Shown: piece after piece, positions 1 through 51,562 of the stretch | How positions within the stretch are numbered: position 1 is the stretch's first letter | How the letters are laid out: each line of letters opens with the position of its first letter | Source: Clostridiaceae bacterium | Lineage (GTDB): Bacteria; Bacillota; Clostridia; Saccharofermentanales; Saccharofermentanaceae | DNA length: 51,562 bases | Assembly: GCA_012838315.1 (NCBI GenBank) | Contig: DUPM01000032.1 | Span: forward strand, 1-51,562 | Direction of reading: 5' to 3' | Notes under the pieces: model-generated | The model's database searches: none | What the model was told of the DNA's origin: nothing | What the model saw: only the letters and a program-made list of their open reading frames with translations | Position numbers and translations under genes: made by a program

Positions 1-1409
1 AAAACGACACCGTCTACACCTACGACGATAACGGCGCCCTCATCGCCGTCACCGGCCCGGACCGCTCGGCGGAATACACGTACAACGACCTCGGCCGCAT
101 GAGCACGGCAACCGTCACCGCAAACGGCACCACAATCACGGAAAGCTACCTCTACGACTGGGCCGGCACCCGCACCGCGAAAATCACCGACGGCGTCCTC
201 ACCTATTACCTGGTCGACACCGCAGGCGTCCTCTCGCAGGTCCTCGCCGAACTCGATCATACCGGCGCGCTCATCACCCATTACACCCGAGGATCGGAAC
301 TCATCAGCCTCTCGCGCGCGAGCGAAAAGCGCTTCTACCTCCACGACGGTCAAGGCTCCGTCCGCGCCCTCTCGGACACAGACGGGCAAGTGACCGATAC
401 CTACATTTACGACGCGTTCGGCAATCTCCTATCGAAAACCGGCACCACCGCAAACGACTTCCTCTACACCGGCGAGCAGTACGATGCCAATACCGGCTTC
501 TACTACCTGCGCGCCCGCTATATGAATCCCTCGACGGGCACCTTCACATCGATGGATGCCTATGCCGGAACGATTTTCGATCCGGTCTCCCTGCACAAGT
601 ATCTTTACGCCAACGCGAATCCGGTCATGAATAGGGATCCGAGTGGGTATTTTACGCTGACAGAGATGGAAACGGCAGTCGCAATACAGGCAATTATCGG
701 TGCGGCGTTGAACTCGATTCCGAGCGGTATTTCGCGTCTTTTGAATGGTGCGCCGCTGGACGGAAATTTCTGGTTAACATTTACAGGTGATTTTGCATTA
801 GGGTTAACGATGGGTATTGGATTCGGCTGGCTTGGATTTCTTGCGACGAAATACCTTCTGGCGTGCTGCTTGCTCCGCAGTATTTTTGGTACAATGGGTT
901 TAGGGTTTACTTGGAACTTCATTCAAGATGTATCGAACGGAGATTGGGGTCGAGCTGTACTGAACGCCTTTGGTGCGATTACCTCGTTTTTGGGTGCATC
1001 GACGAACTTCTATCAAGGTGGCGGCTTAGGGAATCACGGAGGCGGGTCAAGTTCCGGCGTTGTAGCGGATGACGCGGCAGGGGCAGCGGATGATGTTGCG
1101 AATGTTGTGGACGATGCAACGAATGTTGCAAGTGATACGCGAACAAACCACATTCTATATGGAGACGAAACAGGTGGAGGACATTTGTGGCCCGGACAGC
1201 AGGGAAAGTCATCTTTTCCACAAAATTGGGATGCAAATACTGTAATGAAAAATATATCAGACATAGCTACCGATCCAACATTAACATGGACTCCTGGCAG
1301 AGTGATAAATGGTGTCCAAAGATATGAGGTTGTAGGAGTACGAGATGGAATTGCGATAAAAGTGATCACAGACGCAAATGATATTATTACAGCGTTTCCA
1401 ATTGGATAG
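1..1409 (+). CDS. Rhs/YD-repeat polymorphic toxin, 3' part, with C-terminal EndoU-like RNase domain (5' end outside window)
   Basis: The reading frame is open from base 3, so the start lies upstream of the window. The first part has YD-type repeats (for example YTYDDNG and YTYNDLG) and an Rhs-associated core (nt ~330-650: YLHDGQGSVRALSD, then GFYYLRARYMNP) that ends at the usual DPSG boundary near nt 636-650. A hydrophobic Gly/Phe/Leu-rich stretch (nt ~730-950) follows, probably the pre-toxin region. The tip (nt ~1146-1406) has NHILYGD, GGGHLWPG and a terminal ITAFP; this His...His...Thr layout is that of bacterial EndoU nucleases. GC drops sharply after the core, as expected when toxin tips are exchanged. 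Such proteins are secreted or surface-bound and cut RNA in competing cells. The Rhs call is firm; the EndoU call is by motif only. Confidence 0.88.
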   Translation, partial: NDTVYTYDDNGALIAVTGPDRSAEYTYNDLGRMSTATVTANGTTITESYLYDWAGTRTAKITDGVLTYYLVDTAGVLSQVLAELDHTGALITHYTRGSELISLSRASEKRFYLHDGQGSVRALSDTDGQVTDTYIYDAFGNLLSKTGTTANDFLYTGEQYDANTGFYYLRARYMNPSTGTFTSMDAYAGTIFDPVSLHKYLYANANPVMNRDPSGYFTLTEMETAVAIQAIIGAALNSIPSGISRLLNGAPLDGNFWLTFTGDFALGLTMGIGFGWLGFLATKYLLACCLLRSIFGTMGLGFTWNFIQDVSNGDWGRAVLNAFGAITSFLGASTNFYQGGGLGNHGGGSSSGVVADDAAGAADDVANVVDDATNVASDTRTNHILYGDETGGGHLWPGQQGKSSFPQNWDANTVMKNISDIATDPTLTWTPGRVINGVQRYEVVGVRDGIAIKVITDANDIITAFPIG

Positions 1410-1423
1410 GAGAAAGAAGAGCG

Positions 1424-1672
1424 ATGATGATCGAGAATGAATTGTTTAATTTAATTAATTCCATACAAGAAATACCCCCAAAAGACAGAGAAGCAGTGAG
1501 TGAATATCTAAAGCATAGAGAGTGGGGTGTAGCCTTTGAAATTTTTTGCAGTACCCTTGAACAAGAAAAGATTCTGGTGAGCAAAACTCAGTATGAAATA
1601 ATTGAAAAAATCGGTCACTTAATGAACTATGAACATACCTTATGGAGAAGATTACTAATCTCGGATGACTAG
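1424..1672 (+). CDS. probable MafI-like immunity protein for the EndoU toxin
   Basis: 82 residues, starting 14 nt after the toxin stop; the ATG follows a GGAGAAAG Shine-Dalgarno. The protein is small, acidic and helical, with a central EYLKHREWGVAFEIFCS segment that resembles the MafI type of immunity protein (known to pair with EndoU-type MafB toxins in Neisseria). Position directly behind a toxin tip and small size fit an immunity function: binding and blocking the cognate nuclease in the cytoplasm. A second ATG (codon 2) is equally possible as start. Family assignment is by resemblance only; the immunity role is inferred mainly from position. Confidence 0.65.
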   Translation: MMIENELFNLINSIQEIPPKDREAVSEYLKHREWGVAFEIFCSTLEQEKILVSKTQYEIIEKIGHLMNYEHTLWRRLLISDD

Positions 1673-2155
1673 GAGTGAGCATCGTGAACTTTTCGATGAA
1701 AAACTGTTGCTTGTGCCGACGGATTTTTTCCTGCAATAGCCGACAGATAATGCCCTTCAGCAGCCGATAGGGTTGTCCTGAGTGTATTTGAGTAGGTTCG
1801 CCGGCCTCCCGAAGCGCGTTTCTTATCCTTGACAAGCCTACTCAATCAGCGTCTGAGTGTATTTGAGTAGGTTCGCCGGCCTCCCGAATCGAGTTTATTG
1901 TCATTGACAAGCCTACTCAATCAGCGACTAAGCGAATTTGAGTAGGTTCGCCGGCGTGAATTCGATACTCTATAGGAATTCTTTCTCCTTGGCTCTAACT
2001 CGCCGTAACGCTGACTCGTTCGCCGGCCAGGTGGCTCTCTTCCACCGGAACGCTGGCTCAATTTGGCACGGATTACTCAGTTTCCGCTTATGTTAAGTAA
2101 TTAACACTTGTCATGCCTTCATGAAAATAGGTGAAGAGCCCCCTCAAAAATGTGG
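1673..2155. other. gene-free stretch between immunity gene and tRNA-Lys
   Basis: About 480 nt without a credible gene. It holds 75-bp hairpin repeats (annotated separately), a fourth TTCGCCGGC copy near 2019-2027 outside the repeat phase, and a small hairpin GGTGG/CCACC (2030-2034 with 2042-2046). The open frame on the minus strand through the repeats has no Shine-Dalgarno and is explained by the repeats. The stretch may be eroded toxin/immunity cassette DNA of the Rhs locus. Confidence 0.6.
1778..1957. repeat. 75-bp tandem hairpin repeats (two full copies plus a partial third)
   Basis: Units start at 1778, 1853 and 1928, an exact 75-nt period. Each begins CTGAGTGTATTTGAGTAGG (third copy diverged: CTAAGCGAATTTGAGTAGG), goes on with TTCGCCGGC, and the two full units end with CCTACTCAATCAGCG. 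The arms TTGAGTAGG (1788-1796) and CCTACTCAA (1837-1845) are perfect inverted repeats, so each full unit can fold into a long hairpin. The central ~20 nt differ between copies while the arms are kept. The third copy loses the repeat after ~1957. Confidence 0.85.
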
Positions 2156-2184
2156 TTGACATTCATAAGACGGATGACTATAAT
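2156..2184 (+). promoter_or_regulatory. consensus sigma-70/sigma-A promoter for tRNA-Lys
   Basis: TTGACA at 2156-2161 and TATAAT at 2179-2184, a perfect match in both boxes with a 17-nt spacer, ~40 nt upstream of the mature tRNA. Confidence 0.9.
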
Positions 2185-2226
2185 TACCTTTGTTCGTTAG
2201 AAAAACAAACGCGATATTTCCTTTAT

Positions 2227-2302
2227 GCACCTTTAGCTCAGTTGGTAGAGCAACTGACTCTTAATCAGTGGGTCCCGGGTTCGAATCCCTGAAGGTGCAC
2301 CA
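2227..2302 (+). tRNA. tRNA-Lys (anticodon CUU), CCA encoded
   Basis: Acceptor arms GCACCTT and AAGGTGC pair fully, the discriminator is A and CCA is encoded. D arm GCTCAGTTGGTAGAGC, anticodon loop CTCTTAA with CTT at 34-36, and T loop TTCGAAT are all standard. It has its own promoter and terminator, so it is a single-gene transcript. Confidence 0.97.
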
Positions 2303-2308
2303 ATCATT

Positions 2309-2338
2309 AAGTGTCTGTCATTCGACAGACACTTTTTT
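2309..2338 (+). terminator. intrinsic terminator of tRNA-Lys
   Basis: Perfect 11-bp stem (AAGTGTCTGTC / GACAGACACTT) with a 4-nt loop followed by a T tract, starting 7 nt after the CCA. Confidence 0.93.
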
Positions 2339-2357
2339 GTGCAAAAAAATACGACGC

Positions 2358-2389
2358 ATAAAAGCGCCGCCAATAATTGACGACGCTTT
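2358..2389 (-). terminator. probable intrinsic terminator of the trxA operon
   Basis: On the minus strand AAAGCGTCGTC pairs with GGCGGCGCTTT (two G-U pairs, 7-nt loop), followed by a short T run, 25 nt after the trxA stop. Confidence 0.7.
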
Positions 2390-2414
2390 CGAAATAAATA
2401 TCCGATGTGATGAA

Positions 2415-2732
2415 TCAGAGCGCAGCGTTGATCATTTCTTCATATTGGCTCTTGTTGCCCATGCCCACTTTTTGGTTGACTGGTTTGCCGTCCTTGAAGA
2501 GGATGACGGTGGGGATGTTCATGATGCCATACTTTGCGGCTATCTCTTGAGCCTCATCAATGTTGAGCTTGCAGACTTTTGCTTTGCCTTCAAAAATTTC
2601 GGCTATGGCGGCAATCGTCGGCGCAAGCATGCGGCATGGCATACACCAGTCGGCGTAAAAATCGACCAAAGATAAACCGGATTGGATGGAGGTTTCGAAA
2701 TCTTTTGCTGTGAGTTGAATTGTGTTGCTCAT
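2415..2732 (-). CDS. trxA: thioredoxin
   Basis: 105 residues, full length for thioredoxin. The active site is at residues 29-33, WCMPC, instead of the usual WCGPC; the two redox Cys are 30 and 33. The cis-Pro loop NIPTVILF (Pro74) and the FYADW lead-in are intact. A GGAG Shine-Dalgarno stands ahead of ATG. It is the last gene of a minus-strand set tlpA-like/ccdA/trxA: cytoplasmic thioredoxin gives electrons to CcdA, which hands them across the membrane to the TlpA-like protein. The Met in place of Gly inside CxxC could shift the redox potential; that is inference. Confidence 0.95.
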   Translation of the reverse strand: MSNTIQLTAKDFETSIQSGLSLVDFYADWCMPCRMLAPTIAAIAEIFEGKAKVCKLNIDEAQEIAAKYGIMNIPTVILFKDGKPVNQKVGMGNKSQYEEMINAAL

Positions 2733-2778
2733 AATAGATCTCCTTTCGAACTTTAAGGCTTAATTTATATTATATCTT

Positions 2779-3474
2779 TTATGTTATCGATTGGCTAAGA
2801 ATTCTATACCAACCCATGAACATACTGATACCGATGAGGATTAAGAGTATTCCGCTTACAAGTCTGATCAATTGTCCTTTTTCGTTTAGTTTCTTGAACA
2901 GTGGCTTTAGTTGTTCTAAGAGTAATGCAGATATGAAAAACGGTATGGCCAAACCGAGGGAGAATAAGGTGAGAAGGATTCCGCCTTGTAAGACGGTGTC
3001 GGTTTGTCCGGCTTTTAGTAATGCGGCGCCAAGAAAAGGTCCGATGCAGGGCGACCAGCCTAGGCTGAATGCGATGCCCATCAGTAGTGATGACATGCCG
3101 CTACGTTTGTTGTTTTTTATTTTTAACCGCTTTTCTGTTTCCAGAAAAGGGATGCGAATGAGTCCGGTCATGAAGATGCCAAGAAGAATGATGAGTATGC
3201 CGGATATCTTTTCGAGCAAATTCATGTTCCGAGAAAGAAGGCTTCCCAGCGCACTGCCGGCGACACCGAGACCGACAAAGACGATTGTGAATCCGAGAAT
3301 AAAAAGCGCCGTGTTGCGAAGTAATATATGTTTTCGCTTGGTTTCACCGTCTTGGATCGGCACACTTTTCCCGGATAGATAAATGAAGTATATCGGCAGC
3401 ATCGGGAGGATGCACGGTGAGATGAATGCTAATAGACCTTCCAAAAAAACAAGAATGAGCATAGAAGGGTTCAT
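2779..3474 (-). CDS. ccdA: CcdA/DsbD-type membrane electron transporter
   Basis: 231 residues with about six membrane segments. The transporter Cys are in FISPCILPMLP (TM1) and WSPCIGPFLGAAL (TM4), each followed by Pro as in CcdA. The start is taken at the ATG at 3474, which follows the tlpA-like stop by one base and has GGAGG inside the end of that gene; a longer frame reaching 3528 overlaps its neighbour and lacks such a site. It carries reducing equivalents from thioredoxin to exported thiol proteins, for cytochrome c maturation or disulfide reduction. No cytochrome c genes lie here, so general thiol repair outside the membrane is the likelier job. Confidence 0.93.
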   Translation of the reverse strand: MNPSMLILVFLEGLLAFISPCILPMLPIYFIYLSGKSVPIQDGETKRKHILLRNTALFILGFTIVFVGLGVAGSALGSLLSRNMNLLEKISGILIILLGIFMTGLIRIPFLETEKRLKIKNNKRSGMSSLLMGIAFSLGWSPCIGPFLGAALLKAGQTDTVLQGGILLTLFSLGLAIPFFISALLLEQLKPLFKKLNEKGQLIRLVSGILLILIGISMFMGWYRILSQSIT

Positions 3475-3475
3475 A

Positions 3476-4141
3476 TTAATCCTCCAGACCAACCAGTTCA
3501 GCAAGTGCGTCGTAGCTCGTCGTGCCAACTATGGATGCCGTGATCAGGCCGTTTTCGTCGATGACAAAGGTATGAGGTACATAATAGATACCATAATTTG
3601 TGGCAACGTCTCCTTTGTCCCAATAGGTCGGGAAGGTGTAACCGCTGTCGTCAAGTTGATTTCTAATTTCGCTGATGTTCGGTGTAGAAGCGTTTTCAGG
3701 ATTGATGTAGACCTTAATCAGTTTGACGTCTTCAATCTGATCTTGTTCAAGTTTATCATGCAATTTCTGATATTCGGGGAATTCTGCGTAACAAGCTGGA
3801 CAACCGTAGATCCAGAAACTGACGATGACATGCTTACCTCGATAGTCAGAGAGTGTAACGCTGTTAGTCTGCTCGTCGATTAATGTGAAGTCGTAAGCCA
3901 AATCTCCAATCTGGTTGCCTTCCTTTGCTAGAGGGGCTGTGTTGCTTATGGGTTCCGAAGATCCTTCTAAGTTACGGGATTCCTCTGAGTCTTCAGAAAT
4001 TTGTTCGGTTTCTTTTTCGGTCGTTGCTTTTGCGATGTTACTTTCTTTTTCTTCTGACATCAAATGATTATAAAGAAGAGTCGCACCGCCAAACAAAGAG
4101 ATGCTAAGAACAATTGCAATGATTATTTTTATAGGTTTCAT
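3476..4141 (-). CDS. membrane-anchored TlpA/ResA-like thiol-disulfide oxidoreductase
   Basis: 221 residues from the ATG at 4141 (AGGTGA Shine-Dalgarno); an in-frame ATG at 4177 is less likely. One N-terminal hydrophobic segment (IIIAIVLSISLFGGATLL) works as signal anchor, then a Glu/Ser-rich linker to ~residue 80, then a thioredoxin fold with FWIYGCPACYAEFPEY (CPAC active site) and the cis-Pro loop VPHTFVID. The AhpC-TSA/redoxin opening (DFTLIDEQTNSVTLSDYRGK) is typical of TlpA/ResA. It acts outside the membrane as the partner reduced by CcdA. First gene of the operon with ccdA and trxA. Confidence 0.9.
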   Translation of the reverse strand: MKPIKIIIAIVLSISLFGGATLLYNHLMSEEKESNIAKATTEKETEQISEDSEESRNLEGSSEPISNTAPLAKEGNQIGDLAYDFTLIDEQTNSVTLSDYRGKHVIVSFWIYGCPACYAEFPEYQKLHDKLEQDQIEDVKLIKVYINPENASTPNISEIRNQLDDSGYTFPTYWDKGDVATNYGIYYVPHTFVIDENGLITASIVGTTSYDALAELVGLED

Positions 4142-4175
4142 CCGATCACCTGCCTTATATCTTTTCAAAACAAAC

Positions 4176-4250
4176 ATTCAAACATATAATTAGATTATAA
4201 TATTCAAATGTTTTCGTTTCATGTTATAATCATATCATAATAATTGAATG
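4176..4250. promoter_or_regulatory. divergent promoter region with repeated ATTCAA half-sites, likely ArsR operator
   Basis: Between the divergent tlpA-like and arsR genes. ATTCAA occurs at 4176-4181 and 4202-4207 and, inverted, TTGAAT at 4244-4249. Outward -10 boxes are visible: TATAAT at 4225-4230 for arsR (plus) and TATAAT read on the minus strand at 4194-4199 for the thiol operon. Half-sites flank both, so one repressor could control both directions. Confidence 0.55.
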
Positions 4251-4272
4251 TGTCAACATCTCGGAGGAAATT

Positions 4273-4572
4273 ATGGACAGAATCGAATTGGAGAAGCGAG
4301 CAGACATGATTAAGGCGATTTCACATCCGGATCGTCTTTGTATTGTTTTCGGTTTGTGTCGGCACCAGTGTAATGTCGGTCAAATTCAAAACAAGTTGGG
4401 ACTGAGCCAGAGCGGATTATCTCAGCATTTGGCAAAGCTTAAGGCCGCAGGGATTATTCGCGGTGAGCGCAACGGCAAGCAGATTTGCTATCATGTGGTC
4501 GATGGGTTAGCAAGAGATGTCGTCGAGTTGGTTTTTATAGGTCTTGATATGACAGAAGAAGACTGTTTTTGA
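4273..4572 (+). CDS. ArsR/SmtB-family winged-helix repressor, Cys-rich
   Basis: 99 residues. The DNA-recognition segment LGLSQSGLSQHLAKLKAAGIIRGERNGKQICYHV is classic ArsR. Cys lie at 23, 29, 33, 72 and 98. Three of them sit just before the recognition helices, where ArsR members may hold metal or redox Cys, but the exact ELCVCDL metal motif is absent. A GGAGG Shine-Dalgarno precedes ATG. Divergent from the TlpA-like/CcdA/TrxA operon and sharing its control region, it probably represses that operon and itself until a thiol-reactive or metal signal releases it. The ligand cannot be read from sequence. Confidence 0.88.
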   Translation: MDRIELEKRADMIKAISHPDRLCIVFGLCRHQCNVGQIQNKLGLSQSGLSQHLAKLKAAGIIRGERNGKQICYHVVDGLARDVVELVFIGLDMTEEDCF

Positions 4573-4644
4573 CTCTTGCCGGTCCCATTTGAGATCAATA
4601 CAAACTGAATGACGTATCAAAGCGGCATGCATTGCATCAGATAG

Positions 4645-4684
4645 AAAACGCCAATCTTGGGGGAGCCCCTCGGATGGCGTTTTT
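4645..4684. terminator. bidirectional intrinsic terminator between arsR and the Gfo/Idh gene
   Basis: AAAACGCCA (4645-4653) pairs with TGGCGTTTT (4675-4683), with GGGG/CCCC pairing inside. A-rich on the left and T-rich on the right, so it can stop both convergent transcripts. Confidence 0.8.
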
Positions 4685-4694
4685 CTCTTTGATA

Positions 4695-5831
4695 TTATTT
4701 GAAGAAACCGGTCATATCCAGCGTGGACTCATCTCCGGTTAATGGCAATGCGATTTTTTGCTCAAGCTTTGCGGAGGCGTAGATACCGAGAACAGCCTGC
4801 ACGGATTGGTACCCGGACGCCGCATCGGCAATCGGGTTGCGCCCATCGCGAATCGCGCCGGAAAGGTCATCATATATACCGTAATGGGGGTTTGTCGCTC
4901 GTGTAAGGAATGTGTTGCCGTAGCGTATCAATGCCCTGAAAAGATAACGCATGGTTATGTTGCGACCGGCGGCGTTTCGAATCTCCAGCGCCGGACGGCC
5001 TTTACGCAATGCGACGCGAACTTGTCCTTTTTCGGCATTGACGAAAAAACGCGCCTCATGATCTTTCGGGGAGGTCGCAGTCGTGCCTTCAATTTGACAG
5101 AGGGCGCCGCTTCTCATTTCAAAAACAGCCATTCCTAAGTCTTCAGCCTCGATGTCTCTCGAACGCCTGGCGATGACACCCGAAACAGATATTGGTGCGT
5201 CGTTCATCAGCCAATACATCAAATCTATAGCGTGAATACTCTGGTTCATCAGAGCGCCGCCGTCGAATTGCCATGTCCCGCGCCAAGCGGCTTGATCGTA
5301 ATATTTCTGATCGTGTCCCCAGCGCACGATGACGCTTCCGTGTGTGATGGTTCCGAAGACGCCGGTGGCTAAATCGTTCTGAATATCGGCCACAAGCGGA
5401 ATATATCGATAAATGTGCCCCATCGCGATTCGGCGATCGGCGGACCTCGCGATATCGACTAATTCTTTGGCCTCGGATACCTTCATAGTCATTGGTTTTT
5501 CGAGAAGGACGTGCGATCCGCTTTCGAGGCATCGCTTAGCCATTTGAAAATGTAATCCGGAAGGTACCGTGATGGCAACCACGTCGGGGTGAAGTGTTTC
5601 CAACATCTCGATATAATCCGTGAATAATTTTAGTTTGGGAAAAATCTTGGCGGACTTTGCATCGTCAATCTTGAGGCTTTTGAGTAATGCACCGGGTGCT
5701 GAGGGGTTCGAGTCCGCCAGAGCGACGAGCTCGAAACGATCCTCGAGCTTGATAATCGCACGAAGGTGTTTTTTTGATACAATGCCGCAACCGATGACTG
5801 CGACGCGAAGCTTTGTGGGTTGATCCGTCAT
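4695..5831 (-). CDS. Gfo/Idh/MocA-family NAD(P)-dependent oxidoreductase
   Basis: 378 residues. The N-terminal Rossmann fold has VAVIGCGIVSKKHL (GxGxxxxxH pattern) and the family signature HVLLEKPMTM with the active-site Lys of the EKP motif. The C-terminal domain has the WRGTWQFDGGALMNQSIHAIDLMYWL segment, which carries the conserved Gly-Gly and the substrate-side His. The family oxidises or reduces sugars, inositols and their derivatives; the substrate is not visible. It starts 15 nt after the ATPase stop with an AGGAGA site, so the two are co-transcribed. Confidence 0.88.
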   Translation of the reverse strand: MTDQPTKLRVAVIGCGIVSKKHLRAIIKLEDRFELVALADSNPSAPGALLKSLKIDDAKSAKIFPKLKLFTDYIEMLETLHPDVVAITVPSGLHFQMAKRCLESGSHVLLEKPMTMKVSEAKELVDIARSADRRIAMGHIYRYIPLVADIQNDLATGVFGTITHGSVIVRWGHDQKYYDQAAWRGTWQFDGGALMNQSIHAIDLMYWLMNDAPISVSGVIARRSRDIEAEDLGMAVFEMRSGALCQIEGTTATSPKDHEARFFVNAEKGQVRVALRKGRPALEIRNAAGRNITMRYLFRALIRYGNTFLTRATNPHYGIYDDLSGAIRDGRNPIADAASGYQSVQAVLGIYASAKLEQKIALPLTGDESTLDMTGFFK

Positions 5832-5846
5832 GAATGATCTCCTAAA

Positions 5847-7118
5847 TTATGCATTCGGCGAGAGGCTCCGATAATAATCGACAAACTGCCGGGCGGTTCT
5901 CGGTGATCGACCGTTTTCGCGCATGGCCCACGCCAGTGCTTTTTCGGCGATTTCTTCCGGATTGTATTGTAAAGCATGTTTATCCAATATGCCATAAACG
6001 ATGGATAAAAACGTCTTTTGATTGGGCGAAGCAAAACGGATGGTTACACCGAATCGATCGGACAGTGAAAGTTTTTCCTCTCGAGCGTCATTCTCGTACA
6101 TATCATTATCATGCTTTTCGGCAATCATGTGACGGCGGTTCGACGTCGCGTAAATTGCGACGTGCGGTGGACGTGTGTTGACGCCGCCCTCAAGAACGGT
6201 TTTGAGAATTCGGAATTGAGAATCATTTTCTTGAAGCACCAAATCATCCAGAAAAATAATAAAAGAGAGGTCGTATGGGGCCAGCCCGGACAGTTTTTCA
6301 AGAAGAGCCGGAAGATGAGCGATGCCGTCTTTATCGACTTCAATCAGTCTTAACCCTTCGACGTGGTAAGCGTTGACCATCGCTTTGATGGAGGATGATT
6401 TACCGGTGCCTCTGGCGCCGAAGAGAAGCATGTTTTCGCCCAGTCGCTGATGAATCAGACGCAAGGTATTGTCTCTCACTAAAGATAACTCATATTCGTA
6501 TTCAAAAAGCATCTCCGGCAGAATCGGATCCGGATGGAAAACGGGCGCCCACTCACCGTCGAGATATTTGAAAAAATGGTGCATCGCGAATGGTCCGAAG
6601 CTATTTGTCGTGTGGAATTCGAAAAGATATAGATATAGTTGATCGGCATCCATACTCGTGGTGGCGCGGTTGTTCCAACCGGGACAAGCAACATAATCGG
6701 AGATACATGACAGGTAAGCGTCTGGAGAGGTATTGGCAATATTAAGGATGCAGGATAGTTCCTCCTTGACGGCGTGCTCGAAGTCGTCTTCGATTCGATG
6801 GGCGGATGCCGATTCGGGCGAGTCCTTACGCAAGGCACAGCGACGTGCAAAAAGGTTATCGTCCTTCCGGCATAGATTCAGGACGTATTCGCCCCAATCC
6901 GGAGAAAAGGCATTCTGATCTTCCGATAGGGCGTAATAGAATTCCGAATACAAGGCGAGCAAATTTATCTCTGAGGACTTAGTGTCTGCATGTTGTTCTC
7001 TACAAGCAAGATATGCCGCTTTTGCATATTGGACGGACAGAAGCCTATGGATGAGCGGATCATCTTTCAAATTGCGATAAATCATAAGTCTCGAGACGGA
7101 TGCGTTAATATCTTGCAT
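5847..7118 (-). CDS. DUF815-type AAA ATPase
   Basis: 423 residues. An N-terminal ~200-residue helical part of unknown role precedes the ATPase core: Walker A LLFGARGTGKSSSIKAM, Walker B FIIFLDDLVLQEND with Asp-Asp, and a sensor region IYATSNRRHM followed by LSLSDRFGVTIRFASP. The order matches the DUF815 family (annotated only as ATP-binding). ATP hydrolysis is well supported; the cellular role is unknown. First gene of a two-gene unit with the Gfo/Idh gene; start chosen at the first ATG after a GAGAGG site. Confidence 0.85.
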   Translation of the reverse strand: MQDINASVSRLMIYRNLKDDPLIHRLLSVQYAKAAYLACREQHADTKSSEINLLALYSEFYYALSEDQNAFSPDWGEYVLNLCRKDDNLFARRCALRKDSPESASAHRIEDDFEHAVKEELSCILNIANTSPDAYLSCISDYVACPGWNNRATTSMDADQLYLYLFEFHTTNSFGPFAMHHFFKYLDGEWAPVFHPDPILPEMLFEYEYELSLVRDNTLRLIHQRLGENMLLFGARGTGKSSSIKAMVNAYHVEGLRLIEVDKDGIAHLPALLEKLSGLAPYDLSFIIFLDDLVLQENDSQFRILKTVLEGGVNTRPPHVAIYATSNRRHMIAEKHDNDMYENDAREEKLSLSDRFGVTIRFASPNQKTFLSIVYGILDKHALQYNPEEIAEKALAWAMRENGRSPRTARQFVDYYRSLSPNA

Positions 7119-7244
7119 AGTGGCCTCTCATTCAAATCAAAGTCGTTTATAAACAAGAATTGAAACTATTTTATCACAGCCCCGCAATTTATCGGTGAGT
7201 TCATGTAAAATGGTATAGGTAAGAATACTAAGGTAGGTTTTATT

Positions 7245-8570
7245 ATGAATTTTCAGGATATTATTCTGGCGAAAAGATATGGGCGAAAGTTGACGAACGA
7301 GCAAATTCGCTTTTTTGTAGATGCTGTAACGGATCGGAGTGTTCCGGACTACCAGATATCGGCGCTTCTTATGGCTATCGTGCTCAACGGTATGGATGAT
7401 GAAGAGACCACATCGCTGGCCTTGTTTATGGCAGAGTCCGGCAAGACCGTGGATCTATCCGCCATACCCGGCAAGAAGGTCGATAAGCACAGTACCGGCG
7501 GTGTCGGCGACAAATGTACGCCGATTCTTCTTGCATTGGTGTCTTCTTTTGACATTCCTGTTGCTAAGTTATCCGGTCGTGGACTGGGATTTACGGGCGG
7601 TACCATCGATAAGTTTGAGTCCATTTGTGGCTTTCACACCGAGATACCGATCGAAGAATTTCCGAGTCAGATCGAGAAAGTCGGCATGGTGTTATCCGGA
7701 CAGACACCGGACCTTGCACCGGCGGATAAGGTTTTATACGCATTGCGCGATGTGACCGGTACGGTCGATTCCATTCCGCTTATCGCTTCGAGCATCATGA
7801 GCAAGAAGCTCGCAGGAGGTGCGGACGCCATCGTGTTGAATGTGACTTATGGCAATGGCGCCTTTATGAAAAATAAGACGGATGCCGTTGCGCTTGCCGA
7901 AAAGATGATTCGAATCGGTCATTTATCTAAAAGAAAAGTCACTTGTGTCTTAAGTCCGATGAATCAGCCTTTGGGTCTTGCGGTCGGTAATATTTTGGAA
8001 ATGCAAGAAGTGATGAACACCCTCAAGGGTTTTGGAACGGATGATTTGTTGGATATTTGCATTCGGCTCGCGGTCGAAATGATTTTGCTTTCGGATAAAG
8101 CGGCCGATCATCAGCCGGATAGTCTGAGAAGTCTCTGCGAGAAGAAGATACGTAGCGGTTCGGCATGGAAGAAATTTTCTCAATTCATCGTGGCTCAGGG
8201 CGGAGAAGTGGATGAATACGGAGATCCCGTATTTTGCGACGTTCCGACAGAGGTCGATGTGGTTCGATCCGGGCGAAAGGGCTATGTTGAGTCTATTTCT
8301 GCCGAGCACGTCGGGCGGGCATCGGTCATGCTTGGCGCAGGGAGACGAGAGCAGAAGGACAAGATCGACTACGGGGCCGGTATTGTATTCTCAAAAAAGG
8401 TCGGCGATGCCGTAGATTTCGGGGATAAGATTTGCGCTATTTTCATGGGTCAATCTCATCCGAAGGATTCGAGTCGCGTTGCTCAAGCCATAGAGATTCT
8501 CGAAGCGGGCATCGTTATATCATCCGATCCGGTTTTGAGCGCTGAAGACGAGATTGTTGTCATTAAGTAA
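7245..8570 (+). CDS. pdp: pyrimidine-nucleoside phosphorylase
   Basis: 441 residues, full length. It has the signature KHSTGGVGDKCTPILLALVSS, the phosphate-binding part of thymidine/pyrimidine nucleoside phosphorylases, and ASSIMSKKLAGGADAIVLNV, which contacts the base. The three-domain layout of DeoA/Pdp is complete, ending in a C-terminal domain with GAGRREQKDKIDYGAGI. It splits uridine, thymidine or deoxyuridine with phosphate into base plus (deoxy)ribose-1-phosphate in the cytoplasm. Pdp is favoured over strict thymidine phosphorylase by resemblance to Bacillus-type enzymes. Single gene on the plus strand, divergent from the DUF815 ATPase. Confidence 0.93.
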   Translation: MNFQDIILAKRYGRKLTNEQIRFFVDAVTDRSVPDYQISALLMAIVLNGMDDEETTSLALFMAESGKTVDLSAIPGKKVDKHSTGGVGDKCTPILLALVSSFDIPVAKLSGRGLGFTGGTIDKFESICGFHTEIPIEEFPSQIEKVGMVLSGQTPDLAPADKVLYALRDVTGTVDSIPLIASSIMSKKLAGGADAIVLNVTYGNGAFMKNKTDAVALAEKMIRIGHLSKRKVTCVLSPMNQPLGLAVGNILEMQEVMNTLKGFGTDDLLDICIRLAVEMILLSDKAADHQPDSLRSLCEKKIRSGSAWKKFSQFIVAQGGEVDEYGDPVFCDVPTEVDVVRSGRKGYVESISAEHVGRASVMLGAGRREQKDKIDYGAGIVFSKKVGDAVDFGDKICAIFMGQSHPKDSSRVAQAIEILEAGIVISSDPVLSAEDEIVVIK

Positions 8571-8624
8571 GGGACTCTTTTTCGCTGCTTTGGACTTTGT
8601 TCGAAAAGCGAATCCGCATTTGCC

Positions 8625-8653
8625 TTGATTCAGCATCGACATGTTGATATAAT
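8625..8653 (+). promoter_or_regulatory. promoter for the ruvCAB operon
   Basis: TTGATT (8625-8630) and TATAAT (8648-8653) with a 17-nt spacer, 35 nt ahead of the ruvC start. Confidence 0.7.
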
Positions 8654-8687
8654 CTAAAAAGAACGAATGTTTGACATGAGGTTTTAC

Positions 8688-9230
8688 ATGATTATTATCG
8701 GGATCGACCCCGGATATGCGATCACAGGTTACGGCATTATTGATTATTCGGGTAATCGTTTTCGCGTTTTGGATTACGGCACTATTACGACACGCGCGCA
8801 TGTGCCTTTTGAGCAACGTCTTTTGACGATTTATTCTGAGATAGAGTCCGTATTGACGAGATTTCGTCCGGAGGTTATGGCAATTGAAGAGTTGTTTTTT
8901 TCGAAAAACGCGACTACGGCGATCGGCGCGGCTCAAGCTCGTGGTGTACTCATTTTATCGGCGGCCAAAGCCGGCATACCGGTTTTTGAGTATACTCCGA
9001 TGCAAGTGAAGATGGCGGTTACTGGATATGGGCGAGCGGATAAGAACCAAGTGTCGCAGATGGTCAAGACGATACTTTGCCTTGAGCGGGTGCCCAAGAA
9101 GGACGATACCTCGGATGCTTTGGCGATTGCGATTTGTCAGGCACACAGTGGTCTGATTTCTTCAAACAAGGCCGTTTCGGGTTACCAGTACGGTCGGTAC
9201 GGCAAGGATAATGTTAATAAATATCGCTAA
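8688..9230 (+). CDS. ruvC: Holliday junction resolvase RuvC
   Basis: 180 residues from the ATG at 8688, which has TGAGGT 6 nt upstream; an earlier in-frame ATG at 8667 would add seven residues not found in RuvC. The start MIIIGIDPG puts catalytic Asp7 in its standard place; the second acid is in MAIEELFFSKN and the last two in KKDDTSDALAIA. It nicks both strands of Holliday junctions as a dimer, together with RuvAB encoded next. The C-terminal tail is slightly longer than usual. Confidence 0.96.
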   Translation: MIIIGIDPGYAITGYGIIDYSGNRFRVLDYGTITTRAHVPFEQRLLTIYSEIESVLTRFRPEVMAIEELFFSKNATTAIGAAQARGVLILSAAKAGIPVFEYTPMQVKMAVTGYGRADKNQVSQMVKTILCLERVPKKDDTSDALAIAICQAHSGLISSNKAVSGYQYGRYGKDNVNKYR

Positions 9231-9261
9231 TAACAGCGATAGCAGTGAGGTGTAGATATTT

Positions 9262-9885
9262 ATGTACGCATATATCAAGGGTCAGTTAGTTCAGAAAAGG
9301 CAAGAGCATATTGTCGTTGAGGCAGGTGGCATCGGATATCTTATCTATTGCCTTGCGCCGATGCAAGAACGCGTCGGGCATCTTAATGATCAAGTGACCA
9401 TCTACACATTTCACTATGTCAGAGAAGATACAGCGGCTCTTTACGGTTTTTCGGCTCAGGAGGAACTGGATCTCTTTTTGTTATTATTGCAAGTGTCCGG
9501 TATCGGCCCCAAAGTCGCTTCCACCATGGCGTCGTATTTAAGCCCGAGTGTATTATCATTAGCTGTCATATCCGGCGATATCAAGAAGCTCACGGAGATT
9601 AAGGGGTTGGGCAAGAAGGGCGCAGAGCGTGTTATCTTAGAGCTCAAGGATAAGCTTAAGGGGTTCGTTCCGAAGGATGCGATTGTTTCCGATGGTACGG
9701 ACGAGGCATTATCGTACTCCGCTGACGATGCCGTCATGCAAGAGGCGATCAGCGCGATGATTGTTTTGGGTTATTCTCAGAGCGAAGCCGTTCGATGGGT
9801 TGCGAAGTCATATCAAGACGGTGTAGGTACAGAGGCATTGATTCGCTCGGCGTTAAGAACAGCGTCAGGTCAGTATGTCGGCTGA
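9262..9885 (+). CDS. ruvA: Holliday junction branch migration protein RuvA
   Basis: 207 residues. Domain I begins MYAYIKGQLVQKR; domain II has the two helix-hairpin-helix motifs (VSGIGPKVASTMAS and IKGLGKKGAERVILELKDKL); domain III (residues ~150-207, with the ALGY-like VLGYSQSEAV) is the flexible RuvB contact. The tetramer binds the four-way junction and loads RuvB. Lies 31 nt after ruvC and 19 nt before ruvB; GAGGTG precedes the ATG. Confidence 0.96.
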   Translation: MYAYIKGQLVQKRQEHIVVEAGGIGYLIYCLAPMQERVGHLNDQVTIYTFHYVREDTAALYGFSAQEELDLFLLLLQVSGIGPKVASTMASYLSPSVLSLAVISGDIKKLTEIKGLGKKGAERVILELKDKLKGFVPKDAIVSDGTDEALSYSADDAVMQEAISAMIVLGYSQSEAVRWVAKSYQDGVGTEALIRSALRTASGQYVG

Positions 9886-9904
9886 AGGATAAAGGAGAGA
9901 AGAG

Positions 9905-10957
9905 ATGGATTTTTCCGAGTTCGATCAAGATGAACGATTGATTGCACGAGAGCGATTAGTTGAGGATAGAGAAGAGAAGAGTCTTCGCCCTTTATGTTGG
10001 GAGGATTATTCGGGTCAGAATAAAGTCAAAGATAACCTCAAAGTTTTCATTGAGGCCGCATCACAGCGTCAAGAGGCATTGGATCACGTTCTTTTGTATG
10101 GGCCTCCCGGCCTGGGAAAGACGACGCTGGCCGGTATTATTGCAGCCCAGATGGGCGTCACCATGAGAATTACGACCGGTCCCGCGATCGAGAAGCCGGG
10201 TGAGCTTGCAGCCATTCTTACAAATCTGAATGCACGGGAGGTCTTGTTCATCGACGAGATTCATCGTCTAAACCGGAGTGTCGAAGAGATTCTATATCCG
10301 GCAATGGAAGATTATTGTTTGGACATTATGATTGGTAAAGGCCCTTCCGCGCGATCTATTCGGCTGGATTTGCCCCGTTTTACATTGATAGGAGCCACGA
10401 CTCGCGCAGGTATGCTCTCGGCACCTTTACGAGATCGATTTGGCATGATTCATCGGCTGGAGTTATACACTCCGGATGAATTGTCGCAGATTCTTAAAAG
10501 AGATGCGGATATACTTAATATCAGCATTTCTCAAGATGGACTTGATACCATATCATCTCGTAGTCGAGGTACACCGCGTATTGCAATTCGACTTCTGAAG
10601 CGCATGCGCGATTTCGCCCAAGTCAAAGGTCAAGGGGTCATTGATCGCAATGTCGCCGATTATGGTCTGGACGCTTTAGAAATCGATCAGCGAGGATTGG
10701 ACGCAACGGATAGACGAATTATTCGGAGTATGGCAGAGTTGTTTTGTGGCGGCCCCGTCGGCTTGGATACACTCGCGGCATGTACGGGTGAAGATCCGGT
10801 GACGATTGAAGATGTCTATGAGCCATTCTTAATGCAGATTGGGTTTCTTGCAAAGACGCCACGCGGAAGAGTCTTGACGCCGTCGGCATGGCAACATCTC
10901 GGCCTAGATTATCCGAATGATCGCGATAATCAATTAACGCTCGACAACATAACTTAA
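9905..10957 (+). CDS. ruvB: Holliday junction helicase RuvB
   Basis: 350 residues. Walker [21 protein letters not shown] (about residues 60-80), Walker [11 protein letters not shown], sensor 1 [20 protein letters not shown] with arginine finger, and a C-terminal winged helix ending in [13 protein letters not shown] hexameric ATP motor that drives branch migration on RuvA-bound junctions. AAGGAGAG Shine-Dalgarno. Co-transcribed with ruvC and ruvA. Confidence 0.97.
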
Positions 10958-10971
10958 GAGGAAAAAGTTCA

Positions 10972-11559
10972 ATGGATAATATTATTCAATCCGATAATAT
11001 ATTACTTCACTCGTGTTGTGGCCCATGTGCAGAATGGCCGGTACAGGTCTTGTCGCAGGAAGGCTATCAGCTGACGCTCTATTACGGCAATCCGAATATA
11101 CATCCGACTATGGAATGGGAGCGTCGCAAGGATGCATTGAAGAAGTTCGCTGATCTTAAGAATCTCCCGCTTCATATTGAGCCGAGATTTGAACAAGCGT
11201 ACTGGGAATCAGAAGCATGGAAGGATACTTATTCGAGTCGATGTGAGATGTGTTATGCCATGCGAATGGATATGGCGGCAGAAACTGCGGCGCAGATGGG
11301 CTTCTCGGCCTTTACGACAACACTTCTTGTGAGCATATACCAGGATCACGAAGCAATTATTAAGGCGGCCCAGCGTGCGGCTGAGAAGCATAAAGTGCAA
11401 TTTCTATACCGTGATTTTCGAGAAGGTTTTCGAAAAGGTCAGGATATGGCTCGAGAAGACGGCCTTTATAGGCAGAAGTTCTGCGGGTGTATCTTTTCAC
11501 TGGAAGAATCTAAATTCAAAGACAAGATTTATCGCTCGTTTGAAGGTAGCGATGGCTGA
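10972..11559 (+). CDS. queH: epoxyqueuosine reductase QueH
   Basis: 195 residues. The N-terminal HSCCGPCAEWP double-Cys motif, the SSRCEMCYAMRMD pair and FCGCIFSLEES match QueH (formerly DUF208), the non-cobalamin enzyme that reduces epoxyqueuosine to queuosine in tRNA wobble position 34 using Fe-S chemistry. It is the last gene after ruvB (14-nt gap, GAGG site). Gene order ruvB-queH is common in Bacillota. Its 3' end overlaps the rqcH 3' end on the other strand by ~30 nt. Confidence 0.93.
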   Translation: MDNIIQSDNILLHSCCGPCAEWPVQVLSQEGYQLTLYYGNPNIHPTMEWERRKDALKKFADLKNLPLHIEPRFEQAYWESEAWKDTYSSRCEMCYAMRMDMAAETAAQMGFSAFTTTLLVSIYQDHEAIIKAAQRAAEKHKVQFLYRDFREGFRKGQDMAREDGLYRQKFCGCIFSLEESKFKDKIYRSFEGSDG

Positions 11560-13433
11560 ATCAGTATGGTATTAAAATGGCTGTAAGTGACCATTCCCGG
11601 TTTTGCACCGGGAATTTTTTTGACGTGTTTGACCATACAATAATCGACTTCAATTTTGTAATTCGGTATTTCCTTCGAAACAATCCCTTTAGATAAATCG
11701 GTGTTGGCGGATGAATAATAGGCAGCAACTGCTGCAGATATTTCGAACACCTGATCCGAAGGTGTTTGGCCAAAGTTTCGGAGGATGACGTGTGAACCAG
11801 GGATGTTTTTGGCGTGAAACCAATAGTCGTCTTTGGATGCAACCTTGAAGGTTAGGAAGTCATTCTGTATGTTGTTTCTGCCGCACATAACCAGTTCGCC
11901 GTCGGAGAGTTCAAACTGTCGATACGACTGAATAGAGCTGGCGGTATGCGCACTTTCAACGACTTTTTTCTTTCGGCTTTTAGCCTTCGCAGCTTGCATG
12001 GCCGAGCGAATGGCCCGAGATTTCTGCTTGCCGTTTTTGGATTTGCCGGGATGGAAACTGTTAGGGTCTTCGTCGGTTTCCGATGTGTCTTTAGTATTTA
12101 GCCAGTCGATTTCTTGCTTGACCGCTACTAAGTCGCGAAGATCAGAAGCCTGTGTCGCAGCATTCAAAAGAGACTTGAAATACTCTATTGCCAACATATC
12201 TTCTTTGAGAAAAGTAACCGTCTTATCGTACTTCGTCTTGGCCTTACGGTATTTTCGATAATATCTCTGTGCATTATCTGTCGGAGACAGATTCTCGTCG
12301 AGATCAATCGACAGTGAAATCGGCGGTTCCGAGTAATCGTTACAGACGAAACTGGACGATTTCGGTGGTATGGCGTATTGATAGGTGAGCAGCAAATCAC
12401 CAAAGAGCTTTAACTTCTCGAATTCTTCCGAATCCGAAAGGTCTGCCAGGTGTACATTGTGCTTGCGAACGGCGTGAGCCAGTCCGGATTCTGCGAATCG
12501 GATGAGCGGTCGCTTTTTTTGCTCAAAATCATTCGTAATCTGTCCCGGAACCACTAACAGATCTATCGCTTCAGAAATCGAATCCGTCTGTTTCGATCGC
12601 ATACCCTTCGGGTAGGCCAGGGCGTGAAAATCATACGGGACATCCTCATTCTTCTTGAAAAAGACACCGGGCGAAAAGGTCCGGGTCTTAATCTGAACAA
12701 AAAAGGAGGCGAGTGTGTTACATAGATTATGGTGTTCGAGTGCATCAAGATCTGAGATGCTTTTTTTGGCATCAATATCTGCATAAGTACAGATTTCGGA
12801 TGCGAAAAACGGCGATATTCCGGTAAAGGTTTCAAGGATGGCCTTTTCGGCCGGTCGAACGATAGTGTTATCCGGAAATACAAACGAATGATTCTCTAGC
12901 GCACTGAGTGCGGTTAGAGGGTTGATTTTGTTCTGAGAAGGTGGATAGTCGTATGGTCTTGCCGGCATCACCTCGCGGACGCGACTCATCTGTGCGTCCA
13001 CATGAAAGATGCTGTCGATGATGCGGCGGTCTTGATTTAGCAAAATAATATTACTGTATCGTCCCATCATTTCAATAATCAGTCTGAAAGAAACTGTATC
13101 CTTGATCTCGTCAACTGAAGAAAACTCAATCTCAATGATTCGTTCAAAAGAAGGCGAGCTGATACGTGAAATGCGCGAGCCACCCAGGTGCTTGCGAAGC
13201 AACATACAGAAGCTGGGAGGCGTGGAAGGATTCGAGGTTGCGACCTCGGTAAGATGCGCACGCGGAAAATCCGGGTCAGCAGATAGCAATAACTTCGAGT
13301 TGCTGTTAAAAGCTCGAAGTAAAAGTAATACCGATTTCTTATCCGGTTGATAAATCTTATCTACTCTTGCGCCGCTCAGTGATGCGTTGAGTTCTTCGGA
13401 AAGAAGGTAAGTGGTCACTCCATCTAATGGCAT
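11529..13433 (-). CDS. rqcH: Rqc2/RqcH-type ribosome quality control protein (NFACT family)
   Basis: 634 residues, full length for NFACT proteins. NFACT-N begins MPLDGVTTYLLSEELNASL and has VDKIYQPDKKSVLLLLRA. A long charged coiled-coil middle (residues ~390-510) leads to a basic Ser/Lys stretch and the NFACT-R domain, with FELSDGELVMCGRNNIQND, DYWFHAKNIPGSHVIL and KIPGAKPGMV. RqcH binds obstructed large ribosomal subunits and adds C-terminal Ala tails to stalled chains; older names include fibronectin-binding protein FbpA. The ATG overlaps the preceding stop (TGATG). Confidence 0.95.
   Translation of the reverse strand: MPLDGVTTYLLSEELNASLSGARVDKIYQPDKKSVLLLLRAFNSNSKLLLSADPDFPRAHLTEVATSNPSTPPSFCMLLRKHLGGSRISRISSPSFERIIEIEFSSVDEIKDTVSFRLIIEMMGRYSNIILLNQDRRIIDSIFHVDAQMSRVREVMPARPYDYPPSQNKINPLTALSALENHSFVFPDNTIVRPAEKAILETFTGISPFFASEICTYADIDAKKSISDLDALEHHNLCNTLASFFVQIKTRTFSPGVFFKKNEDVPYDFHALAYPKGMRSKQTDSISEAIDLLVVPGQITNDFEQKKRPLIRFAESGLAHAVRKHNVHLADLSDSEEFEKLKLFGDLLLTYQYAIPPKSSSFVCNDYSEPPISLSIDLDENLSPTDNAQRYYRKYRKAKTKYDKTVTFLKEDMLAIEYFKSLLNAATQASDLRDLVAVKQEIDWLNTKDTSETDEDPNSFHPGKSKNGKQKSRAIRSAMQAAKAKSRKKKVVESAHTASSIQSYRQFELSDGELVMCGRNNIQNDFLTFKVASKDDYWFHAKNIPGSHVILRNFGQTPSDQVFEISAAVAAYYSSANTDLSKGIVSKEIPNYKIEVDYCMVKHVKKIPGAKPGMVTYSHFNTILIQPSLPSNER
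11593..11621 (+). terminator. intrinsic terminator for the ruvCAB-queH operon, inside rqcH coding sequence
   Basis: ATTCCCGG (11593-11600) and CCGGGAAT (11608-11615) form a perfect 8-bp stem with a 7-nt loop followed by seven T. It lies 34 nt after the queH stop but within the last codons of rqcH, where the opposite strand encodes KIPGAKPGM. Confidence 0.85.
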
Positions 13434-13798
13434 CAGGTATCCTCTTGATCTCTATTACGCTCTCGGAACAAATACACGACCCAAAATACAAGTATCCCGA
13501 TGACAAGCTCGGCGCCGAGTAAAGTGAAAAAGCGATTAAAACTATTCAATGAAAGGAGCAAATTGAGTCCGACAAGCGCTAAAACCAGCAGTATAGCAAT
13601 CAAAATTCGACCCGCAAGAGTGTTGCGAACGATGTAAAAGACATCAGAAAAAGTACTGCCGTTATTCGCAGAAGCTTTAGGAGTAGTCTTCGTTGATTTG
13701 GCACGCGTCGACTTTGTCGATTTGCGTGACGTTGAAGTCTTACGTGTTGAAGGTTTTCGAGTGGAGGAACGGGATTGATTTGGCAAACCGGAGACCAC
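13433..13798 (-). CDS. small membrane protein with basic Ser/Thr/Lys-rich N-terminus
   Basis: Up to 121 residues. The first ~50 are Ser/Thr/Lys/Arg repeats of the RKPSTRKTSTSRKSTKSTR kind, likely disordered and strongly positive; two membrane segments follow (IAILLVLALVGLNLLLSL and LLGAELVIGILVFWVVYLF), then a charged tail. The GTG at 13798 has almost no spacing to AAGGTG; a TTG at 13786 is better spaced. The stop overlaps the rqcH ATG, so the two are translationally coupled. The family is not recognised. The basic tail could touch nucleic acid or membrane phosphate; that is a guess. Confidence 0.7.
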   Translation of the reverse strand: MVSGLPNQSRSSTRKPSTRKTSTSRKSTKSTRAKSTKTTPKASANNGSTFSDVFYIVRNTLAGRILIAILLVLALVGLNLLLSLNSFNRFFTLLGAELVIGILVFWVVYLFRERNRDQEDT

Positions 13799-13875
13799 CT
13801 TTCAAATGATATGTCTCAGTATACCAAAATACGCGCGGGCTTGGCATGGCAAAGACTTATCTTTATCTGAGCGAA

Positions 13876-14064
13876 TTAGTCCGCTGTCTTCTCTGTGCGC
13901 TTTGATTTCCGGTTATCAATGGACTCAATCACCTTTTGAAGCACGATAATCGTGACAAAGAATAGGAGTAAAATAAGAAACACGCCCACAAGGCCAAAAA
14001 TGACAACAATAAAACCCTGATAGAGCAACGACTGAGATAATTGATATGAGATTGAACTATACAT
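13876..14064 (-). CDS. oxaloacetate decarboxylase gamma-like small subunit
   Basis: 62 residues: one long hydrophobic helix (GFIVVIFGLVGVFLILLLFF) and a basic tail (NRKSKRTEKTAD). This size and shape, and its place 18 nt after the beta-subunit gene with an AAGGAGG site, fit OadG/MmdD-type gamma or delta subunits, which anchor the decarboxylase complex. Sequence conservation in this family is low, so the call rests chiefly on topology and context. Confidence 0.65.
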   Translation of the reverse strand: MYSSISYQLSQSLLYQGFIVVIFGLVGVFLILLLFFVTIIVLQKVIESIDNRKSKRTEKTAD

Positions 14065-14082
14065 ATGTCGTATTCCTCCTTA

Positions 14083-15273
14083 TCAGAAAACAAACATGCT
14101 GACTAATGCGATGACCAAACCACCGGCAATGATGGAACCCAGTTGACCTGAAACGTTTGCGCTTATGGCCTGCATCAATATGAAATTTGTGGGATCCTCT
14201 TCCTTCGCCAGTTTCTGCACGACACGTGCAGACATTGGGAAAGCGGAAATACCTGCCGCGCCGATCATTGGGTTGATTTTTTTCTTCAGGAATAGGTTAA
14301 GGAACTTGGCAAAGAGTACACCACCTGCAGTATCGAAGACGAATGCAAATAATCCCAAGAGCATGATTAGTCCGGTCACAGGGTCGATAAAACGATCCGC
14401 CAGCATGGTCGAACCGATAGTGATACCGAGGAGCAAAGTGACCAGATTGGCCAGTTCGTTTTGAGCAGATTGAGATAAGCGCTCAAGTACACCGGATTCG
14501 CGAATCAAGTTACCGAACATCAATGAACCAACCAGCGGTGCGCTCATCGGAACAAGAATACCGGCAATCAGTGTAACGAGGATCGGGAAGAGGATTTTAA
14601 CGGCTTTCGGAACCTTTTCTTCATAATAGTCCATTCGAATCTTGCGCTCTTTTTTGGATGTCAGTAATCGAATGATCGGTGGCTGTATAATGGGCACCAG
14701 TGACATATATGAATAGGCGGCCACTGATATCGGCCCCATGTACTTGATGAGGTTGAAATAATTGCCGACATATATCGTTGTCGGTCCATCCGCTGCGCCA
14801 ATGATACCAACGGCTGCAGAGAGCTTCAGAGCTTCGTCTCCGACGATGCCGAATTGCGGAAGTATTAACAAGGTCAGAATGAACGTTGCAAAAATACCAA
14901 ATTGTGCGGCAGCACCGAAAAAGATCATAAACGGATTTTTGAAAAGAGGTGTAAAGTCAATCATCGCGCCGATGGCAATGAATATCAGAATGGGGAAAAG
15001 CTCTGTTGAAATTCCGGCTTCTCGAAGAATTTCAAGAAAACCAACTTCGGCAGTCTCTATGCCAAAAAGGTTCGTCACTCTTCCCACAACATTGAAGGGG
15101 AGATTGACGAGAATCGCACCGAAACCAATCGGTAAAAGAAGGGCGGGTTCGTATTCTTTTTTGATTGCGAGATAGATCAGAACACCGCCAATCAAATACA
15201 TGATCAACGCTTTCCAATTGTCGCCGTGTCCAAAATAGAGTACGCCTTTAAAAACCTCGGATAAAATTTCCAT
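14083..15273 (-). CDS. sodium-translocating decarboxylase beta subunit (OadB/GcdB/MmdB family)
   Basis: 396 residues with ~9-11 membrane segments. The signature AAVGIIGAADGPTTIYVGNYF carries the Asp needed for Na+ transport in OadB; ISAFPMSARVVQKL near the C-terminus is also characteristic. It couples decarboxylation of biotin-bound CO2 to sodium export. GGAGGAG precedes the ATG. Neither the alpha carboxyltransferase nor the biotin carrier is in the window, so whether the substrate is oxaloacetate, methylmalonyl-CoA or glutaconyl-CoA is open. Confidence 0.92.
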   Translation of the reverse strand: MEILSEVFKGVLYFGHGDNWKALIMYLIGGVLIYLAIKKEYEPALLLPIGFGAILVNLPFNVVGRVTNLFGIETAEVGFLEILREAGISTELFPILIFIAIGAMIDFTPLFKNPFMIFFGAAAQFGIFATFILTLLILPQFGIVGDEALKLSAAVGIIGAADGPTTIYVGNYFNLIKYMGPISVAAYSYMSLVPIIQPPIIRLLTSKKERKIRMDYYEEKVPKAVKILFPILVTLIAGILVPMSAPLVGSLMFGNLIRESGVLERLSQSAQNELANLVTLLLGITIGSTMLADRFIDPVTGLIMLLGLFAFVFDTAGGVLFAKFLNLFLKKKINPMIGAAGISAFPMSARVVQKLAKEEDPTNFILMQAISANVSGQLGSIIAGGLVIALVSMFVF

Positions 15274-15286
15274 TGAACTCTCCTCC

Positions 15287-16510
15287 TCAAGAAGATGATG
15301 ACGGATTGTTGCGTGCGTTCAGGAGTTTCTGGATTTTTTCGGTCGGGTTAATGAGATTGGACAAAGAGGCATCGTGATTAATTGCATCAATCAGCAATGC
15401 GACGAACTTCGTGAGATTGACATCATAGAACCAAGGTGCGTTGATGAGTTCCGGGCGTCTGTAAATGAGGTTAGTTGCAAATACTTTGCTGATTATACCC
15501 TTTTCGTAAGCATCTTGAAAATGATCTATCCCCTCGGTGAATAATCCAAAGGTGACCGCACAATAGATGTTTCTGGCACCACGGTTCTTCATCTCGGTGG
15601 CGATATCAAGGATGGAATCACCGGATGAGATCATATCATCGACAATAAGTATATCCATACCCTCAACCGAATCACCAAGAAATTCATGAGCGATAATCGG
15701 ATTGCGTCCGTTGACGACTTGTGTATAATCTCTACGCTTATAAAAAGTGCCGAGAGGGACGCCGAGGACAGAAGCCATGTACATGGCGCGGGTGATACCG
15801 CCCTCGTCCGGGCTGACGATCATAAACTTATCGCCGGAGAGATCCAGATCCGGAATGGCGCGGAACATTTCCTTAATAATCTGATAAGATGCAGAAAGAC
15901 TTTCGAAACCGGAAGTCGGAATCGCATTGGCAACACGCTCGTCATGTGCGTCAAAAGTAATAATATTCTCAACGCCGAGGTTGTATATTTCTTCGAGGGC
16001 GAATGCGCAATCGAGCGATTCTCTGGCATTGCGTTTGTGCTGACGACTCTCGTACAAGAAAGGCATGATGACATTGATTCGTCGTGCTTTTCCCGAGCAA
16101 GCCAAGATGACGCGCTTTAAATCTTGGTAGTGATCGTCCGGGCTCATGTTGTTTTCCGTGCCGAACATTTTATACGTGCAAGAGAAATTCATGACATCGC
16201 TGATGATGAAAAGGTCGTGTCCGCGAACAGAGTTTGTGATGACGGCCTTGCCTTCGCCGGATGAAAAACGCGTATTATTCACATCAATGCGATAATCGGA
16301 GCGAAAGAAACCCGGATACTTGCTGATGAGCTGGTGCTCTTGATATTCGGATCGTCTTTTATTCAGAAAATAATTAACGCTGTCTGAAAACTCGATACTG
16401 CCCTTAAGCGGAATAATGCCGATTGGGCCGACGGGAGCCATAGGATTATCACCGTACTGATTATATCTCGAATAGGCTTTCTCGTCTGCATTGAATGATG
16501 TCGGATTCAT
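15287..16510 (-). CDS. prs: ribose-phosphate pyrophosphokinase (PRPP synthetase), second tandem copy
   Basis: 407 residues, ~90 longer than the classic enzyme. Recognisable parts are RGHDLFIISDVM, KARRINVIMPFLYESRQHKRNARESLD (ATP-loop region), FDAHDERVANAIP with the catalytic His, VSPDEGGITRA and the PRPP loop LIVDDMISSGDSILDIAT. The additional length is an N-terminal stretch and C-terminal NAPWFYDVNLTKFVALLIDAI. It makes PRPP from ribose-5-phosphate and ATP. About half of its residues match the copy upstream by eye. Long PRPP synthetases of this kind occur in Clostridia. It is followed at once by the decarboxylase beta gene. Confidence 0.88.
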   Translation of the reverse strand: MNPTSFNADEKAYSRYNQYGDNPMAPVGPIGIIPLKGSIEFSDSVNYFLNKRRSEYQEHQLISKYPGFFRSDYRIDVNNTRFSSGEGKAVITNSVRGHDLFIISDVMNFSCTYKMFGTENNMSPDDHYQDLKRVILACSGKARRINVIMPFLYESRQHKRNARESLDCAFALEEIYNLGVENIITFDAHDERVANAIPTSGFESLSASYQIIKEMFRAIPDLDLSGDKFMIVSPDEGGITRAMYMASVLGVPLGTFYKRRDYTQVVNGRNPIIAHEFLGDSVEGMDILIVDDMISSGDSILDIATEMKNRGARNIYCAVTFGLFTEGIDHFQDAYEKGIISKVFATNLIYRRPELINAPWFYDVNLTKFVALLIDAINHDASLSNLINPTEKIQKLLNARNNPSSSS

Positions 16511-16538
16511 GATGTAGTCCCCCTAAAGTGATCCATTT

Positions 16539-17765
16539 TTATTCGAAAAGCTCTCCGATACGAATTTGGTTCAAGAGATCTGATATTTTGCAACTTGGGT
16601 TAATAAGTGCACCCAATGACTCATCGACGTTAATGGCGTCAATCAGTCGGGCGACAAAGGGTGTCATGTTAACGTCGACAAACCATGGTGCATTCAAAAG
16701 CTCGGGTTTGCGGTATATGAGATTGGTACAAAGCACTTGCTTAATGATGCCCTTTTCAACTGCTTCTTGCATGGCCCCGATTCCGTTTGTGAAAAGCCCA
16801 AAAGGTGCGATACAGTAAATATCTTTCGCGCCATTTTCATGCATTACGGTTGCCGTATTGATCATCGTCTTGCCGGAATTGATCATGTCATCGATGATGA
16901 GCACATCACGGCCTTCGATGGGTTCGCCCAAGAAACGCAGCTCTTTGATCGGGTGCTCACCTTCCACGCTGACAGAATAATCTCTGTGCCGATAGAATAC
17001 ACCGAGCGGTGCACCCATAAGAGATGAATAAAATATCGCTCTTGGAATACCGGATTCATCCGGACTGACAACCATCATGGAATCGCGGTCTATCTTGAGA
17101 CTCGGATTAACAGCAATCAGCGTGCTGATTGCCTTGAAAGCAGACTTCGGCATCTCGATGCCCATCAGAGGCACCGCGTTAACAATGCGCGGATCGTGTG
17201 GATCGAAAATAATCAGATTAGCAACACCAAGTTGGTATAACTGCTGAAGCATAGCGGCACAATCTAAAGATTCCCGTGCATGACGATTGTCCTGCCGACC
17301 TTCGTAAAGAAACGGCATGATGACGTTGATTCGACGCGCTTTGCCACTCGCGGCCATAATAATCCGAAGGAGATCACGAAAATGATCATCCGGACTGGTG
17401 CGATGCGCTTCTGAAAAAATTGGGAATGTCGCCTGGTGGGATAATACGTCTGTAATTATGAAAAGATCGTGACCTCTAACGGTCTGATTCAATGTCACTT
17501 TGCCTTCTCCGGTCGTAAATCGAACAATTTGGGATTGTATCAGATAGTCCTTACGAAGGTAACCCGCACTGTCGACGTATGGGTTAATATGTTCATTCTT
17601 ACGCTTCAGACGCTTCTCGTATAGAATGTCGTTCACTTGACGAACAAAAGCCTCGTTCGCCGTATGAGCAATAATGCCAATCGGTCCGAAAGGCTCCAAA
17701 AGGTATCCTTGATAGTCTGAAGAAGGGGCGATAATCTCTTGGTTATTTGGTGACGCTGTCATCAT
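16539..17765 (-). CDS. prs: ribose-phosphate pyrophosphokinase (PRPP synthetase), first tandem copy
   Basis: 408 residues. Same layout as its neighbour: RGHDLFIITDVL, KARRINVIMPFLYEGRQDNRHARESLD, FDPHDPRIVNAVP, VSPDESGIPRA and PRPP loop LIIDDMINSGKTMINTAT. The ATP loop keeps RQD as in classic enzymes, whereas copy two has RQH. Both could be active; a regulatory or hetero-oligomeric split, as in eukaryotic PRPP synthetase/associated-protein pairs, is possible. It is first in the minus-strand operon that runs to rqcH. Confidence 0.88.
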   Translation of the reverse strand: MMTASPNNQEIIAPSSDYQGYLLEPFGPIGIIAHTANEAFVRQVNDILYEKRLKRKNEHINPYVDSAGYLRKDYLIQSQIVRFTTGEGKVTLNQTVRGHDLFIITDVLSHQATFPIFSEAHRTSPDDHFRDLLRIIMAASGKARRINVIMPFLYEGRQDNRHARESLDCAAMLQQLYQLGVANLIIFDPHDPRIVNAVPLMGIEMPKSAFKAISTLIAVNPSLKIDRDSMMVVSPDESGIPRAIFYSSLMGAPLGVFYRHRDYSVSVEGEHPIKELRFLGEPIEGRDVLIIDDMINSGKTMINTATVMHENGAKDIYCIAPFGLFTNGIGAMQEAVEKGIIKQVLCTNLIYRKPELLNAPWFVDVNMTPFVARLIDAINVDESLGALINPSCKISDLLNQIRIGELFE

Positions 17766-17834
17766 ACTCCTCTAAATCCCGCCGTATTACGAATGATATT
17801 GCTGACAAAACACGCCTTTGCGCATACATTAATT

Positions 17835-17870
17835 AGTATATCGCTATTCTCCTCGTTTGTGTATGCACAA
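17835..17870 (-). promoter_or_regulatory. prs promoter with overlapping TTGTG-N4-CACAA palindrome
   Basis: Read on the minus strand: TACACA (17858-17863), 17-nt spacer, TATACT (17835-17840). The perfect 5-bp inverted repeat TTGTG/CACAA (17857-17870) covers the -35 box, a placing typical of a repressor operator. The regulator is not identified. Confidence 0.4.
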
Positions 17871-18050
17871 TACTGCACGAAAATTGTATTAATTTGGTCT
17901 GTGCATTCGATAATGTGTCCGACGACAGAGAAATTACGATAAACGTCCTTACACGATTTCCAAGTATAGAGCATAACGATTCATTTCTCAATGTTTATAT
18001 ATCGACAAAAACATGATAATCTTATTAAACAAATCTGTGTGAGTAGGTGA

Positions 18051-18650
18051 ATGATGAACGTTCAATTCCGAAACATCTCTTTCTGGGGGGTTGCCGCTGA
18101 TGTGTCTTCGTGTCCTCCTTCGGATCGGCCCGAGGTGGTTCTTTCCGGTAAATCCAACGTCGGCAAATCCTCTTTGGTCAATGCTATTGCCGACAACAAG
18201 AAGCTGGCTCGCGTCAGTAGCACGCCCGGCAAGACACGACTCGTCATTTATTTTGATGTCGATAATAAATTCTATTTCACGGATCTTCCAGGTTACGGGT
18301 ATGCAAAAGCACCGAAAGAGATTCAAAAAACTTACTCTGCGTTGGTGGAGCAATACTTTACGTCCGGCCGACCGATTGATTTAGTTCTGCATCTGATTGA
18401 CATTCGTCATCGTCCTTCTAAAGAAGATGTGCAGATGATTCAGTATATGAATGATCACCGACTTCCATATTTTACGATTTTTACCAAGGCGGATAAGCTC
18501 TCGAAAGAGCAGAGGCGGAAGCGAATTCTTGAGATTCGCAATGAAATGGATATCAAGGATACAGCACATTGCTTCGCGGTCTCGGCAGAGAAGAAGGAAG
18601 GCCTTGAGGACTTAAAACAGGCAATCTCCGATTATCTATTTCCTTCTTAA
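18051..18650 (+). CDS. engB: ribosome biogenesis GTPase YsxC/EngB
   Basis: 199 residues. G1 GKSNVGKSSLVNAIA, G2 around the SSTPGKT segment, G3 DLPGYGYAKAP, G4 TKADK and G5 FAVSAEK are all present. Circular-permutation-free TrmE-Era-type GTPase needed for large-subunit maturation. Two tandem ATG codons follow AGGTGA; the second may be used. Start of a plus-strand run with comEC and holA. Confidence 0.96.
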   Translation: MMNVQFRNISFWGVAADVSSCPPSDRPEVVLSGKSNVGKSSLVNAIADNKKLARVSSTPGKTRLVIYFDVDNKFYFTDLPGYGYAKAPKEIQKTYSALVEQYFTSGRPIDLVLHLIDIRHRPSKEDVQMIQYMNDHRLPYFTIFTKADKLSKEQRRKRILEIRNEMDIKDTAHCFAVSAEKKEGLEDLKQAISDYLFPS

Positions 18651-18750
18651 GTCGATCCGGTAGGATTCGTCGTGCTATGGATGTATTGTCGAAAATGCGC
18701 AAATAATCTGTCTCGTCTATCAAATACACTCGTAATAAAGGAAAAGCGAT

Positions 18751-21255
18751 GTGTATCGGACGAATATGGCTCGTTTATTAGTCAGACGCCGGATGGCGAA
18801 TGTTCTTCATAACCGTCAATATGTGTCGGCGAGAATAGAATATTTCTGCCAAATGATAGCGAGTTTTCCTTTTGCGACGCTTTCGTTGTCCATCATTTTG
18901 GGTTATCATGCGGCATTATCTTCGATTCATCCACTGTCAGCGTATGTCTTTTTGGCAATTTTCGTTGGCGCATATATTCTATGCGTTTCACATTCGTCTT
19001 TTGGAATGCGCGTCGGGACGGCTCTTCTGAAACCGTACCCTTTGCAATCCCGTCTGAGAAACAAATTCGCAGAAAATTGTGTGCCTGTACTGGCGATATT
19101 GCATAGTATTGCATTTTTGTGCACATATAATGGCATTCGAACAGATATTGCGCGATCAGAAACCATCTCCCAATTGAATCGGACAGAGGTGTCACAAGAA
19201 TATCGAGGTCAAGTCATATCTGAAGCTAAAGCGACAGATCAATATCGGTCATATATTATTCGTATTGATGAAGGAGTAAAAATCCTACTCTACTCGAATG
19301 TTGAAACGGAACTGGCATGTGGAGAAGGGGTTCAATTCTTTGGGAAATTGAATGCGTTCTCCGATATTCGAAATCCTGGGGGATTCGATGCTGCAAAGTA
19401 TTATCGCGGCAAGGGCATATTTTTCTCGATATATTTGGACCAGGCTCCGATTGTCGTATCAAGCCCCATCATGCTACGAAGCGTTTTGAACTATTGCTTT
19501 CGAATTTCCGGAGACATTCGAGATGTAATTATCAATTTCTGGACCGATTGCCTCGGAGAAGATAAATCCGGTTTTCTCAGCGCAGTCATGTTTGGACTAA
19601 AAGAAAGCATCGACCCGGACATTCAGTCGGCAATGCGTATGAGTAATCTCTCTCATTTAGTCGCGGTATCAGGTCTTCATGTGTCGATGATCATCGCGCC
19701 ATTCATTTCATTTATCTCAATGGCCGGGATTGATCGAAACAAGAAAAAAATCATCTGCGTTGGCGCACTAATATTCTTGGGTTTTTTGACAGGATATACG
19801 CCATCCGTATCTAGAGCGGTGCTGATGAATCTGTTATCGATCTCCAATTCAGCGACGAAATGCAAGAATTCGCCAATCAATAATTTATACTTTTCATCGC
19901 TCGTTATGTTAGGCATGTGTCCGTACTACGTCGGGGACCTGGGCTTCATTCTGTCGTTTACAGCAACACTCGGCATTATCTTGTTTTCGGAGAAAATCAA
20001 TAATTTGCTTTCAAATTTTGTGTCTGCGAAATGGTTTTCTTCTACAATTGCGACATTTTGTGCGGCACAAATCGGCATGTTACCGACGCTTCTTCAGATG
20101 TCCGGCAGGCAATCCATTGTCATGGTGGCGGTGGCGCTAATCGCAGCGATTCCGGCCCAGGGCATTTGCATGATTACTCTTCCGTTTTCGATGTTGGCAT
20201 ATATCAGTGTTCCGATATTGGGGAGCATGCGATTTGCGAAAATTGCGATGTTGCCCTCGTATGTATTGTCCGACATTCTTGTGTTTTTATCTTCGATCGG
20301 ACAGAGAGCATATTACTCAGCGACTGCGCTTCGAGACATACCTTGGGTGTTTATTATCTTTGGACTCATCATGCCACTTGTGTTCATCTACAAGCGAAGA
20401 AGTACGGTACGAGTCCTGTTGTTGCTATCAACGTTGTTATTTATTGTCGGAATGATTGAGTTCACACGAGCCAAGAGAGAAGAGCCGATAGCGACACTCA
20501 TTATTGCGGATGTAGGGCAGGGAGACTGCATACTCCTAATGACGAAGACAAGATGTGTTGTGATTGATGGTGGAGATGAGAAAAAAGGGAATACCGTTCT
20601 CCTTCCGTTATTAGATTTCTTTGGCATATACAAGCCGGATATAGCGCTTCTGACACACCTGCACCAAGACCACTTTGCCGGTCTGATAGAAGCAGTCGAT
20701 CAGAATCGTATAAACAGCATCGGGACCCCGTACTTTGTTGATTTTGAAGCGCAATCTCCTCAAGCGGTCGATCAATTGGATAAAATCTCTTTTTACGAAA
20801 TCAACAGCGAAAATGAGATTCGAATTTCTCATGACGTGAAAATCCAAGTGTTGTCGCCTCAATACCCGACAGAGCATGGTGGGAACGAGGACTCGTTGGT
20901 TATTTTATTGCAAGCTTCGGACTTTTCAGCGTTGCTTATGGGAGATGCTGGTTTTGAGACAGAACAGTCCATTTTGAATGAATACGATCATTTACTTCGA
21001 GAATTAGGAGGAATCGATCTTCTGAAGGTCGGACATCATGGAAGCAAGTATTCGACATCGGATGCTTTTCTCAATGGGATTAATCCCCAATATGCTGTTG
21101 TCAGTGTCGGGAAAAATTATTTTGGACATCCCTCGCCGGACGCTATGCAACGGATAGAAAATTGCGGTGCCGAAACTTTTCGAACAGATTGGCATGGCGC
21201 AGTCATCGTTTATGTATATAATAATCACTATAAAGTTGAAACAATGTTGGGGTAA
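18751..21255 (+). CDS. comEC: ComEC/Rec2-family DNA uptake channel
   Basis: 834 residues from a GTG with AAAGGAA upstream (an ATG at 18766 is the alternative). N-terminal membrane segments, an extracellular OB-like part (residues ~145-240), the Competence domain with SHLVAVSGLHVSMIIAPF (about residues 295-315), then more membrane helices and a C-terminal MBL domain from ~580: ADVGQGDCILL, HLHQDHFAG and KVGHHGSKYSTSD. It forms the inner-membrane channel for single-stranded DNA in transformation. Full length, so natural competence is possible, but no comEA is adjacent. Confidence 0.94.
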   Translation: MYRTNMARLLVRRRMANVLHNRQYVSARIEYFCQMIASFPFATLSLSIILGYHAALSSIHPLSAYVFLAIFVGAYILCVSHSSFGMRVGTALLKPYPLQSRLRNKFAENCVPVLAILHSIAFLCTYNGIRTDIARSETISQLNRTEVSQEYRGQVISEAKATDQYRSYIIRIDEGVKILLYSNVETELACGEGVQFFGKLNAFSDIRNPGGFDAAKYYRGKGIFFSIYLDQAPIVVSSPIMLRSVLNYCFRISGDIRDVIINFWTDCLGEDKSGFLSAVMFGLKESIDPDIQSAMRMSNLSHLVAVSGLHVSMIIAPFISFISMAGIDRNKKKIICVGALIFLGFLTGYTPSVSRAVLMNLLSISNSATKCKNSPINNLYFSSLVMLGMCPYYVGDLGFILSFTATLGIILFSEKINNLLSNFVSAKWFSSTIATFCAAQIGMLPTLLQMSGRQSIVMVAVALIAAIPAQGICMITLPFSMLAYISVPILGSMRFAKIAMLPSYVLSDILVFLSSIGQRAYYSATALRDIPWVFIIFGLIMPLVFIYKRRSTVRVLLLLSTLLFIVGMIEFTRAKREEPIATLIIADVGQGDCILLMTKTRCVVIDGGDEKKGNTVLLPLLDFFGIYKPDIALLTHLHQDHFAGLIEAVDQNRINSIGTPYFVDFEAQSPQAVDQLDKISFYEINSENEIRISHDVKIQVLSPQYPTEHGGNEDSLVILLQASDFSALLMGDAGFETEQSILNEYDHLLRELGGIDLLKVGHHGSKYSTSDAFLNGINPQYAVVSVGKNYFGHPSPDAMQRIENCGAETFRTDWHGAVIVYVYNNHYKVETMLG

Positions 21256-22326
21256 ATGTATTTGGCGACGAAGAATAGGAACAAAGATGAAAAGGCAAAG
21301 GGCGTCATCGATTTTTCGGACGTCTCGGCGGAAATCAAGGCCGGTGTATATCGAAAGGTATATTTGATATATGGCGATGAGGCCTATCTATCGGACAGGA
21401 TAGTGGCTGCATTGCGGAAAAACTTGATCTCGCCCGGTAGCGAGGCTGTAGATTACTATGCATTTGAAGTAAAAAAATCTTCGGTGCTCTCAGAAGATAT
21501 TCGTGCTCAGGCTTATACTCCCCCGTTTTTATCTGCGAGACGTATGGTTGTGGTTCGCAATCAGGGCATTTTCACCTCTGATTTTTCAAAAGAAGACTTC
21601 GCGAAATTGGATGAATGGCTCAGGGGCTTGCCGGACTCCGTTTGTATTGTGTTTCTCGAGGAGAAGATTGACAAAAGGAAGAAGGCCCAACTCCAATTGT
21701 TTATTGATACCGGTGCTGTCGTCGAAGTGGTTAAACAGCAGGATGCAATGTTATGTCGATGGGTTGCGGGGCTACTCAAGAGAGATGGTATATCAATCAC
21801 TATCGATGCTATCAACAGCCTTATTTCCCGCAATGACAGTGATATGCGCGCGCTGCAAAATGACATTGAAAAAATCATTCTTTATTGTCAAGGCAGCGGA
21901 ATAGACAAAGCGGATTCCGAGGTCATTGAAAAGCTTTGCGCTCCGGATATACGTGGATCTGTATTCCAGATGACCGATGCCATCGGTCTTCGAAAAGTGG
22001 ATGATGCGCTTCGCATCTTAGATCACTTGGTTGCGCTGAAAGAACCGGTGCCTAGAATTCGTTTCATGCTATCTAGGCATATCAGGCAGTTGATTTGTGC
22101 CAAGGATATCAAGAGCGCTGAAGAGATTATTCAGCAAATGAAAGTCCTTCCGTTTGTTGCGAGAAATCTGACCCGCCAGGCATCGGGTTTTTCCAGAGAT
22201 CAACTTGTTAATGCATTGGATCTTTGCTTTCAGACGGATCTTCAAATTAAAACAGGTCAAATAGATGAAAAAACGGCACTAGAGGTGCTTCTTATATCTG
22301 TCTCACAGGTCGCAAGTGTCTCTTAA
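21256..22326 (+). CDS. holA: DNA polymerase III delta subunit
   Basis: 356 residues. Starts with the ATG abutting the comEC stop. The delta opening (VYLIYGDEAYLSDRI), the middle helix-rich AAA-like part with VVVRNQGIF, and the C-terminal collar helices fit HolA. It opens the sliding clamp in the clamp loader. comEC-holA is a standard Bacillota pair. Confidence 0.92.
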   Translation: MYLATKNRNKDEKAKGVIDFSDVSAEIKAGVYRKVYLIYGDEAYLSDRIVAALRKNLISPGSEAVDYYAFEVKKSSVLSEDIRAQAYTPPFLSARRMVVVRNQGIFTSDFSKEDFAKLDEWLRGLPDSVCIVFLEEKIDKRKKAQLQLFIDTGAVVEVVKQQDAMLCRWVAGLLKRDGISITIDAINSLISRNDSDMRALQNDIEKIILYCQGSGIDKADSEVIEKLCAPDIRGSVFQMTDAIGLRKVDDALRILDHLVALKEPVPRIRFMLSRHIRQLICAKDIKSAEEIIQQMKVLPFVARNLTRQASGFSRDQLVNALDLCFQTDLQIKTGQIDEKTALEVLLISVSQVASVS

Positions 22327-22351
22327 ATGCGTGTTAATTGTCTGTTGATAA

Positions 22352-22380
22352 TTGACGCTCAATCATGAATCATGTAGTAT
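22352..22380 (+). promoter_or_regulatory. promoter for icd
   Basis: TTGACG (22352-22357), 17-nt spacer, TAGTAT (22375-22380). It lies over an in-frame upstream ATG of icd, which therefore is not the start. Confidence 0.6.
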
Positions 22381-22409
22381 TATCAAGGTTAAAGTGGGAG
22401 GTATCTATC

Positions 22410-23609
22410 ATGACAAAAATCAAAATGACGACTCCTTTAGTAGAGATGGACGGGGACGAAATGACCCGAATCATCTGGAAACAGATTAAAGATATTGTGT
22501 TGGAGCCATTCGTCGATTTAAAGACAGAGTATTATGATTTGTCGCTCGTTAATCGCGATGCGACCGGTGATAAAGTGACTGTCGACTCTGCAATAAGAAC
22601 CCAAGAACTGGGTGTTGCGGTGAAGTGTGCGACAATTACACCGAACGCACAGCGCGTTGAGGAATATAGTCTTAAAGAGATGTGGAAGAGCCCGAACGGC
22701 ACCATTCGCGCCATTTTGGACGGTACCGTTTTTCGGACGCCGATTTTGGTCAAAGGCATTACGCCTTTCGTCTCAGTCTGGAAAAAGCCAATTACTATTG
22801 CACGTCATGCCTATGGTGACGTTTATCGTGATTCAGAGATGAAGATTACCGGTAAGGCAACCGCTGAATTAGTAGTGACTTATCCGAATGGTCAAACTCA
22901 AATTCAAAAAATTCATGATTTTGATGGTGCAGGCATTATTCTTGGAATGCATAATACAGATGAATCGATATCGAACTTTGCAAGAGCGTGTTTCAGATAT
23001 GCTCTGGATATCAATCAGGACTTATGGTTTGCGACAAAAGATACGATTTCTAAGGTTTATGACCATCGATTCAAGGATATTTTCCAAGACATTTTTGATC
23101 AGGAGTTCAAAGACGCTTTTGAAGACAAGGGCATTGAGTACTTTTATACGTTAATTGATGATGTTGTTGCGAGAATCATGCGATCTGAGGGAGGAATCCT
23201 TTGGGCATGTAAGAATTATGACGGAGACGTGATGTCTGACATGGTTGCATCGGCTTGCGGAAGTTTGGCGATGATGACGTCTGTACTCGTTTCACCGGAC
23301 GGCAAGTATGAGTACGAAGCGGCCCACGGAACTGTAACACGTCATTATTACAAGCACCTTAAAGGTGAGAAGACATCGACGAACCCAATGGCGACGCTTT
23401 TTGCTTGGTCAGGCGCACTTCGAAAGAGAGCGCAATTGGACGGACTTTCTGATCTCGAATCTTTTGCGGAGCGCATTGAGAAAGCTTCAATTGATACGAT
23501 TGAAGCAGGAATTATCACCGGTGATTTGAATTGTCTGATGGATCATCCCGACAAAAAGGTCGTTAACACTCAAGAATTCCTTGAGGCAGTGGCTGACAGA
23601 TTAAAATAA
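22410..23609 (+). CDS. icd: NADP-dependent isocitrate dehydrogenase, eukaryotic-type (homodimeric)
   Basis: 399 residues from the ATG at 22410, which follows GGGAGG; an in-frame ATG at 22365 sits inside the promoter. The sequence [51 protein letters not shown] and [10 protein letters not shown] is that of the eukaryote-like IDH subfamily, not the E. coli Icd type. It turns isocitrate into 2-oxoglutarate with NADP+ and gives glutamate precursor and NADPH. It is a single TCA gene here; citrate synthase and aconitase are not in the window. Confidence 0.95.
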
Positions 23610-23622
23610 GAGAGGCAAACAT

Positions 23623-24138
23623 ATGAGTTATTATCAAGACTGGACGATAAAGTCTGAGAATGTAGAAAACGAGCAATTATACAGAGCTTATGTTCAAAGA
23701 TATTATGATTTAGAGAAAGCGGCCTATGATAAAATTCTTTCGGAATATCCGAACAACAAAGAACTGCTTGTGGGAACTGCCAAGGAAATGGCAGATAAAT
23801 TCGGATTTCCTTACTCTGAAATGGAAGTATTTGTCGGTTTTTTGGATGGCATCAAAAACAGTTTAAATAATACACTGGTGGTCGATGAGATTGTTGATGA
23901 TACACCAATCGAATTGGATATTGACTACAAGAAGTTATACCTGAATATGTTGGATGCGAAGGCCGATTGGCTGTATAAACTTTCGAGTTGGAACCAAGTC
24001 TTTGATCAAGAGACAATGGACTCTTTGAAACAGGAGTTTCGTCAATCCAATATGGCACATTCGGATAAGGTCGGTCGCAACGATCCTTGTCCTTGTGGCA
24101 GTGGCAAGAAGTACAAGAAGTGTTGCATTAACAAATAA
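23623..24138 (+). CDS. SEC-C zinc-motif protein
   Basis: 171 residues. An acidic N-terminal domain ([17 protein letters not shown] onwards) of the kind found with SEC-C motifs, and a C-terminal zinc motif [19 protein letters not shown]. The same motif ends SecA in this window. Starts 13 nt after icd with an AGAGG site. SEC-C zinc tails bind ribosomes or SecB-like partners; the role of this protein is unknown. Confidence 0.85.
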
Positions 24139-24181
24139 TTGAATTCATGATTTGAATAGACTTAGATGATTTAGAATTCAA
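24139..24181. repeat. inverted repeat TTGAATTC...GAATTCAA ahead of radC
   Basis: Perfect 8-bp arms at 24139-24146 and 24174-24181, 27 nt apart, with no T tract. It could be an operator or a weak mRNA hairpin; no function is shown. Confidence 0.5.
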
Positions 24182-24196
24182 CCGCGAGGTGAAAAA

Positions 24197-24889
24197 ATGG
24201 ATCATCGAATCAATCAAATGCATGTTTCTGTTCGTCCTTATGAGCGATTGGAACAAAGCGGAGAATCAGCACTATCTGATGCTGAACTTCTCGCAATACT
24301 TATCAAGACCGGAGTTTCCGGAATGTCTTCTTTGGAAGTTGCAAATCAAGTTCTCTCCCTTGATCAAGCGGGGGAGGGACTTTCCTTTTTAAGAGATATG
24401 TCGCTGGAACAACTCAGTGAGTGCAAAGGTCTCGGTCGCGTTAAAGGAATCACAATCAAAGCGGCTATCGAAATCGGCCGCCGTTCTATGGCTGTCGCAC
24501 CGTTTTGGAAAAACTACCAGATATCCAGCCCCGATGACGCTTTGTTGTATTTTGAGCAGAGAATGAGTCAGCTGAAGCGAGAAGAAGTACACGTTTTATT
24601 ACTGGATACAAGGCACCGCGTCATTCGAAGCGTGATTATCTCGTCCGGCGGCCTCGCATCAACCGGAGTCTTTCCCAGAGAACTATTTCGAGAAGCGATA
24701 AAATCCAATGCATCGGCCCTTGTCTTGGCTCACAATCATCCGAGCGGCGACCCTCAACCCAGTGCAGATGATATAAAGACGACGCAAACACTTCTTAAAA
24801 CATCGGCCATGATTGGCATTGATTTTGTGGATCACTTGGTCGTTGGTCGCGGTCGCAGCATAAGTATGAAGCGGGAAGGCCTTTTGTAG
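24197..24889 (+). CDS. radC: RadC family JAB-domain protein
   Basis: 230 residues. N-terminal helix-hairpin-helix part (ECKGLGRVKGITIKAA) and C-terminal JAB/MPN domain with the metal motif LAHNHPSGDPQPSADD. Despite its name the role in DNA repair is unproven. CGAGGTG precedes the ATG. It sits just before mreC, the standard order radC-mreB/C in many Bacillota; mreB is absent from the window. Confidence 0.95.
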   Translation: MDHRINQMHVSVRPYERLEQSGESALSDAELLAILIKTGVSGMSSLEVANQVLSLDQAGEGLSFLRDMSLEQLSECKGLGRVKGITIKAAIEIGRRSMAVAPFWKNYQISSPDDALLYFEQRMSQLKREEVHVLLLDTRHRVIRSVIISSGGLASTGVFPRELFREAIKSNASALVLAHNHPSGDPQPSADDIKTTQTLLKTSAMIGIDFVDHLVVGRGRSISMKREGLL

Positions 24890-24927
24890 CCATAGACTTA
24901 CGGTATATTGATGGAATAAATCTGTGG

Positions 24928-24933
24928 TATACT
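24928..24933 (+). promoter_or_regulatory. extended -10 promoter for mreCD-mrdA
   Basis: TATACT with TG one base upstream (TGGTATACT), 54 nt ahead of mreC. No good -35, as is usual for extended -10 sites. Confidence 0.45.
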
Positions 24934-24987
24934 TCGAGATGAATTATTACTGCTTTAATTTAGATCTTTTTTCGGAGGATCACACTG

Positions 24988-25881
24988 TTGAAAAAATTAC
25001 TTTCTAACAAAATATTCATCATGGTACTAGTGACTGTTTTGATTGTTATTGTCATAATTTTCAGTTCAATTCCCGGCAACCCGATTCATTCTTTGACTCG
25101 TCCTTTGTCCGTCGTTCTCAATCCGATTCAAAATGCTGTTTTTTTTGTCGGTGATCGAGTCGGAGCATTCTTTTCGGCGGTAACCGATGGCATGGAGATT
25201 CGTGAGGAGAATCAAGAATTGAAGGAAGAAATTGCAGAACTTGAGTATGAGTTATCCTTGTCCGATGAAGCCACCCGCCGATGGGAAGAATTGAAAGATG
25301 CTTTTCAGATCAAGGATACTTTCGAGCAATACGAGATTATCGGGTCATCCATTCTGACTCGCGATGCGGACGAGTGGTTTAGTGTCATTCGAATAGGTTC
25401 AGGGTCGAAAGATGGTCTGGATTTCGAATTGTTTGATGCTTTTGCAGCGGTCGATGCACGAATGAACCTTGTTGGAAGGGTCATCTCTTCGGATGACGAC
25501 ACGGCTAAAGTTCTGCCGCTTTTGCACGAGGGATTTTCGGTTAGTGCGAAGGTTGATACCGTCAATGGGATTATCGTTCGAGTCACCGGAGAGAATCAAC
25601 TCAAACAATCCGGCTTATGCAAGGTTTCTATGATTCCTGAGGGTATGGCTCTCAATGTAGGTGACACACTTGTGACAAGCGGAAAGGGTGGTGTTTTTCC
25701 TGCCGGAATACCCATCGGAGTTATCGAGTCCGTTCATTATGAATCTGAACTCAACCGATATGCTACTTTGCGACCATTTACTAACCTGTACGAGATTAAG
25801 GATGTTTTCGTCATGATTCCTGAGTCCGGAGATACAGCGGGCGAAGATATTTTTGCGATTGAATCTGAATTGGAAACATGA
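24988..25881 (+). CDS. mreC: rod-shape protein MreC
   Basis: 297 residues from TTG with a CGGAGGA site. One N-terminal membrane anchor (IFIMVLVTVLIVIVIIFSS), a coiled coil (residues ~70-95, REENQELKEEIAELEYEL) and the double beta-barrel with TSGKGGVFPAGIPIGVIESV. It scaffolds the elongasome outside the membrane, with MreD and PBP2 encoded next. Confidence 0.95.
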   Translation: MKKLLSNKIFIMVLVTVLIVIVIIFSSIPGNPIHSLTRPLSVVLNPIQNAVFFVGDRVGAFFSAVTDGMEIREENQELKEEIAELEYELSLSDEATRRWEELKDAFQIKDTFEQYEIIGSSILTRDADEWFSVIRIGSGSKDGLDFELFDAFAAVDARMNLVGRVISSDDDTAKVLPLLHEGFSVSAKVDTVNGIIVRVTGENQLKQSGLCKVSMIPEGMALNVGDTLVTSGKGGVFPAGIPIGVIESVHYESELNRYATLRPFTNLYEIKDVFVMIPESGDTAGEDIFAIESELET

Positions 25882-25903
25882 CACGAGATAGGATAAATAG
25901 CTA

Positions 25904-26521
25904 ATGACTAGAAAAGAACGTATTCGAAAAATACTGGTGTACTCAATATACATTCTCCTCGTTCCTGCGATGCAGGTGTCTTTTTCAATGCCCGCACCGT
26001 TTGACGGTTATACACCCGACTTCATGTTGCTATTGGTTGTCATATCCGGGTATTTATTCGGGACGTTTGATGGCGCGGTGGTTGGTTTATTCGTCGGACT
26101 CATGAGAGATTATTATGCCGGTCCGGCGTGGACCTTTTCGACTGAAAGACCGAGCGCGTTGATTGGAGTCGGGATGTTGGTATTCTTCTATTTGGGTATC
26201 TTGGCATCGCTGATTTTTGCCAAGGCTTTCCACCGAAGATTGTCCATGGCTTTTGTACAGGTTTTATTGTTTACTTTCATATATAAGATAATCGGGCATA
26301 TTTCGGTATTTTTTGTCGGTGTTGTATCGACTGGATCCCCAGCATATTTGACGTTTTCACAGATTGTGCTGCAAAGTATCTTGCCGCAGATTCTTCTCAA
26401 TATTATCGCTGCGGTTCCGATCGTTCTTTGCCTCAAATATCTCGGCCCATATAAGTCCGGTATTAACCGAATGTTGCCGGACGTTGGTGAAGGAAAGGGG
26501 AGACAATGGCAAATCGCGTAG
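25904..26521 (+). CDS. mreD: rod-shape membrane protein MreD
   Basis: 205 residues with five or six membrane segments. PDFMLLLVVISGYLFGTFDGAVVGLFVGLMRDYYAG is the typical MreD core. It overlaps the PBP2 gene by 16 nt. Confidence 0.9.
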   Translation: MTRKERIRKILVYSIYILLVPAMQVSFSMPAPFDGYTPDFMLLLVVISGYLFGTFDGAVVGLFVGLMRDYYAGPAWTFSTERPSALIGVGMLVFFYLGILASLIFAKAFHRRLSMAFVQVLLFTFIYKIIGHISVFFVGVVSTGSPAYLTFSQIVLQSILPQILLNIIAAVPIVLCLKYLGPYKSGINRMLPDVGEGKGRQWQIA

Positions 26522-28815
26522 ATGAAAACGGCTTGTTTGTTTTCGATCAGGATCATACTTCTGAAGGGAAAATGGACCAGCCCAACATATTCGACATCAT
26601 TATGACGGTTCTTGGCAACCGCTATTTTATACTCGCCGTTATCTTTTCGGTGTTTGGCCTTGCCATATTTTTCAAGACATCTGCCTTGCAGTTTCAGGGC
26701 ACATCATATCTTGTGACCACTACTGAAAAGGGTGTTCCCAGACAATACAACGTACCCGCACCCAGAGGCAATATATATGATAGCAACGGCATAGCTCTTG
26801 CTTCAACACAAGAAGTGAGTACATTGCTTCTTGCCAATTCGGGCATGAACGAAGAGGAATTCAATTCGATGTTGTTAGATCTTTCGTACCTTTTTGATGA
26901 GTACAACGTGACAACCATATCGGGACTAGACAAATACTATTCCGCTGATCCTTTTGCATTTCTCGAAGACGAGGACAAGCTATTGCTATGGCAAACCGGG
27001 AAAAATTTGTTTGCTCTCAAGGAACCGGCACCCGGCATAGTCGTCACATATAACGACGATTATGTCAAACTGGATCCGCAAGTGTTTTTCTTGTATCTAA
27101 GAGATCTGTTTCAGGTTGACGGCTCATACACCACAGACGAGGCGTATCGTATCATTCGGCTACGTTATCAGGTTTTTACTGACAATTGGGGATTTCAAAC
27201 CGGTACGCCTGTGCCGGTTGCAACAGATGTGAGTTCTGCCTTGGTTCAGGTACTGCTTGAGCAGAATTATAAATATCAGGGCATCATCGTTTCGAAGGAT
27301 TACAGGCGGGTATATTCGCCTTTGGCAAAATATTCAGCGCATGTCGTTGGTTATTTGGGTAAGATTTCGGAGGAGCGTCTCACCGAGCTCAAAGATATTG
27401 GATACACGCCCACAGATCTTGTCGGACAATCCGGAATTGAAGCGCAAATGGAGCGATATCTACACGGTACTCAGGGTAAGCAACCGTATAATATTTGGTC
27501 AAGTAGCGCGGAAGATGGTGCTTTCTATGCTGAGGATATGGGTATTGAGCCTGTTCCGGGTGCAGATGTCTATCTGACCATTCGATCCGATTTGCAACAA
27601 GCAGGGTTAGCGGCAATGAAGGACTACATCGAGGAGGCGGCGAACTCTCCCAAGAAGTTGCCTGGTTATAAAACGGCATCTGCAGGCGCATTTGTGGTAA
27701 TGGATGTAAAGACCGGAGCTATTCTTGCGATGGGGTCGTATCCTGATTTTGACCCGAATGATTTTATTTTGGCTATGGAAGGTGACGCTCAGGCCAACGA
27801 ACAAATTAAGTATTATTTGGGTATAGACGGCTATGAAAAAATCACCGAAGCAGATAAGCCACTTTTCAATCGAGCCATTTCGGGATTATATGCGCCCGGT
27901 TCCACGTATAAAATGGTCACTGCTTTAGCGGCGCTTAAAAATGGCATTATTACACCCGCAAACAGCATTGAGACGTGTGACAGTCCTGTGGAGATTGGCG
28001 GTTGGGAATTTAAGTGCCTCACCCATCCATACGTCGGACATGGTCCGTTGACACTATCTAGGGCTCTTGCGACCTCGTGCAACATCTATTTCCAAAAAAT
28101 CGGTCACGATACGGGAATTAACGAACTAGATGCGATGGGCAAACTCTTGGGATTGGGTGAATTATCCGGTGTTGATTTGCCAGGTGAAATGAGTGGTATT
28201 CGATCGAACAGAGAGACGAAGAAATTGCTTCGTGAGGATGAATATGATCGTAAATGGATGCCTGCGGATACGGCCCAGAGCGCAATTGGTCAATTTGATC
28301 ACTTATACACCATACTTCAATTGGCCAGATATACGGCAGCTGTCGCGACGAATACTTTGGTTACGCCACACGTCATTTCGGAGGTTGTGTCTGAAGATGG
28401 TACAATATTATATTCCGGTAACTCGGATGTGATACCATTGGGTATTAATGAAGCTGACCTCAAAGCGGTACAAGATGGGATGCGAGAGGTCGTTGATAGT
28501 GAGGGAGGAACGGTTTATAAATACCTTCACCTACTCTCAGATCAGGTTCCTCTCGCTGTAAAAACCGGTACTGCAGAAACCGGCCGTGAAAAGTATCTTA
28601 AGGAGTATTCGAATGGCTTGATTGTTTGCTACGCACCTGCTGAGGATCCTCAGATTGCTATCGCATTAGTTGTTGAAAGAGGCGAGTGGGGGTCTTCGAC
28701 CGCAGTTATCGCAGAGGAACTCCTTCGTGTATATTTCAATTTTCCAAAGGAAACCGCTGCAGGAAAGCAAGAGAGTACTCCGGTTATTGGTGATTATTAC
28801 AAGGATCCCAGTTGA
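26506..28815 (+). CDS. mrdA: penicillin-binding protein 2, elongasome transpeptidase
   Basis: 769 residues. Short cytoplasmic tail, one membrane anchor (about residues 38-56), a PBP dimerisation domain with NVPAPRGNIYDSNGIALAS, then the transpeptidase: STYK with nucleophile Ser at ~466, SCN at ~524-526 and KTGTAE at ~686. It cross-links peptidoglycan during side-wall growth. The ATG, with AGGAAAGGGG ahead, lies inside mreD. rodA and min genes, often next in Clostridia, are not here. Confidence 0.95.
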   Translation: MANRVDENGLFVFDQDHTSEGKMDQPNIFDIIMTVLGNRYFILAVIFSVFGLAIFFKTSALQFQGTSYLVTTTEKGVPRQYNVPAPRGNIYDSNGIALASTQEVSTLLLANSGMNEEEFNSMLLDLSYLFDEYNVTTISGLDKYYSADPFAFLEDEDKLLLWQTGKNLFALKEPAPGIVVTYNDDYVKLDPQVFFLYLRDLFQVDGSYTTDEAYRIIRLRYQVFTDNWGFQTGTPVPVATDVSSALVQVLLEQNYKYQGIIVSKDYRRVYSPLAKYSAHVVGYLGKISEERLTELKDIGYTPTDLVGQSGIEAQMERYLHGTQGKQPYNIWSSSAEDGAFYAEDMGIEPVPGADVYLTIRSDLQQAGLAAMKDYIEEAANSPKKLPGYKTASAGAFVVMDVKTGAILAMGSYPDFDPNDFILAMEGDAQANEQIKYYLGIDGYEKITEADKPLFNRAISGLYAPGSTYKMVTALAALKNGIITPANSIETCDSPVEIGGWEFKCLTHPYVGHGPLTLSRALATSCNIYFQKIGHDTGINELDAMGKLLGLGELSGVDLPGEMSGIRSNRETKKLLREDEYDRKWMPADTAQSAIGQFDHLYTILQLARYTAAVATNTLVTPHVISEVVSEDGTILYSGNSDVIPLGINEADLKAVQDGMREVVDSEGGTVYKYLHLLSDQVPLAVKTGTAETGREKYLKEYSNGLIVCYAPAEDPQIAIALVVERGEWGSSTAVIAEELLRVYFNFPKETAAGKQESTPVIGDYYKDPS

Positions 28816-28862
28816 AAATAGTTACGTTTATTGTCGCGAATCAATCAATAATTAAATTCTTA

Positions 28863-28891
28863 TTGAAGTTTGAACGTAGTATTTGTAAAAT
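28863..28891 (+). promoter_or_regulatory. promoter for the mgsA-like gene and downstream genes
   Basis: TTGAAG (28863-28868), 17-nt spacer, TAAAAT (28886-28891), 32 nt before the start. Confidence 0.5.
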
Positions 28892-28922
28892 GCTTAATAG
28901 AAATCGATTTTAGGGGGTATCT

Positions 28923-29315
28923 ATGAATATCGTGCTAATGGCTGACAGCACCAAGAATGAGCTCCTGGTCAATTTCTGTATTGCTTATCGCAATATGTTG
29001 TCTAAACACGCTTTATTCTCTTTGATTAATACTTCCAGTTTATTGGAGTCTTCGACGGAGTTGAATGTTTTTGGTTTTTCTACCGATTACTCCGGTGGAC
29101 TGGATCAGATAGCTTCCCGAACGATGTACAACGAGATGGATGCCGTGATATATCTCAGAGATACGCATTCTCCAACTTACGAAGCTGTGAATCCGTTGAT
29201 TCGTGCTTGCGATTACAACAGCATCCCCTACGCGACGAATATCGCCGGTGCAGAAGTGCTGATTCTCGCTATCGATCGAGGTGATTTAGATTGGCGCGAG
29301 TTGGTGCGGGATTAG
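28923..29315 (+). CDS. methylglyoxal synthase-like protein, active site eroded
   Basis: 130 residues, the length of MgsA without its tail. The fold is readable: start NIVLMAD, LNVFGFSTDYSGGLDQIA where MgsA has its GGDQ loop, MDAVIYLRD and the ending IPYATNIAGAEVLILAIDRGDLDWRE. Compared from memory with MgsA, the His of the AHD opening is missing, the TGTTG phosphate loop reads INTSS, the GGDQ Asp is replaced by Leu (GGLDQ) and the later catalytic His is absent. It is probably not a methylglyoxal synthase any more. Its place after mreCD-PBP2 is the usual mgsA locus of Clostridia. GGGGG precedes the ATG. Confidence 0.75.
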   Translation: MNIVLMADSTKNELLVNFCIAYRNMLSKHALFSLINTSSLLESSTELNVFGFSTDYSGGLDQIASRTMYNEMDAVIYLRDTHSPTYEAVNPLIRACDYNSIPYATNIAGAEVLILAIDRGDLDWRELVRD

Positions 29316-29357
29316 TCATTTAATTTTCTTATTAACGTTTCCCTTTTCGGAGGTCAT

Positions 29358-30026
29358 ATGAATATCCAGTCCTATCCGTTTGGCCCATTACAGGCTAACT
29401 TGTATATTCTTTTCCTAAAAAAACATGCATTTATCATTGATCCATGTGTGAGCTTGGATTCATTAGATTTGAAGAATCGCAAGGTCGCTGGAATTTTCAT
29501 GACGCACGCGCATTACGATCACATTCTTGAAGCAGATTTACTCGCAGCAACTACAAGTGCGCCACTTATTGCGCTTGATCAAGAGAAGGATGCTTTCATA
29601 GACCCGGTCAAAAACGGCTCTCTTTCGTTTTGCAACAGCGAAATATCGATTCAAACGCAATTGTTATTGCTCAAAGATGGTGATGTTTTATCTACTGCGG
29701 ACTTTGGTATAGATGACGAACTTTTTGTGCTGCGCGTCATGCATACACCCGGCCATTCATCCGGGTCAATGTGTTTGCTATTTGAGTTTCCCGATCAAGA
29801 AGGACCCAAGAAGCATATGTTTACGGGAGATACATTATTTTCAGGCACTATCGGACGCACGGATATTGGCGGGAACATGGGCGAAATGCGTCGATCAATC
29901 GCAAAAATAGCAGCGTTGCCGGATCATGTCATCGTCTATCCCGGTCATGGTGAATCAACGACGATTGGGCGAGAAAGGCAATGGAATCCGTACTTTACAC
30001 CTACATTTTACAATGATATCATTTAG
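29358..30026 (+). CDS. MBL-fold hydrolase, glyoxalase II-like
   Basis: 222 residues. Metal motifs THAHYDHI (HxHxDH), [25 protein letters not shown] and VYPGHGE are complete, as in hydroxyacylglutathione-hydrolase-like proteins of the GloB/YcbL group. It hydrolyses thioesters or similar substrates in the cytoplasm; the precise substrate is not visible. Next to an MgsA-like gene a methylglyoxal link is tempting, but that gene looks degenerate. CGGAGG precedes the ATG. Confidence 0.9.
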
Positions 30027-30052
30027 GCATTGTTTTGATCGGAGGGTTTACA

Positions 30053-31084
30053 ATGCTTGAAATCATACAATCATTGGGGTCTATAAAGGAACAGTTTGCG
30101 GCACTTTTGCCCGATTTTTCTTCAACGGCAGATATTGAGGCTGCAAGAGTTCGCTTTTTGGGAAAGAAAGGCGAATTGACTGCTGTTTTACGAGCGATGG
30201 GTGGTCTTACAGCCGAGCAACGCCCAGTGGTTGGTCAACATGCCAATGAAGTGCGTTCATTTATTGAACACGGTTTATCTGAAAGATTATCCGAGATTGC
30301 CGCTTTGGAAGCTGAAGAACGCTTGAACAGTCAGAAAATCGATGTCACTTTGCCGGCAATCATGTCTCATACGGGCGCCAGACATCCTTTGACGCAAGTT
30401 ATTGACGAGATTTGCAATATTTTCCTTGGTTTGGGCTACGAGATTGCAGAGGGACCCGAGGTTGAATATGACGAGTATGCTTTTGAGCGTCTGCGTCTGC
30501 CTAAGGGTCATCCGGCAAGAGATACACAAGATACTTTTTATATTACCGATAATATTTTGCTTCGTCCGCAAACCTCACCGGTTCAGGTCCGAGTGATGGA
30601 AGTTTCGAAGCCGCCGATTAAGATTGTTTGCCCGGGCAAAGTATATCGGGCGGATACACTTGACAGTACTCATTCTCCAATTTTTCATCAGATTGAGGGA
30701 TTGGTTGTAGATAAGAATGTGACGATGGGCGACCTCATCGGCTCCTTGCGACTTTTCGCTAAGAAATTATTCGGTGAGTCAACCGATATTCGACTTCGCC
30801 CGCATCATTTTCCTTTTACGGAGCCTTCTTGTGAAGTGGATATTTCGTGTTGGGGCTGTGGCGGCAAAGGATGCAGAATTTGCAAGAATGAGGGTTGGAT
30901 TGAGGTTCTTGGAGCCGGAATGGTTCATCCGGAAGTCTTGTCGGGTTGTGGGATAGATCCTGAGATCTATAGCGGGTTTGCATTCGGAATCGGCGTAGAA
31001 CGGACGGCCATGGGTCGGTTCGGCATCGACGATATTCGTCTGCTCTATGAAAATGACATGCGTTTTCTGCGTCAATTCAGATAA
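30053..31084 (+). CDS. pheS: phenylalanine-tRNA ligase alpha subunit
   Basis: 343 residues from ATG 30053 with GGAGGG; a TTG 18 nt earlier overlaps the site and is not used. N-terminal coiled coil ([13 protein letters not shown]), class II motif 2 ([22 protein letters not shown]) and motif 3 ([17 protein letters not shown]). The insert [19 protein letters not shown] with five Cys replaces the usual segment and probably binds zinc; it is a known clostridial variant. Charges tRNA-Phe as alpha2-beta2 with PheT. Confidence 0.97.
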
Positions 31085-31121
31085 ATTGCAATACGATATA
31101 GATTAATCGGGAGGACAGTGA

Positions 31122-33533
31122 ATGAAAGCACCACTCAGCTGGATAAACCAAATGACAAAAGTCAATGTATCACCCAAGACTTTTGCGGATAAAATGACTC
31201 TCTCAGGCTCCAAGGTAGAAGCTTTAATTGAGTTGGGGGAGTCTTTGAAAAATGTCGTCGTCGGACAAGTCATCGATATCAAAGACCATGAGAATTCAGA
31301 CCATTTGCATGTATTGCGTGTCGATGTCGGAGACGAGACACTTCAGATTGTTTGCGGTGCACCGAATGTCACTCTTGGCATGAAGTGCCCGGTTGCAAAA
31401 GTCGGAGCTATGTTGCCGGGTGGATTCGAGATCAAGAAAGCAAAGCTACGCGGCGTCGAAAGCTTTGGCATGTGCTGTGCCGCGGATGAACTCGGTTTTG
31501 ATAAAAAAGATTTTGTTGGTGCTGATACAGACGGTTTGTGGGTGCTTGAGGAGGAGGCCTTGACGGGACAATCATTTTCGACGCATCTCGGCGTGGATGA
31601 AGTCGTTATTGATTTTGAGATAACTTCTAATCGGCCGGATTGCTTTTCGATAGAAGGTCTGGCCCGCGAAGCGGCCATTACGTTGGATCAACCATTCAAT
31701 CAAATTTCGCCTGTTGTGCGAGGAGAAGGCAAGGGACAGGTTGATCAACTTGCACGGATTGATATTCTCGCACCGGATCTCTGTTATCGCTATTGTTCCA
31801 GGGTCGTTGAAGATGTTCATATTAAGCCGTCTCCTGCGTGGATGCAGAACCAACTTCGCGCCGCAGGTGTTCGACCCATCAATAACTTTGTTGATATTAC
31901 GAATTTTGTTTGCATCGAGATGGGCCAGCCCATGCATGCTTTTGATTTGTTCAATTTGTCTGGTCAACACATCATTGTCAGAACGGCGAAAGATGGTGAA
32001 TCGATTGAAACACTCGACGGTGTGAGTCGAACGCTTGATGCATCCATGCTCGTTATCGCTGATGAGACCAAGGCTTGTGCGATTGCAGGTGTTATGGGTG
32101 CGAGTAACTCGGAGGTCACGGATGAGACTAGGACTATACTATTTGAATCCGCTTGCTTCAGTCCGACTTCGGTACGCAAGACGGCCACTGCGAATGGTTT
32201 GAGGACCGAAGCCTCTTCACGATACGAAAAGGGTTTAGACCCGGAGAACGCGTTACGGGCACTAGATCGTGCTTGTGAACTGGTTGAACGCCTTGGATGT
32301 GGCAAAGTGTGTCGCGACGTCATTGATGTGTATCCGACAAAACTCCCGGTTCCTGAGATATTTTTCTCGGTTGCTAAGGTGAATGAGTTGTTGGGAACTG
32401 CGCTTGATGAGGCATTTATGATCGACATCCTCGAAAAAGTCGGGTGCAAGTTGGTTGCCAAGGATTCAGGCTTCATCTGTACGCCACCGACATATCGTCC
32501 GGATTTGTTGGTGTTGGCCGATTTGGCTGAAGAAGTCGCTAGGTTTTATGATTACAACAATATTGAGCCAACGATGCTTTCCGGGAAGCAAACGACGCTC
32601 GGAGGTCGATCGAAATACCAGACGCATGTCGAAGTCATCAAAGATGCACTTATTTCGCAGGGTTTTTACGAGGCGATGACCTATTCTTTCGAAAGTCCGA
32701 AGGAGCTGGACAAGTTGATGCTTCCTGTGGACGATGTCCTTCGTCGGCAGGTAGTGATTACAAACCCGTTAGGCGAGGATTTTTCAGTGATGCGTACATC
32801 GATGGCACCATCTATGCTTCGTATTGCTGGTCGAAACAGTTCACGTGCTGTTGTCGCTGCGGATGTTTTTGAGCTGGCGTATACTTATTTGCCTACCGAA
32901 GAGAATCTACTTCCGACGGAGCAACATGTTGTATCTGCAATGTGTTATGACCTCGGTGAAGATGAAGAACGTGCGACTTCGTTTTTTAAGATGAAGGGTG
33001 CGGTCGTTTCTCTATGCGGCAAGTTAGGGATCTCAGACCCAGATTTTATTCCAACTGCTGAGTATTCATTTATGCATCCGGGTCGCACATGTGACGTCTT
33101 TTTCGGACAAGAAAAAATCGGATATTTCGGATATGTCCATCCTGAAGTTGCGCGTCGATTTGAGGCGCCTGTTTCTACTGTACTTCTGTCTCTTGAAGTT
33201 TCTAAGTTGTCTTCGTCTGCACAGTCTCAGAAAAAATACGAGTCAATACCGAAGTATCCGGGTATTTCACGTGATCTGGCTCTCATTGTTGACCGGAGCA
33301 TCATGGTTGGGGATCTAAGAAAATCAATTATCCGTAATGGCGGAACATTTTTAACAGAATGTGAATTGTTTGACGTATATCAAGGAAAACAAATTGCAGA
33401 TCATCTCAAGTCGGTCGCGTTCAGTATTTATTTTCAGTCTCCGGAGCGTACTCTTTCTGATTCTGATATCAAGTCGTCTGTTGATCAAATCCTATCCAAG
33501 CTAGAAAAAGATTTCGGAGCGGTTTTGCGCTGA
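31122..33533 (+). CDS. pheT: phenylalanine-tRNA ligase beta subunit
   Basis: 803 residues. N-terminal EMAP-II-type tRNA-binding domain (VVVGQVIDIKDHENSDHLHV), B3/B4 editing domain (SSRYEKGLDPENALRAL), B5 and the catalytic-like core (ITNPLGEDFSVMRTS), and a C-terminal FDX-ACB anticodon-binding domain (KYPGISRDLALIVD). Shine-Dalgarno GGGAGGA, 38 nt after pheS. No T-box leader is visible upstream of pheS. Confidence 0.97.
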   Translation: MKAPLSWINQMTKVNVSPKTFADKMTLSGSKVEALIELGESLKNVVVGQVIDIKDHENSDHLHVLRVDVGDETLQIVCGAPNVTLGMKCPVAKVGAMLPGGFEIKKAKLRGVESFGMCCAADELGFDKKDFVGADTDGLWVLEEEALTGQSFSTHLGVDEVVIDFEITSNRPDCFSIEGLAREAAITLDQPFNQISPVVRGEGKGQVDQLARIDILAPDLCYRYCSRVVEDVHIKPSPAWMQNQLRAAGVRPINNFVDITNFVCIEMGQPMHAFDLFNLSGQHIIVRTAKDGESIETLDGVSRTLDASMLVIADETKACAIAGVMGASNSEVTDETRTILFESACFSPTSVRKTATANGLRTEASSRYEKGLDPENALRALDRACELVERLGCGKVCRDVIDVYPTKLPVPEIFFSVAKVNELLGTALDEAFMIDILEKVGCKLVAKDSGFICTPPTYRPDLLVLADLAEEVARFYDYNNIEPTMLSGKQTTLGGRSKYQTHVEVIKDALISQGFYEAMTYSFESPKELDKLMLPVDDVLRRQVVITNPLGEDFSVMRTSMAPSMLRIAGRNSSRAVVAADVFELAYTYLPTEENLLPTEQHVVSAMCYDLGEDEERATSFFKMKGAVVSLCGKLGISDPDFIPTAEYSFMHPGRTCDVFFGQEKIGYFGYVHPEVARRFEAPVSTVLLSLEVSKLSSSAQSQKKYESIPKYPGISRDLALIVDRSIMVGDLRKSIIRNGGTFLTECELFDVYQGKQIADHLKSVAFSIYFQSPERTLSDSDIKSSVDQILSKLEKDFGAVLR

Positions 33534-33535
33534 TC

Positions 33536-33566
33536 TTGTCGCTTTATTAATTTATTGTCGTATACT
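33536..33566 (+). promoter_or_regulatory. candidate promoter of the Tad-like cluster
   Basis: TTGTCG (33536-33541) and TATACT (33561-33566) with a long 19-nt spacer. A start near 33573 would put the hairpin at 33581 at the very 5' end of the transcript. Confidence 0.4.
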
Positions 33567-33580
33567 GCCTAAATATGAAT

Positions 33581-33620
33581 AACCATCTCCTGATAAAGTT
33601 GTTTCAGGAGGTGGTTTTTT
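33581..33620 (+). terminator. terminator-shaped hairpin after pheT whose 3' arm is the next gene's Shine-Dalgarno
   Basis: AACCATCTCCTGA (33581-33593) pairs with TCAGGAGGTGGTT (33604-33616) over 13 bp with one G-U pair; a run of T (33615-33620) follows and the ATG is at 33621. AGGAGGT (33606-33612) lies wholly in the stem. It can end pheT transcripts and also hide the ribosome site of the next gene. Confidence 0.85.
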
Positions 33621-33908
33621 ATGTCAACATTGCAATCTGCATTATGCTTTACAATCGTATTTTTCATCGTCATGTACTGTATCGCTGTCGGTCCGATTCT
33701 CTTTATACGAGCGGATTCAAATGCGAGGCTTTTCGCGCTCTACAAGAATAATCTCGTCAAGAATAAGGACGTTATATGCACGGATACTATCGAGTACGGT
33801 TCAGCAACGGCTGATACCGTGTATTGTTCTGCCGAGCGATTGCAGTACATCATTTATGCAATCACTGATTCCGTGAAGATTGTTGTCAGGGAGGTGAAGT
33901 CATTTTGA
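33621..33908 (+). CDS. small membrane protein, Tad/pseudopilin-like cluster
   Basis: 95 residues. One N-terminal hydrophobic segment (ALCFTIVFFIVMYCIAVGPILF) and a ~65-residue outer part with two Cys (VICTD, VYCSAE). No signal peptidase site and no Glu at the pilin position are clear. Family not recognised; it is placed with the cluster because its stop overlaps the next start by 4 nt (33905-33908). Shine-Dalgarno AGGAGGT is locked in the hairpin described above. Confidence 0.7.
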   Translation: MSTLQSALCFTIVFFIVMYCIAVGPILFIRADSNARLFALYKNNLVKNKDVICTDTIEYGSATADTVYCSAERLQYIIYAITDSVKIVVREVKSF

Positions 33909-35296
33909 ACAATAAGCGTGGTGGCATTGTTATCTTTCTTAGCATCGTTCTCAGTGCAGTAATTTTGGTTCAGACAATCCTCTTTTCAGGAATAGCGCTT
34001 CGATATAGAGAAATTGAAGCAAGAAGAACCATGCAACTCCAAGCTGAATATCTTCTTAGCGATTATAATGAGTCACTTCTGAAACACTATGGATTATATG
34101 GTTTGAATCACGTGGGGACAGATTTTTCAGTTTTTAAAAGGACGAACCGATTCTCAGAAAATGCGGTTCTTTCATGTGATGTTATTGATAAATTATCTTC
34201 GGAAGCTCTTGAAAAGGCAATTGCGGATTATATGACACTTAGATATCCAACGATTGTGGTTTCAGACATCGCCTCGAGAATAGCAGGGGCGATTAATGAA
34301 GTTAAAAGTAGTTCCATATATAACAGTGGTTCGAAGAAGTCATTTTCGTGGATGAATCAACTCAAAACTATTATGGGAGATTCAGAAAATTGGATGTGGG
34401 CGATTGAGGGCCTAGAGGCCGTTGTAGATACCATTGATTTCAACGATAAACTGGATGATTTCTATGATTTCATAGATAATTTGAAAACTGTTGTCGAACG
34501 GAGTGCAACACTGACATTTCAGGACGAGGATGGAACCGATCAAGAATTGAACGTATTTGATCCGACATCCTTTACGCTCCTCATGGAATTCCTTTCAGGA
34601 TCGATACAGGGAACTGACAACGAGGTGCTAAATCATTTGTATATTAATGCCTACGCCGTTAATTTTTTTGACTCACGTTTAGAGAATACTTATTTTGATG
34701 GCGAAGCATTTCCGGAATGTAACGTTTACGGGACACCATTTTCTGAGATTAATACCGTTAATCATTCGGATATTGAATATATGCTTACCGGTGCTCAAAG
34801 TACTTTCGGAGCGAATTTCCAAACATCATCGCTCATATTTCTTGTTCGCGCAATTTCGAATCTTTCTACCTTTTTACTGGATGAGGTCAAAGTCTATAAA
34901 GCGCAGGGTGTTGCGGAGGTTTTGTGTATGGTTGTTGCACTTTTGTCTGCGGGAACTGTTGTAATAGACCCTGTATCTGCGCAATACGCCATTTTATTGA
35001 TATGGGCGATGACCATATCTTTTAAGGATGTTGACCAACTCAAATCCGGAAAGACTGTAAGTTTGTTGCATCACAGCAAGGTTGAGGATGGTGCGATCGG
35101 TAGTGCCCTCATGACGAATTATAAGGATTATGTTTCATTTTTTATGTTGTTTGTAAGTGACGACAAGATTTTGAAACGCATGTTGAAAATACTTGAACGT
35201 ATTAATGGTGGAGACATAAATATAGCCATCGAATTGGAACTTACGGATCAGGATCACACGTATGTCTTGGAGGATGGATATGATCTATACAAGTAA
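33905..35296 (+). CDS. DUF5702/TadG-like membrane-anchored protein
   Basis: 463 residues from TTG with GGGAGG. N-terminal membrane anchor RGGIVIFLSIVLSAVILVQTILFSG, followed by REIEARRTMQLQAEYLLSDYNESLLKHYGLYGLN, a segment typical of clostridial Tad-locus proteins of the DUF5702 type. The middle is rich in acidic helices; a second hydrophobic region (residues ~340-375) lies near the end. Probably a minor pilin-like or envelope protein facing outward. No TadA ATPase, TadB/C platform or prepilin peptidase gene is in the window. Confidence 0.65.
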   Translation: MNNKRGGIVIFLSIVLSAVILVQTILFSGIALRYREIEARRTMQLQAEYLLSDYNESLLKHYGLYGLNHVGTDFSVFKRTNRFSENAVLSCDVIDKLSSEALEKAIADYMTLRYPTIVVSDIASRIAGAINEVKSSSIYNSGSKKSFSWMNQLKTIMGDSENWMWAIEGLEAVVDTIDFNDKLDDFYDFIDNLKTVVERSATLTFQDEDGTDQELNVFDPTSFTLLMEFLSGSIQGTDNEVLNHLYINAYAVNFFDSRLENTYFDGEAFPECNVYGTPFSEINTVNHSDIEYMLTGAQSTFGANFQTSSLIFLVRAISNLSTFLLDEVKVYKAQGVAEVLCMVVALLSAGTVVIDPVSAQYAILLIWAMTISFKDVDQLKSGKTVSLLHHSKVEDGAIGSALMTNYKDYVSFFMLFVSDDKILKRMLKILERINGGDINIAIELELTDQDHTYVLEDGYDLYK

Positions 35297-36362
35297 GAGA
35301 AGGGAAGAGCTGTATCAATGTTGCGTCAGCAAACGAGCATCTGTAGTATTGGAAGCCGCAATCGCAGCCCCTATTTTCATCTCAGTGATAGCGATAATTC
35401 TTATTGCGGTAAATCTTGTGAGAACAGAAGTTATTTTTACCCATGCTGTGGATCAAGTATCAAATGAGTTGAGCTTGGCCTTCCCGGTTATGGATGCCGG
35501 AGCAATGGCAATTGACTCTTCAATTGAAGCAATATGCGCTTTTGCCGGCGAATCCGAAGAAGAGAACGGAGAAGCCGGGCATATGAGCACATTGTTGGAG
35601 AATGCCGGTAACGTAACCGGTATAATAACCGCTGTGTTCAACCATTTGGACATCAACTTGGAGGATATTGTTTCAACCGCGATATTCGGTGAGTATGTGA
35701 AAACAAGGATTGAATCTGAGTTTGAGAGGCTTGGCGAGAATAATCTTATTGTTGATCCTATAGAGGATATTAGCGTGTATCTCGACTTTAACAAAATTGC
35801 ACATGTATTGAATATCAGGGTATACTACAAACTCGTTTCGCCATTTGGTTCGAAGGAGAAGATGATTGCTACGAGCGCTGCGGTGTACGGCGAGTTGTTT
35901 TATGACATTCTTGAAAATGGTGATTCGCAGAAAAATTCAAAAATCTGGGACGAGACAAATTTTAACCGAGGCATCTACTTCAGAAATGAATTTGGCGCGA
36001 ACTTGCCCTTTTCATATCCTGTCATAGCGGGTTGGAACAATGGGACGGCAACATCTATAAAGAGTGTGGATCTGACTGCACCCACCTACGAATCCGATGA
36101 AGAAATAGTGGATAAGATAAGCAGGCATATAGATGAATTAGCGGGTTTTTCCGGTACGGAGGAGCCGTGGGGACAAGACAAAATCAGTATCGATGAATCT
36201 GATATTTCCTCAAGAGAGCTTATAGTGATTATTCCCGAAAATACGCCTGAGGACAGGAGGTGCGTTCTTGAAGAATGTATTAGCGTGGCGGAGGAGAAAG
36301 GGATTGTTCTTATAATAGAAACATTCGGAGTCTCAGAAAAATACTCTGAATTGCAAACTTAA
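35280..36362 (+). CDS. TadE-like pseudopilin protein
   Basis: 360 residues from the ATG at 35280, six bases after GGAGG; upstream in-frame ATGs at 35262 and 35274 lack spacing. The N-terminal segment RASVVLEAAIAAPIFISVIAIILIAVNL has the Glu-5-type TadE/pilin layout. The C-terminal half (FNRGIYFRNEFG, IKSVDLTAPTY, ELIVIIPENTPED) resembles conserved parts of clostridial Tad-cluster proteins. It overlaps the previous gene by 17 nt. Likely processed or anchored in the membrane; function unknown. Confidence 0.7.
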   Translation: MIYTSKRREELYQCCVSKRASVVLEAAIAAPIFISVIAIILIAVNLVRTEVIFTHAVDQVSNELSLAFPVMDAGAMAIDSSIEAICAFAGESEEENGEAGHMSTLLENAGNVTGIITAVFNHLDINLEDIVSTAIFGEYVKTRIESEFERLGENNLIVDPIEDISVYLDFNKIAHVLNIRVYYKLVSPFGSKEKMIATSAAVYGELFYDILENGDSQKNSKIWDETNFNRGIYFRNEFGANLPFSYPVIAGWNNGTATSIKSVDLTAPTYESDEEIVDKISRHIDELAGFSGTEEPWGQDKISIDESDISSRELIVIIPENTPEDRRCVLEECISVAEEKGIVLIIETFGVSEKYSELQT

Positions 36363-36457
36363 ACGAGAGTGATATCCCAAGTATTTGATTAATATCGTCG
36401 AAAGATGCTAATTGGTTTGAAAGTATGTCATTGATTCGGGTCAAGGAGTGAGGCTGA

Positions 36458-36508
36458 ATGTTGACATTTGAAGTATCAAGGATTGTAACCTTAAGTCTCT
36501 TGCGGTAA
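36458..36508 (+). CDS. possible 16-residue leader ORF
   Basis: MLTFEVSRIVTLSLLR, preceded by AAGGAG (36443-36448) with 9-nt spacing. It lies in the 190-nt gap between the TadE-like gene and the next small gene and its stop overlaps a candidate -10. Only the good ribosome site supports it; it may be chance. Confidence 0.25.
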   Translation: MLTFEVSRIVTLSLLR

Positions 36509-36511
36509 TAT
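36483..36511 (+). promoter_or_regulatory. candidate promoter for the small membrane gene, yerC and secA
   Basis: TTGTAA (36483-36488), 17-nt spacer, TAATAT (36506-36511), 42 nt ahead of the TTG start. Confidence 0.4.
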
Positions 36512-36552
36512 ATGTATGTTTGTTTTGTGAGATAAATTTACGGAGGTATGCC

Positions 36553-36795
36553 TTGAGACAAGCCAAAAACAAAGTTCGGATGCCTGCATATATGAGATCA
36601 GGTTATGTCGAGAGTCAAAATGACGCTGAACTGAGTGTCGGCGATGTATTACGAAAAGCCAACAGACGTTTGATTGTTCGCCAAATTATATGGGTTGCAT
36701 TTTATTTATTGATCATAGGAGCCTTAATATACGGCTTTCTTTCGGGCAATTTTGAAAAAGCGACGGACTATATTATTGATTTATTTATAAAATAG
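36553..36795 (+). CDS. small single-span membrane protein
   Basis: 80 residues from TTG at 36553, six bases after CGGAGG; the frame opens earlier but without a ribosome site. A basic cytoplasmic half (RQAKNKVRMPAYMRSGY, VLRKANRRLIVRQ) is followed by one membrane helix (IIWVAFYLLIIGALIYGFL) and a short acidic end. Not recognised. It lies just before yerC and secA, 15 nt from the former, and may be co-transcribed. Confidence 0.65.
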   Translation: MRQAKNKVRMPAYMRSGYVESQNDAELSVGDVLRKANRRLIVRQIIWVAFYLLIIGALIYGFLSGNFEKATDYIIDLFIK

Positions 36796-36809
36796 CTACG
36801 AGGATGCAG

Positions 36810-37130
36810 ATGAAAGACAAATGGAAGGATTCAACTACGGATATATTGTGCGATGCAATATTATCGCTTCAGTCTCGAGAGGAGTGTTATCAACTTTTCG
36901 AGGATCTTTGTACTGTATCAGAGATTAAGTCTTTGGCACAGCGTCTTCATATCGCATCTTTACTATCTAAGGGGTATACCTATTCTGATATTTCTGTTGC
37001 GACCGGTGTCAGTACCGCTACCATCAGTCGTGTCAATCGTTGTCTGGAATACGGAGCCGATGGCTATAAAAGTGTGCTATCTAAAATCGACGATAATAAA
37101 AATAATACTAATATTAAAGGGGATAAATAA
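36810..37130 (+). CDS. yerC: YerC/YecD-family TrpR-like regulator
   Basis: 106 residues. TrpR-type helix-turn-helix: EIKSLAQRLHIASLLSKGYTYSDISVATGVSTATISRVNRCLEYGADGYK. The ATG at 36810 is six bases from ACGAGG, better than the one at 36804. The YerC family controls unknown targets; several Bacillota carry it next to other housekeeping genes. Its stop overlaps the secA start by one base (TAATG). Confidence 0.88.
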   Translation: MKDKWKDSTTDILCDAILSLQSREECYQLFEDLCTVSEIKSLAQRLHIASLLSKGYTYSDISVATGVSTATISRVNRCLEYGADGYKSVLSKIDDNKNNTNIKGDK

Positions 37131-39925
37131 TGAGTTTAATTACCAAAATCTTCGGAACGCATAGTTCACATGAAATCAAGAGGATTATGCCGATTGTTCA
37201 AAAAGTGGAGAGCTTAAGTGATCATTTTGAGGCAATGTCAGAGTCTGAGCTTAAGCAGATGACTCCCAAATTGAAGGCAAGACTTGATTCCGGAGAGACT
37301 TTGGATGATATCCTTCCGGAAGCTTTTGCTACGGTTCGAGAGGCCTCCGTTCGAGTTCTCGGAATGAAACCTTATCAGGTTCAGGTCATTGGCGGAATTA
37401 TTCTCCATCAAGGTCGTATCGCTGAAATGAAAACCGGTGAAGGTAAGACTTTAGTTGCGACGATGCCGGTTTATCTCAATGCTTTGACGGGTAAAGGCGT
37501 TCACGTTGTTACCGTTAATGATTATCTGGCCAAACGTGATAGTGAGTGGATGGGCAAGATTTATCGCTATCTTGGCTTATCGGTGGGTTTGATTGTTCAT
37601 GACTTAAAGAATGAACAAAGACGTGCTTCATACAATAGCGATATCACTTATGGCACAAATAATGAATTTGGTTTTGACTATTTGCGTGACAACATGGTTG
37701 ATCGCAAAGAAAAAATGGTTCAACGAGATTTGAATTTTGCTATCGTCGATGAAGTAGACAGTATTTTGATTGACGAAGCGCGAACACCATTAATTATTTC
37801 AGGCATCGGAGAAGCATCATCAGAGAACTATGTTCGTGCGGACCGATTTGTGAAGGGACTTAAGAAATTCGTTGTTGTAGAAACCGATGACAAGATCGAT
37901 ATGGATCAAATTGTCGGTGATTGTGATTATGTCGTTGATGAGAAAGCTAAGTCTGCTGTGTTGACGGCTAACGGTGTCGCCAAGGCTGAAAAGCACTTTA
38001 ACGTTTCCAACCTTTCTGACCCGGATAATTTCGATTTGCAACATTATATTAATAACGCGCTAAAAGCAAACGGCACAATGGAGAGAGATCAGAAGTACGT
38101 TGTTGCAGACGAAGAAGTTGTTATCGTTGATGAATTTACCGGGCGACTCATGCAAGGGCGTCGTTTCAGCGATGGGTTACATCAAGCCATTGAGGCCAAG
38201 GAAGGTGTTAAGGTTGAAAACGAGAGCAAAACTCTCGCAACCATCACATTTCAGAACTACTTCAGAATGTATCGTAAACTCTCCGGAATGACCGGTACGG
38301 CATATACAGAGGAATCCGAATTCCGTTCAATTTATAACCTGGATGTCATTCAGATTCCAACTAACCGACCTTTGGTTCGCGAAGATGAGCCGGATGCGGT
38401 TTTCAAAAGTCAAAAGGGCAAGATAGCCGCTGTGCTCAATACTGTTATTGAAGCGAACAAGAAAGGCCAGCCGGTCCTGGTTGGTACTGTCAATGTCGAC
38501 AAGTCCGAGCTGTTCTCGAAAGTTTTTTCAAAGGCCGGAATAAAGCATAGCGTTCTCAACGCCAAGAATCACTTAAGAGAGGCCGAAATTGTTGCTCAGG
38601 CCGGTCGTTTCGGTTCCGTTACGATTGCTACTAACATGGCTGGACGCGGTACTGATATTTTGCTCGGAGGTAATCCTGAGTATATGGCGAAGCAGGAAAT
38701 GCGAAAGCTTGGCTACTCAGATGAATTGATTGATGCGTCAACGGCTCACAATGAGACTGATGATGAGGTTATTCTTGAAGCGCGCCGACGGTTTGCCGTT
38801 CTTGAAGCGGATTTTAAGAAGCAAACAACTGAAGAGGCGAAGAAAGTGATTGAGGCCGGCGGACTTTTGATTATCGGTACAGAGCGTCACGAGTCTCGTC
38901 GAATTGACAATCAATTGATGGGGCGTTCTGGTCGCCAAGGCGATCCCGGAAGAACGAAGTTTTTTCTTGCTCTAGATGACGACCTTATGCGTCTATTTGG
39001 TGGAGATCGCTCTAATGCGCTATTTAATAAGCTTGGTGTTGATGACACTATGGAACTTCAATCCAAGATATTATCTTCGCAGATGGAATCTGCTCAGAAG
39101 AAGATAGAAGGATTGCATTTCAGTTCCAGAAAGCATGTCTTAGAGTATGACGATGTCATGAATGTTCAGCGAAATCTTACATACGATCAAAGAAGAAGAG
39201 TACTTCATGGTGAAGATATTCACGATACAATGATCAAAATGATTAAGAACGTTGCTTCTACCACTATTCGCTCTTACGCGCTGGACGGCAAGATTCAGCA
39301 GAACGAAGCCGTTGCTCTGGCAATCAAACTCAATGATTTGTTCGGCAATTTGCCGCTGGTAGAAGAAATCCGCGCTTCGTCGTCGGATGTGTTCAACTCT
39401 GATGACATTGAAGAAAAGCTCATTGATCAGTGTATGAAGTTGATCGAGTCAAAGGAAGCACTTGTCGGACACGATGTTTTCCGCGAAGCTGAACGTCAAA
39501 TTCTTCTCTATAATGTTGATCAAAAATGGATGGATCATATCGATGCAATGGATCAATTGCGAACGGCAATTGGCATGCAGAGTGTTGGACAGAAAGATCC
39601 GGTTCTTGAATATCGGATTGTTGGCTCCGAAATGTTTGAAGAGATGAACGGATCAATTCAAAATGATACGGTTCGTATGATTATGAGAGCCAATATCTCT
39701 CAAGAGCAGCGAATTGAAAATAAAAAGGCAGTTCGCAATGTCGTAGAAGGACATGGCTCGACGGCGGCACCGTCTGTAACTCCTAAGTCTGCAGCTCAAA
39801 ATCGTGCAGACCAACAAAGTGTCAGTGAACCGGTCAAAAGAGATTCGACGAAGGTTGGAAGGAATGATCCATGCTCTTGCGGCAGTGGGAAAAAGTATAA
39901 GAACTGTTGCGGGAAGGAGTCTTAA
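37130..39925 (+). CDS. secA: preprotein translocase ATPase SecA
   Basis: 931 residues, full length. NBD1 has Walker A MKTGEGKTLVATMP (near residue 100) and the DEVDSILIDEART box (~205); the peptide-binding domain, NBD2 (TNMAGRGTDILLGGNPEYM, RRIDNQLMGRSGRQGDPG) and helical scaffold follow. It ends with a zinc SEC-C motif [19 protein letters not shown]. It drives protein export through SecYEG. Confidence 0.98.
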   Translation: MSLITKIFGTHSSHEIKRIMPIVQKVESLSDHFEAMSESELKQMTPKLKARLDSGETLDDILPEAFATVREASVRVLGMKPYQVQVIGGIILHQGRIAEMKTGEGKTLVATMPVYLNALTGKGVHVVTVNDYLAKRDSEWMGKIYRYLGLSVGLIVHDLKNEQRRASYNSDITYGTNNEFGFDYLRDNMVDRKEKMVQRDLNFAIVDEVDSILIDEARTPLIISGIGEASSENYVRADRFVKGLKKFVVVETDDKIDMDQIVGDCDYVVDEKAKSAVLTANGVAKAEKHFNVSNLSDPDNFDLQHYINNALKANGTMERDQKYVVADEEVVIVDEFTGRLMQGRRFSDGLHQAIEAKEGVKVENESKTLATITFQNYFRMYRKLSGMTGTAYTEESEFRSIYNLDVIQIPTNRPLVREDEPDAVFKSQKGKIAAVLNTVIEANKKGQPVLVGTVNVDKSELFSKVFSKAGIKHSVLNAKNHLREAEIVAQAGRFGSVTIATNMAGRGTDILLGGNPEYMAKQEMRKLGYSDELIDASTAHNETDDEVILEARRRFAVLEADFKKQTTEEAKKVIEAGGLLIIGTERHESRRIDNQLMGRSGRQGDPGRTKFFLALDDDLMRLFGGDRSNALFNKLGVDDTMELQSKILSSQMESAQKKIEGLHFSSRKHVLEYDDVMNVQRNLTYDQRRRVLHGEDIHDTMIKMIKNVASTTIRSYALDGKIQQNEAVALAIKLNDLFGNLPLVEEIRASSSDVFNSDDIEEKLIDQCMKLIESKEALVGHDVFREAERQILLYNVDQKWMDHIDAMDQLRTAIGMQSVGQKDPVLEYRIVGSEMFEEMNGSIQNDTVRMIMRANISQEQRIENKKAVRNVVEGHGSTAAPSVTPKSAAQNRADQQSVSEPVKRDSTKVGRNDPCSCGSGKKYKNCCGKES

Positions 39926-40758
39926 TGGATTTTCAAAAGTATCTTGATAAGGTTGACGTGGCTTCGGATTCAATACGTATGCGTCTGAATTGTGTCCCTA
40001 AAATAGCAGTCATTCTGGGTTCTGGGCTTTCGGATATCATTAATCACTCAGATATTATTGCGGTCATTCCGTATTCAGATATTCCCGGTTTTCCGCTTAC
40101 AACGGTTAAAGGGCATGCCGGTCAGTTGGCCGTCATCAGCATTGGCGGGGTCAGCGTTTATGTCATGCAAGGTCGTTTTCATTATTATGAGGGATATGAC
40201 GAGTATGAAGTGACGTTCCCGATTCGTGTTCTGGCTGAATTAGGTGTTGAGACGTTGTTATTAACTAACTCCGCCGGTGGAATTGACCTCGAAATGACTC
40301 CGGGGATGCTGATGCTAATCACGGATCATTTTTCTTTCTATTGTCCCTCGCCTTTGCGCGGGCCAAACCTCGAGCGTTTTGGTACTCGTTTTCCGGACCA
40401 GACATTTATTTATACCGCAGAGTACGTAGAACGACTAAAAAGCATCGCTGATCGACTGGGCATTCCCTATAAAACCGGAGTGTATGCATATATGCGTGGT
40501 CCGCAGTATGAGACGCCGGCCGAAATCAATGCGCTGCGAATGATGGGTGCTTCGGCGGTCGGAATGTCCACCGTTCCGGAAGCCATTGTTGCTTCTCATT
40601 CAGGCATGAAAATTGCTGCGATTTCTTGTATATCTAATCTCGCAAGCGGCATGTCCGGTCAGGCGCTGACACATCAAGAAGTCGTTGAGACAGCAGCCTC
40701 AGTTGCCCAGAATACAATAAAGCTAATTTCGGCCTTTGTCTCTGAACTCAGCAAATAA
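39925..40758 (+). CDS. punA: purine nucleoside phosphorylase
   Basis: 277 residues from the ATG overlapping the secA stop (TAATG) with AAGGAG upstream. Class II trimeric PNP: VILGSGLSD (phosphate loop), GRFHYYEGY, TNSAGGID, GPQYETPAEI and MSTVPEAIVA, TCISNLASG-like ISCISNLASGM. It splits inosine, guanosine and deoxy forms; this class uses adenosine poorly. It stands beside a SAH/MTA deaminase whose product could yield inosine, which fits. Confidence 0.95.
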   Translation: MDFQKYLDKVDVASDSIRMRLNCVPKIAVILGSGLSDIINHSDIIAVIPYSDIPGFPLTTVKGHAGQLAVISIGGVSVYVMQGRFHYYEGYDEYEVTFPIRVLAELGVETLLLTNSAGGIDLEMTPGMLMLITDHFSFYCPSPLRGPNLERFGTRFPDQTFIYTAEYVERLKSIADRLGIPYKTGVYAYMRGPQYETPAEINALRMMGASAVGMSTVPEAIVASHSGMKIAAISCISNLASGMSGQALTHQEVVETAASVAQNTIKLISAFVSELSK

Positions 40759-40794
40759 CGTTGCCTACAGATGAGAATAGTCAGGAGTTTTAGT

Positions 40795-42057
40795 ATGAAC
40801 CATAAATATGACATTAAAGACATTCATTTGGCACCGAGCGGTCAACAAAAAATTGATTGGGCGTATCGCAACATGCCGGTTCTTCGTTCTATTGAGGAGC
40901 GTTTTATAGAGGAAAAACCCTTTGCCGGAAAAAGAATTGCGGTCAGTGTACACGTTGAGGCGAAGACAGCTTGTTTGGCAAGAGTTCTTAGGTCCGGTGG
41001 TGCAGATGTTTTTCTTACCGGATGTAATCCGCTTTCAACGCAGGATGATGTTGCTGCGGCATTAGTGGCAGACGGTATGAGCGTTTTTTGTGTTCATGGT
41101 GCGGATGAAGCTCTATACCATAAACATCTTCGAGATGCCCTGAGCATAGGCCCGGATATTATAATCGATGATGGCGGAGATTTTGCCGCTTTATTGCATA
41201 CCGGTGAGTCAGACAAGGCGGCGACGCTTTTAGGTGCATGTGAAGAGACGACGACGGGTGTTCACAGACTTCGAATTCTCGAAGAAGCTGGTAAACTATC
41301 GTATCCTGTTATTGCAGTCAATGATGCACAATGCAAACATCTTTTTGACAATCGATATGGTACAGGTCAGTCCGTATGGACCGCGATCATGGACACTACG
41401 AATCTTGTTGTGTCCGGTAAGACCGTCGTTGTAGCGGGTTTTGGGATGTGCGGTAAGGGCGTTGCGATGCGCGCCAAGGGGCTGGGTGCTCAAGTTATAA
41501 TTACAGAGATTGACCCTGTCAAGGCCGCGGAGGCTTTGATGGAAGGTTATTCTGTTATGACGATGGACCGCGCAGCAGAAATTGGAGATCTTTTCGTTAC
41601 GGTCACCGGTTGCAAAGATGTCATTGCAAAAAGACATTTTGAGATAATGAAGGATGGTGCCATCTGCTGTAACGCCGGTCATTTTGACGTTGAAGTCAAT
41701 ATCACTGAGTTGGAGAAAATTTCAATAACTAAATATGAAGCCAGACCAAACGTCATCGGATATACATTAAACAACAATAGAACTATATTTATTCTGGCGG
41801 AAGGCCGACTGGTTAATCTGGCATCCGGAGACGGTCATCCGGTTGAAATTATGGACATGAGTTTCTCGTTACAGGCGCTGAGTGCTGAATATGTTCTCAA
41901 GAATTACGCTTCTCTGGAAAGAAAAGTATATGATACTCCTAAAGAAATTGACGAGACAGTCGCGAATCTTTTTTTGAAGACGAAGGCGATTGGGATTGAT
42001 GCTTTGACCCCTGAACAACAAAAATATATCAGCAGTTGGTCGCTGGAGGGAGAATGA
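40795..42057 (+). CDS. ahcY: adenosylhomocysteinase-family hydrolase with HxExK motif (possible S-inosylhomocysteine hydrolase)
   Basis: 420 residues from ATG 40795, behind CAGGAG. Substrate domain with CEETTTGVHRL and DAQCKHLFDNRYGTGQSVW; NAD-binding domain VAGFGMCGKGVAMRAKGLGAQVIITEIDP; and NAGHFDVEVNI. At residues 53-57 the sequence is HVEAK, where typical bacterial and eukaryotic enzymes have H-x-T-x-E/Q; the H-x-E-x-K form is that of archaeal/thermophile-type enzymes, some of which prefer S-inosylhomocysteine. The ending is also archaeal-like. Its stop overlaps the deaminase start (ATGA). The hydrolase family is certain; inosyl preference is inferred. Confidence 0.92.
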   Translation: MNHKYDIKDIHLAPSGQQKIDWAYRNMPVLRSIEERFIEEKPFAGKRIAVSVHVEAKTACLARVLRSGGADVFLTGCNPLSTQDDVAAALVADGMSVFCVHGADEALYHKHLRDALSIGPDIIIDDGGDFAALLHTGESDKAATLLGACEETTTGVHRLRILEEAGKLSYPVIAVNDAQCKHLFDNRYGTGQSVWTAIMDTTNLVVSGKTVVVAGFGMCGKGVAMRAKGLGAQVIITEIDPVKAAEALMEGYSVMTMDRAAEIGDLFVTVTGCKDVIAKRHFEIMKDGAICCNAGHFDVEVNITELEKISITKYEARPNVIGYTLNNNRTIFILAEGRLVNLASGDGHPVEIMDMSFSLQALSAEYVLKNYASLERKVYDTPKEIDETVANLFLKTKAIGIDALTPEQQKYISSWSLEGE

Positions 42058-43376
42058 ATAAGTCCTCGTTATTTATTAACACATGCATTGTGACGCCCGA
42101 CTCTTTGGGTAATGTTCAATCAATGGAAAATGCACATATTGCCGTTGATCAAGGACTTATTAGCTATGTCGGTACGTCGCTCGATGAAGCACGAAGATCT
42201 CTTTCTGATCCGTCCTCTTCTGAGATGTTCGAGTGCAGAAACAAGCTTATTATGCCGACGTTTGCCAACGGTCACTCTCACTTGCCGATGACACTTTTAA
42301 AGAACTCTGCGGATGATTTGCCGCTTGAAGATTGGCTTTTCAATCATATCCTGCCTAGGGAAGATCATTTAACGCCGGACGACATTTATTATGGTTCTTT
42401 GCTTGGTATCGCGGAAATGATTCAATCCGGTATCGGCGCAACGGCGGATATGTATTTCATGGCGGAGAACACGGTCCGAGCAGCTTCTGAATCCGGATTC
42501 CGCATAAATCTATGCCATGACGGCAAGTACAAAAAAGACGATCGATGGTTTACTGATGAAAAAGGCTTTTCTGATTTCGTCAAGGAGTTGTCATCTTTCG
42601 ATTCTGAAATGATACGTCTTTCTTTGATGGTGCATTCGATATATCTGTACCCGGAATACATGTATCCCCAGCTTGCAGATATGGCGAAGGCACTCGATAC
42701 TTCTATTCATGTTCATATCAGCGAGACACGAGTCGAAGTTGAAAATGCGATTCGCAATTATGGACGTACACCTGTTGAGGCACTTCGCGATTTTGGGATT
42801 TTGGATCGGCCGTGCATTGGTGCTCATGGCGTTCACTTAAGCGATTCGGATCGGATTATTCTTGCCGAAAAAAATGTTACAATTGCACACAATCCTTCCA
42901 GCAATATGAAGCTGGCATCCGGCTTGTGCGATGTTCGTTCTCTCATTGAAGCAGGGGTGAACGTTTCTTTGGGCACGGACGGAAGTGCCAGCAACAACAA
43001 TCTCAACATGTTTCAGGAAATTCGACTGGCATCATTTATTGCAAAAATAGTCTGTAATGATGCGTCTTCGCTTAATGCCAAAGAGATTATTAATATGTCT
43101 ACACGTGCCGGCTATCGCAGCATGGGCTTTATGCGTTCTGGTACTCTCGAGGTAGGCATGAACGCGGATCTACAAGTCATTGATTTATTAAACCCCTCAA
43201 TCTGGCCCGTAGGTCAGCCGGAGTCGGCAATTGTGTATAGTGCGACTCCTTCATGTGTCGAGAGTGTGATGGTTGCCGGAAAGTTTCTCAAGTATAAAAA
43301 TGACATGACGACTATCGATCTTGATAAAATTCGTCATGAGACGATGGCGCGATCAAAACGAATTGCATGCGTCTGA
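42054..43376 (+). CDS. mtaD: 5-methylthioadenosine/S-adenosylhomocysteine deaminase (amidohydrolase family)
   Basis: 440 residues from ATG 42054, overlapping ahcY by 4 nt, with GGAGGGAG upstream. Metal and substrate motifs: NGHSHLPMTLLKNSADDLPLEDW (HxH), HVHISETRVEVEN, IGAHGVHLSD and SLGTDGSASNNNLNMFQEI. It deaminates SAH, MTA or adenosine to the inosyl compounds and ammonia. Together with the HxExK-type hydrolase it suggests SAH is first deaminated and then cleaved to homocysteine and inosine, which PunA could use. Confidence 0.9.
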   Translation: MNKSSLFINTCIVTPDSLGNVQSMENAHIAVDQGLISYVGTSLDEARRSLSDPSSSEMFECRNKLIMPTFANGHSHLPMTLLKNSADDLPLEDWLFNHILPREDHLTPDDIYYGSLLGIAEMIQSGIGATADMYFMAENTVRAASESGFRINLCHDGKYKKDDRWFTDEKGFSDFVKELSSFDSEMIRLSLMVHSIYLYPEYMYPQLADMAKALDTSIHVHISETRVEVENAIRNYGRTPVEALRDFGILDRPCIGAHGVHLSDSDRIILAEKNVTIAHNPSSNMKLASGLCDVRSLIEAGVNVSLGTDGSASNNNLNMFQEIRLASFIAKIVCNDASSLNAKEIINMSTRAGYRSMGFMRSGTLEVGMNADLQVIDLLNPSIWPVGQPESAIVYSATPSCVESVMVAGKFLKYKNDMTTIDLDKIRHETMARSKRIACV

Positions 43377-43384
43377 GCTCGGTC

Positions 43385-43413
43385 TTGACATGATTCTGAT
43401 AAATATGTATAGT
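43385..43413 (+). promoter_or_regulatory. promoter for tRNA-Thr
   Basis: TTGACA (43385-43390), 17-nt spacer, TATAGT (43408-43413), 24 nt before the tRNA. Confidence 0.85.
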
Positions 43414-43437
43414 TTTATTCGTGCCTGATCCGGAAAT

Positions 43438-43512
43438 GCCGATGTGGCTCAGGGGTAGAGCAATTCACTCGTAATGAATAGGTCGTGAGTTCGATTCTCA
43501 CCATCGGCTCCA
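43438..43512 (+). tRNA. tRNA-Thr (anticodon CGU), CCA encoded
   Basis: Acceptor GCCGATG/CATCGGC, discriminator T, CCA encoded; D arm GGCTCAGGGGTAGAGC, anticodon loop CTCGTAA with CGT, T loop TTCGATT. Confidence 0.97.
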
Positions 43513-43514
43513 TT

Positions 43515-43548
43515 AACCGCTAATGCGTTATGCGTTAGCGGTTTTTTT
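43515..43548 (+). terminator. intrinsic terminator of tRNA-Thr
   Basis: AACCGCTAA (43515-43523) pairs with TTAGCGGTT (43535-43543), extended by a short inner stem, then seven T. Confidence 0.9.
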
Positions 43549-43687
43549 ATACCGATGATTGGTTTAGGATGAAGGCTTTTGTCCATACATTGGCTCTTAC
43601 AGGGCCTTTTGCAAGATATTTTCGGGGCTTTTTGTCATCGTGTTTAATGATATAATTAATTATTCTATCTTGGGGATTAGGTATCAC

Positions 43688-45163
43688 GTGGACAAGTCAT
43701 CATATTATGCTAATACACTAATTCGTCGATTGCGCATATCTTTTCGGATGGGTGCGTTGATATTTGTTTGTTTTTCGATGTTTTATGTCAGTGCATGCGG
43801 CGCCCCTTCTTCCGATTTTCCCGAAATTCCGACTGAGAGTACGCTACCTACGGAATCGGAAGCAGTGACAAGTTCTGTTCCGGAGATAGAAGAGGATGTT
43901 TTTCCGGTCATTCAAATGGCATCGCCCTATTCACAAGACACACTAAACTATTTGTCTCGGCTCTATGAAGCGAAGTCACTGGGATTGCTCGGAACCGGTG
44001 TCAACGGAGATAATGTGTCTCTATCTTTTCTTGACAGTATCGAGCCGCCTTTTGTGGTTGAAGCACTTGCGACGCCGGCGACGGGCGCGACGAAAGATAC
44101 AATTATGAATTGGAAGAGCGACGCTGTATTGCCTGATGTTTTTTTGGCTTCTGCGCTATCTGATTCCTTCGAGAACGATGTGGCATTGTCGCTCAACCCG
44201 TATTTGTCGAATGATTCATTATTAAATCCATCCAATACTTACATTGATATGTTCAAAATTCTATCCAGTGACGGTGATGTCTTTGGCATCCCTCTTTTGG
44301 CTTCCGTTGATTTGTTGTATGTGAATCAAGAACTTTTTCGCACCAGTGATACGGAACTTTTGTCATTTGTCGTGGATATAGATACTTTTGAGGCGGCTTC
44401 GAAAAGCATTTCAGAGTATTACGATAATTCTGAATTGACGCCTTCATTTCCTTTCTATTATGCAGAAGACCTGTTGCCTTTTTTGGGTGCGTCGTATGCG
44501 GATTCATTTTATTATATGACTTACGATGCCGGTGCTTCGACATTCATTCCCGGGTTTGATACATCCGTTCGCTTCCTCAATCAATATGCAGGAGCGGGGT
44601 ACTCATTGGATTTGCTTTCGGAACAAGATAAGTTGGATCTGTTTGGCACATTTGATCCCGTTATTTCGAAAAGAGTCGCTATGTGGGTTGGAAATTCTTC
44701 AGATGTGATGAGGTGGGCAAACTATATGCCGTATACCTTACAAATGGCTCAAATTCCCTCGTCAGAGGTTGGCGTCATCACTCCGCCGTGCCTGACAATA
44801 TACCCACTGTGTATTTCCGCGACAACATCATATCCGGAGATAGCATCAAGATTTGCCTCTTTTGTTGCACTTGATGAAGATGCCATATTACTTCGACTTC
44901 GTTTGGAGGGCAGTGAAGGATTTCTTCCAACCGTTAAATCGAATCGGGTCTGGACTCGATATTTTGAAAATGCGACATACTCATCACCGTTGCTGTATTA
45001 TAAAGAATACATGGCAAATGCATATTATTCTCCTGAGATCTCAGATGAAAAGTTGTACGAGCGATTTTCGTATATTATTAAAACATATTCACAAAGACTG
45101 CTGACTGAAAATATTAGCGATGATATTCTTAAGGAAATGACTGACGTTTTGATGAGTGCGTAG
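43688..45163 (+). CDS. extracellular solute-binding-like lipoprotein (ABC family 1 type)
   Basis: About 491 residues. The start is uncertain: the frame opens at a GTG at 43640, but a -10-like TATAAT at 43651 favours the GTG at 43688 or the ATG at 43748. Basic n-region, hydrophobic core GALIFVCFSMFYVSA and lipobox Cys (VSAC) make it a lipoprotein; an acidic Thr/Glu/Pro linker follows. The rest (DVFLASAL, FGIPLLASVDLLYVNQELF, AMWVGNSSDVMRWA, EIASRFASFVALDE) resembles sugar-type binding proteins. No permease or ATPase gene is near, so it may serve a distant transporter or be a surface lipoprotein. Confidence 0.72.
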   Translation: MDKSSYYANTLIRRLRISFRMGALIFVCFSMFYVSACGAPSSDFPEIPTESTLPTESEAVTSSVPEIEEDVFPVIQMASPYSQDTLNYLSRLYEAKSLGLLGTGVNGDNVSLSFLDSIEPPFVVEALATPATGATKDTIMNWKSDAVLPDVFLASALSDSFENDVALSLNPYLSNDSLLNPSNTYIDMFKILSSDGDVFGIPLLASVDLLYVNQELFRTSDTELLSFVVDIDTFEAASKSISEYYDNSELTPSFPFYYAEDLLPFLGASYADSFYYMTYDAGASTFIPGFDTSVRFLNQYAGAGYSLDLLSEQDKLDLFGTFDPVISKRVAMWVGNSSDVMRWANYMPYTLQMAQIPSSEVGVITPPCLTIYPLCISATTSYPEIASRFASFVALDEDAILLRLRLEGSEGFLPTVKSNRVWTRYFENATYSSPLLYYKEYMANAYYSPEISDEKLYERFSYIIKTYSQRLLTENISDDILKEMTDVLMSA

Positions 45164-45170
45164 GTGGAAC

Positions 45171-46274
45171 ATGAACGAGGTATTTTTGTCTCCGGTACGA
45201 ATCGGCGATGCTGCTAGAGTTCGAGATGCGCTTTATGAAAATAACGCAATTCATGAGGTTGCGTCGATTATTCGACAAAGTATTTCTGATTCGTCGCAGT
45301 TGTGGTTTGTCGCATCTGTAGGTGAGTCCACAGATGCGAGATTTCTTGCGTTAGTTCGCCTATATTCAATTGATACGAACAACAAAAACACGATGTTGGG
45401 ATTTTCGTTTTCGAGCGATTTACGATATTCCGATGATGACCGCGTGTTGAGAAAAAATGTTTTGGATTCTATATTGCGTCACGTTTTTTTTCAAATGCAA
45501 CTCCATAAAGTGAGTTGGGTCATTCGAATCGAAGATTATGAAGCCGAGAGTATCGCACTCGAGTGTGGTATGAGACAAGAGGCTATCTTGGAGGAAGTCA
45601 TTTATGAAAATGAATTGTTCTCGGATGCGGGGCTCTTTTCTATGCTTGCTTCAGAATATCCGGATTATTCTGTGGCCTTTGTTCGTTTTGCAAAAGGCCT
45701 AGTAGCGATTAGAGGTAGCCAAACGTATGTTGAGGCGATTCGCTTTTATGCCATTGGTCAAAAAATTGAAGATATATTTGATCGTTCGGTTGCTATTCGA
45801 ACTGGTTTTGCAACCGCTCAAGGCAATGTTTTGGCTGATGAATTATCCGATTCACTCCAAATTCAATCGCACCTTCCGGAAGAACTATCTAAGGCGGTGC
45901 GCGAGTTGAAGGAGTATCTTCGTAAATCCAGAACGCGCTTTTCTGTTCGCGTGAATTTTTCGCAAGGCAGTGAATTTCAAAGGCATGTCTGGAACGAGAT
46001 TCAAAAGATTCCTTACGGATCAACCGTGAGTTACGAAGACATTGCATTGGTACTGACGGCAAACGATCGTATTTCTGCTCGAAACTTATCGCGCGCAGTT
46101 GGTTCTGCGTGCGCCGAGAACCCAATACCGATCATTGTGCCGTGCCATCGTGTCATTGGTAAAGACGGAAAGCTTGTTGGCTTTTCGGGGGGGATTCAGA
46201 TAAAAGAGTTTTTGCTTGATCATGAAATTTTCGGCTTTTTCAGAAATACCGATCATAAGGGAGAACATGCTTGA
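45171..46274 (+). CDS. GNAT-like acetyltransferase domain fused to O6-methylguanine-DNA methyltransferase
   Basis: 367 residues, about twice the length of a normal MGMT. Residues ~1-160 look like a RimJ/RimL-type GNAT: start FLSPVRIGDAARV, middle KVSWVIRIEDYEAESIALECGMRQEAIL and ending DAGLFSMLASEY. Residues ~165-255 match the MGMT N-terminal domain and the rest its active-site domain: EFQRHVWNEIQKIPYGSTVSYEDIA and IPIIVPCHRVIGKDGKLVGFSGG with the PCHRV acceptor Cys. The MGMT part removes alkyl groups from O6-guanine by suicide transfer. Starts 7 nt after the lipoprotein stop. Confidence 0.85.
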   Translation: MNEVFLSPVRIGDAARVRDALYENNAIHEVASIIRQSISDSSQLWFVASVGESTDARFLALVRLYSIDTNNKNTMLGFSFSSDLRYSDDDRVLRKNVLDSILRHVFFQMQLHKVSWVIRIEDYEAESIALECGMRQEAILEEVIYENELFSDAGLFSMLASEYPDYSVAFVRFAKGLVAIRGSQTYVEAIRFYAIGQKIEDIFDRSVAIRTGFATAQGNVLADELSDSLQIQSHLPEELSKAVRELKEYLRKSRTRFSVRVNFSQGSEFQRHVWNEIQKIPYGSTVSYEDIALVLTANDRISARNLSRAVGSACAENPIPIIVPCHRVIGKDGKLVGFSGGIQIKEFLLDHEIFGFFRNTDHKGEHA

Positions 46275-46930
46275 TGACTAAGAATCATAACTCATATCAT
46301 CGAAAAGTTGTTATGCCGGCTAATACGATGCTTAATCCGGTTCCGGTGGTAATGGTCTCGTGTGCGCATAAGGATCATATCGATGGGCGACCTAACATCA
46401 TCACAGTCGCATGGGCGGGCACAATATGCTCAGATCCGCCGATGTTATCCATCTCAATACGTAAGTCACGATTGTCTCATAAAATCATTTCGGCATCGGG
46501 TGAGTTTGTGGTTAATCTTGTGTCTCAGGAATTACTCAAGGCGTGTGATTATTGCGGTGTGCGTTCCGGAAGAGAATATGACAAATTTCAAGAGTGCCAA
46601 TTGACTTCGATTCCGGCAGATTCGCTATTATCTGCGCCTGCGATTGATGAAGCGCCGGTAAGTATATCTTGTAAAGTGACCGGAGTGACCGAATTGGGAG
46701 CGCACGATTTGTTTATGGCTCGAATTGAGTCTGTCACTGTTGATGCTGATTTGATGGATGAAAAGGGGAGACTGTGCCTAGAGAAAGCAGACTTAGTAGC
46801 ATACTCTCATGGTCATTATTATGCGTTGGGAGATATCTTGGGATTTTTTGGCTACTCTGTCGCATCGCCAAAAGCGCTGAAGAGACGTCTTGATGAAATA
46901 CATAAAAATACAAATAGAAAGTCCGGTTGA
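46274..46930 (+). CDS. flavin reductase-like FMN-binding protein (flavoredoxin type)
   Basis: 218 residues. ATG overlaps the previous stop (TGATG) with AGGGAG upstream. NPVPVVMVSCAHKDHIDGRPNIITVAWAGTICSDPPMLSISIRKSRLSHKII is the FMN-binding core of the flavin reductase-like/flavoredoxin family; two close Cys lie in KACDYCGVRSGREYDKF. Function is likely electron transfer or flavin reduction; the partner is unknown. The last codons are part of the terminator that follows. Confidence 0.88.
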   Translation: MTKNHNSYHRKVVMPANTMLNPVPVVMVSCAHKDHIDGRPNIITVAWAGTICSDPPMLSISIRKSRLSHKIISASGEFVVNLVSQELLKACDYCGVRSGREYDKFQECQLTSIPADSLLSAPAIDEAPVSISCKVTGVTELGAHDLFMARIESVTVDADLMDEKGRLCLEKADLVAYSHGHYYALGDILGFFGYSVASPKALKRRLDEIHKNTNRKSG

Positions 46931-46952
46931 ATCCGGACTTTCTATTTGTATT
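46907..46952. terminator. bidirectional terminator with a perfect 20-bp stem
   Basis: 46907-46926 and 46933-46952 are perfect inverted repeats with a 6-nt loop (TTGAAT). The left arm holds the last codons and the loop part of the stop of the flavin reductase gene. It ends that transcript and the convergent pfp transcript. Confidence 0.9.
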
Positions 46953-46974
46953 GTTTCAATAAATGAATGCCAAA

Positions 46975-48222
46975 TTATTTTACAAGGACTTTTTTCAGCT
47001 TAACAAATCGCGGTAATCCGTCCTCTTTAACTTGCTTCGTTTCTTCCTTTATCAATGGCAATGCATAGTCGACGAACTGCTGTCCGACGAAGTTGCCGTC
47101 ATTGTTGATCCACTCAAGCGGAACCTTCTTTTCTGTGTTGGCAACGTCGTTGAGCGGAATCATCTTGATGTTGCACTTGTAATCACTTCCGGCTTCACGT
47201 TCAAATCCGACCATGTAATCTGTCATACCCTCGAGTGCCTTAATGACCGCTGTACGTCCGGCGAGGAAAGACTCATCAATATCGATTTGTGAAGCGCAAT
47301 GCGAAGCACAACGTTGCATAAGAGAGAGCTCGATGCCACGAACCTTTGCGCCGGTTTCCTTCTTGATAAATTCGGCCAAAACAGAAGCGGTTCCGCCGAG
47401 TTGCTTATGTCCAAACGAGTCCACAGCAACATCATCCTTTGCAACGAGTTCAGGGATGAACACGCCGTCCTTAGTTTGAACGCCCTCGGATACGGCGATA
47501 ATGACTTTGCCCGTCTCGGCATAGATCTTTTTCACGTCAGCAAGCATCTTGTCCATGTCGAATGCTACTTCCGGGAGATAAATCAAATCGGGTCCACATC
47601 CTTTTTCGTTGGCAAGACGCGTTGCAGCTGTCAACCAGCCGGCATGACGACCCATGACTTCTATGACGCAAATCATACCTGTGTCGTAAACACGAGCATC
47701 CTGGTAAACTTCCATTGTAGTTGTAGCGATATATTTTGCAGCAGAAGCGAAGCCCGGGCAATGGTCTGTTCCGAAAAGATCGTTGTCAATGGTCTTCGGA
47801 ACACCCATGACAATGCAATCGTAGCCGGCATTTTGCATGAACTTTGAAATCTTGTTGCAGGTATCCATTGAGTCGTTTCCGCCATTGTAAAAGAAATAGC
47901 GAATATTGTATTTCTTGAAAACTTCGAGTAGACGCTTGTAGTCCGTGTCATCCTTGGCCGCGTCTGCCAATTTATATCGACAGGAACCGAGGCTTGAAGA
48001 AGGTGTATACTTGAGCATTTCGAGCTCGTTTGGATCTTCTTGTCCGATGTCGTAAAACTTTTCATTCAGAATGCCGACGATGCCGTTGGCAGCGCCATAA
48101 ACTTTTTCAATAACATCGCTGTGCTTGAGTGCTTCGATAAAAACACCTGCTGCTGAAGCGTTGATTACGGATGTCGGGCCGCCGGATTGACCAAACATTA
48201 AGTTGCCTTTGAGAGCTGTCAT
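46975..48222 (-). CDS. pfp: pyrophosphate-dependent 6-phosphofructokinase
   Basis: 415 residues from the ATG at 48222, behind TAGGAGG; a longer frame lacks a ribosome site. Start NLMFGQSGGPTSVINASAAG, FYNGGNDSMDTCNKI (Asp-Ser of the PPi type in place of GDGS), GVPKTIDNDLFGTDHCPGF with catalytic Asp and EVMGRHAGWLTAAT. It makes fructose-1,6-bisphosphate from fructose-6-phosphate with PPi and is reversible, so it serves both glycolysis and gluconeogenesis. Saves ATP, typical for anaerobes. Confidence 0.93.
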   Translation of the reverse strand: MTALKGNLMFGQSGGPTSVINASAAGVFIEALKHSDVIEKVYGAANGIVGILNEKFYDIGQEDPNELEMLKYTPSSSLGSCRYKLADAAKDDTDYKRLLEVFKKYNIRYFFYNGGNDSMDTCNKISKFMQNAGYDCIVMGVPKTIDNDLFGTDHCPGFASAAKYIATTTMEVYQDARVYDTGMICVIEVMGRHAGWLTAATRLANEKGCGPDLIYLPEVAFDMDKMLADVKKIYAETGKVIIAVSEGVQTKDGVFIPELVAKDDVAVDSFGHKQLGGTASVLAEFIKKETGAKVRGIELSLMQRCASHCASQIDIDESFLAGRTAVIKALEGMTDYMVGFEREAGSDYKCNIKMIPLNDVANTEKKVPLEWINNDGNFVGQQFVDYALPLIKEETKQVKEDGLPRFVKLKKVLVK

Positions 48223-48599
48223 GATTTTTCCTCCTAATTGCATAGAAAATTTCTCGTAAATAACGAACCAGTGAAAATAATAACACGTTTCGCATAAATA
48301 TGTACAGAATATGTTGCTGTCAGACTCGAGAATCGGAGTCGGGCGTTTTTGATTTCTATTGATGGGCGCGTCTTTTGTAATTATTCTGTGGATCGAATTG
48401 GGATAATATGGCCATTTGTTTTGCTATATTGTAAGAAATATTTAGTAACCGATTTTTTCTTTGAAGATAATCGAAATAAAGTATTAATAAAGTGTTGAGA
48501 ATCTGTGAATCATTAAAGATTGTTTTCATTCATATGATTAAAGCGATGATATAATCGTATAATGATTGTAAATTTGATAACCTTGAGGTGTTCATATCA
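48223..48599. other. gene-free spacer between divergent pfp and GGDEF genes
   Basis: About 375 nt. It contains a weak hairpin GACTC/GAGTC with one bulge (near 48321-48338) and a TATAAT box (48550-48555) suitable for the GGDEF gene; no clear -35. Very AT-rich near 48440-48560. No RNA gene or riboswitch is recognised. Confidence 0.5.
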
Positions 48600-49772
48600 A
48601 TGAAGAAGAACACATTTCGTAAACTCAGAGGCATACAGACTCTCGGATCATGGGAGTTTATGTGGCAGGCCGCCGTTTTCCTATACATTTGGGTTGCCGC
48701 ATTTGCTTTTGTCATCGGCCTATTTATATATATTTTTGTTAGCTTATGGATACACAGGAATCCTTTTTCTGCATGGGAAGCGTATTCAGACTTGCAGGCC
48801 TCATTCATATTCGGGCTATCCTTGAGTATGTTATTATTTTCTATCTTCTTTACGTTGATTTTGCTTGAATTGTATGACCGTATCATCTACAAGCCGGTCA
48901 AGTCTTTGCTTGAGGAAGTTGAGAAAATTTCCGGTTATCGTGGTCTTTCAAGTAAAGTCGAGTTTTATCTTCGTGGTGGAAAGGGCAGCCCTCTAGATCT
49001 ATATAATCCGCAAGAGTCATGGATTGACCGAGTAAAAGAGTATATGCAAACGGCATCCAATGATCGATACTTTGATGATTTGACCGGATGCTTTAATAAG
49101 AAGTATCTGACCGGTGTTCTGACCGAAATATTGAAAACGCAAATGATGGTTGCCATACCTAACCGAAAAATGCCCCGAACCGTCGATTCAATCTGTTATG
49201 CATTCTATCTTATCGACATAGATTATTTCAAAGCGATCAACGATGAATTTGGGCATATTTACGGCGACCAGGTCCTTGCACAAGTCGGACGCACTTTGCG
49301 CGAGTGTGTCGGTTCGGAAGGAGCAGTTATCCGCTACGGCGGTGAGGAGTTTCTTCTTGTTGTCGCACATAATTATCCGATGGACTACACGAAATATGCG
49401 GAGGCAATCCGTAGTGCATTTTGTGAATCTGTATTCGTCACTTCCGCCAAGACCAAAGAGGTTCGTGCAGTGACTTGTAGCATCGGCTACACACCATTTC
49501 CGTTATTTGATGAATATAATACCTCGATAACGGTTCAAGAGCATGTGGATCTTTCGGATCAGGCGATGTATATGTCGAAAAGTGGCGGTCGAAATACTTG
49601 GCGTGGCATTAAGCCTATTAAAGCGCCGAGCAATCCTCTGAAACTCGAGAGGTTGAAGGTGTCTCTAGAGTTTGGCATTGAGAATAACTTTGTCGGCATT
49701 GTTAAGCCGGATGACATTACAGCGCAGAAGGCGGCTATGCGCCCCGGAAGTTATTTTACTAGGCGAACATAG
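48600..49772 (+). CDS. membrane GGDEF diguanylate cyclase
   Basis: 390 residues from ATG 48600, nine bases after TTGAGGTG. Two membrane helices (about residues 18-45 and 63-90) with no recognisable sensor domain between them, an ~50-residue linker, then a GGDEF domain: DDLTGCFNKKYL, IDIDYFKAINDEFGHIYGDQVL and the active loop RYGGEEFLLVV (near residue 245). GGEEF is an active variant. The inhibitory RxxD site, five residues before, reads RECV, so feedback control by c-di-GMP is probably missing. A ~50-residue C-terminal tail follows. Confidence 0.92.
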   Translation: MKKNTFRKLRGIQTLGSWEFMWQAAVFLYIWVAAFAFVIGLFIYIFVSLWIHRNPFSAWEAYSDLQASFIFGLSLSMLLFSIFFTLILLELYDRIIYKPVKSLLEEVEKISGYRGLSSKVEFYLRGGKGSPLDLYNPQESWIDRVKEYMQTASNDRYFDDLTGCFNKKYLTGVLTEILKTQMMVAIPNRKMPRTVDSICYAFYLIDIDYFKAINDEFGHIYGDQVLAQVGRTLRECVGSEGAVIRYGGEEFLLVVAHNYPMDYTKYAEAIRSAFCESVFVTSAKTKEVRAVTCSIGYTPFPLFDEYNTSITVQEHVDLSDQAMYMSKSGGRNTWRGIKPIKAPSNPLKLERLKVSLEFGIENNFVGIVKPDDITAQKAAMRPGSYFTRRT

Positions 49773-49863
49773 TTTTTCGGGAGTCATCCTGTTGGCTTGA
49801 TAAATCATCCACACATTCTATGTTGCTTCGAAATAATTACGTTCTCATTCAGAGGTCAGTTTA

Positions 49864-50817
49864 ATGTATTTGCTAATTCATATGGAGTTACCAAGAATGA
49901 ATGAGTTTATTGAAAGCAGAGGAATTCAAGTTAATCGCTCGGACAGAACTCTTGTATTTCGCTGCATAATTTCTTTTGTTCTGATAGTGCTCATCTCTTT
50001 GTTCAGTAGTGGGTGTGTTCGAGGAATGAATTCAGAATCGACTGCTAGTAATCATACTGAAGTATCCGTGGACGAAGCATCAATATTGACGCATCCGATG
50101 ATTGAGGAAAAATCTATATACAAGACAGAGCAAACACTTTACAGCAACCCATCTGAATCAGTTCTCTCTACAGCCCAAATTTCTGAGTTCATAGCATTTT
50201 CAGTCGTGGATGTTTCATCGTTGAGCGATGAAGAGATTCGTAATTGCTTTTATTATGAAGAGATTTCCGATGAGATATTTTCTCGAATGGACGGGAAGTC
50301 GTTTAAATCCGACTGTACAACCTCGCGGTCAGATCTACGATATATTCGTGTGTTACACATAGGCTTCGACGGAGATACGCGAATAGGCGAGCTTGTCGCC
50401 AATAAAAATATCGCTCAAGATTTTGTTGATATTTTTTACGCGTTGTATCTCGAAGGATATCCGATTGAGAAGATGATATTGGTAGATGAGTACGGCGCTG
50501 ATGATAATCTATCCATGGCAGACAATAATACATCTTGCTTCAATTTTCGACGTGTGGCCGGGACTTCATCGCTATCGCGACACGCGCTCGGGATGGCGAT
50601 TGATATCAATCCACTTTATAATCCCTGGATATATGAGCTCGATGGTGAGTCGATTATTGACCCGCCGGGAGGAGCGCCCTATGTGGACCGTACGGTCGAT
50701 TGCCCTTACATAATCGACCACGATGATCTTTGCTATAAGCTCTTGATTCAATACGGATTCGCTTGGGGCGGAGACTGGAATACTTCGAAGGATTATCAGC
50801 ACTTTTCGAAGTCATAA
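49864..50817 (+). CDS. M15-family (VanY/D-alanyl-D-alanine carboxypeptidase-like) lipoprotein
   Basis: 317 residues. Hydrophobic signal IISFVLIVLISLFSSGC with lipobox Cys, preceded by basic residues; a Ser/Glu-rich linker follows. C-terminal metal-peptidase motifs: SSLSRHALGMAIDINPLYNPW (His and Asp ligands) and KDYQHFSKS (last His). This is the M15C-like layout that cleaves cell-wall peptides. ATG at 49864 has AGAGGT; two further in-frame ATGs (codons 7 and 12) could start it. Single gene. Confidence 0.85.
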   Translation: MYLLIHMELPRMNEFIESRGIQVNRSDRTLVFRCIISFVLIVLISLFSSGCVRGMNSESTASNHTEVSVDEASILTHPMIEEKSIYKTEQTLYSNPSESVLSTAQISEFIAFSVVDVSSLSDEEIRNCFYYEEISDEIFSRMDGKSFKSDCTTSRSDLRYIRVLHIGFDGDTRIGELVANKNIAQDFVDIFYALYLEGYPIEKMILVDEYGADDNLSMADNNTSCFNFRRVAGTSSLSRHALGMAIDINPLYNPWIYELDGESIIDPPGGAPYVDRTVDCPYIIDHDDLCYKLLIQYGFAWGGDWNTSKDYQHFSKS

Positions 50818-50834
50818 GGACGTCGCATATTAAA

Positions 50835-50863
50835 TTGATATCTACGGGGTTTATTGTTATAAT
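50835..50863 (+). promoter_or_regulatory. strong promoter reading toward the right edge
   Basis: TTGATA (50835-50840), 17-nt spacer, TATAAT (50858-50863). No plus-strand protein gene follows within the window. Confidence 0.7.
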
Positions 50864-50869
50864 TATCCC

Positions 50870-51033
50870 AGTGATTTGGCTCCAAACGCGAATTATTTAC
50901 GTGGAGTCAATGTAAGTCAGAGCGACGCTGTTTGCTCAATGATAAGACTGACTATATGAAGTCAAGTGGTAAATGAGAAAAAAGTAGCGTAGACGCTAGG
51001 GACATTGAACCTTGAAAATAATGCATGCTGAAA
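50870..51033 (+). other. possible rRNA operon leader (box A-like), interrupted by an IS element
   Basis: Non-coding stretch with inverted repeats (GGCTCCA/TGGAGTC near 50878-50909, AGCGTAGACGCT near 50986-50997) and GACATTGAACCTTGAAAATAA near 51001-51020, similar to the box A region seen ahead of 16S and in 16S-23S spacers of Bacillota. No 16S sequence follows; an IS110-type end does. Confidence 0.35.
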
Positions 51034-51059
51034 AGGCTTGAGCCATCTGGCGCAAGCCT
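51034..51059. repeat. hairpin near the IS110-family 3' end
   Basis: AGGCTTG (51034-51040) and CAAGCCT (51053-51059), perfect 7-bp arms with a 12-nt loop, 22 nt downstream of the transposase stop. May be part of the IS end. Confidence 0.5.
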
Positions 51060-51080
51060 GAGCGACGAAGGTGAACTCAG

Positions 51081-51562
51081 TTATGTCTGAGGGACAAAGA
51101 CCTCGTTAGCGGATAGGATGCGGAATATGACGCGTATGAGTTTTTTAGCTGTATGGCCAAGGGCAACGAAATAATGTTTACCTTGAGCTTGCTTGGTTGC
51201 CAGGTATCGACCGAAAGTCTCACAGTGTACGGCGGCCAGACGTGCCGCCTGCATCAAGGCCCAACGCAGATAGGTAGAGCCATGCTTGACCATTGGCGTC
51301 CTGTCGGCCTTGAAATTACCAGACTGGTAAGTCGATGGATCCAATCCGGCAAAGGCCTGAAGCTTGTCCGGGGAGCTGAAACGGTGAATGTCACCGATCT
51401 CTGCCAGGATAATGCCAGCCAATGTAGGGCCAATGCCTGGAATGGACAAGATTGGAGACTGAGTCTGCACAACTGCAGCCCGGATCGCTTTGTCCAGCTC
51501 GTTAACCTGCTTTTGCAGAAAATCAAGATGCTGCAGGGTCAGCTGCAACTCCAGTGCTGCCG
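51081..51562 (-). mobile_element. IS110-family transposase, C-terminal part (element runs off the window)
   Basis: The frame is open to the window edge, so the visible ~160 residues are a C-terminal part. The Transposase_20 helix-hairpin-helix-like segment LSIPGIGPTLAGIILAEIGD, FSSPDKLQAFAGLDPS and KHGSTYLRWALMQAARLA are standard for IS110/IS1111 transposases. The N-terminal DEDD catalytic domain is outside. GC and codon use differ from neighbours, supporting recent arrival. Confidence 0.92.

Follow-up and report, generated by a model that had tools for sequence, protein, structure and literature searches.

Minor pilins of Tad/Flp pili (TadE, TadF and TadG; KilLMN; CpaJ, CpaK and CpaL of Caulobacter) and the DNase domains of CdiA toxins are the described proteins closest to those analyzed here. 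Tad pili occur widely, and according to the available excerpt of a study on the Kil pilus, their tips are thought to determine pilus function (PMC12075869). Tip pilins with unrelated added domains are known, namely CpaL with a vWA domain (available part of PMC12607857) and KilN (same excerpt of PMC12075869), and an extra C-terminal domain also occurs on the tip pilin of a Bacillota tad locus, for which the available part of PMC12786226 names no fold. The CdiA-CT domains of EC869/TA271 (4G6U) and YPIII (4ZQU) are Zn-dependent DNases, and the active site of the toxin consists of E177, D198, S209 and K211 (excerpt of PMC9086364). In Micrococcus luteus, an Flp pilus is required for transformation, with a fused TadB/TadC encoded in one cluster, TadE/F-like genes in another, and both clusters needed (excerpt of PMC4322843).

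The window, i.e., the whole 51,562-nucleotide stretch that was analyzed, carries a small gene block that we read, with a probability of about 0.75, as the minor-pilin (priming or tip) module of a split Tad locus, in which a toxin-type nuclease domain has become a non-cutting binding module. As reported in the first-pass annotation, three overlapping genes on the forward strand are present as open reading frames (33621-33908, 33905-35296 and 35262-36362; overlaps of 4 and 35 bases). They encode a single-span protein of 95 aa, a DUF5702 protein of 463 aa with a TTG start in the place of TadG, and a TadE-like prepilin of 366 aa with a nuclease-fold domain of family PF21111. Like loci for Tad/Flp minor pilins, the block comprises three adjacent genes with the prepilin motif on the third. 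The basic single-span protein of 91 aa listed after the run (36520-36795, forward strand; TTG start, the real start possibly lying further in) exists, but it follows a gap of 157 bases and thus lies outside the overlapping run. It is an uncertain cluster member; a Pfam search gave no match, and in some relatives its homologues sit between the TadE-like gene and yerC. The latter gene (36804-37130, forward strand; TrpR-related, TIGR02531, E 2.4e-38) is a frequent downstream neighbour outside the pilus, and the window block adjoins yerC-secA.

Since relatives of the third gene occur in 94 of the 98 searched genomes (that of the window included), at one locus per genome, the block is more than a chance arrangement. 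Neighbourhoods were compared over 94 rows from the order and 40 from the rest of the class, the order counts including both L119 and L196, which are one contig. In 92/94 order rows and 39/40 class rows, the PF21111 domain is preceded at a distance of 0.3-2.6 kb by a DUF5702 relative on the same strand; secA lies downstream of the block in 90/94 order rows, and relatives of the 95-aa protein occur upstream, 1.2-3.5 kb from the domain, in 56/94. The 95-aa protein matched no Pfam family up to E 1 and showed no prepilin motif on inspection by eye; judging from its position, it would stand where full tad operons encode their small TadE-like minor pilin. The DUF5702 assignment of the second protein was confirmed (PF18960, E 7.5e-16, 58.4 bits, cut-off 26). 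Its AF2 model (pLDDT 73.5) has a long N-terminal helix (residues 4-51) and no match in the PDB with E < 0.001. L043, L077 and L097 have DUF5702 but no PF21111 pilin, with tadA alongside in L043 and L097.

The third protein bears a class III prepilin motif, A26-SVVL-E31 (35337-35354, forward strand), with Glu at +5, a hydrophobic helix behind it and predicted cleavage after A26; the segment VLEAAIAAPIF corresponds to residues 29-39. The description 'TadE-like' rests on this motif and on homology to a protein that scores with PF07811, whereas PF07811 itself, unlike in known Tad/Flp minor pilins, had no match in the window protein up to E 1, nor anywhere in the genome up to E 0.1. Among the homologues, L203 reached 24.8 against a cut-off of 22.9 and L213 reached 14.7. 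Structural comparison of the N-terminal part of the model with VIA-align gave Z ≤ 7.7, which is in the range of common arrangements. The pattern [GAS]-x4-[ED] followed by a hydrophobic stretch was present in 88/93 order relatives, 39/39 class pilins and 1/11 toxin-like rows, and a stricter prepilin test, whose rows include L119 as well as seven misplaced or masked ones, was positive in 86/94, 38/40 and 0/10 rows, respectively; 'toxin-like' is a label given by context (no prepilin start, a long or RHS-like frame, an immunity-like neighbour) and denotes putative toxins. The mean identity to the window protein within the order (56 rows, including that of the window) is highest in the C-terminal domain, 0.41 against 0.34, 0.15 and 0.25. 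In the comparison with a relative of the same genus, conservation is 0.96 in the helix, 0.80 in residues 134-215 and 0.72 in the C-terminal domain. Over the whole protein, this pair has pN 0.16 and pS 0.82, the synonymous sites being saturated so that dN/dS is not usable.

The C-terminal domain (residues 224-356; 35931-36329, forward strand), which does not appear in the earlier annotation, has the predicted PD-(D/E)XK nuclease fold of the CdiA-CT EC869/TA271 type. PF21111 (CDI_toxin_EC869_like) matched residues 259-352 with E 5e-11 and 43.4 bits (cut-off 27), and the predicted model matched 4g6u in Foldseek (E 2.3e-08) and in VIA-align (Z 16.4, 1.9 Å over 128 residues), where 4zqu reached Z 14.4. 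Unlike in CpaL and KilN, the added domain of this pilin is a CDI-type nuclease fold. The protein shares with the CdiA-CT DNases a PF21111 score over the cut-off, the fold and the catalytic Ser and Lys. It differs from them in that Glu and Asp are replaced, the domain is fused to a prepilin, the same end recurs across the order, and no credible immunity gene was found at the locus. The active-site positions read R-A-S-K: Arg241 (codon 35982-35984) stands at the position of Glu177 and Ala256 (36027-36029) at that of Asp198, while Ser265 and Lys267 (codons 265-267, 36054-36062; all on the forward strand) correspond to Ser209 and Lys211.

The acid pair is kept in 11/11 toxin-like rows, 0/93 order relatives and 12/39 class pilins, and all four residues in 11/11, 0/93 and 2/39 (L208 and L213), respectively. 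Ten of the toxin-like rows came from a peptide-pattern search that included S-I-K-S, so that Ser and Lys, but not Glu and Asp, are fixed by construction; L199 came from outside this search, and 6 of the 11 rows are near-identical Micromonospora proteins. Four rows without the PF21111 domain (L043, L077, L097 and L200) were dropped, and for the residue counts L119 was removed, being on the same contig as L196, and L192 was kept with a masked stretch. Position 241 is not Arg in 19/39 class pilins. In the order, Asn233 is kept in 90/93 pilins and Arg241 in 79/93, and both residues are carried by helix 233-243 of the model, where the toxins have their catalytic Glu. Because the catalytic Glu and Asp are absent from the window protein (R241, A256), the domain most likely binds without cutting. 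Going by sequence, catalysis is still conceivable, since S265 and K267 are kept, Asp at position 256 is found in 20/93 order relatives and 12/39 class pilins retain both acids.

As to what the domain would bind, DNA is a first guess, made tentatively and with odds against it; the ligand could also be another surface or a partner protein. The guess of DNA, and only this guess, competes with an explanation that comes somewhat closer to even odds and is compatible with the pilus, namely that the domain is a scaffold or an adhesive knob that would hold the parts of the tip complex in place, for instance by binding DUF5702, or attach to a surface other than nucleic acid. In favour of this explanation, W229, R236, G237, P253, S268 and P325 stay constant across the pilins while the catalytic positions drift, and the added domains of CpaL and KilN described in the excerpts cited above provide precedents. 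However, the conservation of N233 and R241 in helix 233-243 suggests that a binding site has been retained and that the domain is not a blank scaffold. A broader proposal, which we regard as speculative and rather doubtful, is that Clostridia recast an antibacterial DNase domain as a grip at the Tad tip. The acids would have been lost in many lineages, often with Arg in place of Glu, and DNA would be held uncut by pili that catch it or take it up; L208 and L213, which keep all four residues, would represent nuclease-tipped pili.

That the TadE-like protein is instead an active antibacterial effector, i.e., a nuclease at the pilus tip for contact-dependent killing comparable to the CdiA stalk and the proposed Myxococcus Kil pilus, is very unlikely. 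The domain family and the predicted fold are those of the CdiA-CT DNases, the excerpt of PMC12075869 describes Kil Tad pili with variable tips as mediators of contact killing, and some class pilins keep the acids, two of them the complete set. The window protein, however, lacks the catalytic Glu and Asp, none of the 93 order relatives has both acids, and a single locus per genome with the same domain across the order is not a polymorphic end. Immunity-like genes were found beside 9/11 toxin-like rows with a profile built from six toxin-like loci, all of which are among the nine. At the pilin loci, this profile, which also misses the toxin-like L130 and L199 and which dissimilar immunity proteins would escape, gave no credible match, the sole one being a 63-aa frame in L075 (E 0.002). 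A search of the window genome for CdiI, in which no positive control scored, likewise found none. A polymorphic toxin was therefore rejected as the main reading on the residues, the immunity genes and the uniform conservation.

The first-pass annotation had described the cluster as lacking a motor and a peptidase. This holds for the window, as T2SSE, T2SSF and A24 had no match at E 0.001 on its contig, but not for the genome, in which TadA, TadB/C, Flp and an A24 peptidase are all present. Contig C93 carries in one run, with T2SSE and T2SSF profile matches, genes for TadA, a TadB/C-like protein, an Flp1-like protein (PF16982) and a DUF6382+FHA protein, so that the earlier suggestion of a distant motor is supported. 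The T2SSF match of the TadB/C-like protein covers only its second half and scores 21.9 bits, below the cut-off of 25.2. A gene of 315 aa in the place of tadZ in this run matched no Pfam family and showed no similarity to the TadZ of L203. An A24 peptidase is encoded on C123, with no similarity to the peptidase of L203, and a PilD-like protein with an A24_N domain on C135. TadA was found in 98/98 genomes and the third gene in 94/98, a co-occurrence with little power as nearly every genome has both. The block would be a simple paralogue if a complete tad operon with a TadE/G of its own existed elsewhere. None was found: the genome search gave no second DUF5702 protein, a single copy of the third protein and no PF07811 match, and the paralogue reading was rejected.

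Unlike the genes for known Tad/Flp minor pilins, the window block is split from its core and lies by secA. Linkage to tadA, tadB, tadC and flp is absent from the window genome, whose core lies on C93, and is seen in some relatives. Outside the order, tadA and tadB/C lie upstream of the DUF5702/TadE-like pair on the same strand in 9/40 class rows. Within it, tadA was found within ~9.5 kb of the block in 0/94 rows, many of the stretches reaching just 5 kb. The L203 operon has the order TadZ-TadA-TadB-TadC-Flp1-TadE-DUF5702-[TadE+PF21111]-A24-DUF6382/FHA, in which the TadZ call rests on a receiver model below its cut-off. The fusion protein of L203 aligns with residues 25-356 of the window protein (28%, E 1e-26). 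An assembly artefact was rejected as the cause of the split, as in the one-contig genomes G060 and G063 the TadE-like gene is separated from tadA by ~398 kb and ~460 kb. The idea that the proteins form a minimal envelope structure of their own outside any Tad pilus fits the position of the block beside secA and apart from the tad core in most order loci, but it is not supported and is very unlikely, given the homologous block within full tad operons, the presence of TadA in every searched genome and a C93 core that has no other DUF5702 or PF07811 protein to use.

If the block is the minor-pilin module of this split Tad system, Sec would bring its proteins into the membrane and the A24 peptidase would cleave the TadE-like prepilin after A26. 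The 95-aa, DUF5702 and TadE-like proteins may then form a tip or priming complex, from which TadA and TadB/C would grow the Flp filament, so that the TadE-like protein would display its last ~130 residues at the tip. A Gram-positive Tad system spread over two clusters resembles that of M. luteus. A nuclease-fold domain is not mentioned in the excerpt of PMC4322843, and a role in DNA uptake is putative for the system of the window. ComEC and a ComEA-like domain are encoded in the window genome, but this is not decisive for DNA uptake by the Tad pilus, because the type IV pilus-like cluster on C135/C107 could serve competence.

In the open-access PMC literature, we found no report of a TadE-type pilin fused to PF21111, and nothing for DUF5702, for PF21111 or the CDI toxin EC869, or for TadE together with CdiA. 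The words TadE, pilin and pilus are absent from the available part of a polymorphic-toxin survey (PMC3482391). In a tree of the domain (78 rows, comprising every third order row, i.e., 31 with the window, and omitting seven misplaced or masked rows), the toxin-like rows group together with support of 49/96. As 27/75 inner branches are open, the tree settles neither a change from toxin to pilin nor the reverse.

A toxin-family nuclease fold on a conserved clostridial Tad pilin, with the active site mostly altered, provides a testable idea of the tip ligand. The minor pilin with PF21111 occurs throughout the order and, elsewhere in the class, in 13 further family codes. Among the places outside the order that keep the domain in the class sample, 38/39 have a pilus setting and not that of a toxin. 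DUF5702 and most PF21111 proteins in this sample thereby gain a setting, and the Pfam label 'CDI toxin' would misname these pilins.

The block lies in the window, contig C137 of a source genome of 2.14 Mb in 163 contigs (completeness ∼95%), with pheT on one side and yerC-secA on the other; yerC was named from an NCBIfam match, and the names pheS, pheT, secA, metK and atp were assigned by reading translations. The three overlapping genes of the first-pass annotation were borne out by the ORF coordinates: the first (33621-33908, 95 aa) overlaps the second (33905-35296, 463 aa), whose DUF5702 identity was confirmed (Pfam E 7.5e-16), and the third (35262-36362, 366 aa) encodes the TadE-like protein. 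A fourth gene (36520-36795, 91 aa) begins 157 bases past the third. The Pfam scan gave no match for the first and fourth proteins, and the NCBIfam scan none for any of the four. The TadE-like nature of the third protein was upheld in part: it has no Pfam match to the TadE model, but is homologous to a fusion protein of locus L203 that scores PF07811. An unexpected match to PF21111 ('CDI toxin restriction endonuclease-like') was found at its residues 259-352 (E 5e-11, above the curated cut-off). The anatomy first described is right, and its content is incomplete.

The absence of a motor and peptidase, also claimed initially, holds within the window but not genome-wide, as TadA and a TadB/C-like protein are encoded on contig C93 and an A24 peptidase on C123. 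T2SSE matches were obtained on C93, C107 and C135 and T2SSF matches on C93 and C107, and a type IV pilus-like gene set is present on C135 and C107. Between metK and the ATP synthase genes, C93 carries a five-gene run encoding, in this order, a 315-aa protein with no Pfam match, TadA, the TadB/C-like protein (531 aa), a Flp1-like pilin (PF16982) and a DUF6382+FHA protein. The 531-aa protein, in which T2SSF matches only the second half and below the cut-off (21.9 bits), is read from its length as a TadB/C fusion. Near metK and this run, a phosphoribosyltransferase (PF00156) and a helicase are encoded (1782-5019 of stretch L009, reverse strand), which we take to be ComFC-like and RecD2-like, respectively. 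Since the genome encodes one DUF5702 protein and a single copy of the TadE-like protein, and the profile search gave no PF07811 match anywhere in it, these searches recognise no minor pilins that go with the C93 core, and a set is located in the window.

A PF21111 profile search covered 391 genomes sampled across the class and gave a match in 51, the window's included. Forty places outside the order were compared, leaving out L200, whose match is below the cut-off and in which our own profile does not show the domain, and including L122 from a pattern scan. DUF5702 lies upstream in 39 of these, the exception being the RHS-type protein of L199, and tadA and tadB/C lie upstream on the same strand in nine. 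The operon of L203 reads TadZ, TadA, TadB, TadC, Flp1-like, TadE, DUF5702, TadE+PF21111, A24 peptidase, DUF6382+FHA; its separate TadE scores PF07811 above the cut-off, and its fusion protein scores both PF07811 (24.8 bits) and PF21111 (59.7 bits). L213 shares this order (TadA, two T2SSF, Flp1-like, TadE-like, DUF5702, fusion, A24), with TadE matches below the cut-off. The window TadE-like protein aligns with the L203 fusion over residues 25-356 (28%, E 1e-26), the two DUF5702 proteins match at E 4e-11, and the TadA proteins of C93 and L203 are 50% identical. The C93 run resembles the L203 operon without one uninterrupted segment (small TadE, DUF5702, TadE+PF21111, peptidase). In the window, DUF5702 and the fusion follow the L203 order, with the 95-aa protein at the place of the small TadE; from this position only, we infer that it is a functional stand-in. 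The cluster most likely supplies the minor pilins of a split Tad locus, one of them bearing a toxin-type nuclease fold, and the initial interpretation, a distant motor or a minimal envelope structure of its own, is half right.

Among 98 genomes (the window's own and those of the same genus, family and order), protein searches matched TadA in all and the TadE-like protein in 94, with no match in G011, G022, G049 and G077; because nearly all genomes carry both, co-occurrence points to a link only weakly. Of the 94 synteny rows of the order (window excluded; L119 duplicates L196), 92 have a DUF5702 relative at 0.3-2.6 kb upstream, 90 have secA downstream and 71 have yerC. Upstream pheT was seen in 42, some stretches spanning only 5 kb, and is missing even where >8 kb upstream is covered (e.g., L044). 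No tadA was found nearby in any of the 94 rows, some again of only 5 kb. The TadE-like gene and tadA are ∼398 and ∼460 kb apart in G060 and G063, respectively, each genome being a single contig, which rules out an assembly effect as the cause of the split. Three more DUF5702 places in the order lack the PF21111 domain and adjoin tadA (L043 in G085, L097 in G046) or an FHA protein (L077), and represent second tad loci; those of L043 and L097, with no PF21111 pilin, would have another tip.

A template-free AF2 model of the TadE-like protein from 14 sequences has a mean pLDDT of 68.9; in the last domain, blocks 261-300 and 311-360 reach 85-91, and the less confident blocks 241-260 (78-79) include R241 and A256. 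Foldseek returned only two matches at E <0.001: the E. coli CdiA-CT toxin 4g6u and its Y. pseudotuberculosis counterpart 4zqu. VIA-align 2 gave Z 16.4 for 4g6u (1.9 A, 128 residues, 23% identity) and Z 14.4 for 4zqu; the next row (Z 7.7) falls on another part of the protein. A review describes these toxins as Zn-dependent DNases with the active site E177, D198, S209 and K211 (PMC9086364), which align with R241, A256, S265 and K267 of the window protein.

The pattern scan of named genomes yielded ten proteins that carry the PF21111-type domain but have no prepilin start; they come from Micromonospora, Mesorhizobium, Chitinophagaceae, Paludibacteraceae and an Acidobacteria bin. The domain ends the frame in nine, and in L126 an immunity-like part follows in the same frame. 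With the RHS-type L199 (genome G381), found independently of the pattern, they form a toxin-like set of eleven rows, few and partly near-identical. As the pattern includes S-I-K-S, only Glu and Asp count as free observations in the ten rows. In the alignment, both acids occur in 11/11 toxin-like rows, 0/93 order relatives and 12/39 pilins outside the order, and all four residues in 11/11, 0/93 and 2/39, respectively. These two, L208 (G176) and L213 (G226), the only such cases among 132 pilin rows, share one genus code, and Asn replaces D270 in them. G381 carries both the intact domain of L199 and a tad pilin (L233) with an altered domain, R-A-S-K.

Among the 93 order relatives, 79 have Arg and three have Glu at position 241; the residue at position 256 varies (Ala 31, Ser 24, Asp 20, Asn 9, Cys 6), and Ser is found at position 265 in 61 and Lys at position 267 in 48. 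Of the 39 other pilins, 20 have Arg and 12 have Glu at position 241, and 22 have Lys at position 267. W229, R236, G237 and P253 are invariant across the unmasked rows of all three sets. N233 is found in 90/93 order relatives, 27/39 other pilins and 0/11 toxin-like rows, N327 in 87/93, 22/39 and 1/11, and the prepilin motif with its hydrophobic stretch in 88/93, 39/39 and 1/11; the five order misses are at contig ends (L197, L198), without an in-frame N-terminal part (L089), masked (L192) or have Cys at -1 (L189). Across the order, the last domain is the best conserved part of the TadE-like protein; between the window and a same-genus relative, its identity is 0.72, compared with 0.96 for the pilin helix and 0.80 for residues 134-215. 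The domain tree is compatible with either toxin or pilin having come first.

An immunity profile was built from six immunity-like proteins; the three that were scanned all matched Pfam CdiI weakly, one of them above the cut-off. It matched nine of the 11 toxin-like rows, six being its own sources, and missed L130 and L199, the latter with only ∼490 bases of downstream DNA. Pilin loci gave no match to this profile save a 63-aa frame in L075 (E 0.002); the profile would overlook an immunity protein of another kind.

Prepilins are generally handled by Sec and prepilin peptidases. By analogy with the minor pilins of the Tad systems cited below, the three window proteins would prime and cap a Flp pilus built by the C93 machinery, and the last domain of the TadE-like protein may be displayed outward at its tip. 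The nuclease fold is probably disarmed; both metal-site acids are gone and Arg stands in for the Glu, which points to a domain that would bind instead of cut, and nucleic acid is the natural first candidate ligand to test. The retention of both acids in 12/39 pilins outside the order, and the Ser and Lys set by the scan pattern in the toxin-like rows, count against this reading, although they do not touch the window or its order. A ComEC-type competence channel (18751-21255, forward strand, PF03772) is encoded in the window and a ComEA-like domain on C36; a role in DNA uptake could equally fall to the genome's other, type IV-like pilus cluster. In Myxococcus, three minor pilins are reported to assemble at the tip into a complex whose outer domains vary, a model that the authors carry over to TadEFG (PMC12075869), and CpaL is described as combining a predicted minor pilin with a vWA domain (PMC12607857). 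TadE/F-like genes of a separate cluster are reported as required for Flp pili and transformation in an actinobacterial Tad system (PMC4322843), additional C-terminal domains on TadE and TadF are mentioned for a Bacillota tad locus, with no fold named there (PMC12786226), and the Sec route and prepilin peptidases are described for prepilins (PMC3244431). No earlier report of a TadE-like/PF21111 fusion was found in the open PMC literature.

Near the contig start, 99-1409 (forward strand) encodes the last part of an RHS-type protein, likely an antibacterial toxin, whose C-terminus is a nuclease domain of the bacterial EndoU family (PF14436, E 1.9e-09; RHS repeat 19.2 bits, below its cut-off). Two neighbouring ribose-phosphate pyrophosphokinase-like genes (15287-17765, reverse strand) encode proteins of 407 and 408 aa, above the usual size of this enzyme, each matching three PRPP-synthase models. 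At the contig end, a transposase-like ORF (51081-51548, reverse strand) is presumably, by eye, of the IS110 type.
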